Assembly (NCBI GenBank): GCA_018401705.1
Contig: JAGYKL010000008.1
Span: 75,688-139,687 of the forward strand
Source of the DNA: Bacteroidia bacterium
Lineage (GTDB): Bacteria; Bacteroidota; Bacteroidia; M30B66
Length of the DNA: 64,000 nt
Direction of reading: 5' to 3'
Position 1 is the stretch's first letter. The number at the start of each line of letters is the position of its first letter. The position numbers were made by a program, and so were the translations under genes. The notes under the pieces were generated by a model that saw nothing but the letters and a program-made list of their open reading frames with translations, made no database searches and was not told where the DNA came from. Shown here in pieces: positions 1 to 64,000 of the stretch.

Positions 1-2
1 TG

Positions 3-557
3 GCTCCCGAAAACATGCCCCCTGAAAATGAATCTATCCGACTCATAAACACCGAAATTTATCAATCGGTTAATCCATTTTGGGTTGTAGTATTAACGCC
101 TTTAGTAGTTCTATTCTTTGGTTTTCTTCGAAAACGAAAGCTTGAACCTTCAACACCCGGTAAAATTGGCTGGGGCTTATTTGTTTCTGCTCTTTCAACT
201 TTAGTAATGGTTTGGGCTGTTTATGCCACACATAACGGCCTGGAAAAGGCATCTGCCTGGTGGCTCATTTCATGTTACGGAGTAATTACGGTTGGCGAAC
301 TGTTTTTAAGCCCAATGGGGCTTTCGATAGTTTCTAAACTTAGCCCGCCCCGACTAACTGCCTTAATGATGGGAGGCTGGTTTCTTTCAACTTCAATTGG
401 AAATAAACTTTCGGGAATCTTAGCTACTTTATGGGATACTTACGACAACAAGGCTAATTATTTCCTGGTAAACTTTGTGCTGCTTGCTGGAGCTACCTTG
501 CTAATGTTCAGCTTATTAAAATGGCTCAAAGAAATTTTTAACGAACATGCTGCTTAA
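3..557 (+). CDS. POT-family peptide/H+ symporter, C-terminal part
   Basis: This is the C-terminal end of a proton-dependent oligopeptide transporter of the POT/PTR branch of the major facilitator superfamily, an inner-membrane symporter for di- and tripeptides. The frame is open to the window edge, so the start lies outside; the first ATG at base 15 is internal. About five hydrophobic segments are visible, with the family-typical stretch GELFLSPMGLSIVSKLSP followed by a conserved GGWFLSTSIGNKLSG. The protein ends in a short basic/acidic cytoplasmic tail (KWLKEIFNEHAA). It lies 14 bases upstream of a SulP gene in the same direction. This frame is intact, in contrast to the next four genes. The family is clear; the substrate is inferred from the family. 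Confidence 0.85.
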   Translation, partial: APENMPPENESIRLINTEIYQSVNPFWVVVLTPLVVLFFGFLRKRKLEPSTPGKIGWGLFVSALSTLVMVWAVYATHNGLEKASAWWLISCYGVITVGELFLSPMGLSIVSKLSPPRLTALMMGGWFLSTSIGNKLSGILATLWDTYDNKANYFLVNFVLLAGATLLMFSLLKWLKEIFNEHAA

Positions 558-571
558 GCACACTTTCCTAT

Positions 572-2104
572 ATGCCTCATAACCAATCAATTTCAGAAAG
601 ACTTAAAAAAGACGCACCCCGCATCGGTGATGGTCTTTCTCGTTGCTCTTCCTTTATGCTTAGGAATTGCCCTGGCAAGCGGAGCCTCCAGCGTTCTCAG
701 GTATTATGGCAGGGTTTGTAGGCGGAATAGTTATTGGCTTCTCAGTGCTCACAGATAAGTGTAGTGGTCCTGCGGCTGGATTACCGTTGTTGTTCTTAAT
801 TCTATCGAGACGCTTGGTTCGTTTGAAGCATTTTTGCTTGCTTTAGTAATTGGAGGTGTTTTGCAAATCCTTTTGGGTGTAGTAAAAGCAGGTTTAATCT
901 CAAACTTCTTCCCTTCAGACAGTCATTCGGGGCATGTTAGCTGCTATTGGGCTAATCCTAATTCTAAAGCAAATACCACATGCCATTGGTTATGATTTTG
1001 ATTATGAAGGCGACTTTGCATTTGCTGAAGATCAGGAACATAACACCTTCACTGATATTGTTTTCGCGATGTTGGAGCCCAATTTTTTAGCTATTGCCAT
1101 TTGCCTTATTTCCCTTATTCTCATGGTTGTTTGGGATAACAAAATCCAAGTCTAGATTGCCAGCTTTAAAGGTAATTCCTGGTGCTATTAGCTGTTGGTG
1201 CCGGAATTCTTATTAACTACTTGGCTAATTCGCTGGAGAAGGCTTCATGCTCGAAAGTGAACATCTTGTAAATTGCCCTCCAACATCCTTTCTAAACCTC
1301 TTGGCGAATTATTTTCTACACCCGACTTCAGTGCTTATCAAAAATCCCCAGTTTACCTGGTAGCAATTACCATAGCTCTTATTGCAAAGTATAGAAACCT
1401 TATTAAGTATCGAAGCAACAGATAAACTTGACCCCTCACTTAAGAATTCACCTCTTAATCGAGAATTAATTGCTCAAGGTATTGGAAATACATTGCTGGG
1501 TTTTATTGGTGGAATCCCAGCTACTGCTGTTATCGTTAGAAGCTCTGCTAATATTGTTGCGGGAGCCGTTTCAAAACTCTCAGCAATCATTCATGGCCTG
1601 CTGCTTATTATTAGCGTACTTTTCCTTTCGTCCGTGCTCAATAAGATTCCTCTTGCCTCTTTAGCTGCAATCTTATTGGTTGTTGGATGCAAGTTAACTA
1701 ACCCTGCGCTTTATCTACATGATTTCTCAAGGGCCATCTCAGTATCTGCCTTTCATCATAACTATCTTATCAATCATTTTCACTGATTTGCTCGTTGAAT
1801 AACCATAGGTCTTATGGTCGGTATTGCTTTCATGATTTTTAGCAATTACTATAAAGCTGTTCACGTTACTCAAAAGGACCATCTTTATTTGATTCGACTT
1901 AAAAACAACGTTACTTTCTTGAACAAATTCACCCTTCGGGAACAGCTTCGCCGCTTACCGGAAGGTGCTGATGTAATCATAGATATACGCTCTGCTTCAT
2001 TCATCGATCACGATATTCGAGAAACGATAGAGCAATTTGAAGTATCTGCCCCCGGCAGAAATATTCAGGTAGAAGTGCGCAGAAACAAAACCTATTCTTC
2101 TTAA
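572..2104 (+). pseudogene. SulP/SLC26-family anion transporter with C-terminal STAS domain, multiply frameshifted
   Basis: When frames are joined, the region reads as one SulP permease: an N-terminal [16 protein letters not shown], then GIALASGA, a GPAAGL motif, GMLAAIGLILILKQIP, several more membrane segments, and a C-terminal STAS domain (about 1814-2104). SulP proteins import sulfate or bicarbonate with H+ or Na+. The reading frame changes at least five times before base 930 (near 617, 687, 740, 782 and 925) and again near 1155, 1250-1380 and 1790. The changes are mostly one-base gains or losses. Neighbouring housekeeping genes show the same damage, so sequencing error is more likely than true decay. 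The gene sits 20 bases before a beta-carbonic anhydrase, a pairing that favours bicarbonate as substrate (inference). Confidence 0.8.
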
Positions 2105-2124
2105 CTCAAACAAAGTTCTATTTC

Positions 2125-2767
2125 ATGAAATCATTTGAACGATTGTTACTCGACAACAAAGCCTGGGCTTCGGATAAATTAATGCAGGATGAAAAGTTCT
2201 TCGAAAATCAAGCTCATGCACAAAAACCTGAGTTCTTTTGGATTGGCTGCTCCGATAGTCGCGTGCCAGCAAATGAAGTCACCAATACTGAATCTGGCGA
2301 GATTTTCGTGCATAGAAATGTAGCAAACATGGTGGTTAACACCGACTTAAATCTTCTTTCAGTCTTGCAATATGCGGTTGATGTGCTTGAGGTTAAGCAC
2401 GTAATCGTTTGTGGACATTACGGCTGTGGCGGAGTTAAAGCTGCTCTAACCAATGGTTCTTATGGCACTCAATAAATGGCTCAGAAACATCAAAGATGTT
2501 TACCGATTTCATCGGGAAGAAGTCGACGTTATTAAAGATGAGCAATTGAGACTCAATAAAATGATTGAACTTAATGTTCAGGAGCAAGTCATGAATCTGG
2601 CTAAAACATCTATCATTCAAAAAGCCTGGCACAAAAGAAAAGGCCCTCAGCTTCATGGTTGGGTTTATGGCTTAAACGATGGAATACTTCATGACATCAT
2701 AGATCTTGATTATACTTTCGAAGTTGACCCTATTTACCGTTTTACCACTAATGAACTCGAAGCTTAA
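2125..2767 (+). pseudogene. Beta-class carbonic anhydrase, one frameshift
   Basis: Interconverts CO2 and bicarbonate in the cytoplasm. The zinc ligands of the beta class are visible: Cys42, Asp44 and Arg46 in CSDSR, then His98 and Cys101 in CGHYGCGG. The first frame ends at 2475 just after GSYGT. The rest ([14 protein letters not shown] to FTTNELEA, ending at 2767) continues in another frame, so a single indel lies near 2465-2470. Joined, it gives about 214 residues, the normal length for the family. It directly follows the SulP gene and is probably in one operon with it. The break is probably a sequence error, because both halves are well conserved. Confidence 0.87.
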
Positions 2768-2797
2768 TTACTAACTTAGCGGCCCCAATACATTAAA

Positions 2798-3544
2798 ATG
2801 GCAGGACACAGTAAATGGGCCAATATTAAGCACCGAAAAGGAGCTCAGGATAAACGGAGAGCTAAAGTATTTACTCGTATTCTGAGAGAAATCATGATCT
2901 CAGTTAAGGTTGGAACTCCAGACCCGGATTCAAATCCTCGCTTACGCTTAGCTATTCAAAATGCAAAAGGTGCGAACATTCCCAAAGACACAATCCAAAG
3001 AAATATTGACAAAGCTGCCGGCAAAGACGCCGACAATTATTCCGAACCAACTTACGAAGGTTACGGTCCATCAGGAATTGCAGTGTTTGTTGAATGCGCA
3101 ACTGACAATCTCAACAGGACCGTTCAGGATGTTAGAATGGTGTTTAATAAATACGGCGGAAACCTGGGCACAAACGGCTCATTAAGCTTTATTTTCGATA
3201 GAATGGGCGTTTTCACAATTCCTAAAGGGAAGCTTGATGAAGACGAATTTACCATGGAAATGATCGATGCCAATGCCAGCGAAGTAGAGCTTGAAGATGA
3301 TATATTCACCGTTTACGTCCCCCTTCGACTCTTTTTTGGTGAAATGCAACGAAAACTCGAACAACTGGGTATCGAAGCTGAAAACGCATCTTTACAGAGA
3401 ATTCCAAAAGAAAGAACCAAACTCGACATTGAATCTGCCAAAAAGCACTGAAATTAATTGAAATGATGGATGACCCTCGACGATGTTCAGGAAGTTTATC
3501 ACAACCTTGAGTTCACCGAAGAACTCGCCAACTCAATGGAATAA
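2798..3544 (+). pseudogene. YebC/PmpR-family regulator (TACO1-like), two frameshifts near the C-terminus
   Basis: The N-terminus MAGHSKWANIKHRKGAQDKR is diagnostic of the YebC/TACO1 family, about 240-250 residues long. Members act as transcription regulators or as aids to translation of proline-rich stretches. The continuous frame stops at 3451 after 217 residues, but the expected C-terminal helix continues in other frames. One shift falls in the lysine/alanine codons near 3445 and one extra C near 3474, after which DDVQEVYHNLEFTEELANSME runs to a TAA at 3542-3544. That stop overlaps the start of the next gene in a TAATG. Both shifts are most simply consensus errors. Confidence 0.88.
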
Positions 3545-5107
3545 TGGAACAACAAATTGCAACAACCAAGACCATGCAGGATAAAATTGAAGATTTAGAA
3601 GAAGAAAAAGCAAAGCTCTACTAGGTGGTGGCGCCAAACGCATTGAATCTCAGCATTCAAAAGGAAAGCTGAAGAGAGAATTGCCGTGTTACTCGATGAG
3701 GGCTCGTTCGAAGAAATTGGTCAACTAGTAACCCACCGAAGCACCAATTTTGGTCTTGAAAACCAGGTATTTTATGGTGATGGCGTAATTACCGGCTATG
3801 GCACTGTGCACGGAAGAACAGTTTATGTTTTTGCTCAGGACTTCACCGTTTTCGGTGGCTCGCTAGCCGAAGCTCTGCCGAAAGATTTGCCGTATTATGG
3901 ATTTAGCTATGCAAAATGGCGCTCCCGTTATTGGCTTAAAATGACTCTGGCGGGGCTCGTATCAGGAAGGCGTTGTTTCACTTGGTGGTTACGCCGATAT
4001 CTTCTACAAAAAACACACTTGCTTCTGGCGTTATTCCACAAATTTCTGCCATCATGGGCCCATGTGCCGGAGGAGCTGTTTATTCTCCAGCTATCACCGA
4101 TTTCATCCTGATGGTTGAAGATAACTCCTACATGTTTGTTACAGGACCAAATGTGGTAAAAACCGTCACCCATGAAGAAGTAACTTCCGAAGAACTTGGA
4201 GGTGCATCCGCGCATAGCGCGTAAAATCAGGTGTAACCCATTTTCTTCCCAAATGGGGTAGCATGCATCGAGGATATTAAAAAACTGCTGAGCTACATTC
4301 CATCAAATTGCGAGGAAGAAGCTCCAAGATTGCCTTATCAGCCTGCAAATGAAAACGTCCGGCTTTAAATTCAATTATTCTGGATAATCCAAATCAGCCT
4401 ACGACATTCGCGAAGTAATTGATGAAGTTATCGACAACGATACTTTCTTCTTCGAAGTACATAAAAACTTTGCTGAGAATATAGTTGTTGGCTTCGCCCG
4501 CCTGGGCGGAAGAAGTATCGGCATCGTAGCAAATCAACCTGCGTTTTTTAGCAGGTGTTCTCGATATTAAATCATCTCAAAAAGCTGCAAGGTTCGTGCG
4601 TTTCTGCGATTGTTTTAACATTCCATTGCTTGTGTTTGAGATGTGCCGGGCTTTCTTCCGGGTACCGACCAGGAGTGGAACGGAATCATTACCAATGGCG
4701 CTAAACTGCTGTATGCATTTTGTGAAGCAACCGTGCCAAGAATTACCGTAATTACCCGCAAAGCCTACGGCGGTGCTTATGATGTAATGAATTCTAAACA
4801 TATTGGAGCTGATATGAATTATGCCTGGCCTTCAGCCGAGATCGCTGTGATGGGAGCCAAAGGAGCCGCAGAAATTATTTTCCGCAATGAAATTAAAGAA
4901 GCGCCTATCCCTGAAGAAAAATGGCAGGAAAAAGAAAAAGAATACGCCGATTTGTTTGCCAATCCATACAATGCAGCTGCACGCGGATACGTTGATGAAG
5001 TTATTCACCCTGAGCAAACTCGCGAAAAGCTTATTAAGTCTTTCAAAATGCTTGAGAATAAGGTAGCTACACTTCCACGTAAGAAACACGGCAACATCCC
5101 CTTGTAA
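3544..5107 (+). pseudogene. Acyl-CoA carboxylase carboxyltransferase (beta) subunit, PccB-like, multiply frameshifted
   Basis: Carboxyltransferase subunit of a biotin-dependent acyl-CoA carboxylase, probably propionyl-CoA to methylmalonyl-CoA. Joined frames give the expected order: [49 protein letters not shown], the first oxyanion-hole region with [16 protein letters not shown] (about 4050-4110), then [14 protein letters not shown] (4645-4690) and a clean C-terminal half [19 protein letters not shown] to HGNIPL. Shifts occur near 3622, 3672, 3875, 3955, 4222, 4345, 4390, 4550 and 4640; from about 4640 to the stop the frame is intact. The ATG overlaps the yebC stop by one base. The biotin-carrying alpha subunit is not in the window. 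Confidence 0.85.
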
Positions 5108-5119
5108 AAGGGAAAAATT

Positions 5120-5527
5120 ATGTGGACTTGTCCAAAATGTGAGCGCCAATTCAAAATCACAAATCAATCACACTATTGTGTAATCAAAGACATTGGCGAG
5201 CTGTTTATTGATAAACCTGATTATCTGGTTTTAACATTTGACAGACTGCTCTCCGCCATAGCTAATTGGGAACCGCAATCGTTTGGAGCTTCAGTAAATA
5301 CAATCATATTTACTAATAAGAAAGCTTGGTTAATTTTAAGACCCATGAAGAACGAACTTGACTTAAAGTTCTACACCAATGAAATCATCGAGTCGGGGCT
5401 AATTAAAAAAACTACTACCTACGGCGAAAACATAGCATATCATATTCGCATTAAAGAAGAATATGAAGTAAATCCTGAACTACTTTCACTTCTTAGAATA
5501 GGTTTTGACCACGCACTCAAGGGATAA
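5120..5527 (+). CDS. DUF5655-family protein with N-terminal zinc-ribbon-like motif
   Basis: A 135-residue protein opening with CPKC (residues 4-7) and a second HYC a few residues on, a probable small zinc-binding knuckle. The rest is an alpha/beta domain that I place in the DUF5655 family, whose function is not established. No signal peptide or membrane segment is seen. It starts 12 bases after the carboxyltransferase stop and lies in the same direction. It marks the return to clean, unbroken reading frames. Family assignment is by overall pattern and is moderately sure. Confidence 0.65.
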   Translation: MWTCPKCERQFKITNQSHYCVIKDIGELFIDKPDYLVLTFDRLLSAIANWEPQSFGASVNTIIFTNKKAWLILRPMKNELDLKFYTNEIIESGLIKKTTTYGENIAYHIRIKEEYEVNPELLSLLRIGFDHALKG

Positions 5528-5531
5528 AACA

Positions 5532-6245
5532 ATGCAATTAACACGTATACTTTTCTTACTTTTTACCCTTACATCATGCTCAATCGAGACTTTTGCTCAG
5601 ATAGAAATCAAGGGTAAAATCACCGATTCTGAATCAGGTCAGGCTTTGCCTTATGCTTTTGTTATCATCAACCGTACTCAAAATGGAGTTTTTGCAGATA
5701 CCCGAGGCGAATATTCAATCAAGGTTATTCCAGGAGATTCTCTATTATTTTCACTCACTGGTTATCAATTCACAAAGGTCATATTGAGCGACACACTTAG
5801 TCAATCGCCCTATGAAGTTGATGTTAAACTAAAGCTAAAACCGGTAAAACTTCGTGAGTTTATCATAAAAGCTCCCAAAACATTTGATCAAATTCTATCT
5901 GAACTCGAAAAGGCTGAGAAGTCGAAAGTCACAAATAAAACCGAAGTATCGAGTGCTATCGAGAGCCCCATTACATTTCTGTATATGCAGTTTAGCAAAG
6001 AAGGCAAGGCAATTAGAAAAATCTCTGAACTCAAGGCTGAAGATGCTAAGCAGGAATTACTTAAAGACTTATTTACTCGCTATATGTTGGCTCATATTAT
6101 AGATCTTGAAGAAGCCGACATGGATGATTTCATTGCATTTTCGGGCTTAAAACAAACCTACAATATGTTCGAAACAGAATATGAATTGGTGGTTTATGTT
6201 AAGAAGCGTCACGCCGATTATAAACGCTATCGGGGAATTGAATAG
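5532..6245 (+). CDS. Secreted/envelope protein with CarboxypepD_reg-like domain
   Basis: A 237-residue protein with an N-terminal hydrophobic signal (MQLTRILFLLFTLTSCSIETFAQ). A Cys within the signal could be a lipobox (LTSC), but cleavage after FAQ is equally plausible. Residues about 27-105 match the carboxypeptidase-D regulatory-like beta-sandwich found at the front of many Bacteroidota surface proteins (IKGKITDSESGQALPYAF, DTRGEYSIKV). The C-terminal half is helical and charged with no family I recognise. I chose the ATG at 5532 and not the upstream in-frame ATG at 5505, because the later one starts directly at the signal peptide and the earlier one overlaps the DUF5655 gene. Role unknown. 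Confidence 0.7.
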   Translation: MQLTRILFLLFTLTSCSIETFAQIEIKGKITDSESGQALPYAFVIINRTQNGVFADTRGEYSIKVIPGDSLLFSLTGYQFTKVILSDTLSQSPYEVDVKLKLKPVKLREFIIKAPKTFDQILSELEKAEKSKVTNKTEVSSAIESPITFLYMQFSKEGKAIRKISELKAEDAKQELLKDLFTRYMLAHIIDLEEADMDDFIAFSGLKQTYNMFETEYELVVYVKKRHADYKRYRGIE

Positions 6246-6505
6246 GTGGTAGTTTTTGGGGGATAGTTGGTAATTGATTAAAGATATAGCCAAGGAATAC
6301 GTACCAGCTGCAATCAATAAAATTTGGGGCTTCCCGCGAGGTTCGCTATTCGCTGAGCTCTTAGCTCAACGCGGTCGCGTTCTCCCGGCTACTCCTCCCC
6401 TTCGCTTCTCTCAGTGTGCGGGGTAGCTCCGTACGCCCGCTAAGCCAAGCCTTTCTATTAACTTCAGCCACAGAAAAAAGCTAAATACTTAATCATTTAT
6501 GGAAT
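6246..6505. other. Intergenic region with a GC-rich, hairpin-bearing block
   Basis: No gene. From about 6328 to 6455 the sequence is visibly richer in G and C than its surroundings, with many CGC/GCG steps and a perfect hairpin TGAGCT-CTT-AGCTCA at 6354-6368. It may be a member of a dispersed intergenic repeat family, but no second copy was recognised in this window. Confidence 0.4.
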
Positions 6506-7051
6506 TCATAATCCATCATCCTGAATTTCTTCTAAACCGCTTCCTTTCATAACAGGAACATACAGTAAGACATTAATACCAACCAAAATGAACAGTAAGC
6601 TGAAAGCTTCTAATTTAAACATCGAGAAGCTTGCAATAACAACAGTACTAGCTCCCGCAGCCAGGCCAATTATTAAACGAACAAAAATAACTCTATACAA
6701 AACTTTTTGACCTAAATTAAAAAGCCAATTGCAGAATATAATCTCCGACAATGCATAGAAAATAAAGAGAAACTCTGTAAATGAAATCATTGCTTCAACA
6801 GTATTACAAAAAACCAAAATAGAGATTCCATATACCAACATTGCTAAAGCATGCATCTCATGATATGCAAATTGAACCTGCTTTCGCTGCTTTGAAAAAG
6901 CTGCAATAAATGCAATTACTGCAGCTATGATTAAAATTGCACCTAACACAAATTGAATTGTGCTAAATGCAAAGTTTTCAGAAAACAATAGAATCATTCC
7001 TGCAAGAATTATCAGGCCACCATACAGGTAAATTGATAGATATTTTTTCAT
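6506..7051 (-). CDS. DUF308/HdeD-like membrane protein
   Basis: A 181-residue integral membrane protein with about six hydrophobic helices in paired arrangement (YGGLIILAGMILLF, IQFVLGAILIIAAVIAFIAA, LAMLVYGISILVF, then FLFIFYALSEIIF, LIIGLAAGASTVVIA and LLFILVGINVLLYVPV). This layout fits the DUF308 family that includes E. coli HdeD, linked to acid resistance there, though the role in Bacteroidota is not established. The C-terminal tail is short and acidic (EEIQDDGL). It stands alone, convergent with the upstream plus-strand gene and separated from it by the GC-rich block. Confidence 0.6.
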   Translation of the reverse strand: MKKYLSIYLYGGLIILAGMILLFSENFAFSTIQFVLGAILIIAAVIAFIAAFSKQRKQVQFAYHEMHALAMLVYGISILVFCNTVEAMISFTEFLFIFYALSEIIFCNWLFNLGQKVLYRVIFVRLIIGLAAGASTVVIASFSMFKLEAFSLLFILVGINVLLYVPVMKGSGLEEIQDDGL

Positions 7052-7717
7052 TTAATAGATTCTCTCCAGAGATGTTGTCTTCGCTTAAAAGCAAATCAAG
7101 CTTGCTAGTAATTCTTAATAGCAAATAATCAGAATTGGTCATTGAATTAAAATCAAGACAACACAAATTTCTGAATGAATAGTGTTTTCACACTTATACA
7201 ATTCTTTTAAAGTGTTATATAATTAACAGACTTTAATGAAAAGTAATTAAAAGCAACTTCGATTTGAATTAGCCAAAAACAAACTAAATAAATAAAAGCA
7301 TAATAGTCTGGTTATCAGCCTCAATCATAAATTAGCTTAAAGGAACACTAGCGGAAAATAATTTTCATCAATCATAATTATTATAAGGTAAAAACATAAA
7401 AAGCAATAACAATTGGGCTTAACAGTATAACATAATTCAATCTAATTTCTCTAGTTGAATTAAGCCTTTTAAACGATTCTAAATAAATTCCAAAATCATT
7501 CCTACTTTGCGAGAAATTAGGCCCATTCTATCTACTAACCTGTATTTTTTTGATCAAGAATTTTTCGGGAACTCAAAAAGCATATTCAATTTAGATTTAT
7601 GAAAACATTTCTTTCGAATTACCTGAGCAATCTGGGATTTACTAGCTAAATGTCCAAATAGTTGGCTTAAACAAAACGACCAAAATCAATAAGTACTAAT
7701 TAAATCTCAAAAGATAT
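7052..7717. other. 666-base AT-rich intergenic region
   Basis: Lies between two divergent genes. It is strongly AT-rich with stop codons in all frames and holds no convincing gene. A TACTTTGC near 7503-7510 resembles a -7 element but has only one base between TA and TTTG, so I do not call it as a promoter. No clear hairpin or repeat was seen. Confidence 0.5.
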
Positions 7718-10700
7718 ATGAATCTAAATCAGGCCCTTTCCTTCATTCTAATTTTCTTCTTCTCTTGCGCATTCACACAGCCTACTTTTGAATGGGTAAA
7801 CTCAATGGGAACAATCTCATCCGATGTAGGTAAAGAGGTTGTTGTTGATAACGATGGAAACTCTTATGTAATTGGAACGTTTCGCCTCGTAGCAGATTTC
7901 GACCCAGGTCCCGATGTTTTAAATTTAACCGCATTCGGCTCTAAAGATGTATTTGTCCAGAAATTAGACCCCAATGGCAACCTACTATGGGTGAAGCAAT
8001 TCGGAGGAACAAATGAAGATGATGCAAGTTCAATTGTTATTGATTCAAATGCCGACATTATCATTACCGGAGAGTTTAAAGGAACGGCAGACTTTGACCC
8101 AAATGCTGGCACAAACACCCTCACTGCAACGGGAACTTACTTCGATACTTTCATCGCCAAATTAGATAATAACGGCAACCTTATTTGGGTAAAACAGCTA
8201 GATGCAACCCATCACTGCTATGCCGAAGACATCGACGTGAATTCAAATAATGAAATCCTCTTAACCGGAAGGTGGTTCGAAACTGCCGATTTCAATCCGG
8301 GTTTTGATGTAAATAACCTAACAGCTCAGGGGATAGGCTGGGATATCTATATTCTCAAGTTAACTTCAAATGGAGATTTCGTTTGGGTAGTTCCTATTGC
8401 TGGAACTGACAACAATTACGTTCAGGCAATTAAAGTTGACTTAAATGATGACCTTTTAATATGTGGTTATTACTATGAAACTATTGATTTAAACCCAGGC
8501 CCTGGAACAGATACTCATATAGCTAACCCAAATCAAGAAGATATGTTTATCGTTAAACTTGACACCGATGGCCTGTACTTATGGGGAAAAAACTTCTCGT
8601 CTGGTTCAACCGAAATATCAAATAGCATTGAAGTTGATCTGAATAACGATTACTATTTTGGAGGGTACTTTTCTGGCTCATTAGATTTTGATCCGGGGCC
8701 TGGTAACACCACACTAAACCCATTAAATCAAGTCACTGATGCTTTCTTGCTAAAACTAAATTCTGCAGGAATATTCCAGTGGGTCAAACAAATACAAGGA
8801 ACTAGTGATGGAGAGATTTTCTCAATTGCTCTAGATAACCAAGGGGATGTAATCATTGCTGGGGTCTTTTCTCTAACCGCCGACTTCAATCCCGGGCCAC
8901 CTGTTGAAAATATCACCTCAGTTGGTGGACGAGATATATTCTTTCAAAAATTATCGCCTGATGGGTCATACCATTGGACCTTAACTTTAGGTGGGTTTGA
9001 TGATGATTACATCAATTCTATTGCAGTGAGAAATGGAGATATTCATGCCACAGGAGTTTTTAGAAGCACTGCTGATTTTAATCCGGGACTTGCAGAAGCC
9101 AATAAAACATCTAATGGTCTTGATGATATTTTTGTCCTTAAGCTTGGCGAATGCACTCCGGGCACCTTAACTCTTAATCAATCCAATTTACCCGACTTAA
9201 CTGGCGAATGCTTGGTGGCCGCTCCCTCTCCCCCAAAAGCAAGTGACTGCGGACAAACTTACGACGGCGTTTCAGACGTTTCTTTCCCAATCACTACTCT
9301 TGGAACAACCACAATAACTTGGACTTACGATGATGGAAACGGAAACACTCTAACCCAAACACAAGAAGTTATAATCAATGATGTTTCTGCGCCTTTGGCG
9401 GATATTGCTACTTTACCTATAGTAACTTCCGAATGCTCTGTATCAAGCTTAACTGCCCCATCAGCAAGCGATAACTGCGCTGGAACAATCACTGCAACAC
9501 AAAACACTTCACTTCCAATAACTGCTTCAACAACCATCAATTGGACTTACGATGATGGAAACGGAAATACATCAACTCAAACACAAGAGGTTATAATCAA
9601 TGATGTTTCTGCGCCTATGGCTGATGTTGCTACTTTACCCAATGTAACTTCCGAATGTTCTGTATCAAGCTTAACGGCACCAACTGCAACCGACAACTGC
9701 GCTGGAACAATCACTGCAACACAAAACTCTTCACTTCCAATAACTGCTTCAACAACCATCAATTGGTCTTACGATGATGGAAACGGAAACACTTTAACCC
9801 AAACGCAAGAAGTCGTAATCAATGATGTTTCTGCGCCTTTGGCGGATATTGCTACTTTACCTATAGTAACTTCCGAATGCTCTGTAACAAGCTTAACGGC
9901 ACCAACTGCAAGCGATAACTGCGCTGGAACAATCACTGCAACACAAAACTCTTCACTTCCAATAACTGCTTCAACAACCATCAATTGGACTTACGATGAT
10001 GGAAACGGAAATACTTCAACCCAAACGCAAGAAGTCTTAATCAATGATGTTTCTGCGCCTTTGGCGGATATTGCTACTTTACCCATAGTAACTTCCGAAT
10101 GCTCTGTAACAAGTTTATCTGCCCCAACTGCAAGCGATAACTGCTCTGGAACTATCTCTGCAACGCAAAACACTTCACTTCCTATAACTGCTTCAACAAC
10201 CATCTCTTGGACTTACGATGATGGAAACGGAAATACCTCAACTCAAAACCAAGAAGTTATTATAAGTCATATAGACAGTAGTATTACACAAATTGATGCG
10301 TTTACTTTAGGCGCAGAAGCTGCCGGCTTTACTTACCAATGGGTTGACTGTGATAATGATAATCAACCTATCCCAGGAGAAACAAACCAAATTTTTACAG
10401 CAGCAAATGTGGGGAATTACGCAGTTGAAATCAGTAATGAAACTTGCTTTGTCACATCCGACTGCATAAGCCTATTAACGGTTGGCATTGAAACTATTAG
10501 CACCGCTAATGTATCTGTATTTCCCAATCCAACTAATGGTGTTTTCTTTATCAATAGCGAAACTAATGACTTCAATGCTATTGTAGTTAGAAATGTTCTA
10601 GGTCAAAAAATAGAGGAATTCTCATTTAGTCCTCAGCAATCACAAAAATTTGAATTAACTCATCAATCGGGAATATACTTTATTGAAATTGTGCTAGACT

Positions 10701-10738
10701 CAAAGGTTTTACACACTGCCAAAATCATAAAATACTAA
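7718..10738 (+). CDS. T9SS-exported protein: seven-repeat beta-propeller-like region, HYR-type repeats, sorting domain
   Basis: A 1006-residue secreted protein. Residues 1-20 form a signal peptide (ending FTQ). Residues about 25-480 hold seven repeats centred on a (T/V)ADFDPGP-like motif and a following (I/F)xxKLDxNGxxxWVK strand, which suggests a seven-bladed SBBP-type propeller. Residues about 485-850 hold one degenerate and four nearly identical 74-residue HYR-like beta-sandwich repeats, each with SECSVSSLTAP and TYDDGNGN. The end is a type IX sorting domain (VFPNPTNGVFFI to HTAKIIKY). This architecture is typical of outer-surface or released adhesins or matrix proteins; the ligand is unknown. 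No operon partner is visible. Confidence 0.85.
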   Translation: MNLNQALSFILIFFFSCAFTQPTFEWVNSMGTISSDVGKEVVVDNDGNSYVIGTFRLVADFDPGPDVLNLTAFGSKDVFVQKLDPNGNLLWVKQFGGTNEDDASSIVIDSNADIIITGEFKGTADFDPNAGTNTLTATGTYFDTFIAKLDNNGNLIWVKQLDATHHCYAEDIDVNSNNEILLTGRWFETADFNPGFDVNNLTAQGIGWDIYILKLTSNGDFVWVVPIAGTDNNYVQAIKVDLNDDLLICGYYYETIDLNPGPGTDTHIANPNQEDMFIVKLDTDGLYLWGKNFSSGSTEISNSIEVDLNNDYYFGGYFSGSLDFDPGPGNTTLNPLNQVTDAFLLKLNSAGIFQWVKQIQGTSDGEIFSIALDNQGDVIIAGVFSLTADFNPGPPVENITSVGGRDIFFQKLSPDGSYHWTLTLGGFDDDYINSIAVRNGDIHATGVFRSTADFNPGLAEANKTSNGLDDIFVLKLGECTPGTLTLNQSNLPDLTGECLVAAPSPPKASDCGQTYDGVSDVSFPITTLGTTTITWTYDDGNGNTLTQTQEVIINDVSAPLADIATLPIVTSECSVSSLTAPSASDNCAGTITATQNTSLPITASTTINWTYDDGNGNTSTQTQEVIINDVSAPMADVATLPNVTSECSVSSLTAPTATDNCAGTITATQNSSLPITASTTINWSYDDGNGNTLTQTQEVVINDVSAPLADIATLPIVTSECSVTSLTAPTASDNCAGTITATQNSSLPITASTTINWTYDDGNGNTSTQTQEVLINDVSAPLADIATLPIVTSECSVTSLSAPTASDNCSGTISATQNTSLPITASTTISWTYDDGNGNTSTQNQEVIISHIDSSITQIDAFTLGAEAAGFTYQWVDCDNDNQPIPGETNQIFTAANVGNYAVEISNETCFVTSDCISLLTVGIETISTANVSVFPNPTNGVFFINSETNDFNAIVVRNVLGQKIEEFSFSPQQSQKFELTHQSGIYFIEIVLDSKVLHTAKIIKY
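9319..10206 (+). repeat. Four tandem 222-bp coding repeats (HYR-like units)
   Basis: Each unit encodes 74 residues (the last is one codon shorter) and is nearly identical at DNA level to its neighbours. Phrases such as GATGTTTCTGCGCCT and ACTTACGATGATGGAAA recur at a constant 222-base spacing. The low synonymous divergence implies recent duplication or ongoing gene conversion. Repeats like this can expand, contract or be collapsed during assembly. Confidence 0.85.
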
Positions 10739-11136
10739 TATTCAGGTCTTTGCGAGTATTGATTGTGTTTGAATTTTGCTGAGGGTATAATGACTCATAT
10801 GAATAGCTAAGCTGATTTTGACAACAAAAAATTGAAGAAAAACAATAGGGAGAAGAACTAGCTTATGATATGGCAAAGTTCTGATTACAATGCATCTTCA
10901 TTAATATCTTGATACCTAAAAACTATTCCAAATAAAAAACCCCGCTGCCGAAGCAGCGAGGCTAAAAAGTCAACCTAACCTTGACTTAACAATTTAAAGT
11001 AAAATGCCTAATAATCTATCGCCCTCAATCATTGAAAGTATAAATTCAATGCAATATGAATACTTCTGTCATTTAAAAACATCGAAATTCAAATTAATCT
11101 TACATATTCAAATCTTACATCGACAGATATAGCAAT
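10739..11136. other. Intergenic region between convergent genes
   Basis: About 400 bases without a gene. It contains the terminator described separately near 10934-10961; the remainder is AT-rich and featureless. Confidence 0.5.
10934..10961 (-). terminator. Intrinsic terminator
   Basis: Hairpin CCCCGCTGC-CGAA-GCAGCGAGG (8 of 9 pairs) directly preceded on the plus strand by six A, which becomes a U-tract for transcripts on the minus strand. It would end transcription of the minus-strand secreted-protein gene whose stop is 176 bases away. Confidence 0.7.
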
Positions 11137-11817
11137 TTATTCTTTCAATACTTTATGCAAGAATGAGAAATATGTTCCTGCGCTTGTATTAACCCTTATT
11201 AGCATTAAACCCCTAGGCAAATCAGCATCTTCTACAATCTCATTAGCAAATAGCGCCTTGACTTTTTGACCCTTCAAATTGTAAATCTCTATACTTTCAA
11301 TCCCAATTGGCATATCAAAATCAGCTTTGTGCAAGGCTCTAAGGACCTCTTCTCGCTTTATCAAATCAACCAGAAAACCCTCGTAGCCAACACTCATAGT
11401 GTCGAGAACCTCAACATTTACTTCTAATGAATCAGTAAGCGGATCTACATATGATGGCCAAATAACTACAATATTTCCACCTACTCTGAATTTATCAGTT
11501 GTGATATCAAAACCAACAACAGGCAACTCTATGCTCGACAAAGCAGGAATATCGATTGTTTGCTCAGGAAGCATCTCGCTGGGGAGCTGCGCATTCACTA
11601 TCATTTCATCTGTTAGATAAAGAATCGCCAAATCTTCAGATTCATCATTATCATCAGAATTATAGATGGTTAAGGTTAGATCAATGCCTAAGCCCGATAC
11701 CGAAGTATATTGAACCGGATTTTCAAAACCGACTACCGATGTAATACTATAATCAGGCTGAGCTATTGTAAAAGTTGAGACAAGAATTAATAAAAACAGG
11801 CTGTGGTAGACTTTCAT
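11137..11817 (-). CDS. Secreted protein with possible T9SS-type C-terminus
   Basis: A 226-residue protein with a signal peptide (MKVYHSLFLLILVSTFTIAQ). The start is taken at the ATG that opens this signal; an in-frame ATG six codons upstream would add a charged leader and sit nearer the promoter. The middle resembles an extracellular beta-sandwich. The end has features of a sorting domain (IESIEIYNLKGQKVKALF, LPRGLMLIRVNTSAGTYF, LHKVLKE), though the usual YPNP motif is missing. It is divergent from the next gene and shares its promoter region. Function unknown. Confidence 0.7.
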   Translation of the reverse strand: MKVYHSLFLLILVSTFTIAQPDYSITSVVGFENPVQYTSVSGLGIDLTLTIYNSDDNDESEDLAILYLTDEMIVNAQLPSEMLPEQTIDIPALSSIELPVVGFDITTDKFRVGGNIVVIWPSYVDPLTDSLEVNVEVLDTMSVGYEGFLVDLIKREEVLRALHKADFDMPIGIESIEIYNLKGQKVKALFANEIVEDADLPRGLMLIRVNTSAGTYFSFLHKVLKE

Positions 11818-11832
11818 AATTTCGACTTTGAT

Positions 11833-11860
11833 CAAATTTACTTTGATTCGAACAAAAGTA
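11833..11860 (-). promoter_or_regulatory. Two -7 elements (TACTTTTG and TAAATTTG) for the secreted-protein gene
   Basis: On the minus strand TACTTTTG (11860-11853) and TAAATTTG (11840-11833) both match the Bacteroidota -7 consensus TAnnTTTG exactly. They lie 36 and 16 bases upstream of the start at 11817. Which one is used cannot be told from the sequence. Confidence 0.55.
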
Positions 11861-11868
11861 TACCTTTG
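11861..11868 (+). promoter_or_regulatory. -7 element TACCTTTG for the TPR-like gene
   Basis: Exact match to TAnnTTTG, 26 bases upstream of the start at 11895. A TTTG at 11842-11845 could serve as -33 element, though the spacer of 15 is short. It abuts the minus-strand -7 element head-to-head. Confidence 0.6.
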
Positions 11869-11894
11869 ACTTCAATAATTCTTACAGGTTCAAC

Positions 11895-13376
11895 ATGCAA
11901 ATCTTACATCGTATAATTCATTCAATGAATAAGGAAGAAATTAGAGCTTTTAAATTATTCATTGATAGAATTCAAACTTCAGGCGATAGAAAGGTTACTC
12001 AACTATTTGACCTGATTAAGAAGAATAATAAAGAGCTTTCTAATGATGAAATACTTAAAAAGCTGCCCGACATTGGAAATCTAAATGCTCTTTATCAATT
12101 AAGAAAGAGACTTAGAAGGTATATTGACCATAGCCAGCATGCTTTCTTTTTTGCCAATAATCCCGAGTTAGAATCATTGCAGCTTTATCAATTAGGCAAA
12201 CAGTGGTTCTTAAGGCAGGAATACAAGTTGGCAGGTGATTACTTTGAAAAAGCAGGTAAAATTGCAGAGAATCATCAATTGCTCGATATTCTTGAATTGG
12301 TTTACACCGGACTCATAAACTCATCGCTGCACCTCACTGATATCAATCCTCAACACTATATTGACCTGAGAAAGCAAAATTTGAAGAAACTAAGTTCAAT
12401 AAAAGCACTTGATGAACTTTTAACCAGCTTAAGTTACAAGCTATCTATATCACAGCAAACTGAGAAAAAGAATGAGCAAACTACTCATCTTCTGCAGCAA
12501 ACACTCGAAGACTTTGCAAAGATGCCGGAGATAAGCACTTCTCCTGCTATGAGATTAAGGCTAACCGAAGGACTAGCAGGTTTGCTTTTGCAAGAACATA
12601 AATACAACGAATTAGCTGATTTCCTTGAAAACAGCATGTATAAGTTTGAGCTTGATAACGTGTTCAATGAATACAATCATGAACTAAAACTGAAACTTCA
12701 AACATGGTTAACAAATGCATACTTTAAGTCAGGAAAAATAAATGAATCAATAAAAGCTGCAGGAAATCTCAGAAGCAGCATGCTTGAATATGATTCTGCT
12801 TACTATGACAAATACTTTATCTTTTATAACAGTGCCTTGATTTATGCCAACACAATTAATAATATGCCTGAAGCAATTCGGATACTTCGAGATACAATTC
12901 GAAATCCTTTGCTAGCAAAACACCCTATCTATAGTCTTATTGTTAATTTGAACCTTGCTCTTTGTCTTTTTGAGTCAAAAGAATTCAAACCTGCCATGAA
13001 GCAAATAGCAAGCCTTCAAAGACACGATGCTTACATGCAAGCAGATGACAACCTAAGGCTTAAAATTGAATTTTCGGAGTTAATTATGCGTGCAGAAGGC
13101 GACGAATGGGATACCGTCTTAATTCGAGGCAATCAAATCCAAAAAGATTACAGCGAAAACTTAAACGCACGAAAAGCAATGTGTGATTTGCTAAATATTC
13201 TGCTCAGAATTGCTAGAAAAGATGGCTTGATCATGAACCAAACGAAAGATGAAATAAAACAATGGTTGATTACCTATAAATCGCATGTTCCAGAATCTCA
13301 GGTTATTGATATTTATGAATGGGTAAAAAAGAAATATCAATTTCAATCAAGTTCTGAAACCCTGACACCGAATTAG
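11895..13376 (+). CDS. Cytoplasmic helical-repeat (TPR-like) protein
   Basis: A 493-residue protein with no signal peptide. It is made almost wholly of amphipathic helices in helix-turn-helix pairs (for example QLGKQWFLRQEYKLAGDYFEKAGKIAE near residues 96-122, and similar pairs to about 450), as in tetratricopeptide-type scaffolds. The N-terminus (HRIIHSMNKEEIRAFKLF) could alternatively start at the second ATG, 30 bases on. I do not recognise a named family; similar lone helical proteins are common in Bacteroidota. It is divergent from the secreted-protein gene and convergent with the DUF523 gene. Function unknown. Confidence 0.7.
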   Translation: MQILHRIIHSMNKEEIRAFKLFIDRIQTSGDRKVTQLFDLIKKNNKELSNDEILKKLPDIGNLNALYQLRKRLRRYIDHSQHAFFFANNPELESLQLYQLGKQWFLRQEYKLAGDYFEKAGKIAENHQLLDILELVYTGLINSSLHLTDINPQHYIDLRKQNLKKLSSIKALDELLTSLSYKLSISQQTEKKNEQTTHLLQQTLEDFAKMPEISTSPAMRLRLTEGLAGLLLQEHKYNELADFLENSMYKFELDNVFNEYNHELKLKLQTWLTNAYFKSGKINESIKAAGNLRSSMLEYDSAYYDKYFIFYNSALIYANTINNMPEAIRILRDTIRNPLLAKHPIYSLIVNLNLALCLFESKEFKPAMKQIASLQRHDAYMQADDNLRLKIEFSELIMRAEGDEWDTVLIRGNQIQKDYSENLNARKAMCDLLNILLRIARKDGLIMNQTKDEIKQWLITYKSHVPESQVIDIYEWVKKKYQFQSSSETLTPN

Positions 13377-13421
13377 GTGAAACCGATAAAAATAAAAGGC
13401 TTTAGCTATTAGCTATAGCAA

Positions 13422-14042
13422 TTATATTTTAAAGTACTCTTTATACCAATCGGTTTCGTGATGGTCTTTCTTGCTTGTATCTAAAGAATGATTTGGATAA
13501 ATCTTAGAATAAAGTATTTCCAGCGAAGCGTAATCTCTGTGACTAATTACCTTAACCCCATTTCTCATGAGTTGTGCAGCTGAAACTCCTGCACCAATCT
13601 GATAAACTTTGTTTTCAGAGAATCTATTCCCCAAATAAATAACCTGGCTCCCACAAGCAGCGCTGATATCCATTAAAACTGCAATCTCAATCTGCTCTTG
13701 TTTGGCTAAGTCAAGCATTTTCTCTGATGCTTTAATCATCCCTGCTGTCCAATCTTCTCCATTCTCAGATACTACCCTGGCTTTTCCTTCTAATACGTCA
13801 AAACCATTGCCTCCATAAATATCACTCATTTCTCTTGGTGTTCCATAAGAATATTCTTCGGGACAAAATTTCACAACTTTAACTCTGTCACTTTTCAAAA
13901 TCTTTAAAGCAGTCGGGAATTCACCGTTTGCGGTTCCATCCCAACCGCAGGTTATTCCTGACAAACAAGCACTCATCAAAATTCTTAATGGATTTTCTTT
14001 TGTTGGTACCCTTAATTGTCGCAAATATTCTTTGTCAGTCAT
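13422..14042 (-). CDS. DUF523-family protein
   Basis: A 206-residue protein matching the DUF523 (YbbK-like) family: SACLSGITCGWDGTANG near residues 25-41, CPEE, and MDISAACGSQVIYLG, where the conserved cysteines suggest metal or Fe-S binding. Biochemical function is not established. I start at MTDKEYLRQ; a longer frame upstream adds 32 basic residues and overlaps the preceding gene by 17 bases. It lies 79 bases downstream of the gamma-carbonic-anhydrase-like gene, probably co-transcribed with it. Confidence 0.75.
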   Translation of the reverse strand: MTDKEYLRQLRVPTKENPLRILMSACLSGITCGWDGTANGEFPTALKILKSDRVKVVKFCPEEYSYGTPREMSDIYGGNGFDVLEGKARVVSENGEDWTAGMIKASEKMLDLAKQEQIEIAVLMDISAACGSQVIYLGNRFSENKVYQIGAGVSAAQLMRNGVKVISHRDYASLEILYSKIYPNHSLDTSKKDHHETDWYKEYFKI

Positions 14043-14121
14043 AGCTTTTTTTTCTTTTCTATGTCGTTTAATTAATACTTCTCCATAAACATAATTAAGC
14101 ATTACAAACACCTTCGAACTA

Positions 14122-14643
14122 TCAACCTTCTTCCTCAAACCAACCTTTATACATCACGTAATTATCAGCTATTCTATCAATTTGCCCCTTCAATAGCTCT
14201 GCACTTACCTTTTTCACCGGCTTTGCCGGCACACCTGCCCAAATCCAGCCCGATTCTATCTTTGTGTTTTCTAAGACTACTGCTCCGGCTGCAATTATGC
14301 TCCCCGATTGAATTTCAACATGATCCATAACAATAGAGCCCATCCCTATTAAAACATTATCATGAACAGTGCAACCATGAACTAAGGCATTATGCCCAAT
14401 TGAAACCCGGTTCCCAATAATTGTTGGAGCTGTTAAATAAGTACAATGAATCACTGCGCCATCCTGAATATTCACTCGATTGCCAATCCTAATTGAATTT
14501 ACATCACCCCTCACAACAGTGTTAAACCAAATGCTACATTCATCACCCATAACAACATCTCCTATAACAGTTGCAGTTTCAGCCAAATAACACTTTTCGC
14601 CAAATTGGGGATGAACGCCTTTTATTGTTTTAATTAAAGCCAT
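14122..14643 (-). CDS. Gamma-carbonic-anhydrase-like hexapeptide-repeat protein
   Basis: A 173-residue left-handed beta-helix protein of the gamma-class carbonic anhydrase/PaaY/YrdA group. The three zinc-ligand histidines are present: His66 (GAVIHC), His84 and His89 (GHNALVHGC). The isoleucine-rich hexapeptide ladder runs from about 20 to 140 and ends in a C-terminal helix (AELLKGQIDRIADNYVMYKGW). Many such proteins are trimeric, and many have no proven carbonic anhydrase activity; some are thioesterases or of unknown role. It is divergent from the MuiA-like gene. Confidence 0.85.
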   Translation of the reverse strand: MALIKTIKGVHPQFGEKCYLAETATVIGDVVMGDECSIWFNTVVRGDVNSIRIGNRVNIQDGAVIHCTYLTAPTIIGNRVSIGHNALVHGCTVHDNVLIGMGSIVMDHVEIQSGSIIAAGAVVLENTKIESGWIWAGVPAKPVKKVSAELLKGQIDRIADNYVMYKGWFEEEG

Positions 14644-14691
14644 TTATTTAAACGTATTTTGTTGCATAGAATTTGCCAAGATAATGAACCA

Positions 14692-14713
14692 AGCTTAGCA
14701 TTTTGCATAAGCT
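14692..14713. promoter_or_regulatory. Hairpin/dyad between divergent genes
   Basis: AGCTTA-GCA-TTT-TGC-(A)-TAAGCT forms an almost perfect stem in the 91-base gap between two divergent genes. It could be an operator or the end of a leader. A weak -7-like TATCTTGG (7 of 8) lies nearby on the minus strand at 14682-14675. Confidence 0.3.
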
Positions 14714-14734
14714 AACACCTGAATTAAACACACT

Positions 14735-16396
14735 ATGAAAAACATCCTACTAGCATTTGCTATCACATTGTCGTTTTCAGCCATTTCTCAAAACAATGCT
14801 GATGAAGTAACTATAAAAACAAAACCAGAGAAAGCAATCGTTTACATTAATGGGGCTCAAATTGAATCAAAAGGAAGTGGCTTACTTAAGTCAACAACCA
14901 AAACAGTAGTCTTCCCCAATCTTTCAAATTATATCGATGCCAATTCTGTGCAGGTAAAAGCAAATACCGATATAACAATTATGTCGGTGAATTTTAGACT
15001 GAACTATTTGCAGCCTAGTGAAAACAAAGAGTTCAAGATGCTGGAAGATTCTTTAGAGCTTTATAGAAAACAAGCAGCTCGTTTATTAATAAAAAAGAAC
15101 GGATACAATGAAGAACTTTCTGTACTGCAATCAAACCGATCTATCGGAGGCAGCAATGTTGGAGTTTCTGTAGCTGAATTAACAAAGATGACTGATTTTG
15201 TAAGACTCCGATATAACGAGATAGCTCTAAAAAGTCTTGAAAACTCTGAAAAGGAGGAAGATGTTAAAAAGGAAATTAAAAGGATTGAAAGCCAATTAGG
15301 TGAAATTAGAAATCAAGGTTCAAAACCAACCGGAGAAATTGTTGTTCAGCTGGGTGAATCAACTAACCTGAATACAACTTTCGAACTAAGTTATTACGTT
15401 ACAAATTGTGGTTGGGTGCCGATGTATGACATACGTGTAAAAGATGTAAATACCCCTGCCGACATTACTGCAAAAGCAAATGTGTATCAAAACACTGGTC
15501 AGGATTGGCAAAATATAGATATCTCTCTAAGCACCGGAAACCCGGCTAAAGGAAACACTAAACCCGTTTTAAACCCTTGGCAGCTATACTTAAGTAATAA
15601 GAATACCTATAAGTCAAAAGCCCGATATGAGAAATCTGTAAATATGAAGGCTCCAATGGAATCCAGGGCTTATGATATGGAGGAAGCACCTCAATCAATC
15701 AATTCAAAAGAAATAAGGGCTTTACCCGGAATATCAGCCGGTTCAAGTGTAACACCTACATCATTCACAAATGTGAATACAACTACAACAAATTCTATTT
15801 TCGATATCAAATTACCCTATTCCATCAAAAGTGATGGGAAAGACAATATTGTTGAAATTCAGAAATATGAGGTTGCTGCCAAGTACGCTTATTTTGCAAT
15901 TCCAAAAGTTGATCGTGACGCATTTCTTGTGGCAGATTTGATTGGTTGGGACAAAAACGAACTGCTTCCGGGAGATGCCAATGTGTATTTCGAAAAGAAC
16001 TACGTTGGCAAAACTTATTTCGATTCAAGAATCGTTGATGACACATTGAGTTTTGCTCTTGGAAGAGACAATAATGTGAGAATTGATCGTAAGAAAGTGA
16101 AGGAGTTAAGTGAAAAAGTGAGCATAACTAATAACTACATCAAACAAACCCGTGAGTTTGAAATAGATTTGAAAAACACACGTAAATCAGAAATCACCAT
16201 CGAGCTGGAAGATCAAATCCCGATGAGCACCAATGAAGAACTTACTATTGAAAAAATCAATGCTGAAGGCGCCATTTACGATAAGCAAACAGGAAAACTC
16301 ACATGGAATATCACTTTGGCTCCGGGTCAAAGCAAAACACTTAAATTTGGATATTCGGTGAAGTACCCTAAAAATATGGTCTTAGGAGGTTTCTAA
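14735..16396 (+). CDS. MuiA-family protein (DUF4140/DUF4139)
   Basis: A 553-residue exported protein: signal peptide at 1-18 (ending AISQ), an N-terminal DUF4140-like domain, a coiled-coil segment about 95-195, and a long C-terminal DUF4139 beta domain (PTGEIVVQLGES, YYVTNCGWVPMYDIRV, ending LRFGYSVKYP-like LKFGYSVKYPKNMVLGGF). The family is named after mucoidy inhibitor A; its mechanism is not known. The stop overlaps the end of nadB by 15 bases tail to tail, leaving no room for a terminator between them. No export-sorting domain is visible at the C-terminus. Confidence 0.8.
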   Translation: MKNILLAFAITLSFSAISQNNADEVTIKTKPEKAIVYINGAQIESKGSGLLKSTTKTVVFPNLSNYIDANSVQVKANTDITIMSVNFRLNYLQPSENKEFKMLEDSLELYRKQAARLLIKKNGYNEELSVLQSNRSIGGSNVGVSVAELTKMTDFVRLRYNEIALKSLENSEKEEDVKKEIKRIESQLGEIRNQGSKPTGEIVVQLGESTNLNTTFELSYYVTNCGWVPMYDIRVKDVNTPADITAKANVYQNTGQDWQNIDISLSTGNPAKGNTKPVLNPWQLYLSNKNTYKSKARYEKSVNMKAPMESRAYDMEEAPQSINSKEIRALPGISAGSSVTPTSFTNVNTTTTNSIFDIKLPYSIKSDGKDNIVEIQKYEVAAKYAYFAIPKVDRDAFLVADLIGWDKNELLPGDANVYFEKNYVGKTYFDSRIVDDTLSFALGRDNNVRIDRKKVKELSEKVSITNNYIKQTREFEIDLKNTRKSEITIELEDQIPMSTNEELTIEKINAEGAIYDKQTGKLTWNITLAPGQSKTLKFGYSVKYPKNMVLGGF

Positions 16397-17992
16397 AGAA
16401 CCTGTTCTTAACAAAGTTTCACCCGGCCGGGGATAATCTATTGAATAATGGAGTCCCCGGCTTTCTTTTCTCAGGCGTGCAGCCTTGATAATTAAATAAC
16501 CAACGAGAATTAAATTCCTCAATTCGCATAAAGAAGTCGAAAGGGTTGTTCTTCTGTACATATTTTCAGTCTCGCGATGCAAAATCTGCAAACGATCTAA
16601 CGCTCTTTGTAAACGCACATTACTTCTCACGATTCCGACATAATTGCTCATGATAGCCTGAATTTCCTTTAAACTTTGGGTAATTAAAACCATTTCTTCA
16701 GGATCGGCAGTTCCCTTGATATCCCATTCAGGAATATTCTCTGCAAATGAAATTGAGTTTATTTGAGCTATTGCATAATTAGAAGCACGTTCAGAATAAA
16801 CAAGAGCTTCAAGCAAAGAATTTGAAGCCAAACGGTTGCCTCCATGCAGTCCTGTGCGTGCGCATTCTCCTGCAGCCATCAAGTTCTTAATTGAAGATCT
16901 TCCATATTCATCTACAGAAATTCCTCCGCACATGTAGTGACAAGCTGGCACAACAGGAATAAAATCGGTATTAGGGTTAATTCCAATGCTTAAGCATTTT
17001 GCTAAAATATTTGGAAAATGGTTCTTAAGTCTGGTTTCGTCAATCTGGGTGCAATCTAAATAAACACAATCGGCGCCACTTACCTTTAACTCATTATCAA
17101 TAGCTCTTGCAACAATATCCCGTGGTGCGAGAGAACCACGTTCATCATATCTTAACATAAACTGTTCGCCTGCGGCGGATCGTAACACGGCTCCATCACC
17201 GCGAAGCGCTTCTGTAATTAAGAATGCGGGTTGAACTCCCGGTTCGTACAAGGCTGTTGGGTGAAATTGGATAAACTCCATATCAGCAACTCTTCCTTTG
17301 GCTCTGTAAACCATAGCAACTCCATCGCCTGTGGCAATCTTTGGGTTGGTTGTTGAAGCATATACATTCCCGGCTCCGCCGGATGCCATTAAGGTAGTTT
17401 TAGCTAAAATCGCTTCGGTTAAACCAGTGCGGGTGTTTAACACATACACCCCGAAACAATTAATCTCAGGGCTAGAGCTGTTGATGTATTTACCTTGATG
17501 ATGTTCAGTAATAATCTCCACCGCAAAGTGGTGATCAAGAATTTCAATATTAGGATGTGAGTGAACTTGTTCAATTAAAGCTCTTTCAATTTCCCAACCT
17601 GTATTATCCTTGTGATGGAGAATTCTGTTTTCTGAATGACCTCCTTCTTTACCTAAATCAAAATCACCCGATTTGTTTTTATCAAAGCGGGCACCCCACT
17701 CTATTAAGTCCTTTATTCTCTCTGGAGCTTCAGCAATAACCATCTTGACCACTTCCTCAACACATAATCCATCACCGGCAACTAGCGTATCATGAATATG
17801 TTTCTCAAACGAATCAGGCTGATAAGTAACAGCTGCAATGCCTCCTTGAGCATATTTTGTATTTGATTCATCCTGATCACTTTTAGTAATCATGCATACT
17901 TTACCAAACGAAGCAACCTTTAAAGCATAGCTTAAACCCGCAATGCCTGAGCCTATTATCAGGAAATCGACTTTTCTTATTTCAGTATTCAT
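16382..17992 (-). CDS. nadB: L-aspartate oxidase
   Basis: Oxidises L-aspartate to iminoaspartate using FAD, the first step of de novo NAD synthesis. The FAD-binding GSGIAGL is at residues 14-20, followed by the substrate-region KEGGHSENRILHHKD, the histidine-containing FIQFHPTALYEPG, and GGNRLASNSLLEALVYSERA; a helical C-terminal domain completes about 536 residues, the usual length. I start at MNTEIRKVD; an ATG three codons upstream would lie inside the -7 promoter element. The partner nadA is not in the window. Convergent overlap with the MuiA-like gene is 15 bases. Confidence 0.93.
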   Translation of the reverse strand: MNTEIRKVDFLIIGSGIAGLSYALKVASFGKVCMITKSDQDESNTKYAQGGIAAVTYQPDSFEKHIHDTLVAGDGLCVEEVVKMVIAEAPERIKDLIEWGARFDKNKSGDFDLGKEGGHSENRILHHKDNTGWEIERALIEQVHSHPNIEILDHHFAVEIITEHHQGKYINSSSPEINCFGVYVLNTRTGLTEAILAKTTLMASGGAGNVYASTTNPKIATGDGVAMVYRAKGRVADMEFIQFHPTALYEPGVQPAFLITEALRGDGAVLRSAAGEQFMLRYDERGSLAPRDIVARAIDNELKVSGADCVYLDCTQIDETRLKNHFPNILAKCLSIGINPNTDFIPVVPACHYMCGGISVDEYGRSSIKNLMAAGECARTGLHGGNRLASNSLLEALVYSERASNYAIAQINSISFAENIPEWDIKGTADPEEMVLITQSLKEIQAIMSNYVGIVRSNVRLQRALDRLQILHRETENMYRRTTLSTSLCELRNLILVGYLIIKAARLRKESRGLHYSIDYPRPGETLLRTGSLETS

Positions 17993-17998
17993 TTCAAA

Positions 17999-18006
17999 CA
18001 AAGTTA
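17999..18006 (-). promoter_or_regulatory. -7 element TAACTTTG immediately upstream of nadB
   Basis: Exact TAnnTTTG on the minus strand, with only six bases between its last G and the nadB ATG. This implies a leaderless or nearly leaderless transcript and fixes the start codon choice. No good -33 element is seen. Confidence 0.55.
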
Positions 18007-18188
18007 GTGAGCATTTTTGGTGTGTAACACGAATTTTTCTTCTGAATCTTTTAAGATTTTTTTAAAACGAAGCTCAATCTTCAAGTATTTATGTGAACAA
18101 AAAGCATCTTATTCAGTTGAAAACTTCAAAGGCAAATTCACCATACAATACAGATTATTAGTAGTTTGCTTAAAACAATTTCTAAATT

Positions 18189-18662
18189 ATGGCGTGGAAG
18201 ACTTATCAAGGAGAAGAACTAACCCAAGCACTTGAATTATCTGTTGAAGAGGTAATTAAAAAACTTCATGCCGAAGGGCGAAGAATTAAGCTCTGCATTG
18301 GCACCGATTCGCAAGTTAAAGGCTTGAATATAGATATGGTTACTGTTATAGTTTTTAGAATTATAGGCAATGGCGGTTTTATGTACGTTCAAAAAAGTCG
18401 AATAAAACAGAAAATGAGCATGCGCGAAAGAATGCTCAATGAGGTAGGTGCTTCAATCACTGTTGCCGATGAATTACGACAGGTTGCAAGCAAACACAAT
18501 GTTGAAATAGAAATTCATGCTGACATTAATCAAGACCCCAAATTCCCATCACAGCAGGCATGGAATGATGCAAAAGGTTACACAAAAGGCATGGGCTTTA
18601 CCTTTATTTCCAAGCCTGACGCTTATGCAAGCTCAGTTTGTGCAGATCGTTTATGCCATTAA
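18189..18662 (+). CDS. YkuK/DUF458-family ribonuclease H-like protein
   Basis: A 157-residue cytoplasmic protein of the DUF458 (YkuK) family, predicted to have an RNase H-like fold. The acidic positions CIGTDSQVKG (residues about 37-46) and IEIHADINQDP (about 112-122) fit the fold's metal-binding strands. Activity in the family is not well established. No signal peptide. It stands alone on the plus strand between nadB and a large T9SS protein gene. Confidence 0.72.
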   Translation: MAWKTYQGEELTQALELSVEEVIKKLHAEGRRIKLCIGTDSQVKGLNIDMVTVIVFRIIGNGGFMYVQKSRIKQKMSMRERMLNEVGASITVADELRQVASKHNVEIEIHADINQDPKFPSQQAWNDAKGYTKGMGFTFISKPDAYASSVCADRLCH

Positions 18663-18699
18663 TTAGCTTATTATCTGATTAGAAGAATGGAGTTGGGGT

Positions 18700-18729
18700 T
18701 TTGAGCATCCGAACAAAAGATTAAATTTG
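18700..18729 (+). promoter_or_regulatory. Bacteroidota promoter TTTG-N18-TAAATTTG
   Basis: -33 element TTTG at 18700-18703 and -7 element TAAATTTG at 18722-18729, spacer 18. The likely transcription start near 18735 lies just before the ATG at 18750, and rules out the in-frame GTG at 18729 as a start. Confidence 0.7.
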
Positions 18730-18749
18730 TGCGAATTGCCTTAACCACC

Positions 18750-21092
18750 ATGAATAAATTTAAGCTTCTTAGCTCACTTTCGTTTTTACTCCTTTTTTTA
18801 GGGAATACCTTCGCACAACCAGTATTCTGGTCAGATACCTTTGACGCTCCCTCCGGAGGAGCCAATAATAATAACGCTGGAGCAAACTGGCAGCTCAACC
18901 AAGGTGGATTTGGCGGAAACCAATGGTTCATCAATGGTTCAAACACAAACTGTCAAGGAGCTAACATGTTACATATATCTTGCAGCGATTTCCTCTGCAT
19001 GATACTAGGAGGGCCCACAGATGCTATTTATAACGCCAGCGATGCTTCAGAAAGAAGCGCAGTTTCACCAGCAATAAGTACAATAGGTCAAACCAATATG
19101 ACCTTACGCTTCTTCTGGGTATGCAATGGCGAACCCGGTGATGACTTTGGTACGATCTCTTTTAGTGCAGATGATGGAGCAAATTGGGAAGAAGATGTTT
19201 TTACTTACCAAGGCACTACAACCTGCGGGGAAGCTGTTATTCCCATTAATCCTGTTTACGAAAACTTAAATAATTTCAGGATAAAATTCAATTGGGTCAA
19301 TAGTGGCAATAACGCTGGACAAGATTTCTCCTTCAACGTAGATGATATGAGAATTACTGCCGATGAAGCGTCATCTTCAACAATTACAACTGGGGATGTA
19401 TTGCCTGGTCCATATTGCCCGGGTCAGGAAGTCATCGTTCCATTTACAGTAAATGGAACCTTTAATCCAGGAAATGTATTTACTGCGCAGCTTTCTAACG
19501 CCGCGGGCACATTCACTGCTCCCGTCAATATTGGGACCTTAAATGGAACCACAAACGGAAGCATTACCGCAACAATTCCTCTTGGCACCGCTCCTGGAAT
19601 GAACTATTTCATTAGAGTAGTATCAAACAATCCAAATGTTACTGGAAGTGTTACATTAATTCCAATTGAAGTTTCAAACGGACCTACAGCCTCAATTGAT
19701 GCCGGATCAGGAACTACGGCTTGCGCCGGATCAGGAACTACATTGGTTTATGACGGAAGTTTAGGCACTTTGCAGTGGTCAAGCTCAACTGATGGAACTA
19801 CTTTTAGCCCTGTTGCAGGTGGCACAAACACAGTACTTAATACTCCGCCAATCAACCAAACAACTTTTTATCAAGTTACTGTTACAAATGACTGCGGCAC
19901 AAGCACCTCAGCTACATGGACGGTAGAATTAACAGATGAAGTTGAAATCCCACTAACACTTTCACCTAACACAAACAATCTGTGCAATGGACCTATAACT
20001 GTCTCAATCACAGGAACATTCACTGGACTTAATTGGTCATCAGGCCAAACATCGACTGCAATAGTTGTTACAGAACCAGGAGATATCTCTGTTGTAGGAC
20101 AAGACCCTTCCGGATGTCCAGCCGCTTCGGGTGTTATAAGCATAATTGAAACAGTACCTCCTCCATTAACAACTTTACCTGAATCTCCTGTTACTCTATG
20201 CGGCGCATCGGCAACTATTACTGCATCAGCTGGCTTTGCTGCCTATGCTTGGTCAAATGGACAAATGGGAAATACCGTTGTGGTTAATAATGCTGGTATA
20301 ATAACCCTTACTGCAACAGACAATAACGGTTGCATTGTTACAACAGGCCCAATAGATATCGTAATTGGAAGTTCTGTGAGTATTCCAGTGGAGCCAAGTA
20401 TCGCTGCTATTTGCGACGGAATCCCAGCTCAACTTTCAGCTGGAGCTGGATTTAGTAATTATGTTTGGTCAAATGGAGCCAATGGACAAACAACAACCGT
20501 GAGCAATACTGGCTTTTACAGTGTTACAGCCACTGATGACAATGGCTGCCCTGGTTCTTCTCCTTTAATTGAGGTTATTCAATCTCAATTCCCGATTGCT
20601 AATTTCTCTTATGTCCAAAATGAAGGCGGATACACTATCAATTTCGATAATCTTTCTCAAAATGCTCTAGATTACGAATGGGTCTTTGATTCTGTTGGAA
20701 CCTCGCCATTGACAGACCCTAGCTTTACCTTTCCTGATTTTGGCCCTTACACAATTACTCTCATCATTGAGAACCCTTGTGGTAGAGATACAATTGACAA
20801 ATTAATTGTTGTAAGCCCTGTTGGCATTGATGATTTGAACAACTTTAAGCAGTTCTCAATTTACCCTAACCCTGCAAATGATATAATAACATTAACAGGA
20901 GTTTTATTAAAGAAACAGAATTTAAATATCTCCTTTTATGATATCTCAGGCAGAATGGTATTAAACAAAAGTTTCATTTCGGATAAATTTTTTACACAAG
21001 AAATAAATATCGAAAATCTAAATAAAGGTATCTATCTTGTTAATATTCAGTCAGATGGCTCCCAAACAGAATTTAAACTCATTAAATATTAA
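18750..21092 (+). CDS. T9SS-exported multidomain surface protein
   Basis: A 780-residue protein: signal peptide (MNKFKLLSSLSFLLLFLGNTFAQ), an N-terminal jelly-roll/MAM-like domain to about 210 (FFWVCNGEPGDDFGTISFSADDG), a string of Ig-like modules with the recurring pattern W-S-(N/S)-G-(Q/A) and TATDNNGC, a PKD-like module near 630-690, and a type IX sorting domain (SIYPNPANDIITL to EFKLIKY). It is anchored or released at the outer surface; the function is not known. It has its own promoter and a strong terminator, so it is monocistronic. Confidence 0.85.
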   Translation: MNKFKLLSSLSFLLLFLGNTFAQPVFWSDTFDAPSGGANNNNAGANWQLNQGGFGGNQWFINGSNTNCQGANMLHISCSDFLCMILGGPTDAIYNASDASERSAVSPAISTIGQTNMTLRFFWVCNGEPGDDFGTISFSADDGANWEEDVFTYQGTTTCGEAVIPINPVYENLNNFRIKFNWVNSGNNAGQDFSFNVDDMRITADEASSSTITTGDVLPGPYCPGQEVIVPFTVNGTFNPGNVFTAQLSNAAGTFTAPVNIGTLNGTTNGSITATIPLGTAPGMNYFIRVVSNNPNVTGSVTLIPIEVSNGPTASIDAGSGTTACAGSGTTLVYDGSLGTLQWSSSTDGTTFSPVAGGTNTVLNTPPINQTTFYQVTVTNDCGTSTSATWTVELTDEVEIPLTLSPNTNNLCNGPITVSITGTFTGLNWSSGQTSTAIVVTEPGDISVVGQDPSGCPAASGVISIIETVPPPLTTLPESPVTLCGASATITASAGFAAYAWSNGQMGNTVVVNNAGIITLTATDNNGCIVTTGPIDIVIGSSVSIPVEPSIAAICDGIPAQLSAGAGFSNYVWSNGANGQTTTVSNTGFYSVTATDDNGCPGSSPLIEVIQSQFPIANFSYVQNEGGYTINFDNLSQNALDYEWVFDSVGTSPLTDPSFTFPDFGPYTITLIIENPCGRDTIDKLIVVSPVGIDDLNNFKQFSIYPNPANDIITLTGVLLKKQNLNISFYDISGRMVLNKSFISDKFFTQEINIENLNKGIYLVNIQSDGSQTEFKLIKY

Positions 21093-21235
21093 CCAACAAT
21101 CTTATTTAGATTGTTTAATGAGTTCATTTTTGGTCAATGTTTTTATTATTTTTGACACGAGTTGTTGACCCCGATAACTCAGTACCAATTATTTCTGTTT
21201 TTGGTAGATTTACAGAACTCAATTGGTGGTTTGTG

Positions 21236-21267
21236 AAAGAAAAAGGAGCTTCGGCTCCTTTTTCTTT
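21236..21267. terminator. Strong intrinsic terminator with UUCG loop
   Basis: AAAGAAAAAGGAGC-TTCG-GCTCCTTTTTCTTT: a perfect 14-bp stem with a stable UUCG tetraloop and built-in A/U flanks, 144 bases after the T9SS gene. It can work in both directions. Confidence 0.8.
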
Positions 21268-21342
21268 GGTGTTAACTTCTCTTGTAACATTTTCGGGTAA
21301 ACAGTGTATAAATCGCAATGACATTTATGTTTTCTGCGATTT

Positions 21343-24300
21343 GTGTATAAAAAACTGATACATATATTAGTTGGTTTACTCTTCTTTGTAGCTCCTTCTG
21401 GAGCACAGGTAACCTGTGGTTATGTATTTGAATATACCGATAACATTGTTTATTCAGAGCTAAGCAACAATCAGGATGTTTTAATACTGGCAAGCGGTTC
21501 AGCTGACATTAATGACCCAAGTTCGGTATCACCAACTGACGAGGATTTTTTTCCGCAACAAAGTATAGGTTTTCCTTTTCAATACAACGGTCAGTCATAT
21601 ACTACATGCGGTGTTGCTACAAACGGTTGGATATGGTTCGGCAACACAAATCCAGTACGTGCAGCAGGAGTAGTTATTCCTTTTACCAATATTCTTCAAG
21701 CTGAAACTGAAATTGAAGGTATAGTATCTGCCTTAAATGGTGACCTTGAAGGCAGATGGACTGCAGGTTTAGCCAGTATTAGAACTTCGAAAAGAGGAAT
21801 GGCTCCCAATCGCGAATTCATTATTGAATGGAATAACTTTAAGGCTTTAGACGATGCTGAAGGAACTGGATATTGCGGTGAAAACCGCAATCGCTTTGAT
21901 TTTCAAATCATCCTTCAAGAACAAAACAATAAGATTAGCTTCGCTTACCGTGCAAATGAATACTGCTGGCAAGGTTACGAACAGTTCTTTCAAATCGGCT
22001 TAAGAGGTACTGCAAGGTCTGATGTTCATTCAAGATCTATTGTTTCAGGAGCAAATGCATGGAACAATTCCAATCTTGGTTTAAATTCTTCAACGGCAGT
22101 TATTAGATCTTCTTCACCAGTAACACTGCCGCCACAAAACGCAAGGTTTAGCTTCTTCCCTGGTGAGCCTCAAGCAGCAATTTGGATAGGACATAGTAAT
22201 GACTGGAACGACAATAACAATTGGAGCACAGGAATGGTGCCTGGCAGATGCAATGATGTAACAATACCAGGCGGTTTAAGTCACTACCCCGAACTAACAG
22301 CAAATACTCCCGCGTCTTGCGCAAATCTAATTATCCAGCCGGGGGCTGTAATTACACTTTCAACTGAATACAATTCATTCCTCTCTTGCTTTGGTAATCT
22401 CATCAATAACGGCGTTATAACTAATAACACAAACTCATATATTACGCTTGCAGGGTCAAATGAAAATCAGTTGGGAGGAACCGGACATTTTATTGGGGCT
22501 GACCTATTTATAACAGCAAATTCAGATTACCGTTTAGTTAATGACCTTGTTATCAGGAACCTTTCTATTAATTCAGGGGCGGCTTTGCATCTTGGTAATC
22601 ATGTGCTTGATGTATTTTCAATTCTTCAATCGGGAACTCTAAATCAAGATGATGGAGTACTTGTTATTGAAGGTGATGCATCTTCTGTACAACTCACCGA
22701 TTCTACATTTCATGCTTCCAATGGAACCACATTCTTTGGCAACGGAGAAGTTTGGTCTACTCAAGTGAACCAACTTGTTCCTTCATTGAATTACAATAAC
22801 TTATGGGTTAGAACCAATAAGAATTTTGAAGTTCAACTCGGAAGCACACAAGATTTTACTTGCAGAAATTTGTTGTTTTATAATCCCGGCGAAGCCGGCG
22901 GATTTGCAAAAACTGCAAGATCTATTAATGTACTTGGGAACTTCAAACTGGGTATCGACAGTTTGCCTGGAACCGTTTTACAAATTAATCATTCAATTTC
23001 AAGAGACAACAACGGAGGGCAATTTCAAATGGGAAATAGCGACGCTTTAAGCATTACGCATGCGCCGGCAACTCTTCAACCTGCTATAACTGGCTTTCAA
23101 AACCCAAATTTTAAAGGCACTGTTTCGTATAATTCAGGTTCAACTCAAACGCTTGTTAATGGAACTTACAGCAATTTGAATATCAATGGCAGCGGAACCA
23201 GAAGAATTCAAGGCAAAGTAAATCTGAAAGGTGTTTTGAGACTAAATGATGGAATTCTGGAAACAAACGATAGTCTTTCATTAAAATCAGACAGTTTGGC
23301 AACTGCTCTAATTTCTGGTCAGGGTAATGGCAGCATCAATGGTACAGTTGAATCAGAGAGATACATCTTTGGCGACAGTGCTCAATTTGTTTTAATTAGC
23401 AGTCCCTTCGAAGGTTTGCAGATTATAGATTATGCTTCAGCAATACCAGTAATTGGAAGCGATGGAATTTCATTTATAGAAGATAATTCTCCTTCAATTT
23501 GGGAGTATAAAGGATTTGAGGCCGACAATCAATTTGTTCAAGGATGGTACTCTGTTGGTGCATCAAGAGTAGTCTCAAATGGAATGGGTTTACAAACTGC
23601 ACTTCAAGGAAATAGCACGCTTAAGATCAGAGGACATGTTAATTCTGGAAATATTATTATCCCGCTGAATAGCGAAGGAAATCTAGAAGAAATAAGCGGC
23701 TACAATCTCATTGGGAATCCATACCCTTCTCCAATAAACTGGAATTCGATTGCACTTGATTTACCATCATCAGTAAGCAAGTCAGTTTACCGAATGGGAA
23801 GTGGAAACCTATTTAATGGAACTTATTCAACATGGCTTGCTATAAACGGACAAGAAGGGCTTGGAATAAACGGAGCCAGCCAATATATAGGTATCCAGGA
23901 AGGATTCTTTGTGAGAGCATTCCAATCCGATTCAATTCAGCTCAATAATTCACATAGAGAAGAAGTGCTGCAAGTGAACTCTGTTAATGTATCTCAACAA
24001 ATAGCTTATTTAAGACTGAGTGTAAATTCGGCTAATAAGAAAGATGAAACACTCATCTATTATGCAGAAGATGCCAGTAATCTTGAAGCCTTAGATTCAA
24101 AAGATGCATTGAAAATGCCAGCCTCGGTTGAACACAGCACATGTTATTCAATAAAAGATGAATTAAAGCTTGCTATACAAGGGAGAGAAATTACAAATCA
24201 AGCCGATTCGGTTGCACTGGGATTAAACATTGCCGGAGAGGGTTTCTACAGTCTTCGATTAACTGAAGTTGTGCATTTCCCGGCTACAGCTATGGTTTTC

Positions 24301-25194
24301 TTAGAGGATAGAGTAAATGGCAACTTCCAAAACCTTCGCCAACAACCTGAATATGAGGTGTATTTGAATACTGGAGAAATCAACAACAGGTTCTATATTC
24401 ACTATCGTCCAGGTATTTCAGTAAACTCCATCAAAGAAGGATGTGACGGGAACGACGGTCAAATTACATTAAACAATCCTACAAGCACAGCTTGGGATGT
24501 TACCGTTTTTAGCAGTCTCGACAGTCTGATTGAAAATATTGACTCGTTCACAGGCAATGAGGTTCTCCAAGGCTTACCTGCCGACGAATACAGAATTCAA
24601 TTTCTATTGAGCGGTCAGAATCTGTTAATTGAAGAGTGGATTCAGGTAGCTCAGGGCAGCGGAATCACAGCATCTTTTACAGCATCTGCAACAGAAGTAA
24701 AGCAGGAAGAAGATGAAGTTGTTTTTATAAATACCACTCCCAATGCGCAATCACTTTTCTGGGATTTCGGTGATGGCATGATGCTGTCAGGAGAAGAGGA
24801 AGTTAGTCACATATTTAATGAACCTGGAGAATATCCTGTGGTTTTAACCGCTACGCGGGATGAATGCGCAGACACTGCACAAATAAACATCCGAGTAATT
24901 ACAATTACTGGCATTGAAGAGAATTCTGCAAAGGCACAAAATTTCAGCCTGTTCCCTAATCCAGCAACAACAGTTGCTTACCTTAAATTAAGCAATGAAG
25001 AGCTTATTTTTAATCTTGAATATGCTTTGGTAGATGCTTCTGGAAGAATTGTGTTAACACAAAAACTAAGTGCCGTTTCACCCGGTCAAATGATTGAACT
25101 GCCGGTTTCAGGCTTAAGCAAGGGAGCCTATGAAGTTGTATTAAGTGCTGAAAAGTTTAGAGCTGTAAGCCGTTTGATGGTTGGGGGCAAATAA
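21343..25194 (+). CDS. Giant T9SS-exported protein with PKD domain
   Basis: A 1283-residue protein with GTG start and signal peptide (MYKKLIHILVGLLFFVAPSGAQ). The N-terminal 260 residues form a beta-sandwich domain (GFPFQYNGQSYTTCGVATNGWIWFG). The centre (about 280-850) is a long run of beta-solenoid-like repeats rich in LxIxxGAxL and NLxNxG. A PKD domain lies near 1105-1185 (LFWDFGDGMMLSGEE), followed by a sorting domain (FSLFPNPATTVAYL to SRLMVGGK). No ATG start fits the signal peptide. The architecture suggests a cell-surface or matrix protein. It is convergent with the rfaE2 gene. Confidence 0.82.
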   Translation: MYKKLIHILVGLLFFVAPSGAQVTCGYVFEYTDNIVYSELSNNQDVLILASGSADINDPSSVSPTDEDFFPQQSIGFPFQYNGQSYTTCGVATNGWIWFGNTNPVRAAGVVIPFTNILQAETEIEGIVSALNGDLEGRWTAGLASIRTSKRGMAPNREFIIEWNNFKALDDAEGTGYCGENRNRFDFQIILQEQNNKISFAYRANEYCWQGYEQFFQIGLRGTARSDVHSRSIVSGANAWNNSNLGLNSSTAVIRSSSPVTLPPQNARFSFFPGEPQAAIWIGHSNDWNDNNNWSTGMVPGRCNDVTIPGGLSHYPELTANTPASCANLIIQPGAVITLSTEYNSFLSCFGNLINNGVITNNTNSYITLAGSNENQLGGTGHFIGADLFITANSDYRLVNDLVIRNLSINSGAALHLGNHVLDVFSILQSGTLNQDDGVLVIEGDASSVQLTDSTFHASNGTTFFGNGEVWSTQVNQLVPSLNYNNLWVRTNKNFEVQLGSTQDFTCRNLLFYNPGEAGGFAKTARSINVLGNFKLGIDSLPGTVLQINHSISRDNNGGQFQMGNSDALSITHAPATLQPAITGFQNPNFKGTVSYNSGSTQTLVNGTYSNLNINGSGTRRIQGKVNLKGVLRLNDGILETNDSLSLKSDSLATALISGQGNGSINGTVESERYIFGDSAQFVLISSPFEGLQIIDYASAIPVIGSDGISFIEDNSPSIWEYKGFEADNQFVQGWYSVGASRVVSNGMGLQTALQGNSTLKIRGHVNSGNIIIPLNSEGNLEEISGYNLIGNPYPSPINWNSIALDLPSSVSKSVYRMGSGNLFNGTYSTWLAINGQEGLGINGASQYIGIQEGFFVRAFQSDSIQLNNSHREEVLQVNSVNVSQQIAYLRLSVNSANKKDETLIYYAEDASNLEALDSKDALKMPASVEHSTCYSIKDELKLAIQGREITNQADSVALGLNIAGEGFYSLRLTEVVHFPATAMVFLEDRVNGNFQNLRQQPEYEVYLNTGEINNRFYIHYRPGISVNSIKEGCDGNDGQITLNNPTSTAWDVTVFSSLDSLIENIDSFTGNEVLQGLPADEYRIQFLLSGQNLLIEEWIQVAQGSGITASFTASATEVKQEEDEVVFINTTPNAQSLFWDFGDGMMLSGEEEVSHIFNEPGEYPVVLTATRDECADTAQINIRVITITGIEENSAKAQNFSLFPNPATTVAYLKLSNEELIFNLEYALVDASGRIVLTQKLSAVSPGQMIELPVSGLSKGAYEVVLSAEKFRAVSRLMVGGK

Positions 25195-25201
25195 ACTCAT
25201 C

Positions 25202-25214
25202 CCGCCGAAGGCGG
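25202..25214. other. Short hairpin between convergent genes
   Basis: CCGCC-GAA-GGCGG, a five-pair GC stem in the 25-base gap between the giant T9SS gene and rfaE2. There is no U-tract on either strand, so it is at best a weak terminator; it may be a fragment of a dispersed palindromic repeat. Confidence 0.4.
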
Positions 25215-25219
25215 ATATG

Positions 25220-25714
25220 TCAAGAATTTCTTTTAATCCTATCAAGGAAATGAGTGGTAGAGTACCCCTCGGTAAAATCAATTGTTGCAACGGTGCCTCC
25301 CATGCCTTTAACAAAGTCGGCTCCCACAATATTTTCAATTGAATAATCACCACCCTTAACTAAGACATTTGGGGATAATTCTTCAATAAGTCTCAAAGGA
25401 GTATCTTCTTCAAAACCACAAACTGCATCCACAAATGATAAAGATGCAAGAGCCAAGGCTCGATCATTAAAACTATTAACAGGTCTGCCTTCACCTTTTA
25501 ATCTTGTTACTGAGGCATCTTCATTTAAGCCAACAATAAGTTTATTGCCTAAATCGGCAGCAGCAGCAAGATATTCGAGGTGCCCCCGATGAAGTATATC
25601 AAAACATCCGTTTGTAAAAACAACTTTATTCTTCAAGAATTGCCAGATATACGTCTGCCTTTTGAGTTTATCAGAAGAATAAACCTTTGAAGTTGTAATA
25701 TCAAGATGCTTCAA
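25220..25714 (-). CDS. rfaE2: D-glycero-beta-D-manno-heptose 1-phosphate adenylyltransferase
   Basis: Nucleotidyltransferase that makes ADP-heptose for LPS core. It carries the family HxGH motif in TNGCFDILHRGHLEYL, plus VGLNEDASVTRLKG, NVLVKGGDY and YSTTHFLDRI, and about 164 residues equal the free-standing RfaE2 form. The start is uncertain: I use a TTG (KHLDITT...) that overlaps the flippase stop by 14 bases. The only ATG in frame, at 25759, would add 15 atypical residues lying over the upstream gene. It is the last gene of the panC-panD-flippase-rfaE2 run. Confidence 0.85.
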   Translation of the reverse strand: MKHLDITTSKVYSSDKLKRQTYIWQFLKNKVVFTNGCFDILHRGHLEYLAAAADLGNKLIVGLNEDASVTRLKGEGRPVNSFNDRALALASLSFVDAVCGFEEDTPLRLIEELSPNVLVKGGDYSIENIVGADFVKGMGGTVATIDFTEGYSTTHFLDRIKRNS

Positions 25715-26750
25715 GATTTGGTAGTTTTTTACGTTGCAATGCCATACTAATGAGTGCAAAAATGCCTGCAGAAACCGTCATTACAAACTGTGTAGAATGA
25801 ACAATAGTTGCGAAAACCAAACCTGGCCTAAGTTGTTCTCCTGTAATTGGGCTAATAGAAGGAGCTATTTGATATAGCAAAAGTGCTTTTTCTACAAGAT
25901 AGTGAAATGCGCCAAAGCCACCTTGAACAGGGGCTGTCATTCCCAAACCTCCAACAACCATCAAGAATAAGCCATCGAATGCTTTTAATGCAGCTGTAGG
26001 TTCATAAGCATAAACACACACCCAGGTCATTAGAAAATAATTGAACCAAATAAGAAAGGTGTGAAAAAGGAAAGCTCCTTTTTTCTTCATTTTGAAAAGA
26101 GTTGCGAAGCCATCTCCAATACCTTTAATTAGGTTTTTAACTTTTACTACAGGCCCTAGCTCTCCGTATCTTGCAAAGAACCAGCGAATAAAGATAAAAC
26201 CACCAACAATTATCAAGGCGATTATCAAATAGAGGAATGCTCCAAGGCTGCCAAGGTGGCTTAATAATGTGTTTAAATTATCACCAAAGACTTCATTTCT
26301 AAAAAAGGAGCCAAATCGCTCAAATTGCGTAAAAATAACTAAAGCAATAAGGCTCAGGAGAATGAGAAGGTCAATAACCCTTTCAAGAATTACCGTTCCG
26401 ATAAGCTGAGTTACGGGTACCTTATCTGTTTGGTTAAGCATTGTGCATCTTACCACCTCTCCCATTCGTGGCAAGCCAATATTTGTTAGATATCCAATTG
26501 CAACCGCATTGAAGCAGTTTATTAATGTTGGTTTGTATCCCAATGGCTCAAGTACGATTCTCCATCGCCAAGCTCTTGAAACCATAGCAATAAGACCGCA
26601 TAAAAACGACAGTGCAATCCAGTAAGGATTTGCATGCTTAATTTCATTCCACATCCAGACTAAGTCTACATCTTTAAAAACAAGATATAGCAACAGCAAG
26701 CCGATAACGAGAAAAACATAATATCTAACAGCTGTCCAAATGCGTTTCAT
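25701..26750 (-). CDS. Lysylphosphatidylglycerol synthase/flippase-like membrane protein (UPF0104)
   Basis: A 349-residue polytopic membrane protein with about eight helices, belonging to the UPF0104 family that includes the flippase half of MprF. Family-typical stretches are SRAWRWRIVLEPLGY, NIGLPRMGEVVRC and GGLGMTAPVQGGFGAFHYLVE. The C-terminal synthase domain of MprF is absent. Probable role in lipid or glycolipid translocation (inference). It starts 3 bases after panD and overlaps the rfaE2 start, so translation may be coupled. Confidence 0.8.
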   Translation of the reverse strand: MKRIWTAVRYYVFLVIGLLLLYLVFKDVDLVWMWNEIKHANPYWIALSFLCGLIAMVSRAWRWRIVLEPLGYKPTLINCFNAVAIGYLTNIGLPRMGEVVRCTMLNQTDKVPVTQLIGTVILERVIDLLILLSLIALVIFTQFERFGSFFRNEVFGDNLNTLLSHLGSLGAFLYLIIALIIVGGFIFIRWFFARYGELGPVVKVKNLIKGIGDGFATLFKMKKKGAFLFHTFLIWFNYFLMTWVCVYAYEPTAALKAFDGLFLMVVGGLGMTAPVQGGFGAFHYLVEKALLLYQIAPSISPITGEQLRPGLVFATIVHSTQFVMTVSAGIFALISMALQRKKLPNLEAS

Positions 26751-26753
26751 AGT

Positions 26754-27104
26754 TTATCGCAACGAATTGGTGTTAGTATCTGGAAAGATGACACTTGGCT
26801 TAAAAGTCTTTGCTTCAATGGCATCCATCATTGCGTAGGAAATGATAATTAAGATATCGCCTACAGCAACTTTTCTGGCTGCTGGGCCATTCATGCAAAT
26901 AACTCCAGAACCTCTATCACCCTTAATGACGTATGTTTCCAAACGTTCACCATTATTTATATTTAGCACCTGCACTTTCTCATTCTCAATGAGATTTGCG
27001 GCATCCATCAGGTTTTCGTCAATAGTTACACTTCCGATATAATTCAAATCGGCTTGAGTGACTGTAACTCTGTGGATTTTCGATTTAAGTACCTCGATGT
27101 ACAT
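26754..27104 (-). CDS. panD: Aspartate 1-decarboxylase
   Basis: Pyruvoyl enzyme that decarboxylates aspartate to beta-alanine for pantothenate synthesis. At 116 residues it matches the usual proenzyme length. The self-processing site Gly24-Ser25 in YIGSVTID is present, as are the N-terminal [12 protein letters not shown] and [19 protein letters not shown]. It lies 44 bases after panC, whose product uses the beta-alanine. Confidence 0.95.
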
Positions 27105-27148
27105 GATTCAGGGCGCGAAACTACGCTAATTGAATGTATTGAGCAAAG

Positions 27149-27994
27149 TCAAACGTTAGGCAATAAAATATTATCAATTAATCGCACCTTGCCAACACGA
27201 GCTGCCAAACAGGCAACCACTTGGCTTGTTGAGTATTCATGCTGGATTTCAAGAGTTTGTGCATCAACAACCTCTAGGTATACGAGTTCAATTGATGAAT
27301 CAGATAGTACCGCTTTTGATTCGGCAAGAGCTTTGTCAAAAGGCATAACTCCCCAGTTATTATGAAGATTAAACAGAGCCTTTGAAAGCAACACAGAAAC
27401 ACTTCGATCATGAGCGTTGAGACGTTGGTTTCTAGAGCTCAAGGCTAGTCCATCATGATCACGAATGATGGGGCAAGGCACGATTTCCATTTCGGGATAT
27501 CTTTTAGAAGCCATATACTTAATGATAGCTAATTGTTGAAAGTCTTTCAATCCAAAATAAGCCCTGTTCGGGCGGATGATGCTAAAAAACTTATCTACCA
27601 CGGTAACAACACCTGCAAAATGGCCTTCTCTGAATTTGCCTTCCATCACTGAGTCAAGTCCATTCAAGTTGATTTTGAGCAGTTCTTCATTATTCTGATA
27701 CATTTCTTCAGCCGAAGGCATAAACAAAACATTAGGATTAACTTGAAGAAGGAGTTCTTGGTCTATTTTCTCAGTTCGTGGATAATTTGAATAATCTGCA
27801 GCTTCATTAAACTGAGTTGGATTCACAAAGATGCTAACTATTGTAAGGTCGTTCTCTGCTATAGACCTATTAACCAGCGAGATATGGCCATCATGAAGAG
27901 CTCCCATGGTTGGCACAAACCCGATTTTTTTCGCCGAATTTGCAGAATTGAACCTAAATTCTTGCAGTTGGCTAATGGATTTAAATATGTGCAT
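27149..27994 (-). CDS. panC: Pantothenate synthetase
   Basis: Joins pantoate and beta-alanine with ATP to make pantothenate. The 281-residue protein shows the HIGH-like motif with His34 and His37 (PTMGALHDGHISLV), the pantoate-binding FVNPTQFNE, FGLKDFQQL and the KMSKS-equivalent SSRNQRLN. It heads the panC-panD-flippase-rfaE2 run, with a TAGCTTTG promoter element upstream. It is divergent from the starch-synthase-like gene. Confidence 0.96.
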   Translation of the reverse strand: MHIFKSISQLQEFRFNSANSAKKIGFVPTMGALHDGHISLVNRSIAENDLTIVSIFVNPTQFNEAADYSNYPRTEKIDQELLLQVNPNVLFMPSAEEMYQNNEELLKINLNGLDSVMEGKFREGHFAGVVTVVDKFFSIIRPNRAYFGLKDFQQLAIIKYMASKRYPEMEIVPCPIIRDHDGLALSSRNQRLNAHDRSVSVLLSKALFNLHNNWGVMPFDKALAESKAVLSDSSIELVYLEVVDAQTLEIQHEYSTSQVVACLAARVGKVRLIDNILLPNV

Positions 27995-28065
27995 GCAAAT
28001 AATATCGCCTGAATGATTACTATGCTAAACTTCGCTATATCTGGCGTTTATGGCGACAATCGGTG

Positions 28066-28073
28066 CAAAGCTA
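28066..28073 (-). promoter_or_regulatory. -7 element TAGCTTTG of the panC operon
   Basis: Exact TAnnTTTG on the minus strand, about 70 bases upstream of the panC ATG. No clear TTTG occurs at the usual -33 distance, so an activator may be involved. Confidence 0.5.
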
Positions 28074-28084
28074 ATAGAACGTCC

Positions 28085-28136
28085 TTGATTATTTCCATTT
28101 TTTTTTCGTAATTTTGTAATCTAATTTACGAATTAG
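28085..28136 (+). promoter_or_regulatory. Promoter TTG-N21-TAATTTTG with start-site hairpin
   Basis: -33 TTG at 28085-28087 and -7 TAATTTTG at 28109-28116 in front of the starch-synthase-like gene. A perfect dyad CTAATT-TACG-AATTAG (28121-28136) covers the expected transcription start and may be an operator or 5' mRNA hairpin. Confidence 0.55.
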
Positions 28137-28232
28137 CTAAATATGAACCATTCTACCGTATCAATGATTAATTCCGGTATTCTTTTGAATGGCTCTGTGT
28201 TTTTTCTGTTTTATTTTTTTAATTGATTTGGT

Positions 28233-29066
28233 ATGACGAAGACAAGAGTATTGTTTGTTTCGCAGGAGATTACGCCTTATTTGCCTGAAACTCCGCTTTC
28301 AAAAACTGCAAGGGAATTGCCACAGGCAATTCAAGAAAAAGGTCGTGAAATAAGAACATTTATGCCGCGCTATGGCTGTATTAATGAAAGACGTAATCAA
28401 TTGCATGAAGTAATACGCTTGTCAGGGATGAATCTCATTGTTGATGATAATGATCAACCATTAATCATCAAGGTTGCTTCAATTCAGGCGGCTAGAATGC
28501 AGGTTTATTTTATTGACAATGAGGAGTTTTTCCAACGTAAATTTGTTGTCACTGACAAGAACAAAAAGTTTTATGCAGACAACGATGAGCGTATGCTTTT
28601 CTTCTGCAAGGGAGTAATTGAAACCGTAAAAAAATTAGGCTGGTCTCCTGATGTGATCCACTGTCACGGTTGGATGGCTGCATTATTACCAGCATTGATA
28701 AAAAAGACATACAAAGACGACCCATTATTTTCTGACAGCAAAGTAGTTGTATCACTATACAATGATCATTTCACCGAAACTATGGATCATCGTTTAGCCG
28801 AGAAGTTGATTCTAGACGGAATCGACGCATCAGAAGTTTCTGAGCTTAAAGAGCCTACTTATGAGAATTTGATGAAATATGCAATAACTCATGCAGACGG
28901 CGTTATTGTAAGTGATGAATCAGTAAACCCGGTTCTAACTAAATTCGCTAACTCATTGAAAAAATCTGTTATTGAAGAATTCGGCACAGAAGAGCACGCT
29001 GATGTTTGTTCTAATTTCTATGACGAAGTTTTGTTGGGGGAGCAGGTAGCCGAAATGGCTGATTAA
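28233..29066 (+). CDS. Starch/glycogen synthase N-terminal-domain protein (GT5-like, half length)
   Basis: A 277-residue protein matching only the N-terminal half of GT5 glycogen/starch synthases (FVSQEITPY, FMPRYGCINERRNQ, PDVIHCHGWMAALLP, VVSLYNDHF). The C-terminal half of the GT-B fold, which carries most of the nucleotide-sugar site, is absent. The usual lysine-Gly-Gly ADP-glucose motif is replaced by LSKTARELPQ. Catalysis as a glycogen synthase is therefore doubtful. The gene order with panC, a DUF4270 lipoprotein and glmS is one I associate with Bacteroidota. The role may be in envelope sugar regulation (inference). Confidence 0.8.
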   Translation: MTKTRVLFVSQEITPYLPETPLSKTARELPQAIQEKGREIRTFMPRYGCINERRNQLHEVIRLSGMNLIVDDNDQPLIIKVASIQAARMQVYFIDNEEFFQRKFVVTDKNKKFYADNDERMLFFCKGVIETVKKLGWSPDVIHCHGWMAALLPALIKKTYKDDPLFSDSKVVVSLYNDHFTETMDHRLAEKLILDGIDASEVSELKEPTYENLMKYAITHADGVIVSDESVNPVLTKFANSLKKSVIEEFGTEEHADVCSNFYDEVLLGEQVAEMAD

Positions 29067-29092
29067 TCAAAACAATTTTATACTGATTGTAA

Positions 29093-30421
29093 TTGAATAA
29101 TTATTCGAAATTAAACCCGGATTCTTTCTATGCGAAGCTTCCGGGTTTCCTATTGATAGCAGTTTCGGCTTTCACACTGTCTTGTACTGAACCTAATCTA
29201 GGATTAGAAGTTCAGGATCCCGCTGATGTTGTTAATTTGCTACGAGCAGATGATTTTGCAATCCGCTCCAGTCTTGAAAGGCAAGATTCTGTTAGATCGG
29301 ATGAGTTAAGTGCAAATCTTTTAGGAGCATATAATGACCCATTGCTGGGCAATATGAGAGCCTCATTTTATACTCAACTAGTTCCTACGGTGAGTAATAT
29401 TAATCTGGGAGATGGTTTTACACCTGATTCTATGGTGATGGTTATTCCATACAGAGGTTTTTATGGAGATATAACCAAGCTCAATGGTTTACAACGCTTT
29501 AGCGTTTACAGAGTTCTTGAGAATATGAGCCGTGAAGAAGTTTATTATAGTAATCGAAGCTTGCAAATTGAATCTCAAGCTTTAGGTACTACAGGTTTCA
29601 TTGTTCCAAGAGTAGCAGATTCGGTAACAGTTACAGGAGTAAGAGACATCCCTCAGATGCGCATTCCAGTTAATCTTGATTTAGCTTCCGACTTTGCCGC
29701 AAATTCAAGTTCTCTTCTCAGCATTGAAGCCTTTACTGACTTTTTCAAAGGGGTTTATGTAGAAGCCGAAACCTATTCTACTGTCCCTGGAAATGGAGCG
29801 ATATTGGATTTGATTTTGGGGAGTGGTGCTCGATTAGACTTGTATTATAAAAACAATGAGGCAGATAGCTTACGGGTTTCATTTGTTGTGAATGACAACT
29901 GTGCAAGATTTACCCGCTTCAATCACACATATAAACAAGAGGTACTAGACATTATCGAAAACCCTGCTTTAGCAGCTGAAAAAACCTACAGCCAAACTAT
30001 GGCTGGCTTAAGAACGAGAATAGACTTACCTGATCTTAAAACTTGGCAAAACGGAAGAAACATTCTTGTGAATGAGGCCAAACTATATATTCCTGTCAAT
30101 GAAGAAGAGATAGGTATTTATGGACCAAATCCGATTTTAGACCTTGTAACGAAAAACGAAGAAGGAAGCTTAATTCAAACGCCAGATTTGGTTGTTGGAG
30201 GTAACTATCCCGGAGGAAATTATGATTCTGAAAATAAGGAATATGTTTTTAATATTGTAAGATATATTCAAGGTCGTTTAAATGACATTCTGGAAGATCA
30301 GGGCCTATTCATTCAATCAAACGGAACAGCCGTTAGTGCCTACAGAGTACCTTTGTATGGCGCAGAAAATGAGAATAAGAAAATGCGTCTTGAAATTTTA
30401 TATCAAATCTTGCCAAACTAA
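29093..30421 (+). CDS. DUF4270 lipoprotein
   Basis: A 442-residue lipoprotein of the Bacteroidota family DUF4270. The hydrophobic leader ends in a lipobox with Cys31 (SAFTLSCTEPNLGLEVQDP). The body is beta-rich with typical NxxLxLxxxxLGSGARLDLYY and ENKKMRLEILYQILPN at the end. Translation starts with TTG; no ATG lies before the signal. It is placed 26 bases after the starch-synthase-like gene and 23 before glmS, so the three probably form one transcript. Function unknown; an envelope role is likely. Confidence 0.82.
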   Translation: MNNYSKLNPDSFYAKLPGFLLIAVSAFTLSCTEPNLGLEVQDPADVVNLLRADDFAIRSSLERQDSVRSDELSANLLGAYNDPLLGNMRASFYTQLVPTVSNINLGDGFTPDSMVMVIPYRGFYGDITKLNGLQRFSVYRVLENMSREEVYYSNRSLQIESQALGTTGFIVPRVADSVTVTGVRDIPQMRIPVNLDLASDFAANSSSLLSIEAFTDFFKGVYVEAETYSTVPGNGAILDLILGSGARLDLYYKNNEADSLRVSFVVNDNCARFTRFNHTYKQEVLDIIENPALAAEKTYSQTMAGLRTRIDLPDLKTWQNGRNILVNEAKLYIPVNEEEIGIYGPNPILDLVTKNEEGSLIQTPDLVVGGNYPGGNYDSENKEYVFNIVRYIQGRLNDILEDQGLFIQSNGTAVSAYRVPLYGAENENKKMRLEILYQILPN

Positions 30422-30444
30422 AACATTACAAAATAAGATAGCCT

Positions 30445-32292
30445 ATGTGCGGTATCGTTGCTTATATGGGAGAGCGTGAAGCTTATCCTATTCTTCTTAA
30501 AGGATTACATCGCCTCGAATACAGGGGTTATGATAGTGCAGGGGTTGCACTATTAAAAAAGGGACAAGACATTAACTTGTATAAATGCAAGGGAAAAGTT
30601 GCCGATCTTGAGCTTTTTGCTTCAACTAAAGATGTTTCAGGAACATTAGGAGTTGGCCACACTCGATGGGCCACTCATGGCATTCCCGACGATAAGAACG
30701 CACACCCTCATTTTTCAGAATCTGGCGATTTGGTGATAATCCATAACGGTATTATTGAGAACTATGCTAGTTTGAAAAAAGAGCTTGAAAATAGAGGCCA
30801 CACTTTTAAAAGTGATACCGATACTGAGGTTCTAGTTTATCTTATTGATAACATTATTAAAAATGAGCATGTTGATCTTGTTGAAGCTGTTCAAATAGCT
30901 TTAAATCAAGTTATTGGAGCTTATGCCATTGTAGTTTTGTCTAAAGACAAGCCCGATATGATGATTGGGGCAAAGAAAGGCAGTCCCCTGGTAGTTGGTA
31001 TTGGGGAGAATCATGAATATTTCATAGCTTCAGATGCCACACCAATCATTGAATATACTCGCAACGTTGTTTATCTTAATGACGAGGAAATTGTAATACT
31101 TGAGCGAGGCAAAGAGATAAAGATAAAGACCATTAAGAATCAAGATAAGACACCATACATCCAAGAGCTTGAGATGCAGTTGGAAACTATTGAGAAAGGT
31201 GGCTTTGATCACTTCATGTTAAAGGAGATATACGAGCAACCAAGATCTATTCGTGATAACATGAGAGGTCGTTTAAACATGGAGCTTGGAGAAGTTACAC
31301 TTGGTGGAATTATCGATTACCAAAGTAAGATTATGAATGCAAATCGCATCATAATCGTGGCCTGCGGAACCTCCTGGCATGCTGGATTGGTTGGAGAATA
31401 CCTTTTCGAAGAGTTAGCCAGAATTCCTGTTGAAGTTGAATATGCATCTGAATTTAGATATCGTAACCCTATAATCACAGAAAATGATGTTGTGATAGCT
31501 ATAAGTCAGTCAGGAGAAACAGCAGATACGCTTGCAGCAATTGAACTTGCCAAATCGAAAGGAGCTACCATTTTCGGAATTTGCAATGTAGTTGGTTCTT
31601 CTATAGCCAGAGCCACGCATGCCGGTTCTTATACGCATGCCGGACCTGAAATAGGCGTCGCTTCTACTAAAGCATTCACAGCCCAGGTAACAGTATTAAC
31701 CTTGATGGCGTTGGTGATTGGACATAAAAAAGGTACAATTACTGAGACCAAATACAGGCAAATGCTGAATGGTCTTGATCAATTACCGGAAAAAATCGAG
31801 AAAATGCTCTCATTTGATGATCAAATCAAATATATCAGCTCAATTTATAAAGATGCTAATAACTTCTTGTATCTAGGAAGGTCTTACAACTTCCCTATCG
31901 CACTCGAGGGAGCTTTAAAGCTAAAAGAGATATCTTATATACACGCAGAAGGTTATCCTGCAGCAGAAATGAAGCACGGTCCAATTGCATTGATAGATGA
32001 AAACATGCCTGTTGTTGTTATCGCTCCAAACAAAGGCTCATACGAAAAGATATTGAGCAATGTTCAAGAAGTTAAGGCAAGAGGTGGAAAAATCATTGCT
32101 ATTGTAACTGAAGGAGATACTGAAGTAGCTGATCTAGCAGATCATTCTATTGAAATACCTGAAGTTGAAGAAGAATTAACTCCATTAATGAGTGTTATTC
32201 CACTTCAGCTTTTAGCTTATCATATTGCTATTATGAGAGGCTGTAACGTAGACCAACCTAGAAACTTGGCTAAATCAGTTACTGTTGAATAA
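30445..32292 (+). CDS. glmS: Glutamine-fructose-6-phosphate aminotransferase (isomerizing)
   Basis: Makes glucosamine 6-phosphate from fructose 6-phosphate and glutamine, the entry step to peptidoglycan and LPS amino sugars. At 615 residues it is full length. Cys2 of MCGIVAY is the glutaminase nucleophile, HTRWATHG follows at about 72-79, two SIS sugar-isomerase domains occupy the C-terminal half (ACGTSWHAGL, SQSGETADT), and it ends with the canonical PRNLAKSVTVE. It is followed by a bidirectional terminator shared with frr. No glmS ribozyme is visible in the 23-base gap upstream. Confidence 0.97.
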   Translation: MCGIVAYMGEREAYPILLKGLHRLEYRGYDSAGVALLKKGQDINLYKCKGKVADLELFASTKDVSGTLGVGHTRWATHGIPDDKNAHPHFSESGDLVIIHNGIIENYASLKKELENRGHTFKSDTDTEVLVYLIDNIIKNEHVDLVEAVQIALNQVIGAYAIVVLSKDKPDMMIGAKKGSPLVVGIGENHEYFIASDATPIIEYTRNVVYLNDEEIVILERGKEIKIKTIKNQDKTPYIQELEMQLETIEKGGFDHFMLKEIYEQPRSIRDNMRGRLNMELGEVTLGGIIDYQSKIMNANRIIIVACGTSWHAGLVGEYLFEELARIPVEVEYASEFRYRNPIITENDVVIAISQSGETADTLAAIELAKSKGATIFGICNVVGSSIARATHAGSYTHAGPEIGVASTKAFTAQVTVLTLMALVIGHKKGTITETKYRQMLNGLDQLPEKIEKMLSFDDQIKYISSIYKDANNFLYLGRSYNFPIALEGALKLKEISYIHAEGYPAAEMKHGPIALIDENMPVVVIAPNKGSYEKILSNVQEVKARGGKIIAIVTEGDTEVADLADHSIEIPEVEEELTPLMSVIPLQLLAYHIAIMRGCNVDQPRNLAKSVTVE

Positions 32293-32313
32293 TAGAGATA
32301 AAGTGCTACAAAC

Positions 32314-32349
32314 AAAAAACGCCCATCGAAATTCGATGGGCGTTTTTTT
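32314..32349. terminator. Bidirectional terminator between glmS and frr
   Basis: CGCCCATCGA-AAT-TCGATGGGCG, a 10-bp stem flanked by six A on the left and seven T on the right, so it ends both the plus-strand glmS and the minus-strand pyrH-frr transcripts. Confidence 0.9.
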
Positions 32350-32367
32350 ATTTTTATTGCGAAGTGA

Positions 32368-32931
32368 TTAAACGGTCATAATCTCTTTCTCCTTAATCTC
32401 AAGGTGCTTCTCTGCCTTTTGGCTAAAGGAATCAGTTAAATTCTGAATTGTTGTTTCTGAATCCTTTGCAATGTCTTCAGCTAATCCATCTTTTACTAGT
32501 TTCTTAATTGCTTCGTTAGCATCACGTCGGATATTTCTGATGCTTACTTTACAATTTTCAGCTTCTGCTTTCGACTGTTTCACAAGCAATAATCTTCTTT
32601 CTTCAGTAACAGGAGGCAAGTTCAAACGGATTTGCTGTCCATCATTTTGGGGAGTCAATCCCATGTTTGAGCTAAAAATAGCCTTCTCAATTGGTTGAAG
32701 CATATTTTTCTCCCAAGGCTGAATAACAATTGTACGTGCATCAGGAGTATTGATATTAGCAACCTGATTCAAGGGAGTACTGTTGCCATAATAATCTACA
32801 AAGATTCCATCCATCATGGCTGGGCTTGCCTTTCCGGCTCTAATCTTTGCCAGTTCTGCCTCAAGATGGGAGATTGCTTTCTCCATGAGGTTCGTAGCAG
32901 AATCAATATGTGGTTTTACTTGTTCATTCAT
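32368..32931 (-). CDS. frr: Ribosome recycling factor
   Basis: Releases the post-termination ribosome from mRNA together with EF-G. At 187 residues it has normal length, with family motifs IRAGKASPAMMDGIFVDYYG, IQPWEKNMLQPIEKAI and the helical LPPVTEERRLLLVKQ. It lies 53 bases after pyrH, the usual partner, and ends at a bidirectional terminator. Confidence 0.97.
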   Translation of the reverse strand: MNEQVKPHIDSATNLMEKAISHLEAELAKIRAGKASPAMMDGIFVDYYGNSTPLNQVANINTPDARTIVIQPWEKNMLQPIEKAIFSSNMGLTPQNDGQQIRLNLPPVTEERRLLLVKQSKAEAENCKVSIRNIRRDANEAIKKLVKDGLAEDIAKDSETTIQNLTDSFSQKAEKHLEIKEKEIMTV

Positions 32932-32984
32932 AATTCAAAAAAAGCTTTGCAAATAACGAATATTTTAAGGGGAATGTCAATAAA

Positions 32985-33776
<792 letters not shown>

Positions 33777-34616
33777 TTAATTTCCTAAAGCGAAACGCTT
33801 AAACCCGCTAACAGTGAGCTCTTTATCGTTAGACTGAATATACTGACGTACACTCATTTTGCTGTCTTTAATAAAGTCTTGATTAAGAAGAGTGTTATCT
33901 TTAAAGAATTTATTGAGTTTGCCTTGAGCAATTTTCTCAATCATTTCTTCAGGCTTACCTTCAGCGCGTATTTGCTCACGAGCAATATCTAATTCACGTT
34001 CTAGAGTTACAGTGTCAACATCGTCTTTGTCAACAGCAACAGGACCCATTGCAGCAGCTTGCATTGCAACATCTTTAGCAGTAGTTTCAAGATTTGCAAC
34101 ACCTGACTTATTAAATGCAACGATAGTAGCTAGTCTATTACCAGGGTGATTGTATGCTACAACATAAGGAGCTTGAAGTTGCTCATAATGAAGTTCCATT
34201 TTTTCACCAATCTTACCAACTTGCTCAGTAATGCGGTCAGCTATAGATAATCCATCTAAAGAAGATGCAAGTAAAGCATTAAGATCTGCTGGGTTTTGAT
34301 TTAATGCGATATCAGTGATAGATGTTGTAAAATCAATAAAATCCTGATTTTTAGCAACGAAATCTGTTTCACAGTTTAAAACTACAAGAACGGCTCTGCT
34401 AGAATCGCTATTTACTTTAGCAATAACAACTCCTTCATTTGCTTCACGGTCGGCACGGTTACCCGCAACTTTTTGACCTTTTTTTCTTAAGAAATCGATA
34501 GCTGCATCAAAATCACCGTTAGCTTCGGTGAGTGCTTTTTTGCAATCCATCATACCTGCTCCTGTCATTTGACGGAGCTTATTAACTTCTGCAGCTGTAA
34601 TAGCAACTGTTGACAT
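33777..34616 (-). CDS. tsf: Elongation factor Ts
   Basis: Nucleotide exchange factor for EF-Tu. 279 residues. The N-terminal UBA-like domain with VNKLRQMTGAGMMDCKKAL, the core TDFVAKN (residues about 85-91) that contacts EF-Tu, and the VAMQAAAMGP segment are clear; the end is SGFKRFALGN. It lies 24 bases after rpsB in the rplM-rpsI-rpsB-tsf operon and is followed by two tandem terminator hairpins. Confidence 0.97.
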   Translation of the reverse strand: MSTVAITAAEVNKLRQMTGAGMMDCKKALTEANGDFDAAIDFLRKKGQKVAGNRADREANEGVVIAKVNSDSSRAVLVVLNCETDFVAKNQDFIDFTTSITDIALNQNPADLNALLASSLDGLSIADRITEQVGKIGEKMELHYEQLQAPYVVAYNHPGNRLATIVAFNKSGVANLETTAKDVAMQAAAMGPVAVDKDDVDTVTLERELDIAREQIRAEGKPEEMIEKIAQGKLNKFFKDNTLLNQDFIKDSKMSVRQYIQSNDKELTVSGFKRFALGN

Positions 34617-34640
34617 GATACTTTTTGTTTTGAAATGAAT

Positions 34641-35393
34641 TTAGTCTTTAGCGGCTTCTGATGAAACAGGCTCTGCCTTTGAATCATCATTCTTGTCTTT
34701 TTCAAACTTGCGTTCGCTTAATCCCTCTTGAACTGCCCCAGTAACCACTTCTAAAATTAGAGCGATTGATTTAGCAGCATCATCATTAGCAGGAATTGGA
34801 TAATCAACTACGTTTGGATTTGAGTTCGTATCAACGATTGCAAATGTTGGAATATTAAGACGGCGTGCTTCGGCAACAGCGATATGTTCTTTAACGATGT
34901 CAACGATAAATAAAGCTGCTGGAAGTCGACTCATATCAGAGATAGAACCAAACTGAATCTCAAGCTTTTCACGCTCACGAGAAATAGTAAGTTTCTCTTT
35001 CTTAGAGATAGTCTCGTAAGTTCCATCAGTAGCCATTTTATCAATAGCGGCCATTTTCTTAACAGCTTTACGAATGGTAGAGAAATTAGTAAGCATACCA
35101 CCTGGCCAACGCTCAGTAACATATGGCATGTTTACTTTCTTAACAGCTTCAGCTACAATTTCCTTAGCTTGTTTCTTTGTAGCTACGAAAAGAATTTTCT
35201 TTCCTGATTTTGCAATTTGCTTAAGTGCTGCAGAAGCTTCTTCAAGCTTAACTGCAGTTTTGTTAAGGTCAATAACATGAATCCCGTTACGCTCCATAAA
35301 GATATATGGTGCCATAGCTGGGTTCCACTTGCTTTTTAGGTGACCAAAATGAACTCCGGCCTCTAATAATTGATCTGTTGTAACTCTTGACAT
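34641..35393 (-). CDS. rpsB: 30S ribosomal protein S2
   Basis: Small-subunit protein of 250 residues with the standard blocks LLEAGVHFGHLKSKWNPAMAPYI, RWPGGMLTNFSTI, and IPTFAIVDTNSNPNVVDYPIPANDDA. The C-terminal tail (SERKFEKDKNDDSKAEP...) is charged and probably disordered. It follows rpsI by 21 bases and precedes tsf, the usual rpsB-tsf pair joined here to rplM-rpsI. Confidence 0.97.
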   Translation of the reverse strand: MSRVTTDQLLEAGVHFGHLKSKWNPAMAPYIFMERNGIHVIDLNKTAVKLEEASAALKQIAKSGKKILFVATKKQAKEIVAEAVKKVNMPYVTERWPGGMLTNFSTIRKAVKKMAAIDKMATDGTYETISKKEKLTISREREKLEIQFGSISDMSRLPAALFIVDIVKEHIAVAEARRLNIPTFAIVDTNSNPNVVDYPIPANDDAAKSIALILEVVTGAVQEGLSERKFEKDKNDDSKAEPVSSEAAKD

Positions 35394-35414
35394 AATATGT
35401 TGAAGGTCGGTTTA

Positions 35415-35801
35415 TTAACGCTTACTGAATTGGAAACGCTTTCTAGCTTTCTTCTGACCCGGCTTCTTTCTTTCCACCATCCTTGGGTCGCGAGTAATTA
35501 ATCCATTTGCTCTAAGAGCAGGCTTTAATTCTGCATCAATTTCAACTAGAGCTTTAGCAATAGCAAGACTAATTGCTCCTGCTTGACCAGTGATACCACC
35601 ACCTTGAACATTGGCTACGATATCATATTTATCTACTTGCTCAGTAACTAAAAATGGTTGTTTTACTGAACCAACAAGAGTGGGAACAGTAAAATATTCA
35701 TTAATGTCACGCTTATTAACGGTGATCTTACCTTTTCCAGGCTTAAGATAGATGCGGGCAACAGAAGTTTTTCTTCTTCCGCTAGTGTTAATTACTTCCA
35801 T
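35415..35801 (-). CDS. rpsI: 30S ribosomal protein S9
   Basis: 128 residues; N-terminal GRRKTSVARIYLKPGKGKITVN and the basic C-terminal tail DPRMVERKKPGQKKARKRFQFSKR, which reaches the P-site tRNA. Its ATG overlaps the rplM stop in a TAATG, so the two are translationally coupled. Confidence 0.97.
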   Translation of the reverse strand: MEVINTSGRRKTSVARIYLKPGKGKITVNKRDINEYFTVPTLVGSVKQPFLVTEQVDKYDIVANVQGGGITGQAGAISLAIAKALVEIDAELKPALRANGLITRDPRMVERKKPGQKKARKRFQFSKR

Positions 35802-36256
35802 TATCGGAGATCGTTAAGATTAATGGGTTTTGGCTGTTGAGCAACATGCGGATGCTCATTTCCGGCATAGACATAAAGATTACCGAAAAGCTTTCTACCA
35901 AGACGATTCTTAGGTAGCATGCCTTTAACAGCTTTCTCAATGATTGCCTCAGGTTTCTTTTTTAGTAACTCTCTAGGAGTTTCGAATCGCTGTCCTCCAG
36001 GATAACCCGTGTAACGAGTATATACCTTAACGTCAGTCTTATTACCTGAAAGAATAATCTTTTCGGCATTAATGACTACAACGTTATCACCGCAATCAAC
36101 ATGCGGAGTGTAGGACGGCTTTTTCTTTCCACGGATCAGCATCGCAACTTGCGAGCTTAAACGACCCAATACCATGTTTTCGGCGTCTACAATGACCCAT
36201 TGTTTGTCTACTGTAGCGCTGTTAGCCGAAATTGTTTTATAACTTAGTGTATCCAC
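35801..36256 (-). CDS. rplM: 50S ribosomal protein L13
   Basis: Large-subunit assembly protein, 151 residues from a GTG start (VDTLSYKTISANSATV). Core motifs are WVIVDAENMVLGRLSSQVA, PHVDCGDNVVVINAEKI, HPGGQR-like YPGGQRFETPRELL, and KGMLPKNRLGRKLF. A longer frame from an ATG at 36328 is rejected because that codon lies at the -33 promoter element, upstream of the transcription start, and encodes a hydrophobic leader foreign to L13. First gene of rplM-rpsI-rpsB-tsf. Confidence 0.96.
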   Translation of the reverse strand: MDTLSYKTISANSATVDKQWVIVDAENMVLGRLSSQVAMLIRGKKKPSYTPHVDCGDNVVVINAEKIILSGNKTDVKVYTRYTGYPGGQRFETPRELLKKKPEAIIEKAVKGMLPKNRLGRKLFGNLYVYAGNEHPHVAQQPKPINLNDLR

Positions 36257-36298
36257 TTGTTTCTTAGGATTTAAGAATACGATTTTCCAAACGGGCTG

Positions 36299-36329
36299 CA
36301 AAGATAGGAATAGAATCCTTATGCGCAAA
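36299..36329 (-). promoter_or_regulatory. Promoter of the rplM operon, TTTG-N19-TATCTTTG
   Basis: On the minus strand, TTTG (36329-36326), a 19-base spacer and TATCTTTG (36306-36299) form a textbook Bacteroidota housekeeping promoter. The predicted start of transcription near 36292 leaves a leader of about 36 bases before the GTG of rplM. Confidence 0.8.
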
Positions 36330-36406
36330 TTTTATATTGAGTAATTATTACACAATTCCATCCACCGAAGGTGAGATAAAAAAAATAATTTGTAACTACT
36401 TGATAT

Positions 36407-37384
36407 TCATATCTCTGCAAGAAGATTGCATCCTCTGATATCGCTGTTATCAAATCGACCTAATACCTCAAAACTACCATCCGAGTGCTTTTTTCCCAAA
36501 TCTGAAGTGGAAATAAAAGAGCAAGAATCCAGGTTTGCAAGATCAATTATTTGAATCCCTCCTGCTTCTCCAAAACCCAATTGGCAGAAAGGGTCGTTTG
36601 CATCTCGTATATCCACTCTCATCCAAGGCGGACAAACGAATCTTTGATTAGAATTCATCCAGGCTTGACTTAATAATTCGGTCATACCATATTCGCTCTC
36701 TATCCTTTGAACAGGCCAATTACTACGAATTAGCTCATGTAATTCTTCACGGATAATTTCTTTTCTTTTACCTTTCATACCACCTGTTTCAATAATGATA
36801 AGATTATCCCAAACCGGAGGTTTGTAATTAGATAAATCTAATAAAGCGAAGCTAACTCCAATGAGCCAGACTTTTCTATTCTCTGATTGGAGACCTTGTA
36901 AAAGCTCAACCAAATTTTCATAGTCATTTAGATAAAATAATTGTTCGTTCTGACCTGAAGCTTTCATTAATTCCCTTACCATATATACCAAAGATGAGTT
37001 ATCTCTTTCAAGGTAAGAAGGCAATAATCCTATTATTGTATAATCTGAAACATGCCCATAAGCTCTTTTGAAGCCTCTTAAAATACTCTCAACATAAACC
37101 TCTTCATCATATATATAATGTGTTGAAGTCACTTGAGAAGTAGTTCCCGAACTATTAAAAATCTTAGCATTCGGACCTACACCGGTCCTTACTTTATGTG
37201 ACTTGAAGAACTGAACAGGAAGAAAAGGTATTTGATGGAGTTTCTCAATTTGTGAGTAATTACATAGCAATGCATTTAACCACTCATTAAACACTTTATT
37301 ATTTCTGGCCTGAAATCGAAACACTTCTAAAGCAAGACTTTGAAATTCAGATTCATTGTGGTCATGAAAAATCTGATCTCTCAA
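36407..37384 (-). CDS. LuxE-like acyl-protein synthetase/acyltransferase
   Basis: About 325 residues resembling the LuxE acyl-protein synthetase family, AMP-forming enzymes that activate fatty acids. Visible are EFQSLALEVFRFQARNN, PFLPVQFFKSH, the phosphate-binding NSSGTTSQVTSTHYI, and ESEYGMTELLSQAW, the adenylation-type motif. The start is unsure: TTG at 37384 agrees with where family members begin and clears the divergent lipoprotein gene, GTG at 37438 leaves a 4-base gap, and an ATG at 37528 would overlap it by 86 bases. No luxC or luxD neighbours, so the substrate is unknown. Confidence 0.75.
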   Translation of the reverse strand: MRDQIFHDHNESEFQSLALEVFRFQARNNKVFNEWLNALLCNYSQIEKLHQIPFLPVQFFKSHKVRTGVGPNAKIFNSSGTTSQVTSTHYIYDEEVYVESILRGFKRAYGHVSDYTIIGLLPSYLERDNSSLVYMVRELMKASGQNEQLFYLNDYENLVELLQGLQSENRKVWLIGVSFALLDLSNYKPPVWDNLIIIETGGMKGKRKEIIREELHELIRSNWPVQRIESEYGMTELLSQAWMNSNQRFVCPPWMRVDIRDANDPFCQLGFGEAGGIQIIDLANLDSCSFISTSDLGKKHSDGSFEVLGRFDNSDIRGCNLLAEI

Positions 37385-37442
37385 AGCATTGCGCAGAGCA
37401 GAATCAGAAACAGATAAATTGTGAGTATCTTCGTACACGTTT

Positions 37443-37970
37443 ATGTGGTCAAAAGTAAGCAGCCTCTTCGTGCTTTTAATTCTATCTTCACTTTTTTCTT
37501 GCAAGAAAAAGGAAACTTTCGAGGACACCCCCTTTATTCAATATGTGAATTTTGAGCAGCTTCTCAACAAATTGGGTAAAGATTCACTGGGAATCCTTCA
37601 ATTTACTTTCAGAGACGGTGATGGCGATTTAGGTCTTGCGCCAGAAGATACTTTTCCGCCTTTTGAGAAAGCGGGGCAACACTACTACAACTTTATTATT
37701 TCATACTTCGAGAAACAAAATGGTGCATGGGTTAAAGTTACTGCCGCCCCCCCTTTTCCAGGAGGAGATACCGTTAGCAACAGCAGTAGAATACCTTTTC
37801 TCACGCCCGACGGGCAGATAAAAACACTAGAAGGCGATTTATTTATGGAGCTTTTTACAAATAACCCGTTTTCGCCTTTCGACACAATTAAGTACGAATT
37901 CAGTATCGAAGACCGTGCTTTAAACAGAAGTAATACTGAAAGTACTCCTGAAATCATTCTTTCAAAGTAG
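37443..37970 (+). CDS. Small lipoprotein, Bacteroidota-type hypothetical
   Basis: A 175-residue lipoprotein; signal MWSKVSSLFVLLILSSLFSC with lipobox Cys20 followed by a lysine-rich spacer. The mature part has an aspartate-glycine loop (FRDGDGDLGLAPED) similar to those seen in many Bacteroidota envelope lipoproteins, and a beta-rich C-terminus (IKYEFSIEDRALNRSNTES). It is divergent from the LuxE-like gene with very little space between starts. A weak -7 TATCTTCG (37426-37433, 7 of 8) precedes it. Function unknown. Confidence 0.75.
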   Translation: MWSKVSSLFVLLILSSLFSCKKKETFEDTPFIQYVNFEQLLNKLGKDSLGILQFTFRDGDGDLGLAPEDTFPPFEKAGQHYYNFIISYFEKQNGAWVKVTAAPPFPGGDTVSNSSRIPFLTPDGQIKTLEGDLFMELFTNNPFSPFDTIKYEFSIEDRALNRSNTESTPEIILSK

Positions 37971-37993
37971 AAAAACCCAGAAGATAATGTTAA

Positions 37994-38047
37994 GTAATTG
38001 TTTCCCTAATGTTAAGCACCTTGGCGCTTAACATTGGAAACATAATT
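37994..38047. promoter_or_regulatory. Long inverted repeat upstream of the beta-helix/TonB pair
   Basis: The inner arms AATGTTAAGC (38007-38016) and GCTTAACATT (38025-38034) pair perfectly over an 8-base loop. Outer arms GTTTCC/GGAAAC and TAATT/AATTA continue the stem with small bulges, about 21 pairs in all. The motif AATGTTAAG also occurs directly repeated at 37985-37993. There is no U-tract, so a binding-site role is likelier than termination. Confidence 0.5.
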
Positions 38048-38136
38048 AGTTAATATTAGAAAACTTGCAACATACTGTTTTTCAACACTTTGGTCACATT
38101 TTAAAACTAATCTATCTGAGCGAAGATGACAATTAA

Positions 38137-38162
38137 TTAACATTGCATCTTAATTAAATTTA
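38137..38162 (+). promoter_or_regulatory. Putative promoter TTAACATT-N10-TAAATTTA
   Basis: A -7-like TAAATTTA (38155-38162, last base differs from TAnnTTTG) is preceded by TTAACATT at 38137-38144, the same word found in the inverted repeat upstream. It sits near where a -33 element would be, suggesting activator-dependent transcription of the lipoprotein gene starting at 38209. Confidence 0.4.
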
Positions 38163-38208
38163 CACAACAGTGGTTGGTTTGCAACTGAAACTAAAACAGA
38201 ACCAACTC

Positions 38209-39423
38209 ATGAAAAATGTAAATTTAATTGCTACTTTATTTTTTGGAGTAGCTGTAGCTTTTTCGTCTTGTAAGAAAGATGATTTACCTGAGCCAATTAT
38301 TCCAACTGCTCCTTCCGGAAACGTAGTAGTTACTGCAAACATTTCTGAAAATACAACTTGGACAGCAGATAGAGTTTATCAATTAGGCGGCAGAATCACT
38401 GTATTAGACGGTGCAACATTAACAATTGAACCAGGTACTATAATTAAAGGAGAGGCTGGAACTGGCGCTAATGCAACTGCATTAGTAGTTGCCAGAGGCG
38501 GAAAATTATTGGCAGAAGGTACATCAGATAAGCCTATTATCTTTACCTCAATTGCTGATGAAATATCTATTGACGATATCAATGCAGGTAATTTTGGAAG
38601 TCCTAACCTTAATCCAGATGTTAACGGCTTGTGGGGAGGCGTTCTTATTTTGGGAAAGGCTAGAATATCAGCTTCAAACAGCAATGGAGATCTTAGCGAG
38701 GTTCAAATTGAAGGTATCCCAACATCAGACCCTAACGGACTTTATGGAGGAAATAACGATACAGACAACTCAGGAGTTATCAAATATATTTCTATCCGCC
38801 ACGGAGGTGCAAACATTGGAGCTGGTAATGAGATTAACGGCTTGACTCTAGGAGGTGTTGGTTCAGGAACTGTAATCGAAAATGTTGAAGTGATTGGTAA
38901 CCAAGATGATGGTATTGAATGGTTTGGTGGTTCGGTAAACGTTAAGAACGCAGTAGTTTGGAATGCCGGAGATGACGGATTAGACACTGACCAGTCATGG
39001 TCTGGAACCGTTGATAATTGGATTGTTATAACAGCAGCCGACCATTGCTTAGAGCTTGATGGTCCGGAAGGGTCTTATGTGGCATCTCATTCTATGATTA
39101 ATGGAACTATTATAGGTGAGCTTAATGGCGTCCAGGCAAACACTCTAATTAATTTAGATGCCAACACAGGTGTTAACTTAAGCAACATAGGCATAAAAAA
39201 TATCACGACTGGCCAAATTATTAACAGGGCAGAATGTAGTAATATCCCTGGCGGCTGCCCTTTCAATAATGTTCAAATTGTTTTGGCATCAGGTATAACA
39301 CTCGAAGATGTATTTGACGGTGCAACTCCTCCAGCAGGAGTATCCACTGTGGGTTCTTTATCAACAGGGGCTAACGAAGGTGTTTTTGGCTGGACATGGT
39401 CAAAGCAAGCTGGTGCATTTTAA
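38209..39423 (+). CDS. Outer-membrane lipoprotein with right-handed beta-helix
   Basis: A 404-residue lipoprotein: signal MKNVNLIATLFFGVAVAFSSC with lipobox, spacer KKDDLPEP, then a repetitive parallel beta-helix (LDGATLTIEPGTIIKGEAG, LVVARGGKLLAEGTSDKPIIFTS, GVIKYISIRHGG, GTVIENVEVIGNQDDGIEWFGG). It ends in WTWSKQAGAF. I start at the ATG that opens the signal, not 39 bases upstream. Next comes a TonB-dependent receptor after a terminator-like hairpin. A surface ligand-capture partner of that receptor is plausible (inference); such beta-helix lipoprotein/TonB pairs recur in Bacteroidota. Confidence 0.8.
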   Translation: MKNVNLIATLFFGVAVAFSSCKKDDLPEPIIPTAPSGNVVVTANISENTTWTADRVYQLGGRITVLDGATLTIEPGTIIKGEAGTGANATALVVARGGKLLAEGTSDKPIIFTSIADEISIDDINAGNFGSPNLNPDVNGLWGGVLILGKARISASNSNGDLSEVQIEGIPTSDPNGLYGGNNDTDNSGVIKYISIRHGGANIGAGNEINGLTLGGVGSGTVIENVEVIGNQDDGIEWFGGSVNVKNAVVWNAGDDGLDTDQSWSGTVDNWIVITAADHCLELDGPEGSYVASHSMINGTIIGELNGVQANTLINLDANTGVNLSNIGIKNITTGQIINRAECSNIPGGCPFNNVQIVLASGITLEDVFDGATPPAGVSTVGSLSTGANEGVFGWTWSKQAGAF

Positions 39424-39446
39424 TAAAAAAGAATAAATTAAACTTT

Positions 39447-39487
39447 AAGACAGACTTGCGGATTGAATCCACTAGTCTGTCTTTTTT
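39447..39487 (+). terminator. Terminator or attenuator between lipoprotein and TonB receptor
   Basis: AAGACAGACT (39447-39456) pairs perfectly with AGTCTGTCTT (39474-39483) over a 17-base loop and is followed by U residues. It ends 12 bases before the receptor ATG, so partial termination would set the lipoprotein:receptor ratio. Confidence 0.7.
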
Positions 39488-39498
39488 ATGATAGTCGC

Positions 39499-42417
39499 AT
39501 GAGAAAAATCTTCACTACACTTTTGTCAATTTGTCTTTTATTCATTGGAGGTAACCTATCAGCACAAAAAGGAACCATAAGGGGCTCAGTTATTGACGAT
39601 GAAAATGGAGAGCCCTTAATTGGAGCCATCGTGATAATTGCAGGAACCAGCAACGGTGCTGCCGCCGATTTAGATGGAAAATTTTCTATCTCAGCAGAAG
39701 CCGGGGTTTATGAATTGCAAGTATCATATGTATCGTACCAGACCCTTACCATTAAGGATGTTACTGTGAAAACGGGCGAAATTTCCTTGCTTGAAAATAT
39801 TAGACTTAAGCAAAAAGGGAACGATCTTATTGAGGTAATCATCACCGCCGAAGCAATTAGAACATCAGAAGCTTCGCTTCTTTCATTGAAGAGAAAATCG
39901 GCAGTAATGATGGATGGCATTTCATCAGCACAGTTTAAGAAAGTGGGAGACGCCACCGCTGTTGAAGCAGCAAAACGAGTAACAGGTGTTTCCATAGAAG
40001 ATGGGAAATATGTTTATGTGAGAGGACTGGGCGATAGGTATTCTAAAACAACATTAAATGGTGTCGATATCCCGGGTCTTGACCCGGATAGAAACAGTTT
40101 GCAAATGGACATATTTCCTACCAATCTTATTGATAATATGATTGTTAGCAAAAATTTCACGGCAGATCTTCCGGCCGATTTCACCGGAGGATTATTAAAT
40201 ATTGAAACCAAAGATTTTCCTGAAGAAAAACTATTCAATGTGTCGGCCGGAATAGGATTTAATCCTGAAATGCATTTCAACTCAGACTACTTAACCTATG
40301 ATGGAGGTCAAACCGACTGGCTTGGTTTCGATGATGGAACAAGGGCACTTCCTGCGAAAGCGACTTCTGATAATATTCCGACACCAATTAGTGGAGCTTC
40401 TCCTGAACAAGTGAACGAATTTGTTAAATCTTTTAGTCCCACCTTGGCTGCGGAACGTCAAACAAGTTTAATGGATTACAATTTTTCGGTTTCAACAGGA
40501 AATCAAATAGACTTAAAGAAAAAATCGGAAGATGAAACTATGTCGAGCAGCCCTAAACTCGGATATATTTTTTCGGCTTCATACAAAACAAGTTTTAGGT
40601 ATTATGATGATGTAACCTATGGAGAATATCAAAGAGATATTCAAAATGATATTTTCGAAATGACACGAGCCAACACTCAAAGTGGACAACTAGGAGAGCA
40701 AAATACGCTATTAGGCCTTTTAGGAGGATTGGCTTATAAAACCACTCATACAAAGATTAAGTTAAATTTAATGCATCTGCAGAATGGAGAAAGCCGCGCA
40801 GGCAAATTCAATATTGATAATAACCCCGAAGGCGTTGGACAGTCTGGTTATATTGCTTCATCAGATAACCTTGAGTACAATCAAAGAGCCTTGAGCCATC
40901 TATTGCTAAATGGAACACATTTATTAAAGAAAAACAGCTGGGAAGTTGATTGGAGGTTGGCAGGGACATTCTCTTCCACCTCTGATCCTGATATTCGAAA
41001 AACAGCTTTCACTTTGGGCGAAACAAACACTGCATTCAATGCAGGTGCAGGAGGAAATCCTGCAAGAATTTGGAGGAATTTGACTGAAATAAACGGAGTA
41101 GCAAAAGTTGACCTTACCAAAAATTACAAATTCAACAGTCTGGATGCAAAACTAAAATTTGGTGCCAGCCATGTTTTTAAATTACGGGATTATGAAATCC
41201 TGTTTTTCGACATTCAGTTCTTTGGCCCTCAAAGCTGGTCAAATCCTGATCCTTCTATTGTTTTGAATGATGAGAATATTTTTCCGAGCAACCAAAATAA
41301 CATCTATTACCAATCGGGGAACCCCAATCCAAACCCTAATGCCTATTCATCGAATGTGAACAATACCGGAGTGTATGTTTCGAACGAGATAAATTTCGGA
41401 CCTCGATTAAAAACAATTCTTGGAGTTAGGGCTGAAAATTATGTTCAAAGACATACGGGTAGAGATCAGCGATTTGCCAATGGAGATACAATTGAAGGGA
41501 AAAACCTAGTCAATGCTAAAGTTCTTGATGCTCTCGACTTTTTTCCTTCGGTGAACTTAATATTTGCTACAACGGAAAAACAGAATATTCGCTTTTCATA
41601 CACGAAGACCATCGCAAGACCTTCATTCAAAGAATTATCCTTTGCACAAATACTTGATCCTGTAACTAACCGAATTTTCAATGGTTCTTTATTTACTTAT
41701 GGAGATTGGGATGGTCAATTAATAGAGACACGTATTGACAATATCGATATTCGCTGGGAACTGTTCCTTGAAAGTGGGCAAATTTTCTCTGTAAGTGGGT
41801 TTTATAAGAACTTTGATAATCCTATTGAAATGGTTCGAATTCCAGAACAGCAAACAAGCACTGAGTTTCAGCCACGAAATGTTGGAAATGGTAATTTGTT
41901 CGGGCTTGAACTTGAAATGAGGAAGAATCTTGGTTTTATACTCAAGTCTTTAGAAAACTTTAACTTCAATACCAATGTGACACTTGTTCAGTCGCAAATA
42001 GACATGACTGATTTGGAATTTAACTCAAGAAAGACCTATGAAAAAGTAGGCCAAACCATTGAAAGAACCAGAAGCATGGCCGGACAATCTCCTTTTGTGA
42101 TTAACGCAGGCTTCAGTTATAATAACGAAGAGAAAAGTTATGACGCCGGTTTATTTTACAATGTAAAAGGACCAACATTATATGTTGTTGGTGCCGGACT
42201 TTTCCCTGATGTTTATACAGAGCCTTTTCATAGCTTGAATTTTAGTTTTAATATGAAACTAGGGAAAGAAAAGAATTCTACCATTAACATTAGAGTTGCC
42301 AATATTCTGAGTGATCGTTTAGAAGCCTTCTACACAAGCTATGAGGCTGAAAAGCAAGTGTTCAACAGCATTAATCCAGGACGTTCGTTCAGTTTAGGCT
42401 ATTCTCACAATTTCTAA
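39499..42417 (+). CDS. TonB-dependent outer-membrane receptor with CarboxypepD_reg domain
   Basis: A 972-residue receptor: signal peptide (MRKIFTTLLSICLLFIGGNLSAQ), a regulatory-like beta-sandwich (residues about 24-105: IRGSVIDDENGEPLIGAIV), the plug domain (about 120-235: VAKRVTG-like AAKRVTGVSIEDGKYVYVRGLGDRYSKTTL given in part, ending in DFTGGLLNIETKDFP), then a 22-strand-type barrel ending in an aromatic residue (SLGYSHNF). Energised by TonB-ExbBD it would import a ligand too large for porins. No SusD-like gene is nearby; the upstream beta-helix lipoprotein is the probable partner. Substrate unknown. Confidence 0.88.
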   Translation: MRKIFTTLLSICLLFIGGNLSAQKGTIRGSVIDDENGEPLIGAIVIIAGTSNGAAADLDGKFSISAEAGVYELQVSYVSYQTLTIKDVTVKTGEISLLENIRLKQKGNDLIEVIITAEAIRTSEASLLSLKRKSAVMMDGISSAQFKKVGDATAVEAAKRVTGVSIEDGKYVYVRGLGDRYSKTTLNGVDIPGLDPDRNSLQMDIFPTNLIDNMIVSKNFTADLPADFTGGLLNIETKDFPEEKLFNVSAGIGFNPEMHFNSDYLTYDGGQTDWLGFDDGTRALPAKATSDNIPTPISGASPEQVNEFVKSFSPTLAAERQTSLMDYNFSVSTGNQIDLKKKSEDETMSSSPKLGYIFSASYKTSFRYYDDVTYGEYQRDIQNDIFEMTRANTQSGQLGEQNTLLGLLGGLAYKTTHTKIKLNLMHLQNGESRAGKFNIDNNPEGVGQSGYIASSDNLEYNQRALSHLLLNGTHLLKKNSWEVDWRLAGTFSSTSDPDIRKTAFTLGETNTAFNAGAGGNPARIWRNLTEINGVAKVDLTKNYKFNSLDAKLKFGASHVFKLRDYEILFFDIQFFGPQSWSNPDPSIVLNDENIFPSNQNNIYYQSGNPNPNPNAYSSNVNNTGVYVSNEINFGPRLKTILGVRAENYVQRHTGRDQRFANGDTIEGKNLVNAKVLDALDFFPSVNLIFATTEKQNIRFSYTKTIARPSFKELSFAQILDPVTNRIFNGSLFTYGDWDGQLIETRIDNIDIRWELFLESGQIFSVSGFYKNFDNPIEMVRIPEQQTSTEFQPRNVGNGNLFGLELEMRKNLGFILKSLENFNFNTNVTLVQSQIDMTDLEFNSRKTYEKVGQTIERTRSMAGQSPFVINAGFSYNNEEKSYDAGLFYNVKGPTLYVVGAGLFPDVYTEPFHSLNFSFNMKLGKEKNSTINIRVANILSDRLEAFYTSYEAEKQVFNSINPGRSFSLGYSHNF

Positions 42418-42432
42418 GATTTACAATTGCTT

Positions 42433-42474
42433 AAAGCCCCGCTCTTGACCTGTTCAAAAGCGGGGCTTTTTTTT
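42433..42474 (+). terminator. Strong intrinsic terminator after the TonB receptor
   Basis: AAAGCCCCGCT and AGCGGGGCTTT form an 11-bp perfect stem over a 15-base loop, followed by eight T. Confidence 0.9.
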
Positions 42475-42566
42475 GTAATTCATCTTATTTATTGAAGTAA
42501 AGCGTACATAAATATGCATACGATTTATGATTTGCTTTAATACCTTGGTCAATAAATATTTCAATT

Positions 42567-43862
42567 ATGATTAAGAATGTGAAGGTAGGCGCTTGGGTGA
42601 TAATACTAATTATTCTGATTTCGGCAAATGTGTTTGCCCAAAGTGTTCCTGCAGGGATTAATTATCAGGCTATTGCAAGAAATGCATCAGGAAGTGTTTT
42701 TGTAAACTCCAATGTTGCTGTTAGAATTAGCATTCTTCAAGGCTCGAGCACTGGAACAACTCAATATTCTGAAACGCATCAGGCTTTAACCAATCAATTT
42801 GGATTATTCAATTTAAAAATAGGGAATGGCACTCCCCTATCGGGTGATTTTAACTCGATTCCATGGAGTGAAGCTAATCAATGGGTAAAGATTGAAGTTG
42901 ACCCTTCGGGTGGAACAAATTATCAGGATGTTGGAACTTCGGAATTACTGAGTGTACCATTTGCTCTTTATGCACAGTCATCAGGCTCAGGTGGTGGAGT
43001 TGGCCCGCAAGGTGCGCAAGGTGAAACTGGCCCGCAAGGTCCTGCCGGAAATGATGGAGCTCCCGGGCCACAAGGCGAAACTGGTCCGCAAGGTCCTGCC
43101 GGAAATGATGGCGCTCCCGGTCCTCAAGGCCCGCAGGGAGAAACTGGTCCGCAAGGTCCTGCCGGAAATGATGGCGCCCAGGGGCCACAAGGAGAAACTG
43201 GCCCGCAAGGCCCTCAAGGTGAAACTGGCCCGCAAGGTCCTGCCGGAACAGGCGACGGTTCTCCGAATCTGGTTTCTTCAGCATCAATAGCTTTTGGTAG
43301 CCAAGCCGGAAGCTTACCTACAGCAGTTAATCTTGGAGGAGCCGGCACTGCAAATGCTGCCAGCCTTTGGATTGAGAACGCAACTTCGCAATGCGCGGTT
43401 TGCACTCAAGTGTATGCTCAACCTTTACCTAATTTTTCTTCCCAAGCCGTAGTGCTTGATATACCCATTCAAGAATATACACTTGAAGATGATGGTGAAG
43501 ACGGCAAGGGCATTTTGATACTTGCTAATGTAACAGTAAAGTCGACAAATAATGCTTCTTCCTTAGGCAACAGCAATCGCTTTAGTATTTGGTTGCAGCG
43601 CTCAACCGACCCAAGTTTCAATGCAAATGTTACCAATGTTTATCGGATTGAAGATGGACTCTCAGGTGGCGTTAACAATATTCCTTCAGTGGTGACTTTA
43701 GGTTCGGGTATTGCTTGCACGAATATCATTTACCCCGACACGAATCTTAGTCCGGGGACATACTATTACAGACTTGTTTATCAAAGCATTATGGGCTCAA
43801 ACAATGGACAAACAGTTTTTGCACAAGACCGAAACATGGTATTAATGCAAATCAAACAATAA
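42567..43862 (+). CDS. Collagen-like secreted protein
   Basis: A 431-residue protein with signal peptide (ending VFAQ), an N-terminal beta domain found at the front of many Bacteroidota surface proteins ([16 protein letters not shown] to SVPFALYAQ), a Gly-X-Y stretch of about 27 triplets (residues about 146-226, dominated by GPQ, GPA, GET, GND), and a C-terminal globular domain of about 200 residues. The triplets should fold as a trimeric collagen-type triple helix, with the C-terminal domain as probable trimeriser. No T9SS sorting domain is apparent. It is monocistronic, bounded by terminators. Confidence 0.85.
43002..43247 (+). repeat. Gly-X-Y collagen-like triplet region
   Basis: Nine-base codon-triplet repeats arranged in larger near-identical units that include GGTCCTGCCGGAAATGATGG, reused four times. 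The higher-order repetition implies expansion by duplication. Confidence 0.85.
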
Positions 43863-43881
43863 ATTCATTCCCCTTAATATT

Positions 43882-43913
43882 AAGCCTTCAGGTATTTCCT
43901 GAAGGCTTTTTTA
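43882..43913 (+). terminator. Intrinsic terminator after the collagen-like gene
   Basis: AAGCCTTCAGG-TATTT-CCTGAAGGCTT, 11-bp perfect stem with following T-run; isolates the suf operon from upstream transcription. Confidence 0.9.
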
Positions 43914-43948
43914 GTGTCTTGAATGAACCTTTATTGCCCATATTCTGT

Positions 43949-43956
43949 TACCTTTG
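43949..43956 (+). promoter_or_regulatory. -7 element TACCTTTG of the suf operon
   Basis: Exact TAnnTTTG, 50 bases before the sufC ATG and after the preceding terminator. No clear -33 TTTG lies at the usual spacing, compatible with regulated transcription. Confidence 0.55.
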
Positions 43957-44005
43957 CGTCGTTATTTAGAACCATTTTAAACAAGACAGGTAATAAAATC
44001 AAGCC

Positions 44006-44761
44006 ATGTTGAAGATAAACAACCTCCACGCAAGGGTGGAAGAAAAAGAAATACTTAAGGGTTTCAGCTTAGAAGTTAAGCCAGGAGAAGTTCATGCCAT
44101 TATGGGCCCAAATGGTTCTGGCAAATCTACTTTAGCCTCTGTTTTAGCAGGTAGAGAAGATTATGAAGTAACTGAAGGCGAAATAATTTTTGAAGGCAAA
44201 GATTTATTAGAACTTTCTCCTGAAGACAGGGCTCGTGAAGGAATCTTTTTAGCTTTTCAGTATCCGGTGGAAATTCCAGGTGTAAGCATCACCAACTTTT
44301 TAAAGACTGCAATTGCTGAACAGAGAGAATACAAAGGACTTCCACCCATGGAAGCTCGCGAATTTCTACAAATGATGAAAGAAAAGAAGGAGCTGGTTGA
44401 AATATCAACCAACCTCACAAACCGCTCAGTAAACGAAGGTTTTTCAGGTGGTGAGAAGAAGCGTAATGAGATTTTTCAAATGGCCATGCTTAATCCAAAG
44501 TTGTCAATCTTAGATGAAACCGACTCAGGTCTTGACATTGATGCCCTAAGAGTTGTTGCCAATGGTGTAAATAAATTAAAAACACCCGAAAATGCTTCTA
44601 TTGTAATTACGCATTATCAAAGATTACTTGATTATATAGTTCCTGATTTCGTGCATGTGCTTTACAATGGTAGAATTGTAAAATCAGGAGGAAAAGAACT
44701 TGCTCTTGAGTTAGAGGAAAAAGGATATGACTGGATTACGAAAGAGCTTGTAAACAACTAG
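44006..44761 (+). CDS. sufC: Fe-S cluster assembly ATPase SufC
   Basis: ABC-type ATPase of the SufBCD scaffold. 251 residues with Walker [10 protein letters not shown] (34-42), the ABC signature [11 protein letters not shown], Walker [15 protein letters not shown] and the H-loop VITHYQRLL; the DETDSG form is characteristic of SufC. It starts the operon sufC-sufD-sufS-sufE-sufT-DUF2480 after its own promoter. Its usual upstream neighbour sufB is not here. Confidence 0.96.
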
Positions 44762-44772
44762 TAAACAGTATC

Positions 44773-46098
44773 ATGACATCAACAATTCAAGGAGTATCAT
44801 TAAAAGATAAATTGCTTTCTGAGTTCGAACTGCAACGTTCAGCTTTATTGCTTGACAATACTTTACTGGATAATTTCAGGAACTCCTCTGCAAAGGCATT
44901 TGAGACTTCAGGATTTCCGGGAAGGAAGCACGAAGAGTACAGATACCTCAATCTTGAAAAAGAGCTGAAGGAAGAATTAAGTGCTCCATTTTCTCTTTCA
45001 GAGAAAGAAGAAGAAGGTTTTCAATTCGATGAGCAATTATTAACAGATAGCTGCATTAAAGTTGGCTTAATTAATGGTTTCTTTAGCAAAAAGAATTCTG
45101 ATTTCCAGAATCTTCCTCAAGGAATCACTATAAAAAGTTTGGCTGATGCAATAAGAGAAAATGACAAGCATGCACTTTCTGTTCTTGGTACTCTGGCAAA
45201 ACCTTCTTCCGATTCATTCATTGCCTTGAACTCGGCTTTGTTCATGGATGGGCTATTTATATTCGTGGAAAAAGGAAAAACCATTGAACCAACAATCCAT
45301 ATTTCTCAGCAATTAAAACCTGAACAAGCTTTGTTTGCTCAAGCACGTATTCTTTTAGTTTGTGAGGAAAATTCAAACGTCAAAATCGTTCACCATATTA
45401 AGGGTGAAGACTCTGGAATTCATTGTTTTACAAATACTGTTATTGAGGCTGAAATTGAGCGCGGAGCAAAAGCCGAATGGATTAGCATTCAAGAAGAATC
45501 TTCAAACTCAGCACATATAATTACCACTCAGGCTCAGGTTTTTAGTCAGGCTGAGTTCAAGCATATTTCCATCGGCCTGAAAGGCAAACTTGTAAGAAAC
45601 AATCTCAACATTGTACTTGAAGAACCTAATTGCGAAAGTCATCTTTTCGGGTATTATCATCCTTCGCAAGGCGAAGTGATTGACAATCATACATTGGTTG
45701 ATCATCGCAAGCCGAATTGCAACAGCAATGAACTTTATAAAGGGGTGGTTGACGGCAATGGAACGGCGGTCTTCAACGGAAAGATTTATGTTCAGCAAGA
45801 TGCACAAAAGACAAATGCATTTCAAAGCAACAAAAACATCCTATTGAGCGAAGGAGGAACTGTAAATACGAAACCCCAACTTGAGATTTATGCCGATGAT
45901 GTAAAATGCTCACATGGATCTTCAACTGGTGTATTAGATCCAGAACAGATGTTTTATTTACGCTCGCGCGGATTAAGCATCTCTAAAGCAAAGGCGCTTC
46001 TTTTAAGTGCTTATGCAGGTGAAGTGCTCGAAGAAATTTCGAACAATTCGCTTAAAGAAGCATTAGTTAATAGAATAGAAAAACTGATAAATGCTTGA
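44773..46098 (+). CDS. sufD: Fe-S cluster assembly protein SufD
   Basis: 441 residues, beta-helix scaffold partner of SufB and SufC. Family motifs seen: FPGRKHEEYRYLNL near the N-terminus, the core SHLFGYYHPSQGEVIDNHTLVDH, KGVVDGNGTAVFNGKIYV, and the terminal CSHGSSTGVLDPEQMFYLRSRGLS. The stop overlaps the sufS start by up to 8 bases. Confidence 0.95.
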   Translation: MTSTIQGVSLKDKLLSEFELQRSALLLDNTLLDNFRNSSAKAFETSGFPGRKHEEYRYLNLEKELKEELSAPFSLSEKEEEGFQFDEQLLTDSCIKVGLINGFFSKKNSDFQNLPQGITIKSLADAIRENDKHALSVLGTLAKPSSDSFIALNSALFMDGLFIFVEKGKTIEPTIHISQQLKPEQALFAQARILLVCEENSNVKIVHHIKGEDSGIHCFTNTVIEAEIERGAKAEWISIQEESSNSAHIITTQAQVFSQAEFKHISIGLKGKLVRNNLNIVLEEPNCESHLFGYYHPSQGEVIDNHTLVDHRKPNCNSNELYKGVVDGNGTAVFNGKIYVQQDAQKTNAFQSNKNILLSEGGTVNTKPQLEIYADDVKCSHGSSTGVLDPEQMFYLRSRGLSISKAKALLLSAYAGEVLEEISNNSLKEALVNRIEKLINA

Positions 46099-47362
46099 TA
46101 TGTCGCTGGTTTCAGATAAAGATAAATTAATGATTGAATCAACCGGTTTTGATGTAGAAAACATCAGAAAAGATTTTCCGATATTACATCAGAAGGTTAA
46201 CGGTAAACCATTGGTTTATTTCGATAATGGAGCCACTTCGCAAAAGCCACAGACAGTTATTGATGCCATTTCAAACTATTATTCTTCCTACAATGCCAAT
46301 ATTCACCGTGGGGTTCATCATTTAAGTCAGATTGCAACATCTGCTTATGAGGAAGCTCGCGAAGAAGTTCGTAGTTATTTAAATGCTTCTAAGAAGGAAG
46401 AGATTGTTTTTACAAAAGGCACCACAGAGGGAATCAATTTAGTTGCACATAGCTGGGGTAGAGCCAACTTGAAAGCAGGTGATGAAGTTGTAATTTCTGC
46501 CATGGAGCATCATGCCAATATTGTACCCTGGCAGATGGTATGTGAAGCCACAGGAGCTATTCTGAAGGTCATCCCGATTGATAATAAAGGAGAATTAATA
46601 CTTTCAGATGCGGAGAAACTTATCACAGAGAAAACCAAAATCTTATCTGTGATGCATGTTTCAAATGCTTTGGGAAGCATTAATCCAATTGAAGATTTAA
46701 TATGCCTGGCTAAGAAAGTAAACGCACTTACATTAATTGATGGAGCACAGGCTGTTCCCCATTTTATGGTAGATGTTCAGTCTTTAGACTGCGACTTTTA
46801 CGTTTTCTCTGCACATAAACTTTTGGGTCCAACCGGGGTTGGAGTTCTTTATGGAAAACTAGAGCTTCTCGAGGCTATGCCTCCTTGGCAAGGTGGAGGA
46901 GACATGATTAAAGAAGTAACATTTGCCAAAACCACATATGCTGATGTTCCATTGAAATTTGAGGCGGGAACACCAAATATTGAGGGTTGTATTGTAATGG
47001 CAGAAGCCATTAGATATTGGAGAGCACTTGATCATGATGCGATTGATAAGTATGAGCAAGCTTTGCTTAGCTATGCTAAGGAAAAGCTATCAGAAATTGA
47101 CGGGATGATCTTTTATGGAACTGCAGAAAAGAAAGTTCCTGTGATTTCTTTTTTGCTTGAAGGATTGCATCCTTATGATGTTGGATTTATCTTAGACAAA
47201 CATGGAGTAGCAGTAAGAACAGGACATCATTGTGCTCAGCCAATTATGGACTTTTATGGAATTCCGGGCACGATAAGAGCATCCTTTTCATTTTATAACA
47301 CCTTTGCAGAGATTGATCAAATGATTGATGCACTGCATCTTGCAAAAAGAATGTTATCATGA
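46091..47362 (+). CDS. sufS: Cysteine desulfurase SufS
   Basis: PLP enzyme that takes sulfur from cysteine for Fe-S assembly. 423 residues; PLP-binding Lys243 in FSAHKLLGPTGVG, and the active-site Cys381 in RTGHHCAQP, the type II signature. The start may be the ATG at 46091 (8-base overlap with sufD), the ATG at 46100, or a later ATG at 46133 closer to the conserved VENIRKDFPIL. The partner sufE follows with a 4-base overlap. Confidence 0.96.
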   Translation: MLDMSLVSDKDKLMIESTGFDVENIRKDFPILHQKVNGKPLVYFDNGATSQKPQTVIDAISNYYSSYNANIHRGVHHLSQIATSAYEEAREEVRSYLNASKKEEIVFTKGTTEGINLVAHSWGRANLKAGDEVVISAMEHHANIVPWQMVCEATGAILKVIPIDNKGELILSDAEKLITEKTKILSVMHVSNALGSINPIEDLICLAKKVNALTLIDGAQAVPHFMVDVQSLDCDFYVFSAHKLLGPTGVGVLYGKLELLEAMPPWQGGGDMIKEVTFAKTTYADVPLKFEAGTPNIEGCIVMAEAIRYWRALDHDAIDKYEQALLSYAKEKLSEIDGMIFYGTAEKKVPVISFLLEGLHPYDVGFILDKHGVAVRTGHHCAQPIMDFYGIPGTIRASFSFYNTFAEIDQMIDALHLAKRMLS

Positions 47363-47775
47363 GTATAGCAGCAAAAGAAGCTGAAATTATAGAGGAGTTT
47401 TCGATGTTCGATGAGTGGACAAGCAAATATGAATACCTCATTGATTTGGGAAGGTCTTTGCCTTTGATTGACGAACAACTTAAGAATGAAGATCATTTAA
47501 TTAAAGGCTGCCAGAGTCAGGTTTGGTTGGATGCTTCATTGGAGGAAGGTAAAGTTAGGTTCAAAGGAGATAGCGATGCACAGATTCCTAAAGGAATTGT
47601 TAGCTTATTAGTTCATGTTATGAGTGACGAAAGCCCCGAGGAAATAGTTAATACTGAGTTGACATTCATCGACAAAATTGGACTAAAAGAACACCTCTCA
47701 CCTACGCGCGCAAATGGATTAGTAGCCATGGTGAAGCAAATGAAATTATACGCACTTGCTTTTCAGCATAAATAA
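47359..47775 (+). CDS. sufE: Sulfur acceptor protein SufE
   Basis: 138 residues. Accepts persulfide from SufS on Cys51 (LIKGCQSQVWL), the same position as in E. coli SufE, and passes it to the SufBCD scaffold. Also EFSMFDEWTSKYEYLIDLGRSLP and LSPTRANGLVAMVKQMK. ATG overlaps the sufS stop (ATGA), indicating translational coupling. Confidence 0.96.
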   Translation: MSIAAKEAEIIEEFSMFDEWTSKYEYLIDLGRSLPLIDEQLKNEDHLIKGCQSQVWLDASLEEGKVRFKGDSDAQIPKGIVSLLVHVMSDESPEEIVNTELTFIDKIGLKEHLSPTRANGLVAMVKQMKLYALAFQHK

Positions 47776-47776
47776 A

Positions 47777-48094
47777 ATGGAAAAGACATTAGAACAGTTA
47801 GAAAACGAGGTACTTGACATGATCCGTACCTGTTATGACCCCGAAATTCCGGTCAATATATATGAGTTAGGTCTTATTTATGAGATAAACATAAATGAGA
47901 ATAGAGACGTACAAGTGCTAATGACATTAACATCTCCATCTTGTCCGGTTGCAGAAACATTGCCTCCAGATGTTGAGAATAAAATAAAAGGTATTGAAGG
48001 GGTTAACAGTGCAAAAGTTGACATCACCTTTGAGCCACCCTGGGAGCAAAGCATGATGAGTGAAGAAGCAAAACTTGAACTCGGATTTCTTTAA
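47777..48094 (+). CDS. sufT: SufT/MIP18-family (DUF59) Fe-S assembly protein
   Basis: 105 residues of the DUF59/MIP18 family, helper in Fe-S cluster maturation. CYDPEIPVNIYELGLIYEI and TLTSPSCPVAETLP with the conserved Cys are present, with VDITFEPPWEQSMMSEEAK at the end. I start at MEKTLEQLEN just after the sufE stop; an upstream ATG would overlap sufE by 20 bases. Confidence 0.9.
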   Translation: MEKTLEQLENEVLDMIRTCYDPEIPVNIYELGLIYEININENRDVQVLMTLTSPSCPVAETLPPDVENKIKGIEGVNSAKVDITFEPPWEQSMMSEEAKLELGFL

Positions 48095-48105
48095 TAAATT
48101 AGGGT

Positions 48106-48615
48106 ATGAATACTGAAGATACCATCGTTAATAAAGTAGCGAATAGCAGTCTGATTAACATAGACTTAGAAGACTACTACCCAAAAGGGAAGCGAGTTCA
48201 GATTGATCTTGCGGAGACTTTGTTTCAGGGATTAATACTTCGCGAAAAAGATTTTCGCGAGTGGATAAAAACTCACGATTGGGCTCAATACAGAGATTCA
48301 TATGTTGCGGTAGCTTGTTCGGCTGATGCAATTATTCCTGTTTGGGCATACATGCTGGTATCGGCGCAGCTTGAGCCTTTTGCAAAAGATATTGTATTTG
48401 GTGATTTAGAGGACTTAGAAAGCAAACTGTATTCTGAAATCATTCATAAACTAGATATTAGTGCATGGGAAGGTCAAAGGCTAATCATAAAAGGTTGCGG
48501 GAACTTACCAGTGCCTAGGTCAGCTTTTTTAATGTTAACTGCTAAGCTTAGACCAATTGCGAAAAGCATTATGTATGGTGAGGCTTGTTCTACAGTGCCA
48601 ATTTTCAAGAGCTAA
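48106..48615 (+). CDS. DUF2480-family protein
   Basis: 169-residue cytoplasmic protein of DUF2480, found almost only in Bacteroidota and commonly at the end of the suf operon, as here. Recognisable are NIDLEDYYPKGKRVQIDLAETLFQG, FREWIKTHDW, and the closing GCGNLPVPRSAFLMLTAKLRPIAKSIMYGEACSTVPI. Two conserved cysteines may be relevant to Fe-S work (inference). Biochemical role unknown. Confidence 0.85.
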   Translation: MNTEDTIVNKVANSSLINIDLEDYYPKGKRVQIDLAETLFQGLILREKDFREWIKTHDWAQYRDSYVAVACSADAIIPVWAYMLVSAQLEPFAKDIVFGDLEDLESKLYSEIIHKLDISAWEGQRLIIKGCGNLPVPRSAFLMLTAKLRPIAKSIMYGEACSTVPIFKS

Positions 48616-48692
48616 AATCAATTTTTTTATTTCTACTTAGTTTCAACTTTAGGTTTGTTTTGACGAATTTTACTAAACTACCGTGAGTAGAC

Positions 48693-48751
48693 TGACTGAA
48701 TTACATTAAATATCGTCAACACATTGACTGAATTACATTAAATATCGTCAA
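48693..48751. repeat. Two tandem 27-bp repeats with inverted ends
   Basis: Identical 27-base copies at 48693-48719 and 48725-48751, separated by 5 bases (period 32). Each copy begins TGAC and ends GTCA, so it is a partial palindrome (TTGAC...GTCAA for the second). They lie directly upstream of the AAA/DUF4143 gene's promoter. Confidence 0.85.
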
Positions 48752-48769
48752 TAGCATTTGAAAAAGATG

Positions 48770-48777
48770 TAAATTTG
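48770..48777 (+). promoter_or_regulatory. -7 element TAAATTTG of the AAA/DUF4143 gene
   Basis: Exact TAnnTTTG, ending four bases before the GTG start, so the mRNA would be leaderless or nearly so. Its -33 region would overlap the second 27-bp repeat. Confidence 0.55.
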
Positions 48778-48781
48778 TGAT

Positions 48782-49915
48782 GTGAAAATCACGAGAGCCA
48801 TCGAAGCCAGATTGCGTAAGGCCCTGAAGCCCAATAAAGTGGTTCTGCTTCTTGGTGCACGAAGGACTGGAAAAACCTGGTTTTTGAAGAATCTGCTTCC
48901 CAAACTCGAAATGCCGTATCTCTATTTGAATGGCGATGATACTTCGGTTCAAGCCATTTTCAAAGAAAGAACGGTTGCAAATTATGCTCGCTTAATTGGC
49001 GATTATAAGCTTTTGGTGATTGATGAAGCTCATCGAATTCCTGAAATTGGCTGGAATTTAAAGTTGATGGTAGATGAGTTGGAAGGCTTGCACATTATTG
49101 CAACTGGCTCATCCGTCTTTGATTTAAGAGCAGGAACCGGCGAGCCACTTACAGGACGAAGAACTGAATTGCTTCTACATCCTTTTGCTCAAATCGAATA
49201 CAGTACTCAAGAAAGCTTGGTTGAAACTCAATCACGTTTGGAGGAGCGCATGATTTATGGCAATTATCCTGAGTTGATTCACCTGAGTTCGAATGATGAA
49301 AAGGAAGATTACCTGCGCGAAATGGTTGCGTCGTATTTGCTTAAGGATATTCTAGAGTTCGAAGGAATACGAAATTCTTCAAAAGTCAGTGATTTACTTC
49401 GCTTGATTGCATTCCAGCCAGGAAAGGAAGTCTCGAACGATGAATTAAGTCGTGCACTTGGCATTAGTAAAAATACTGTTGATCGCTATCTCGATTTGTT
49501 GCAGAAGGTATTTGTGCTGGTCAAAGTGCCCGGTTTTAGTCGCAATTTGAGAAAAGAAGTAACTCGACATTCACGCTATTACTTTGTAGATAATGGAGTT
49601 CGCAATGCCTTGATTAATAATTTCAACCCTTTGAGCATGCGTGCTGATACAGGAGAATTATGGGAAAATTATGTGATTTTGCAGAGGCTTAAATATCAAT
49701 CGATTAAGAACGTGGCATCGGCGAATTATTTCTGGCGCACATATCAGCAGCAAGAGATAGATTGGGTTGAAGATCGCGGCGGGAAACTCTATGCGTATGA
49801 AATAAAGTGGAAAGACTCTAACAAAACCAAGGTCCCATCGGCCTGGAAGGCAGCTTACCCTGAAGCAGAATTCAATGTTGTTACACCGCAAAACTATCTC
49901 GACTGGATTCTATGA
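48782..49915 (+). CDS. AAA ATPase with DUF4143 (AAA_14) domain
   Basis: 377 residues. P-loop LLLGARRTGKTW near residue 20, Walker B LLVIDEAHR, sensor-like IIATGSS, then the GEPLTGRRTELLLHPF segment characteristic of AAA_14. A winged-helix-like middle (SNDELSRALGISKNTVDRYLDLL) precedes the C-terminal DUF4143 with a nuclease-fold-like WVEDRGGKLYAYEIKWK. This widespread accessory family has no settled function. GTG start; the stop overlaps dgkA in ATGA. The upstream tandem repeat and patchy distribution of the family suggest it is a mobile or recently gained gene (inference). Confidence 0.88.
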   Translation: MKITRAIEARLRKALKPNKVVLLLGARRTGKTWFLKNLLPKLEMPYLYLNGDDTSVQAIFKERTVANYARLIGDYKLLVIDEAHRIPEIGWNLKLMVDELEGLHIIATGSSVFDLRAGTGEPLTGRRTELLLHPFAQIEYSTQESLVETQSRLEERMIYGNYPELIHLSSNDEKEDYLREMVASYLLKDILEFEGIRNSSKVSDLLRLIAFQPGKEVSNDELSRALGISKNTVDRYLDLLQKVFVLVKVPGFSRNLRKEVTRHSRYYFVDNGVRNALINNFNPLSMRADTGELWENYVILQRLKYQSIKNVASANYFWRTYQQQEIDWVEDRGGKLYAYEIKWKDSNKTKVPSAWKAAYPEAEFNVVTPQNYLDWIL

Positions 49916-50271
49916 AAAAACGCATTGACGCATTTAAATATGCATTTCGAGGAATTGCCCTAAGTTTCAAAACCGAGTTACACATGAGGGTTCATGCAGT
50001 AATTTCTTTATTTACCGCTTTCGCGGGATGGTATTTCGGGATTGACAGAACCGAGTGGATGTTCGTGCTCTTGTGCATGGGATTGGTTCTTTCTGCAGAA
50101 TTATTTAATGCCTCTATAGAACGGCTTGCAGATAAAGTGAGCATAGAGAAAGACCCATTAATTGGAGCTGCAAAAGATTTAGCTGCTGGAGCTGTACTAA
50201 TTACAGCAATAATTTCGTTAGCCATCGGATTGATCATTTTCATTCCTCATGTATGGCCCCTTATTTCCTAA
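49912..50271 (+). CDS. dgkA: Diacylglycerol/undecaprenol kinase
   Basis: 119-residue inner-membrane kinase with three helices. The family signature ELFNASIERLADKV, containing the catalytic Glu region, is present, as is the N-terminal amphipathic RIDAFKYAFRGI. It phosphorylates undecaprenol or diacylglycerol, recycling the lipid carrier of cell-wall synthesis. Its ATG overlaps the ATPase stop; its own stop overlaps the DUF1361 start by 19 bases. Confidence 0.92.
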   Translation: MKKRIDAFKYAFRGIALSFKTELHMRVHAVISLFTAFAGWYFGIDRTEWMFVLLCMGLVLSAELFNASIERLADKVSIEKDPLIGAAKDLAAGAVLITAIISLAIGLIIFIPHVWPLIS

Positions 50272-50984
50272 AACGATTGCATGTTTATTTCAAGACTAAT
50301 AACAGAGCCGGCGTAGCAATAAGCTTCTCAGCTTCTATTCTACTAAGCCTGTTCCTATTAGTTGCAAGGGTTATCAAAACAGGAGAAATCACTTATCTAT
50401 TCCTCGTTTGGAATCTATTTCTGGCCATCATTCCATTAGGAATATCTACCCTACTTACTGTATACCGACTTCGTAGAAGGAGCCATTTCATCTCTTATGG
50501 ATTAACTTTTATCTGGCTTTTATTTCTACCCAATGCCTTTTACATTATTACAGACTTATTTCATTTATATCCCCGACATGGAGTTCCGCAATGGTTCGAT
50601 TTAGTATTAATTCTTTCATTTGCATGGAATGGAATTATGTTTGGGTGTGCGTCCTTATTTGACATGCATGAAATTATCAAACAACGTTTCAGTTGGCTAA
50701 GTGCTTGGATTTTCGTGGGAGGAACTATTTTCCTGAGCAGTTTTGGTATTTATTTAGGTCGTTTCGACCGATGGAATAGCTGGGATATTTTCCAGCAACC
50801 TTTCAGGTTGATGTTAGATATCTATCACTATGTTACTTCACCACAAGATTTCCCTCATGTTTGGGGGGTAACAATTACTTTCACATTATTCATGTGTATT
50901 CTTTATGCAACTGTTTATCAGTTAACCAAAGTTCAGTCTTTACAATACAAACCCGAGATAATTGCCCGAATGAGGAAGAAATAG
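50253..50984 (+). CDS. DUF1361 membrane protein
   Basis: 243 residues with about six to seven membrane helices; blocks LFLVWNLFLAIIPLGIS, WLLFLPNAFYIITDLFHL and LGRFDRWNSWDI identify DUF1361, a family of unknown role. Overlaps the dgkA end and is probably co-translated. It ends 16 bases before a convergent ICMT-like gene. Confidence 0.82.
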   Translation: MAPYFLKRLHVYFKTNNRAGVAISFSASILLSLFLLVARVIKTGEITYLFLVWNLFLAIIPLGISTLLTVYRLRRRSHFISYGLTFIWLLFLPNAFYIITDLFHLYPRHGVPQWFDLVLILSFAWNGIMFGCASLFDMHEIIKQRFSWLSAWIFVGGTIFLSSFGIYLGRFDRWNSWDIFQQPFRLMLDIYHYVTSPQDFPHVWGVTITFTLFMCILYATVYQLTKVQSLQYKPEIIARMRKK

Positions 50985-51000
50985 AAAGGCCTATGTTCTG

Positions 51001-51465
51001 CTATCCTCTTTTGAAAAAATAGAAAAACTTATTTGTCTTAGACATATAATCGGAGTATTCGGGAAATCGATTCATTAAAAGCAATTCTTCGTAGTTACTT
51101 TTAAAATAGAACAAAACCCAAAGTAGCAAAGCTACAACTAACCTTGCAAAATCTGAGGAATAACAGCCATAGCCGATTGCCGAAATAATAATTCCTGAAT
51201 AAATAGGATGTCTAACGCTTTTATAAACGCCCGTTTGTATAAGCACAGAACCACTTTTGGGAGTTGGAAATGGACTTAAATGTTTGTTTTGCTGCAGTAT
51301 TGCAATAATTACTTTAAGCAAGCCCCAAATAGCCATACCCAGGAAGATAGCTTTAACATTATCATTTAATTGAAAGGGAATAGGTTTCGGAGACCATATG
51401 TAAAAGACAAACAGGACTGCTTGAATTCCAACAAAAAAATAGTCCTTCATGGAAAGATTCTTCAT
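51001..51465 (-). CDS. Isoprenylcysteine carboxyl methyltransferase-like membrane protein
   Basis: 154 residues, about four membrane helices, of the ICMT/phospholipid methyltransferase superfamily: the SAM-contacting GVYKSVRHPIYSGIII near residues 78-92 and the C-terminal SNYEELLLMNRFPEYSDYMSK. The substrate in bacteria is unknown. It is the last gene of the minus-strand accessory run from the flavodoxin-like gene down to here. Confidence 0.8.
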   Translation of the reverse strand: MKNLSMKDYFFVGIQAVLFVFYIWSPKPIPFQLNDNVKAIFLGMAIWGLLKVIIAILQQNKHLSPFPTPKSGSVLIQTGVYKSVRHPIYSGIIISAIGYGCYSSDFARLVVALLLWVLFYFKSNYEELLLMNRFPEYSDYMSKTNKFFYFFKRG

Positions 51466-51513
51466 ATAATTTTAAAGCATTGATAGGAAGATTGAAAGTA
51501 CTGAAATAATCAA

Positions 51514-51681
51514 TCAACAAGTGCATTCTCCAACAACGACGACTCTTTCGTTAACTAATTTCTCTAAAAACTTATAAATGTAATCATAGAATTCCTCCTT
51601 TTCAGGAAATTCATCGGGATGTAATTCTTGCTCTTCAAAAGCCTTGCTAATCTTTTCAGGTTTAAGCTTCGCATTCCTCAC
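51514..51681 (-). CDS. Small acidic ORF of 55 residues
   Basis: GTG start preceded directly by an in-frame TAA. The peptide is charged and helical (RNAKLKPEKISKAFEEQE, then EFPEKEEFYDYIYKFLEK) and ends VVVVGECTC. Codon use matches neighbouring genes and the frame is continuous through otherwise gene-free DNA between the YdeI-like and ICMT-like genes. I do not recognise a family. It could be a true small protein or the tail of a decayed gene. Confidence 0.45.
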   Translation of the reverse strand: MRNAKLKPEKISKAFEEQELHPDEFPEKEEFYDYIYKFLEKLVNERVVVVGECTC

Positions 51682-51734
51682 TTAATGAAATTAAAAACAC
51701 ATAACTCTTGGAGATTTTTATAAATGTCGGAGCA

Positions 51735-52319
51735 TTATCGAAACTGATTTGCTCTTTTATTTAATTGAGCCAACTGAGCTGTTTCTTTGATTCGTTTCTT
51801 TCTAGTTTCAGGTCTTTTAGCGTTAAAAATCCATTCAAGTATCCCTCTTCTTGCAGATGGGGGGAAATTATTCCAATTATCTAGAGCTTTATCGAATTGA
51901 TTAAGCATATTCATTAAATCGATAGGAATGATTAATTCATCAACCTCATTTAATGCATCCCAAGTGCCATTTTCTTTAGCAATTTCAACCATTCTAATAC
52001 CTGAGTCATGCATAAGTTTTTGTTGGATTAAATAAGCCACTTTCTCTTTGTTTATCTTGCTCCAATTGCTCTTGGGGTTTCTCTTTGAAAACAGCTGAAA
52101 GTAACTCTTGTCGTCACGTTTATTTGGTTTACTATCAATCCACCCAAAACAAAGTGCTTCATCAACAGCTTCGGGGTAATAAACGCTAGGTATTTCTGAG
52201 TCTTTGCGATAAATAACCAACCAAATAGATTGAAACTTAAGATGATTTATTGATAACCACTCCCTCCATTCTATTCGGGAGGATGCATAAATTATGGGGA
52301 GATTATCCTTGAGTTCCAT
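51735..52319 (-). CDS. YdeI/OmpD-associated family protein
   Basis: 194-residue cytoplasmic protein. The central segment (VDEALCFGWIDSKPNKRDDKSYFQLFSKR, shown in part as ALCFGWIDSKPN, and KSNWSKINKEKVAYLI) and the C-terminal PPSARRGILEWIFNAKRPETRKKRI are characteristic of the YdeI/OmpD-associated family. Function is not established, though it has been linked to antimicrobial stress in enterics. It starts three bases after the lipocalin stop. Confidence 0.85.
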   Translation of the reverse strand: MELKDNLPIIYASSRIEWREWLSINHLKFQSIWLVIYRKDSEIPSVYYPEAVDEALCFGWIDSKPNKRDDKSYFQLFSKRNPKSNWSKINKEKVAYLIQQKLMHDSGIRMVEIAKENGTWDALNEVDELIIPIDLMNMLNQFDKALDNWNNFPPSARRGILEWIFNAKRPETRKKRIKETAQLAQLNKRANQFR

Positions 52320-52322
52320 GCA

Positions 52323-52847
52323 TTAATCATGTTTAACCCAAACTAGATTGTTGGTTTTATAGCCAATGCTTTGCGCTATTTTGAGAAATTTTTCTTTCAC
52401 ATCCATTGGAATAGTCTTGCTACGCGAAAGTATCCACAAGTAATCCAGGCTACTTCCGGCGATAAGAGCATATTGATAATCGCCTTCAAGACTGATGACA
52501 TTATAACCTGCATAGAATGGTCCGAAGAAAGAAACTTTCAGCATTCCTTTGTTTTCATCCCTGGCAAACTTTGCTTTGCCAATAGCTTCTTCCCAATTTT
52601 GTTTTACATAGTTGTAACCACGGTTAACAACCTTGATTGTTCCATTTTCTTTGAGCGAATATTCAGCCGTTACGTTTATCAAATTCTTTTCGAATCGATA
52701 ATCAAAACGAGCAATTTCATACCATTTACCTAAGTACTTTTCTTTGTTAAAAGGCGAAACTGCAGTAGCTCCTTCAGGTATTGATGAGCAAGCATTTATT
52801 ATGCTGAATAAACCCATAATTAGAAAAGTATAAAGTACAGATTTCAT
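52323..52847 (-). CDS. Blc-like bacterial lipocalin (lipoprotein)
   Basis: 174 residues; signal ending in lipobox Cys20 (FSIINACSS). Lipocalin hallmark LGKWYEIARFDYRFEKNL (residues about 39-56) and the C-terminal YLWILSRSKTIP match the Blc group. These outer-membrane lipocalins bind lysophospholipids or fatty acids under envelope stress. It lies in a minus-strand run with an upstream secreted protein (31-base gap) and the downstream YdeI-like gene (3-base gap). Confidence 0.9.
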   Translation of the reverse strand: MKSVLYTFLIMGLFSIINACSSIPEGATAVSPFNKEKYLGKWYEIARFDYRFEKNLINVTAEYSLKENGTIKVVNRGYNYVKQNWEEAIGKAKFARDENKGMLKVSFFGPFYAGYNVISLEGDYQYALIAGSSLDYLWILSRSKTIPMDVKEKFLKIAQSIGYKTNNLVWVKHD

Positions 52848-52878
52848 AAACTGATTTCTAATAAGACGCTTTAATTTA

Positions 52879-53823
52879 TTAATAAGGCAAACTCCTGGTG
52901 ATATAATCGAACTGATAAAGATTAAATTTCTTTTTGCTCAATTTTCTCCTTCGGATAAGTTGTCTTCCGGTATAAGTTCTACCAAGCTCATCGACATAAT
53001 TAAGGTGTGGATCTACAATTGAAAAACTAGCGTCACAACATCTTTTAATCCCCTTCCAGGTAATCCAAGCTTTGCCTTTTCTTATTCTGCCTGTTTCTTC
53101 ATTGATTTGATATCTATTAAGTGCCATGATTTGACAATAGCTCGGTCCAATTCTAGGCATTTCATCAGGATACATCGCTCCCTTATTGACATGATTAAGT
53201 GTTACAATATGGCTATTCCCCGAAAGAATTAATTTCTTCTTTTCAAATCCATCGATGTAATTAATCTTCCTTGATTTCAGGTTAACTTTGATGGTTTCAT
53301 ATTCAGCGTAATAAGCATCGAATAAATCTAAATCAAGCGTGTTTTCTCTCAAAACTTCTACAACAGTCAATCCTTTGTCTTTTGGAGATTCTTTATTAAT
53401 CTGAACTGGCTTTGGTCTTTCATAAAACTTGTTTATTCCCTTAAAAAAGAATACTTCTACTCTCCGTGAGTTAGTAAAAAAGTTGCAATGTGTCATTTGA
53501 GCAGATAAGCCTGTGTAACTCCCGACAATAGAATCTTTATCTCTAACCACAACATGCAGTTCGTAAGGCCTGTTATATTTCTCATAGTTACCTTTTGAGC
53601 CAAGAGTATCTTCCCACGAAAGTGAATATGAATCTTTCATTTCACCGCCAACCATTACCTGTCCTTCATAGACAATGCTTAGTTCTACCTCAATCTTTTG
53701 AACATAGAAAACATTTGTCCAATTCATATTTGAATTAGCTGACTGACCGAAGACAATACCATTATTTGCCAGGATTAAAATGCTGGTAAAAATCACATTG
53801 AATAAACTCTGAAACTTCATCAT
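52879..53823 (-). CDS. Secreted protein of unknown function
   Basis: About 314 residues from MMKFQSLFNVIFTSILILANNGIVFGQ, a clear signal peptide. A longer frame upstream overlaps the flavodoxin-like gene and is rejected. The mature part has basic patches and a repeated IxYIDGFEKKK/YQFDYITRSLPY style; no family recognised. A pair of adjacent cysteines occurs in IKRCCDASFSI. It starts 17 bases after the flavodoxin-like gene's stop. Confidence 0.65.
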   Translation of the reverse strand: MMKFQSLFNVIFTSILILANNGIVFGQSANSNMNWTNVFYVQKIEVELSIVYEGQVMVGGEMKDSYSLSWEDTLGSKGNYEKYNRPYELHVVVRDKDSIVGSYTGLSAQMTHCNFFTNSRRVEVFFFKGINKFYERPKPVQINKESPKDKGLTVVEVLRENTLDLDLFDAYYAEYETIKVNLKSRKINYIDGFEKKKLILSGNSHIVTLNHVNKGAMYPDEMPRIGPSYCQIMALNRYQINEETGRIRKGKAWITWKGIKRCCDASFSIVDPHLNYVDELGRTYTGRQLIRRRKLSKKKFNLYQFDYITRSLPY

Positions 53824-53839
53824 GTTGAAGGGAAATATG

Positions 53840-54574
53840 CTACCTGTATTCAGGATTTTCAAATTCCCAACGTTCTCCATTGTCCCAACCATCTCTGGAA
53901 TTTCCATAAGCAGGATATCCTCCTTGGTTCTTCAAAGTTAGCGCGAGGTGAAGCAAATTATACGTCATAAAAGTTGTATTGCGGTTTGTAAAATCAGAGT
54001 CAAATCCAACCTGACTATCCAGTTTTTTGCCCTTCCATTCTGTATCGCCATAACTTGGACCTGGACCTACTTCACCGATCCAGCCGCAATCGGCTTGAGG
54101 AGGAATTGAATACCCTACATGCTGAAGAGAATATAAAATTCCCATGGCACAATGCTTCACACCATCTTCATTACCGGTAATGATGCAACCACCTACTTTT
54201 CCATAATAAGCGTACTGACCTTTAGAATTCGTAATTGCACTCATTGCGTAAAGTCGCTCAATGAGTTGCTGCGCAACGGATGATTTCTCACCAAGCCAAA
54301 TTGGAGTTCCTACGACAAGGATATCGGCAACATTTATTTTTTTGAATAATTCAGGCCAATCGTCCTTTTCCCAGCCGTGCTCGGTCATATCCGGGTATAT
54401 TCCCGTAGCAATATCTAAATCAATAAGCCTCACTTCCTCAGCTTGAACTGACTCATTTCTCATGATTTCCATTGACCTATTCATGAGAATAGCTGTATGA
54501 CTCATTTGAGGTGATTTTTTTAGAGTGCAGTTTATATAAATGGCATTTAGACTACTAAAATCTGGCTTTGACAT
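53840..54574 (-). CDS. Flavodoxin-family NAD(P)H-dependent oxidoreductase
   Basis: 244 residues. FMN-binding features of the flavodoxin fold: INCTLKKSPQMSHT (phosphate loop), DILVVGTPIWLGEKSS, and GGCIITGNEDGVKHCAM. Likely an FMN-dependent quinone or azo reductase or related enzyme; the substrate is unknown. First gene of the accessory operon, with a palindromic site immediately upstream. Confidence 0.82.
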   Translation of the reverse strand: MSKPDFSSLNAIYINCTLKKSPQMSHTAILMNRSMEIMRNESVQAEEVRLIDLDIATGIYPDMTEHGWEKDDWPELFKKINVADILVVGTPIWLGEKSSVAQQLIERLYAMSAITNSKGQYAYYGKVGGCIITGNEDGVKHCAMGILYSLQHVGYSIPPQADCGWIGEVGPGPSYGDTEWKGKKLDSQVGFDSDFTNRNTTFMTYNLLHLALTLKNQGGYPAYGNSRDGWDNGERWEFENPEYR

Positions 54575-54584
54575 AACTATTGAT

Positions 54585-54620
54585 TAAATTTAAAATTCTT
54601 GAAAAACTCAAGAATTTTAA
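54585..54620. promoter_or_regulatory. 13-bp inverted repeat overlapping the promoter of the flavodoxin-like gene
   Basis: TTAAAATTCTTGA-AAAAC-TCAAGAATTTTAA, a perfect dyad at 54590-54620 in a 55-base gap. A TAAATTTA (-7-like, 54592-54585 on the minus strand) touches its edge. It may be a repressor operator or, alternatively, a terminator for the GyrI-like gene. Confidence 0.5.
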
Positions 54621-54629
54621 GATAATCAT

Positions 54630-55103
54630 TTATAACCGAAAAACAGGTATAAATATTACTTCTTGGTAATCAGCAGGCAAGTCACTCAAGGTGGTAATCA
54701 TTTCAAAATGAGGGCGACCATCCACAGCATAGCCAGAATTAGGCAGCCATTGAGTAAAAATCTTTTCGAGAAACGAATTCTCAGCTTTCCCTGAATCCGG
54801 ATTAAAAACGGCGTAATTCCCTTTTGGGATTATAAATGACTCAAATCCATTTGGCAAAGTATTTACGTCAAGAACCTCAACAGCAGCCCATTTTATAAAG
54901 TTATTTTCGGGTTTAAAGTGCTTAAAATAATCAAATTCATAAACCTGCATGGAAATGAGATTATTTGAAACTCTGTTCTTGATTTCTTTTTGGCGAGGCA
55001 TGAAACTCATACAAAGTTCATGGGTTTTGTTGTTGAGGAGATTCATTTTTGAACTCACCCCAACCAACTTCATTTCATCCAAAAATTCAACCGTAAAATT
55101 CAT
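54630..55103 (-). CDS. GyrI-like/AraC effector-binding domain protein
   Basis: 157 residues of the GyrI-like small-molecule-binding fold, without a DNA-binding domain. Typical features: paired beta-alpha units, FIIPKGNYAVFNPD, IFTQWLPNSGYAVDGRPHFEMI and the ending VIFIPVFRL. Such proteins bind drugs or hydrophobic ligands. It precedes the flavodoxin-like gene in the same direction by 55 bases; a stress-response association is plausible (inference). Confidence 0.82.
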   Translation of the reverse strand: MNFTVEFLDEMKLVGVSSKMNLLNNKTHELCMSFMPRQKEIKNRVSNNLISMQVYEFDYFKHFKPENNFIKWAAVEVLDVNTLPNGFESFIIPKGNYAVFNPDSGKAENSFLEKIFTQWLPNSGYAVDGRPHFEMITTLSDLPADYQEVIFIPVFRL

Positions 55104-55191
55104 CTTTCATTATGTAAAGACTGCAAATTAAGGAAACATCCCCTTTAAAAGGCATCAATCTAACTACACGTCCAGGATATAATAATGATTA

Positions 55192-58100
55192 TTAATCATC
55201 ATTTGGACTAACAACAAAACGTTTCGTTATCACTTTCCCAGCCTGATTTTCAAATCTTATCAAGTAAACACCTTGTGATAAGTCTGGCAACAAATACAAC
55301 TTCTCCTGATTCTCTATAAAACTATGCAGAGTGTTAGCAACCCTTTGACCATAGATATTGTAGATACTTACCCGTGTATTTGCAAAATTACCATTGCTTC
55401 TCACATAAAGTTGACCCTGATTGGGGTTAGGATAAATAGTATAATCATGATCAATATTACTGTCAGAAGGAATTAATGAAATGCTTGCTTGAACAACCGG
55501 ACTATCAGACGGGCGATTGCCGGCGCTATCGATTGCAAAAACATAGAAGGAATATATTAATCCCGGAGAACCCACAATTTCGTATGAACCGTCTGGATTA
55601 AGAGGAAAGTCTGGATCAAGCCAGCCATTGAGGTTTGTTTTTACTTTAAGATAATAATCCCGAATACCACTTCCTTCATCAGTACCTGAATAAGTAATTT
55701 TCATAATTGAATCATTCTTCAATTCTACTTGAGTGCTTGCACTTGCAACAGGAGCAATTTCATCAATTCTATTGGACCAAATATTTGTTAAGATTGGTTC
55801 ATTTTCATCGAAGAAGATATTTGCCTGAGCACCAATACTATCATTATGAGCGATGCTATCCTTTAGCTTAATGCTAAAGGAAACACTTCCTTCACCTTCA
55901 GGAATGCTAACGTTAGGAGGTAGAAATCCTCCAAGAGGATCACTGAGAAACTCGCCCGTTTCGGGTTCCAGCGAAGTAAACTGCCAGTAAATATTTCCAG
56001 TTAATGTATCTGCCCTTGCATTCACTCTAACAATGATGTTTTTCTCAGGTCTTAAATCGATATCCCGATAAAACTCGGAGCGATTTTCTCTAAAGAAATA
56101 TGTTTCTTCGGCAATGCTTATGTTTCCAAGTTTGAATGAGGAAATATCGAATTTTTGAGGGTCAAGGTTTAGTTCAACTCTAACGATCTGAGCAGGCGCT
56201 AATGCAGTATCAACATTCTCGAATGTAATCATGTAATTAAGCAATCCATCTTTCTTAATATATCGTTCTTCTGCAAATCCACTTTCACCATAAATTGCAT
56301 TTGGATCACTAGATGCTATTGAACGCCACTCTTCTTCAGAGATGTTCTTAGGTTTGTTTAGTTTTGAGTCTTCCCCGAAAAGCAATTCGTTAATTTCATT
56401 TTGACCTAAGCTTAAACCTCTTTTGGCAAGATAGTTCTGTAGATCATTTACTGCAGCCCATTTTTCAGCTTCTGTAGCAAGATCACCCAGCTCGTTAATT
56501 TTATTCTTGTATTGATTTATTCTGTCTGTAATCCTCTTAGCCATATTAGGGTCGAGCTTATTTGGAGGATTGATGAGACTCTTAGTCATCCTAAGATGCT
56601 CTGTTTCATTTTTAATTCTTCTTTTATAATTGTTAGCGCTTTGTTTTGCCTTATCTCCATTGACAGGAGCTAAATCCCCTAAAAGATCAAAACCTAAAGA
56701 GACTCCTTGTTTAGCATATAATTCAGCATCTGCAGTATTGGTGCCATACCACCAATCAACGGCTTCGGCAAAAATAATCTGAGAGCCTATATCTATTTTC
56801 GTCGCATTCCTCCCCACCCATCGCAATGCCGGATTAGGCGCGTATTCTGCCAAAGCCGCAGCTTGCATTCCTCCTTCATGTATATATTCAAGTGCTTGGC
56901 CAGAAAGAGGATTGTCTCTAAAATTATATGGCCAAGCATATGAAATCACTTTGATGTTTCCATTGGCTGGACTTCTCATATTGAAGGTTATTGATTTTGA
57001 CCCTTCAGAAGTAATAAACGGGAAGTAAATGGGATATATGGATGCTTCGAGAGGATCTCCAAATAAACTATCAATTTCTATGGAAAGAGTTGAGTCGATA
57101 AAAGCATAAATTGAGTCATAATCAATTACAACAGAGTCGGCAAGTCTGTCTAAAGACCCTTGAAAATAGGTGTTCTCAAAATCCTCAAAATCTAATGAAA
57201 TTCTATCCCACTCATCTCCTTTGATTACATATTTACCTGATCTTCTGTCAACGATTTCAGCTAAATTCGTTTCAATATTTCTAGGTAGAACTAAGCAAGC
57301 CATTACACCATTAGCAATCCTAGACCTGTCATTATGAACATTTAATGTATAAGAAGTCCATCTGTTTGTTCTAAGAACAGAAGGCCCTGAAACTTCGGTA
57401 GTAATATCAAAATCTAACACATCCTGAAAGATTTCAAAACCTGCAGGAAAGAGGTATTCATCACCAGAACTCAATGTTACTTTTACATCATAGATGCCAA
57501 CTTCTACTCCTTGTAAAGAGTAGAAAACATTGCATTCAGCACCTGAAGATGAAGCTACGTTGAACGGTGTTAAAGTTGTTCCGTTTCCAATTAACTCTAC
57601 TTGAGTTTGGGTATTAAAGCCACCTCCAAAAAACTGAATATTGAAAAAACCTACTTCGCCACCTTTTCCGGCCCGCTTCGGGGTATAATATTCAATGCCA
57701 TTGACCATGATTTCGACTGTGTCGATATCTTGAATATTGCAGGTTTGATTGAAGGCGGTTAGGGTAACATTATAAACTCCGATGCCGAATTCTTTCTGAG
57801 GGAAATTCAGGTCACTAACTGTTCCATCGTCAAAATTCCAAGAAACAGAATCTGCTCTGAAAGCATTGGATAGAAAGCCAAATGAATTACCAAACCGTGA
57901 GTAATTTAAGTTTGCTCTTGGTTGTTCTTTATCGGTATCAAAATTCAATTCGTAGTTAAAACAGCCAGTTGATGATATTCTAAGGGTATACTCTCCGGCA
58001 GGAAGGCAAGTTATCTCTGACGATGTGGTATTAAAACCAACAGGTTGATCATAAAAATATTCATACCAAACAAGAGTACCTGATGAGTTATAGAGGTAAA

Positions 58101-60273
58101 AGAAAATGTCTGAAGCAGCCGAACCGCTGGTATTATTCCACCTTAAAGCTGCATTTATTGTGCTGAATTCGGGGAGCATAAAAGCGAAATAATCATTTGC
58201 GTCTGTAGCAACACTTGCATGTCCTATTTGGCCTTTTAACGTGCTGCTCAGGTTAAAGGGCACTGCTGTTTCTGAGGTTCCGTTGGGTTCTAGATCTAGT
58301 TCAGAAGAATTGATAATTGAATAATTAAAGGAATAGCTAAAGCAAGCATTTGAACTTATTCTAAAATACAAACTATCTGCCTCACGGCATGGAACATAAA
58401 TCGTATCAAGAAAGCTGCCCAAGGCTTGGTCGTATTTGAAACTACTTGCTAATAGAGTTCCGGCTTTATTGTATATGTAAGAGAAAAAATCGGAAGATGC
58501 AGAACCACTTGTATTTGTATATTCAACAATGTATTGAACTGTACCGGGAAGAGGTAAAACCGAAATAAAGTAATCGTCAACATCGGTTTGAACAGAAGTG
58601 TATCCGATACGACCGCTAACAGTTTCATCTTGCGAGAAAGTAAAGGCAGTTTGGAGGTTTGCGTTTGGCTCAATATCGGCTTCGCCGGATGGAATTACTT
58701 CATAATTAAAGGTGTAACTGAAGCAACCATTAGAATTTAGTCTAAAATATAAGGTATCGGCTTGTCGGCAATAAACGGTGATTGTGTCGAGGCTCAGTCC
58801 CAAAGGTTGTTCATATTGAAAACTTGAACCTATTAAAGTGCCATTTTTATTATAGATGTAGGAAAAGAAATCAGATGAAGCTGCTCCGGAGGTGTTGATA
58901 TAAGACACATAATATTTAAGAGTACCATCTTCAGGTAACACCGAATAATAATAATCATTGTTATCAGGAGTAATTGAAGAATAACCAATTCTGCCTGAAA
59001 CGGCTTCTGAGGGGAGAAAAGAAGTTGCAGTAGCAATATTATCATTAGGTTCAACATCGGCCTCACCAGACGGAATTACCTCATAATTGAAAGAATAGCT
59101 AAAGCATCCTATTGAGCCTATTCTAAAGTAAACAGTATCGGCTTGTCTGCAATAAACGGTGATTGTATCCAGGCTTTCTCCAAGAGGCTGATCGTATTGA
59201 AAGCTAGAATTAAGTAATGTTCCATTTTCATTATAGATATAGGAAAAGAAATCGGATGATTGAACTCCTGAAGTATTTATGTAAGAAACATAATATTTAA
59301 GCGTACCATCATCGGGGAGTACAGTATAAAAATAATCATCATTATCAGGAGCTGTTGAAACCGAACCGATACGACCTTCGGCAGTCTCTGTTGAGTTAAA
59401 AAAATTTGCTTGTGCGATAGTTTGATTTGGCTCCACATCATTTTGAGTAGGAGCATAAACATCGTATCTGAATTTATAGCTAAAGCACCCGTTTGAGCCA
59501 ATCCTTAAATAAAGCGTATCAAGTTCTCTGCAATGAATTACAATAGTATCATGAATAGTTTCAGATGCGGTTTGATCATATAAGAAACTGCTCCCTATCA
59601 GAGTTCCCGCTTCGTTGTATATGTAGGAGAATAAATCGGATGATGCAGAACCACTTGTATTAACGGCTTCTAAATAATATGTAACCGTTCCAAAGGTTGG
59701 CAGTTGAGTTACAAAATAATCGTCACTATCTACTGTAACTGAAGCATATCCTATTCTTCCTTCAGCAGTATCATTAAAAAGAAGCACTTGAGCTTCGGCC
59801 AAAGCTCCATTTGGCTCAATATCTGAGACTCCAGAAGGAATTGTTGTGTAGCTGAAAGAATAATCGAAAGAAGCACTTGAAGCTATACGAAAGAACAAAG
59901 TATCCTGTTGACGGCAATAAACAAGAACGCTATCTGATCCCGAGCTAATACCTGTATCGTAAAGAAATTTTGATTCGAGAAGCGTACCTGCTTTGTTATA
60001 TACGTAAACAAAAAAATCTGCTGAAGGTACCGAAGCAAGAAATGAATATTGAAAATTGATCGTCCCATCGTTTTGTGGAACAGTTAGAAAATAATCATCT
60101 GTATCTCCGCTAGAACCAATACTTCCAGTTGTTGATTCACCTTCAAACACCGTATTAGACTGTTGAATTGTGCCATTATCTTCAACTTCATTGGCCGCTT
60201 CTAAATTTATTGTGGTAAGAAAGAGAGTTATTAGATAAATAACCACTTTTAGAAAGGAGTAGTAATTTCTCAT
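55192..60273 (-). CDS. Giant T9SS surface protein with six PPC-like repeats
   Basis: 1693 residues. Signal MRNYYSFLKVVIYLITLFLTTINLEA; then six pre-peptidase-C-terminal-like beta modules of about 127 residues, each starting (D/E)xEPN and containing DDYF, SSDFFSYIYN and YCRQAD motifs; a PKD-like module (SWNFDDGTVSDLNFPQKEFG); an IPT-like domain; a helical segment near 1130-1230; a module beginning SSDPNAIYGESG, with APAQIVRVELNLD, known from large surface proteins; and a type IX sorting domain (YTIYPNPNQGQLYV to KRFVVSPNDD). The start is taken at the ATG opening the signal. Probable adhesin or matrix protein. Confidence 0.85.
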   Translation of the reverse strand: MRNYYSFLKVVIYLITLFLTTINLEAANEVEDNGTIQQSNTVFEGESTTGSIGSSGDTDDYFLTVPQNDGTINFQYSFLASVPSADFFVYVYNKAGTLLESKFLYDTGISSGSDSVLVYCRQQDTLFFRIASSASFDYSFSYTTIPSGVSDIEPNGALAEAQVLLFNDTAEGRIGYASVTVDSDDYFVTQLPTFGTVTYYLEAVNTSGSASSDLFSYIYNEAGTLIGSSFLYDQTASETIHDTIVIHCRELDTLYLRIGSNGCFSYKFRYDVYAPTQNDVEPNQTIAQANFFNSTETAEGRIGSVSTAPDNDDYFYTVLPDDGTLKYYVSYINTSGVQSSDFFSYIYNENGTLLNSSFQYDQPLGESLDTITVYCRQADTVYFRIGSIGCFSYSFNYEVIPSGEADVEPNDNIATATSFLPSEAVSGRIGYSSITPDNNDYYYSVLPEDGTLKYYVSYINTSGAASSDFFSYIYNKNGTLIGSSFQYEQPLGLSLDTITVYCRQADTLYFRLNSNGCFSYTFNYEVIPSGEADIEPNANLQTAFTFSQDETVSGRIGYTSVQTDVDDYFISVLPLPGTVQYIVEYTNTSGSASSDFFSYIYNKAGTLLASSFKYDQALGSFLDTIYVPCREADSLYFRISSNACFSYSFNYSIINSSELDLEPNGTSETAVPFNLSSTLKGQIGHASVATDANDYFAFMLPEFSTINAALRWNNTSGSAASDIFFYLYNSSGTLVWYEYFYDQPVGFNTTSSEITCLPAGEYTLRISSTGCFNYELNFDTDKEQPRANLNYSRFGNSFGFLSNAFRADSVSWNFDDGTVSDLNFPQKEFGIGVYNVTLTAFNQTCNIQDIDTVEIMVNGIEYYTPKRAGKGGEVGFFNIQFFGGGFNTQTQVELIGNGTTLTPFNVASSSGAECNVFYSLQGVEVGIYDVKVTLSSGDEYLFPAGFEIFQDVLDFDITTEVSGPSVLRTNRWTSYTLNVHNDRSRIANGVMACLVLPRNIETNLAEIVDRRSGKYVIKGDEWDRISLDFEDFENTYFQGSLDRLADSVVIDYDSIYAFIDSTLSIEIDSLFGDPLEASIYPIYFPFITSEGSKSITFNMRSPANGNIKVISYAWPYNFRDNPLSGQALEYIHEGGMQAAALAEYAPNPALRWVGRNATKIDIGSQIIFAEAVDWWYGTNTADAELYAKQGVSLGFDLLGDLAPVNGDKAKQSANNYKRRIKNETEHLRMTKSLINPPNKLDPNMAKRITDRINQYKNKINELGDLATEAEKWAAVNDLQNYLAKRGLSLGQNEINELLFGEDSKLNKPKNISEEEWRSIASSDPNAIYGESGFAEERYIKKDGLLNYMITFENVDTALAPAQIVRVELNLDPQKFDISSFKLGNISIAEETYFFRENRSEFYRDIDLRPEKNIIVRVNARADTLTGNIYWQFTSLEPETGEFLSDPLGGFLPPNVSIPEGEGSVSFSIKLKDSIAHNDSIGAQANIFFDENEPILTNIWSNRIDEIAPVASASTQVELKNDSIMKITYSGTDEGSGIRDYYLKVKTNLNGWLDPDFPLNPDGSYEIVGSPGLIYSFYVFAIDSAGNRPSDSPVVQASISLIPSDSNIDHDYTIYPNPNQGQLYVRSNGNFANTRVSIYNIYGQRVANTLHSFIENQEKLYLLPDLSQGVYLIRFENQAGKVITKRFVVSPNDD
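57960..60200 (-). repeat. Six imperfect coding repeats of about 380 bp
   Basis: PPC-like modules in tandem with starts spaced 374-386 bases (about 60190, 59816, 59430, 59050, 58670 and 58288). The third, fourth and fifth are the most alike at DNA level; the first and last are the most divergent, as in arrays that grow from the middle. Confidence 0.8.
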
Positions 60274-60514
60274 AAAGAATCGATTTTTGACTTGAAGGAA
60301 TCTTAACAAGTCATTTTATTTAATAAGGTTAGAAGAGTAAATTTAAGAAAATATACACTTTTATTACGCACAGTGAAGTTCACACCTAATGGGGCTTTAG
60401 TTTATAAATTATGAAAAACCTATGCTTGATTACCACAAGTCCTTGATTATTTGATACCTAAAACAGAATTATCTCCTAAACTCTCCATTTACTTAAAGGG
60501 AGCTCTCAACTAAA

Positions 60515-60550
60515 TATCCCCATATTGGGGGATGAAATTTTTTCTATTTG
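60515..60550 (+). promoter_or_regulatory. Dyad and -7-like element upstream of the WG-repeat gene
   Basis: ATCCCC-ATATTG-GGGGAT-like dyad near 60515-60532 followed by TCTATTTG (60543-60550, 7 of 8 to TAnnTTTG). The dyad lies where an activator or repressor would act. Confidence 0.35.
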
Positions 60551-60588
60551 AAATCGTTAGAGCGAGTTAGTTAATCCAAAAAATAATT

Positions 60589-61095
60589 ATGAAAAGAATC
60601 TTTTTGACTTTCTTATTCAGCTATGTTTTTTCATACTTAAATGCACAACATATTGATTCTATTGATGAGTTTGGAGACATTAAGCGCAACTGGGCAATTA
60701 TAAAAAGTGACGAATGCTATGGTGTAGTTAATAAACGTGGCGAGTTTATACTTAGTCCTGTTTATGACAACATTGATTACTTTGGAGATTATCACAATAA
60801 ACTTTGCTTAATAAATTACCATGGTAAGCTTGGCTTTATTAATAAAAAAGGTAAGGTGGTATTAGAACCTCGGTTTGATTACATTGGAGACTTTGGCGAT
60901 TACAAAAGAAACTGGGCATTGCTGCGAGTAAATACTAAAAATGGATTTATCAATAAGTCGGGGCAATTAGTGATAGAGCCAATATTTGATGACGTTCAAG
61001 ACTTTAATGATATCACCAGAAATCGCGCTGTGGTGGTGCTTAATGGTGAGCAAAACTTTATTAATAAGCGCGGAGAGTTGATGATAAAAAATTAA
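60589..61095 (+). CDS. WG-repeat protein, exported
   Basis: 168 residues with signal peptide (MKRIFLTFLFSYVFSYLNAQ) and about three to four WG_beta_rep-type units. Each has the form G(Y/F)(V/I)N(K)(R/K/S)GxxVxxPxxDxIxxFGD, for example GFINKKGKVVLEPRFDYIGDFGD. The fold is beta; a role in protein-protein binding at the envelope is likely but unproven. The basic local dyad upstream may regulate it. Monocistronic. Confidence 0.8.
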   Translation: MKRIFLTFLFSYVFSYLNAQHIDSIDEFGDIKRNWAIIKSDECYGVVNKRGEFILSPVYDNIDYFGDYHNKLCLINYHGKLGFINKKGKVVLEPRFDYIGDFGDYKRNWALLRVNTKNGFINKSGQLVIEPIFDDVQDFNDITRNRAVVVLNGEQNFINKRGELMIKN

Positions 61096-61132
61096 AGAAT
61101 TGAAATACTGAAAATGGCGTTAAAATTGAGGT

Positions 61133-61603
61133 ATGGCACAAAGTAATTATGAGAGATTGCTTGCTCTTGCAGACGAGGTCTTTGCAACAAAATTAGACCC
61201 CGACCAGCTTGATGTGAATGAGGAGATTATTGAGCAATTGCTTGAGATACATCCTGCTGCTGTTTTAGAGTTTTCTGATGAAAATGGACCGCTTGCCTGG
61301 CTAATCGTTTTACCTGCCAGCATTGCTTTAATGGAACTTTTTATAAATGGTAAGATTACTGAACGAGAATTATGAGATAAAACCCGTGAGCTAAAGTCAT
61401 TCGATGCAATATATTTATGCTCTGCGCTGGTTCTTGAGGAACATCGAAGAAAGGGAATTTCGAAAAGTCTAGCAATTAAAGCAATTTCTCAGATTAGAGA
61501 AGATAACAATATAACAGCATTATTCATTTGGGCCTCTAGTTAAGAAGGATACAAAGCATCTGAAAAAATTGCAAGATTAGTTGAGTTACCCTTTTTCCAA
61601 AGG
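61133..61603 (+). pseudogene. GNAT-like acetyltransferase, broken by two in-frame stop codons
   Basis: A single reading frame, without indel, is interrupted by TGA at 61373 and TAA at 61541. Reading through gives MAQSNYERLLALADEVFATK, FSDENGPLAWLIVLPAS, then LVLEEHRRKGISKSLAIKAI, which carries the acetyl-CoA-binding RxxG-type loop of GNAT enzymes, and KASEKIARLVELPFFQR. Two point-mutation stops in the same frame suggest genuine decay, although sequencing error cannot be excluded. The end is placed at the last family-like residues; no functional stop is evident. Confidence 0.7.
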
Positions 61604-62290
61604 GGATTTGGAAGTGATAAGAGTTTTGATGTCATACTCTCGCGTTTTGTTCTTGTCTCCATCCAGCGAAGTTGCAAAAGCCAGATTTATATAAATATCT
61701 CTCAGTCCAGAGGTATCATTTGAAAAGCTTTTATGGTATTTTGCCTTGTTCAAAAGTTCAACTGCTTTTTTGTAACCCCAATTTGTAAATAATTAATGCT
61801 TGAGAATTGTAGTATAGGGCGATGTCGCGTTGTGTGTCGGTAATCTTATCAATTTCAATGGATTTATTACTGTAATAAATGGCTGAATCCTGATCACCTG
61901 CCACAATATGTGCTTTTGATAATGTTTGAATGGCTAATCCAAATCCCCGTCACTATTTTTTTTGCTAAGCCAGAATAATTGTTTGATGTCCAAACAAAAG
62001 CGCCCGGGGTATATCCATTTAGCATAATAAATCCATGAGCACATTCATGGTTTCCAACTTGAGAATATCATATGTTCGGGTAGAAGTCTGCCTTAGCATT
62101 TAATCGACTATTCTGTCGGACTGATTCGTTTGCCAACTCAAGTTGAAAGATTCGTAAATCTTTGCTGCATAAAAAGCTATTCCAAAGGCGAATTGCTTAA
62201 GTATGTAAGAAGTGGAGAAGCCGTTTTGAAATTTTATAGGCATTTGAATAGGTAGCGTTTGTTTCTTGCGCCTGTGTGTTTTTCATTTCT
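61586..62290 (-). pseudogene. Degraded helical-repeat (TPR-like) protein remnant
   Basis: On the minus strand, joined fragments read as a TPR-type protein. One is FGLAIQTLSKAHIVAGD followed by IYYSNKSIEIDKITDTQRDIALYYNSQALIIYK. After a frame change near 61780 comes KKAVELLNKAKYHKSF to YDIKTLITSKSPLEKG and a TAA at 61586. The N-terminal part is too scrambled to reconstruct, with a possible start near 62270 (KNTQAQETNATYS). Frame breaks near 61780, 61960 and 62200 indicate multiple indels. Its tail overlaps the GNAT remnant. Confidence 0.5.
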
Positions 62291-62416
62291 TTTGAAATAT
62301 AACGAAATGCCAATCTATAAAAGCTATTCCAAACATAAATCATCTAATTTGATGATATAAATCATTTTTAGACAATTTATAATGAGGGAATTTTGAATAA
62401 ACTATTGTATATTTAT

Positions 62417-63532
62417 ATGAACAAACATCTTTACTTACTCGTTTTTTCCTTATGGATTTGTGCCGGTTTGCATGCTCAGGATTCACGTATCGATGCGATT
62501 ACTCAGCACTCTAGGCGCTTTACAGGAGGCTTTCTGAATAGTGATGAATATTTAATTCAGCTATTTCCATCAAGAGTTTTTGAACATGGTACCCATACTA
62601 CTGTTCAGGGGATTAAATCAACCAATGTTTTGGGTCAATACGACTACGGTTCTGCAATGTATGTTCGAAAAGACAAACTGGCAATCGGAACTTTCCTTAA
62701 CAGATCCGTTGATGTAGGAGGCTCTGTTGGAGTGATTAGTCCTATGGAAGTTTTATTGGGATTCAAGGCCAATAAATTTTCGGCTGCAATCATCATTGGG
62801 GTTTTTTCTATGGGTGTTAAGGATACCATCACTAACAATCCAAATTCATTCCGTTTTAATACATTTGGTTTTCAACCATCTTTTTCTTACAAATTTTCTG
62901 ACAAAAGCGGGATTGATTTTTCTGTGCCGATTATTATTGGACAGGGAAACAGTAAAACCGGAACCACTGTAAATAATGAACTGGGTGGTATTGGATTGAG
63001 TTTACAGGGAAGGTTTTACAGTTCAGCAATAATGGTTCCTATTTATTATGCGAATGCTTCACTAACAACAGACATACCTGCAATCCCTCAGACCATTAAT
63101 GACGGTACTTCAATCTTTTTTATGGGACTTGGCAGAACTCATCAAATCAATGAGAGTAATTTATTGGTGTATGGCCTTAGCACGACTACCCGAAAAGAAT
63201 TTAATACAACCGAAACCGCAGGTGTTGAAGTTGAAACAGCCACATCAACTACTGATTGGGGTTTACTTTTAGGAGGGGAGTTTAACATTTATAAAAATAA
63301 ATTTAAAGCGAGAGGTTCTATTTCTTACGATATCTACAATATAACAAGGGGTAACCAGATAGCCTCAAATATTGGTATTCCCGGTCAGGCAGCTCTGGGA
63401 TTGGGTTATGACAGTCCGCATTTCAGGGTTGACGTGGCTGTTTCCAATCAATTAATGAATAATGGCTTTTTCTTTATAACAGGAACACAATCGGCATTCT
63501 TTCCAAGAATTACATTGATTGGAAGGTTGTAA
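62417..63532 (+). CDS. Outer-membrane beta-barrel-like protein
   Basis: 371 residues; signal peptide MNKHLYLLVFSLWICAGLHAQ, chosen as the start over an ATG 24 bases upstream. The body is rich in alternating amphipathic strands ending with aromatic residues (SAMYVRKDKLAIGTFLN, FNTFGFQPSFSYKFSDKSG), and it ends TGTQSAFFPRITLIGRL, compatible with a barrel C-terminus. No named family recognised. The next gene encodes a lipoprotein 15 bases downstream, likely the same operon. Confidence 0.65.
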   Translation: MNKHLYLLVFSLWICAGLHAQDSRIDAITQHSRRFTGGFLNSDEYLIQLFPSRVFEHGTHTTVQGIKSTNVLGQYDYGSAMYVRKDKLAIGTFLNRSVDVGGSVGVISPMEVLLGFKANKFSAAIIIGVFSMGVKDTITNNPNSFRFNTFGFQPSFSYKFSDKSGIDFSVPIIIGQGNSKTGTTVNNELGGIGLSLQGRFYSSAIMVPIYYANASLTTDIPAIPQTINDGTSIFFMGLGRTHQINESNLLVYGLSTTTRKEFNTTETAGVEVETATSTTDWGLLLGGEFNIYKNKFKARGSISYDIYNITRGNQIASNIGIPGQAALGLGYDSPHFRVDVAVSNQLMNNGFFFITGTQSAFFPRITLIGRL

Positions 63533-63547
63533 AAATTATATTTTCTC

Positions 63548-64000
63548 ATGAAGAATTCTGCCCTTTATTTATTGCTTGTTATTTTTACAGGAATTCTTTA
63601 TTCCTGTAAGAAATCAGATAGTGATTCTTGCGAAAATAAAATCTGTGATAACGGATCTTATTGCAATCAGGGAAATTGCGTTTGTCCGTTAGGATATGAA
63701 GGAAGTGATTGTTCCGTTTTGTCTAAAACCAAGTTTATTGACGAATGGGCCGGCTTTGATACATGTTATGCAAGCGTCACAGGTCTAGATACCGGTCAGT
63801 ACCTATTTAATCAGTATCAAATAGCAATCAGTGATTCACTCGATATTCATGATATGATTTTGGTTCAAATTAACTCGGGACAAACAGGTTATACAATTTA
63901 CGGTAAGGCCCATCATCGGGAAATTACTGTTCCGGCTCAGCAAAAAACTGTTGACATAAACGGGCTTCCTCTTCCGGTAGAAGGAACCATTTCAGGAAAT
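63548..64000 (+). CDS. Lipoprotein with EGF-like domain, 3' end cut by window
   Basis: At least 151 residues, open at the window edge. Signal MKNSALYLLLVIFTGILYSC with lipobox Cys20, spacer KKSDSDS, then an EGF-like six-cysteine module CENKICDNGSYCNQGNC followed by VCPLGYEGSDC (the second run gives C-x-C...G-Y-x-G-x-x-C). A beta-rich region follows. The EGF-like module suggests extracellular protein-protein contact. It starts 15 bases after the outer-membrane protein and is probably its operon partner. Function unknown. Confidence 0.8.
   Translation, partial: MKNSALYLLLVIFTGILYSCKKSDSDSCENKICDNGSYCNQGNCVCPLGYEGSDCSVLSKTKFIDEWAGFDTCYASVTGLDTGQYLFNQYQIAISDSLDIHDMILVQINSGQTGYTIYGKAHHREITVPAQQKTVDINGLPLPVEGTISGN

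What the first reader, a model, noticed from the sequence alone, without database searches (positions are those of the whole stretch)
48693..48784. Tandem 27-bp partial palindromes abutting the promoter of an AAA/DUF4143 gene
Two identical copies with inverted ends, period 32 (about three helical turns), place identical faces of the DNA on the same side just before a leaderless promoter. This is the geometry of cooperative operator sites, or of a remnant integration or recombination site used by a mobile gene. The ATPase is an accessory family inserted between suf and dgkA.
Basis: partly seen in the sequence, partly recalled or inferred. Interest (0 to 1): 0.52.

Follow-up and report, generated by a model that had tools for sequence, protein, structure and literature searches.

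The report
Self-operator arrays of a nuclease ATPase
The tandem repeat is a row of DNA-binding sites, 32 bases apart, in front of a gene for an ATPase-nuclease; relatives carry the same row in different spelling, and three amino acids of the protein largely predict the spelling, so the protein probably reads and controls its own promoter.

Summary
The repeat is real: two identical 27-mers at 48693-48719 and 48725-48751 (period 32), unique in the genome. It is one case of an architecture shared by the gene's family (AAA_14, winged helix, DUF4143; PADLOC candidate PDC-S01). Among 73 homologues, offset 32 is the best of 93 upstream in 60; in a second set, 35 of 48. Controls: 0/29 and 1/121 other genes. 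The spelling differs from gene to gene and co-varies with three neighbouring residues of the recognition helix: N231 with half-site base 6, K230 with base 7, S229 with base 5. SKN goes with TGAC, SRN with TGAA, DKN with TCAC (second set: 16 of 16 loci with these triplets). The array is phased to the -7 box, and exact sites occur only at the ATPase's own promoter in 11 genomes. Best reading: a private, cooperative, autoregulatory operator, probably repressing. Distant relatives carry one long promoter palindrome instead. Unexpectedly, 22 of 140 loci are flanked by direct repeats (sham controls 2 of 276), so the unit may be mobile; the window copy shows none. Binding, repression, nuclease activity and movement are untested.

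The parts
48693..48719 (+). first exact 27-mer copy (TGAC half-site, A/T-rich middle, GTCA half-site)
48725..48751 (+). second exact 27-mer copy, 32 bp downstream
48709..48734 (.). best full dimer-type site AATATCGTCAACACATTGACTGAATT (GTCA-N6-TGAC centred at 48721.5), one mismatch to AATTNNGTCAN6TGACNNAATT
48677..48702 (.). degenerate dimer-type site, centre 48689.5; only its right half-site (48693) scores
48741..48766 (.). degenerate dimer-type site next to the promoter, centre 48753.5; its left half-site scores
48661..48670 (+). further upstream half-site TGACGAATTT, in register at 32 bp
   Evidence: half-site at -119
48770..48777 (+). TAAATTTG, Bacteroidota-type -7 box, starting 16 bp right of a dyad axis (the modal phase of the family)
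   Evidence: the box consensus is recalled knowledge
48782..49915 (+). ATPase gene, 377 aa: AAA_14, winged HTH (about 199-268, recognition helix 230-242), DUF4143 with E325/D327/E340/K342
49466..49474 (+). codons of the specificity triplet S229-K230-N231 at the start of the recognition helix
   Evidence: coordinates by arithmetic from 48782

Best explanation
The repeat is an autoregulatory operator array. The ATPase encoded just downstream binds it with its own winged helix-turn-helix. Each 32-bp unit holds a pair of half-sites (here TGAC) whose centres are 11 bp, about one helical turn, apart across one axis; successive pairs follow every three turns, so bound dimers would line up on one face of the helix and can cooperate. 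Residues 229, 230 and 231 at the start of the recognition helix go with half-site bases 5, 7 and 6. The array covers the -33 region and brackets the -7 box, so binding most likely represses the gene until the protein is titrated, or is switched by nucleotide or by an invader signal. Shown here: architecture, family-wide period, private sites, residue-base co-variation, promoter phasing. Inferred: binding itself, dimers, cooperativity, repression rather than activation, and the trigger.
For: Period: offset 32 best of 93 in 60/73 homologues and 35/48 in a second set; score 13 or more in 49/73 upstream, 3/73 downstream, 0/73 gene body, 0/73 shuffled; other genes 0/29 (DUF2480) and 1/121 (neighbour ORFs). 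Code: in the first set the three columns best associated with the half-site core, after removing overall similarity, were N231, S229, K230. Joint set of 91 loci: of 4912 residue-base pairs, N231/base 6 ranks 1, K230/base 7 ranks 2, S229/base 5 ranks 5; S229 has G in 34/39, D229 has C in 36/36, K230 has C in 45/49, R230 has A in 17/22, N231 has A in 42/44, K231 has C in 12/12. Second set: same-triplet training loci that were less related beat the nearest relative with another triplet in 16/17, p = 4.6e-5; SKN-TGAC 10/10, DKN-TCAC 4/4, SRN-TGAA 2/2. Changes on one branch: 231/base 6 14 (3.2 expected, p 7.9e-9, best of 921 pairs), 230/base 7 10 (2.7 expected, p 2.3e-5, second of 921). Promoter phase: -7 box starts 14-18 bp from a dyad axis, modulo 32, in 53/68 loci with a box. 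Private: all 8 zero-mismatch sites in 11 genomes lie upstream of an ATPase; the rest is near the control rate. Model: recognition helix at 230-242, pLDDT 92. Loci that failed the array threshold still show the triplet's core by eye (L133, L135, L127, L066, L176, L151; L136 does not).
Against: No binding or expression data. The window's own array is short and its dyad weak. 13/73 and 13/48 loci do not have 32 as best offset. S229/base 5 co-changes are few (3 shared among 12 and 11 changes, p 0.03), because S and D largely follow clades. Two C-terminal residues (Y321, Q322) also rank high (3 and 4) with outer bases 13 and 16, probably clade signal. In the branch test L277/base 7 ranks third (p 3.8e-5). 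The choice between the two dyad axes used a profile trained on the first set. Set B shows no 32-bp period (1/43). The sigma-70 scan gave nothing useful.
Confidence: 0.8

Rival explanations
1. The array is primarily the recognition end of a mobile unit (array + ATPase): the protein binds it to move or copy itself, and regulation is secondary.
For: Direct repeats of 33 bits or more flank 22/140 loci, against 0/140 mismatched pairs, 0/28 and 0/150 sham genes, 1/47 and 1/51 sham segments. Some duplicate gene ends: 73 bp (99%) of the 5' end of a pseudouridine synthase gene (L069), 53 bp of the 3' end of mnmE (L202), 38 bp of an ORF 3' end (L024). Some have the array on both sides (L134, L168, L111, own paralogue L033; B: L023, L073). 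Patchy: 38/296 genomes; on 544/72,556 plasmids at any similarity.
Against: 118/140 loci, including the window, show no such repeat; repeat length, identity (78-100%) and distance from the gene vary; no inverted termini; the array is normally on the promoter side only and is phased to the -7 box; no empty zero-mismatch array found in 11 genomes.
Confidence: 0.25
2. The array is the operator of some other regulator, and the ATPase gene is only its target.
For: Operators are usually found by their geometry alone, which does not name the binder.
Against: Half-site bases follow residues of the ATPase's own recognition helix across the arrays, including second-set tests.
Confidence: 0.05
3. A chance tandem duplication (slippage) without function.
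For: The window has only two good copies and they are identical, so the duplication looks recent.
Against: Exactly the same 32-bp period with unrelated sequence in 60/73 and 35/48 homologues; 0/29 and 1/121 in other genes.
Confidence: 0.03
4. The protein activates rather than represses from the array.
For: Arrays extend up to 6.8 copies upstream of the promoter, more than a simple block needs, and no good -33 element was identified.
Against: The promoter-proximal site overlaps the -33 region and the -7 box lies on the other dyad axis; in several loci the site lies at the start codon.
Confidence: 0.2

Closest known systems
PDC-S01 (PADLOC phage-defence candidate)
   Same: The window protein matches PDLC04789 over 1-376, E 6.5e-152. 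PMC12988326 (passages read) describes PDC-S01 as an ATPase fused to a PD-(D/E)XK member and the fourth most common predicted defence in prokaryotes.
   Different: [quoted passage not shown] Defence was not tested here.
RptR repressor of phage-defence islands (PMC12255303, passages read)
   Same: Autorepressor of a defence locus that binds direct repeats containing a palindrome over the promoter.
   Different: Separate small repressor, 9-bp repeats, one conserved site (TAGCTA); here the regulator is the ATPase-nuclease itself, the period is 32 bp and each gene has its own site.
Archaeal ATPases SSO1545 (2fna) and PABY2304 (2qen)
   Same: Best structural matches of the model, Z 15.9 (rmsd 3.8, 259 aligned) and 16.5 (rmsd 3.6, 258 aligned).
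   Different: 19-21% identity; aligned range ends near residue 279, so the C-terminal domain is not covered.
STAND/NLR ATPases (RPP1, CED-4, Apaf-1)
   Same: Same order ATPase, helical domain, winged helix; Z about 12.7-13.8, rmsd 4.2-5.3, 246-265 aligned.
   Different: In those the winged helix is not known to me as a sequence-specific DNA reader (recalled); STAND-specific motifs not tested.

Membership tests
PDC-S01 | Match to PADLOC PDC-S01 profile over full length | tested here: met
   PDLC04789 E 6.5e-152, residues 1-376 of 377
PDC-S01 | Anti-phage activity | not testable with these tools
   No activity data for this protein
AAA_14-DUF4143 ATPase | AAA_14 and DUF4143 over Pfam cut-offs | tested here: met
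   82.7 bits (cut-off 27) and 137.1 bits (cut-off 28.1)
PD-(D/E)XK nuclease superfamily | Conserved D...ExK motif | tested here: met
   E325, D327, E340 invariant, K342 90% or more in 54 sequences; 25-row domain alignment agrees
PD-(D/E)XK nuclease superfamily | Fold | tested here: inconclusive
   Domain model pLDDT 80; best hits Cdn1, Can2, McrC but only E 0.01 and worse
PD-(D/E)XK nuclease superfamily | DNA cleavage | not testable with these tools
   Needs an assay
Self-binding (autoregulatory) transcription factor | Dyad sites over its own promoter | tested here: met
Self-binding (autoregulatory) transcription factor | Recognition residues co-vary with site | tested here: met
Self-binding (autoregulatory) transcription factor | Binding and repression shown | not testable with these tools
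   Needs gel shift and reporter
STAND NTPase | Overall fold of ATPase-helical-winged helix module | tested here: met
   Z about 13-14 over about 250 residues; a shared fold shows no function
STAND NTPase | STAND-specific motifs and stimulus-driven oligomerisation | not tested
   -
Transposable or integrative element | Flanking direct repeats | tested here: inconclusive
   22/140 loci, not the window
Transposable or integrative element | Same site without the element in a relative | tested here: met
   G002 has DUF2480-dgkA without it; compatible with loss as well as gain
Transposable or integrative element | Terminal inverted repeats or an integrase of its own | tested here: not met
   Array on promoter side only in the window; single-gene unit

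The most novel reading that the evidence does not exclude
The abundant PDC-S01 genes are single-gene mobile units rather than, or besides, defence genes: operator array plus ATPase-nuclease move together as about 1.3 kb and leave long target duplications, and the private operator with its three-residue code defines an immunity or copy-number group, as phage repressors do. Within a genome, paralogues shared the triplet in 1 of 31 pairs (204 of 2670 between genomes), which points that way but is too few to prove it.
Probability: 0.25. Interest if true: 0.9.

Novelty: new variant of a known kind. Interest (0 to 1): 0.72.

Why it matters
PDC-S01 is reported as one of the most frequent predicted defence genes (fourth commonest in prokaryotes, PMC12988326; the most frequent individual locus in a rumen survey, PMC13356809; passages read), and the passages read give no mechanism for it. 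A private operator array with a residue-to-base code gives a direct experimental handle: the binding site of many of these proteins should be predictable from three residues, expression can be measured through the array, and the trigger can be screened for. A code in which S/D229, K/R230 and N231 each go with one base is also a clean natural example for winged-helix specificity. If the flanking repeats mean mobility, counts of 'defence systems' that include PDC-S01 would need rethinking.

Tried and rejected
The automatic repeat finders missed the repeat (none; not among 29 rows); an own script and a pattern search were used instead. A viral-contig scan found no relative. The term AAA_14 in the paper search matches unrelated text; DUF234 gave secretion papers; COG1373 gave 7 papers, listing only; DUF4143 gave 1 paper; PDC-S01 gave 3, of which I read passages of two; a six-term search gave none. 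These searches support only that nothing was found on operators of this family in the held library, which has no preprints.

Chance duplication was rejected on the family counts. A regulon was rejected for the genomes tested. An integration-site reading at this locus was rejected because no copy lies beyond the gene. Within-genome avoidance of equal triplets is only 1/31 against 7.6%, not significant by itself.

Rows dropped: of 131 loci, 2 gave no tblastn match (L102, L104) and 11 were partial, had no start or had under 200 bp upstream; of the 118 left, 2 were duplicates (L004, L160), leaving 73 in set A and 43 in set B. Of 50 new loci, L164 (already held) and L200 (short upstream) were dropped. 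Of 99 arrays, 8 with weak dyads were left out (55 of 63 used). In one search only 17 of 36 test arrays had a triplet seen in training. Set A downstream offset-32 hits of 9 or more: L107 (low complexity), L134 and L033 (own array on both sides), L067 (array of a divergent neighbour).

Full report
OBSERVATION. The two 27-mers are exact, at 48693-48719 and 48725-48751, 32 bp apart, unique in window and genome at up to 3 mismatches. They precede a 377-aa gene (48782-49915, GTG start) with AAA_14 and DUF4143, which overlaps dgkA by ATGA and follows DUF2480 of the suf cluster. Relative G001 has the ATPase at the same place with a longer 32-bp array; G002 has DUF2480 and dgkA adjacent without it.

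FAMILY-WIDE PERIOD. I collected homologues from 60 relative genomes (32 of 60 have one at E 1e-3 or less) and from the genome collection (59 loci). After removing partial and duplicate loci 116 remained: set A, 73 at 34% identity or more, and set B, 43 more distant. In set A offset 32 scores best of 93 offsets in 60 of 73; the mean score is 22.2 at 32, 9.9 at 64, 5.5 at 96, and 4.1 for the median offset. A score of 13 or more at offset 32 occurs in 49/73 upstream regions, 3/73 downstream, 0/73 gene bodies and 0/73 shuffles. In set B offset 32 is best in 1/43. Other genes: DUF2480 upstream 0/29, neighbouring ORFs 1/121. The period is constant but the sequence is not: TGAC, TGAA, TCAC, TTCC, TGTC, GATTATAATC and others. 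63 of 73 set A loci pass a score of 9, with 1.3 to 6.8 copies. Plasmid copies in Treponema (score 21) and Bacteroides uniformis (score 34) also show offset 32; one Bacteroides plasmid shows 33 and a Desulfosarcina plasmid shows none.

SET B. The distant relatives carry one long palindrome at the promoter: score 12 or more in 27/43 upstream, 5/43 downstream, 0/43 body, 0/258 dinucleotide shuffles; the longest are 59 bp. Three plasmid loci outside Bacteroidota (Thermus, Azotobacter, Agrobacterium) have palindromes of score 8 to 13.5 within 2 bp of the start codon; that is too few for a statistic.

THE CODE. For each array the unit was folded modulo 32, its dyad axis found, and a 16-base half-site extracted. 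After removing overall protein similarity, the three protein columns most associated with the half-site core (positions 3-9) were N231 (0.50), S229 (0.42) and K230 (0.29), three neighbours at the start of the recognition helix; the winged-helix region had partial r 0.31 and the AAA region 0.00 (55 of 63 arrays). The table is nearly readable by eye: SKN with TGAC, SRN with TGAA, HKN with TGCC, GKG with TGTC, DSK with TCC, and DKN with TCAC in proteins of 58% (L008) and 38% (L018) identity; two other DKN loci of that set, L013 and L069, gave no clear core.

SECOND-SET TEST. 50 further loci from other Bacteroidota gave 48 usable ones. Offset 32 was best in 35/48. Of 36 arrays, 17 had a triplet seen before. 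Training loci with the same triplet but less related matched better than the nearest relative with another triplet in 16 of 17 (Wilcoxon p 4.6e-5). SKN-TGAC held in 10/10, DKN-TCAC in 4/4, SRN-TGAA in 2/2. In the joint set of 91 arrays (about 77 effective), N231/base 6 ranks first of 4912 pairs (0.69), K230/base 7 second (0.61), S229/base 5 fifth (0.49); ranks 3 and 4 are Y321/base 13 and Q322/base 16, which I read as clade signal. On a tree built without the winged-helix region, changes of residue 231 and base 6 fall on the same branch 14 times (3.2 expected), residue 230 and base 7 10 times (2.7 expected), residue 229 and base 5 only 3 times (0.7 expected, p 0.03); L277/base 7 ranks third with p 3.8e-5. 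So bases 6 and 7 are supported by repeated change, base 5 mainly by the table.

PROMOTER AND PRIVACY. A TAnnTTTG box lies in the last 75 bp in 77/121 set A and second-set loci (4 in a control stretch); of 68 arrays with a box, 53 have it 14-18 bp right of a dyad axis modulo 32, and the window is at the modal 16. Half-site centres are 11 bp apart across that axis. In 11 genomes all 8 zero-mismatch sites of AATTNNGTCAN6TGACNNAATT lie just upstream of an ATPase; with 2 mismatches the remainder is near the reversed-pattern control.

PROTEIN. The model has pLDDT 92 with helices 199-210, 219-226, 230-242 and two following strands, a winged helix. Best structural matches are 2qen and 2fna (Z 16.5, 15.9) and then NLR/STAND ATPases (Z about 13-14). 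E325, D327, E340 are invariant and K342 nearly so. The C-terminal domain alone matches PD-(D/E)XK enzymes weakly.

FLANKING REPEATS. Comparing 1300 bp on either side of the gene, 22 of 140 loci have a direct repeat of 33 bits or more, against 0 of 140 mismatched pairs, 0/28 DUF2480 genes, 0/150 sham genes, 1/47 and 1/51 sham segments (with the sham segments' smaller windows the ATPase itself gives 5/49). Some repeats are the array itself (L134, L168, L033, L111, L023, L073). Others duplicate host sequence: 73 bp at 99% of the 5' end of a pseudouridine synthase gene, with the gene intact downstream (L069); 53 bp of the 3' end of mnmE (L202); 38 bp of an ORF's 3' end (L024); 107 bp at an ORF's 3' end (L185); 104 bp around what looks like a gene start (L128). 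The boundaries are not constant, so I do not call this a defined element.

MECHANISM. Most likely the ATPase dimer binds the array through the code above, copies stack every three turns, and the gene is repressed until the protein is titrated or switched. A Thermus AAA_14/DUF4143 gene, TT_P0211, rose 6.6-fold when a plasmid and Argonaute were both present (PMC4406477, passages), which would fit an inducible gene, but I did not confirm that it is the gene of L226 and the effect is indirect evidence at best.

LIMITS. Everything is comparative sequence analysis. The choice of dyad axis used a profile from the first set; the code's statistics correct for similarity only approximately. The most likely function of the protein (defence, selfish unit, or both) is open.

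Noticed in passing
L215 1425-1525 and 2690-2790 (G000 contig C36, own paralogue): The second ATPase of this genome (triplet GKD, CTGTC half-sites) has its array on both sides of the gene, 79% alike over 95 bp.
   Followed up: partly
L231 1890-5103 (G010 contig C57): Two ATPase genes of this kind sit on either side of a pseudouridine synthase gene; the 5' end of that gene (73 bp) is duplicated upstream of the first ATPase.
   Followed up: partly
L232 around 2558-3890 (G212 contig C22): An ATPase gene lies between two copies of the 3' end of mnmE (53 bp, 92%), which resembles the footprint of site-specific integration at a gene end.
   Followed up: partly
L026, about 10-130 bp upstream of the start: A set B gene has two 35-37 bp near-perfect palindromes of nearly the same sequence, 87 bp apart.
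   Followed up: no
L226 upstream of 1986 (Thermus thermophilus pTT27): TGAATGA-CTA-TCATTCA palindrome next to the start of an ATPase of this family; a paper reports induction of a Thermus AAA_14/DUF4143 gene by plasmid plus Argonaute.
   Followed up: partly
window 43008-43241: Tandem repeat with 54- and 117-bp periods and units like CAAGGCCCGCAAGGAGAAACTGGCCCG, collagen-like by eye.
   Followed up: no
window 9319-10260: Tandem array of 4.2 copies of a 222-bp unit, 91% alike.
   Followed up: no
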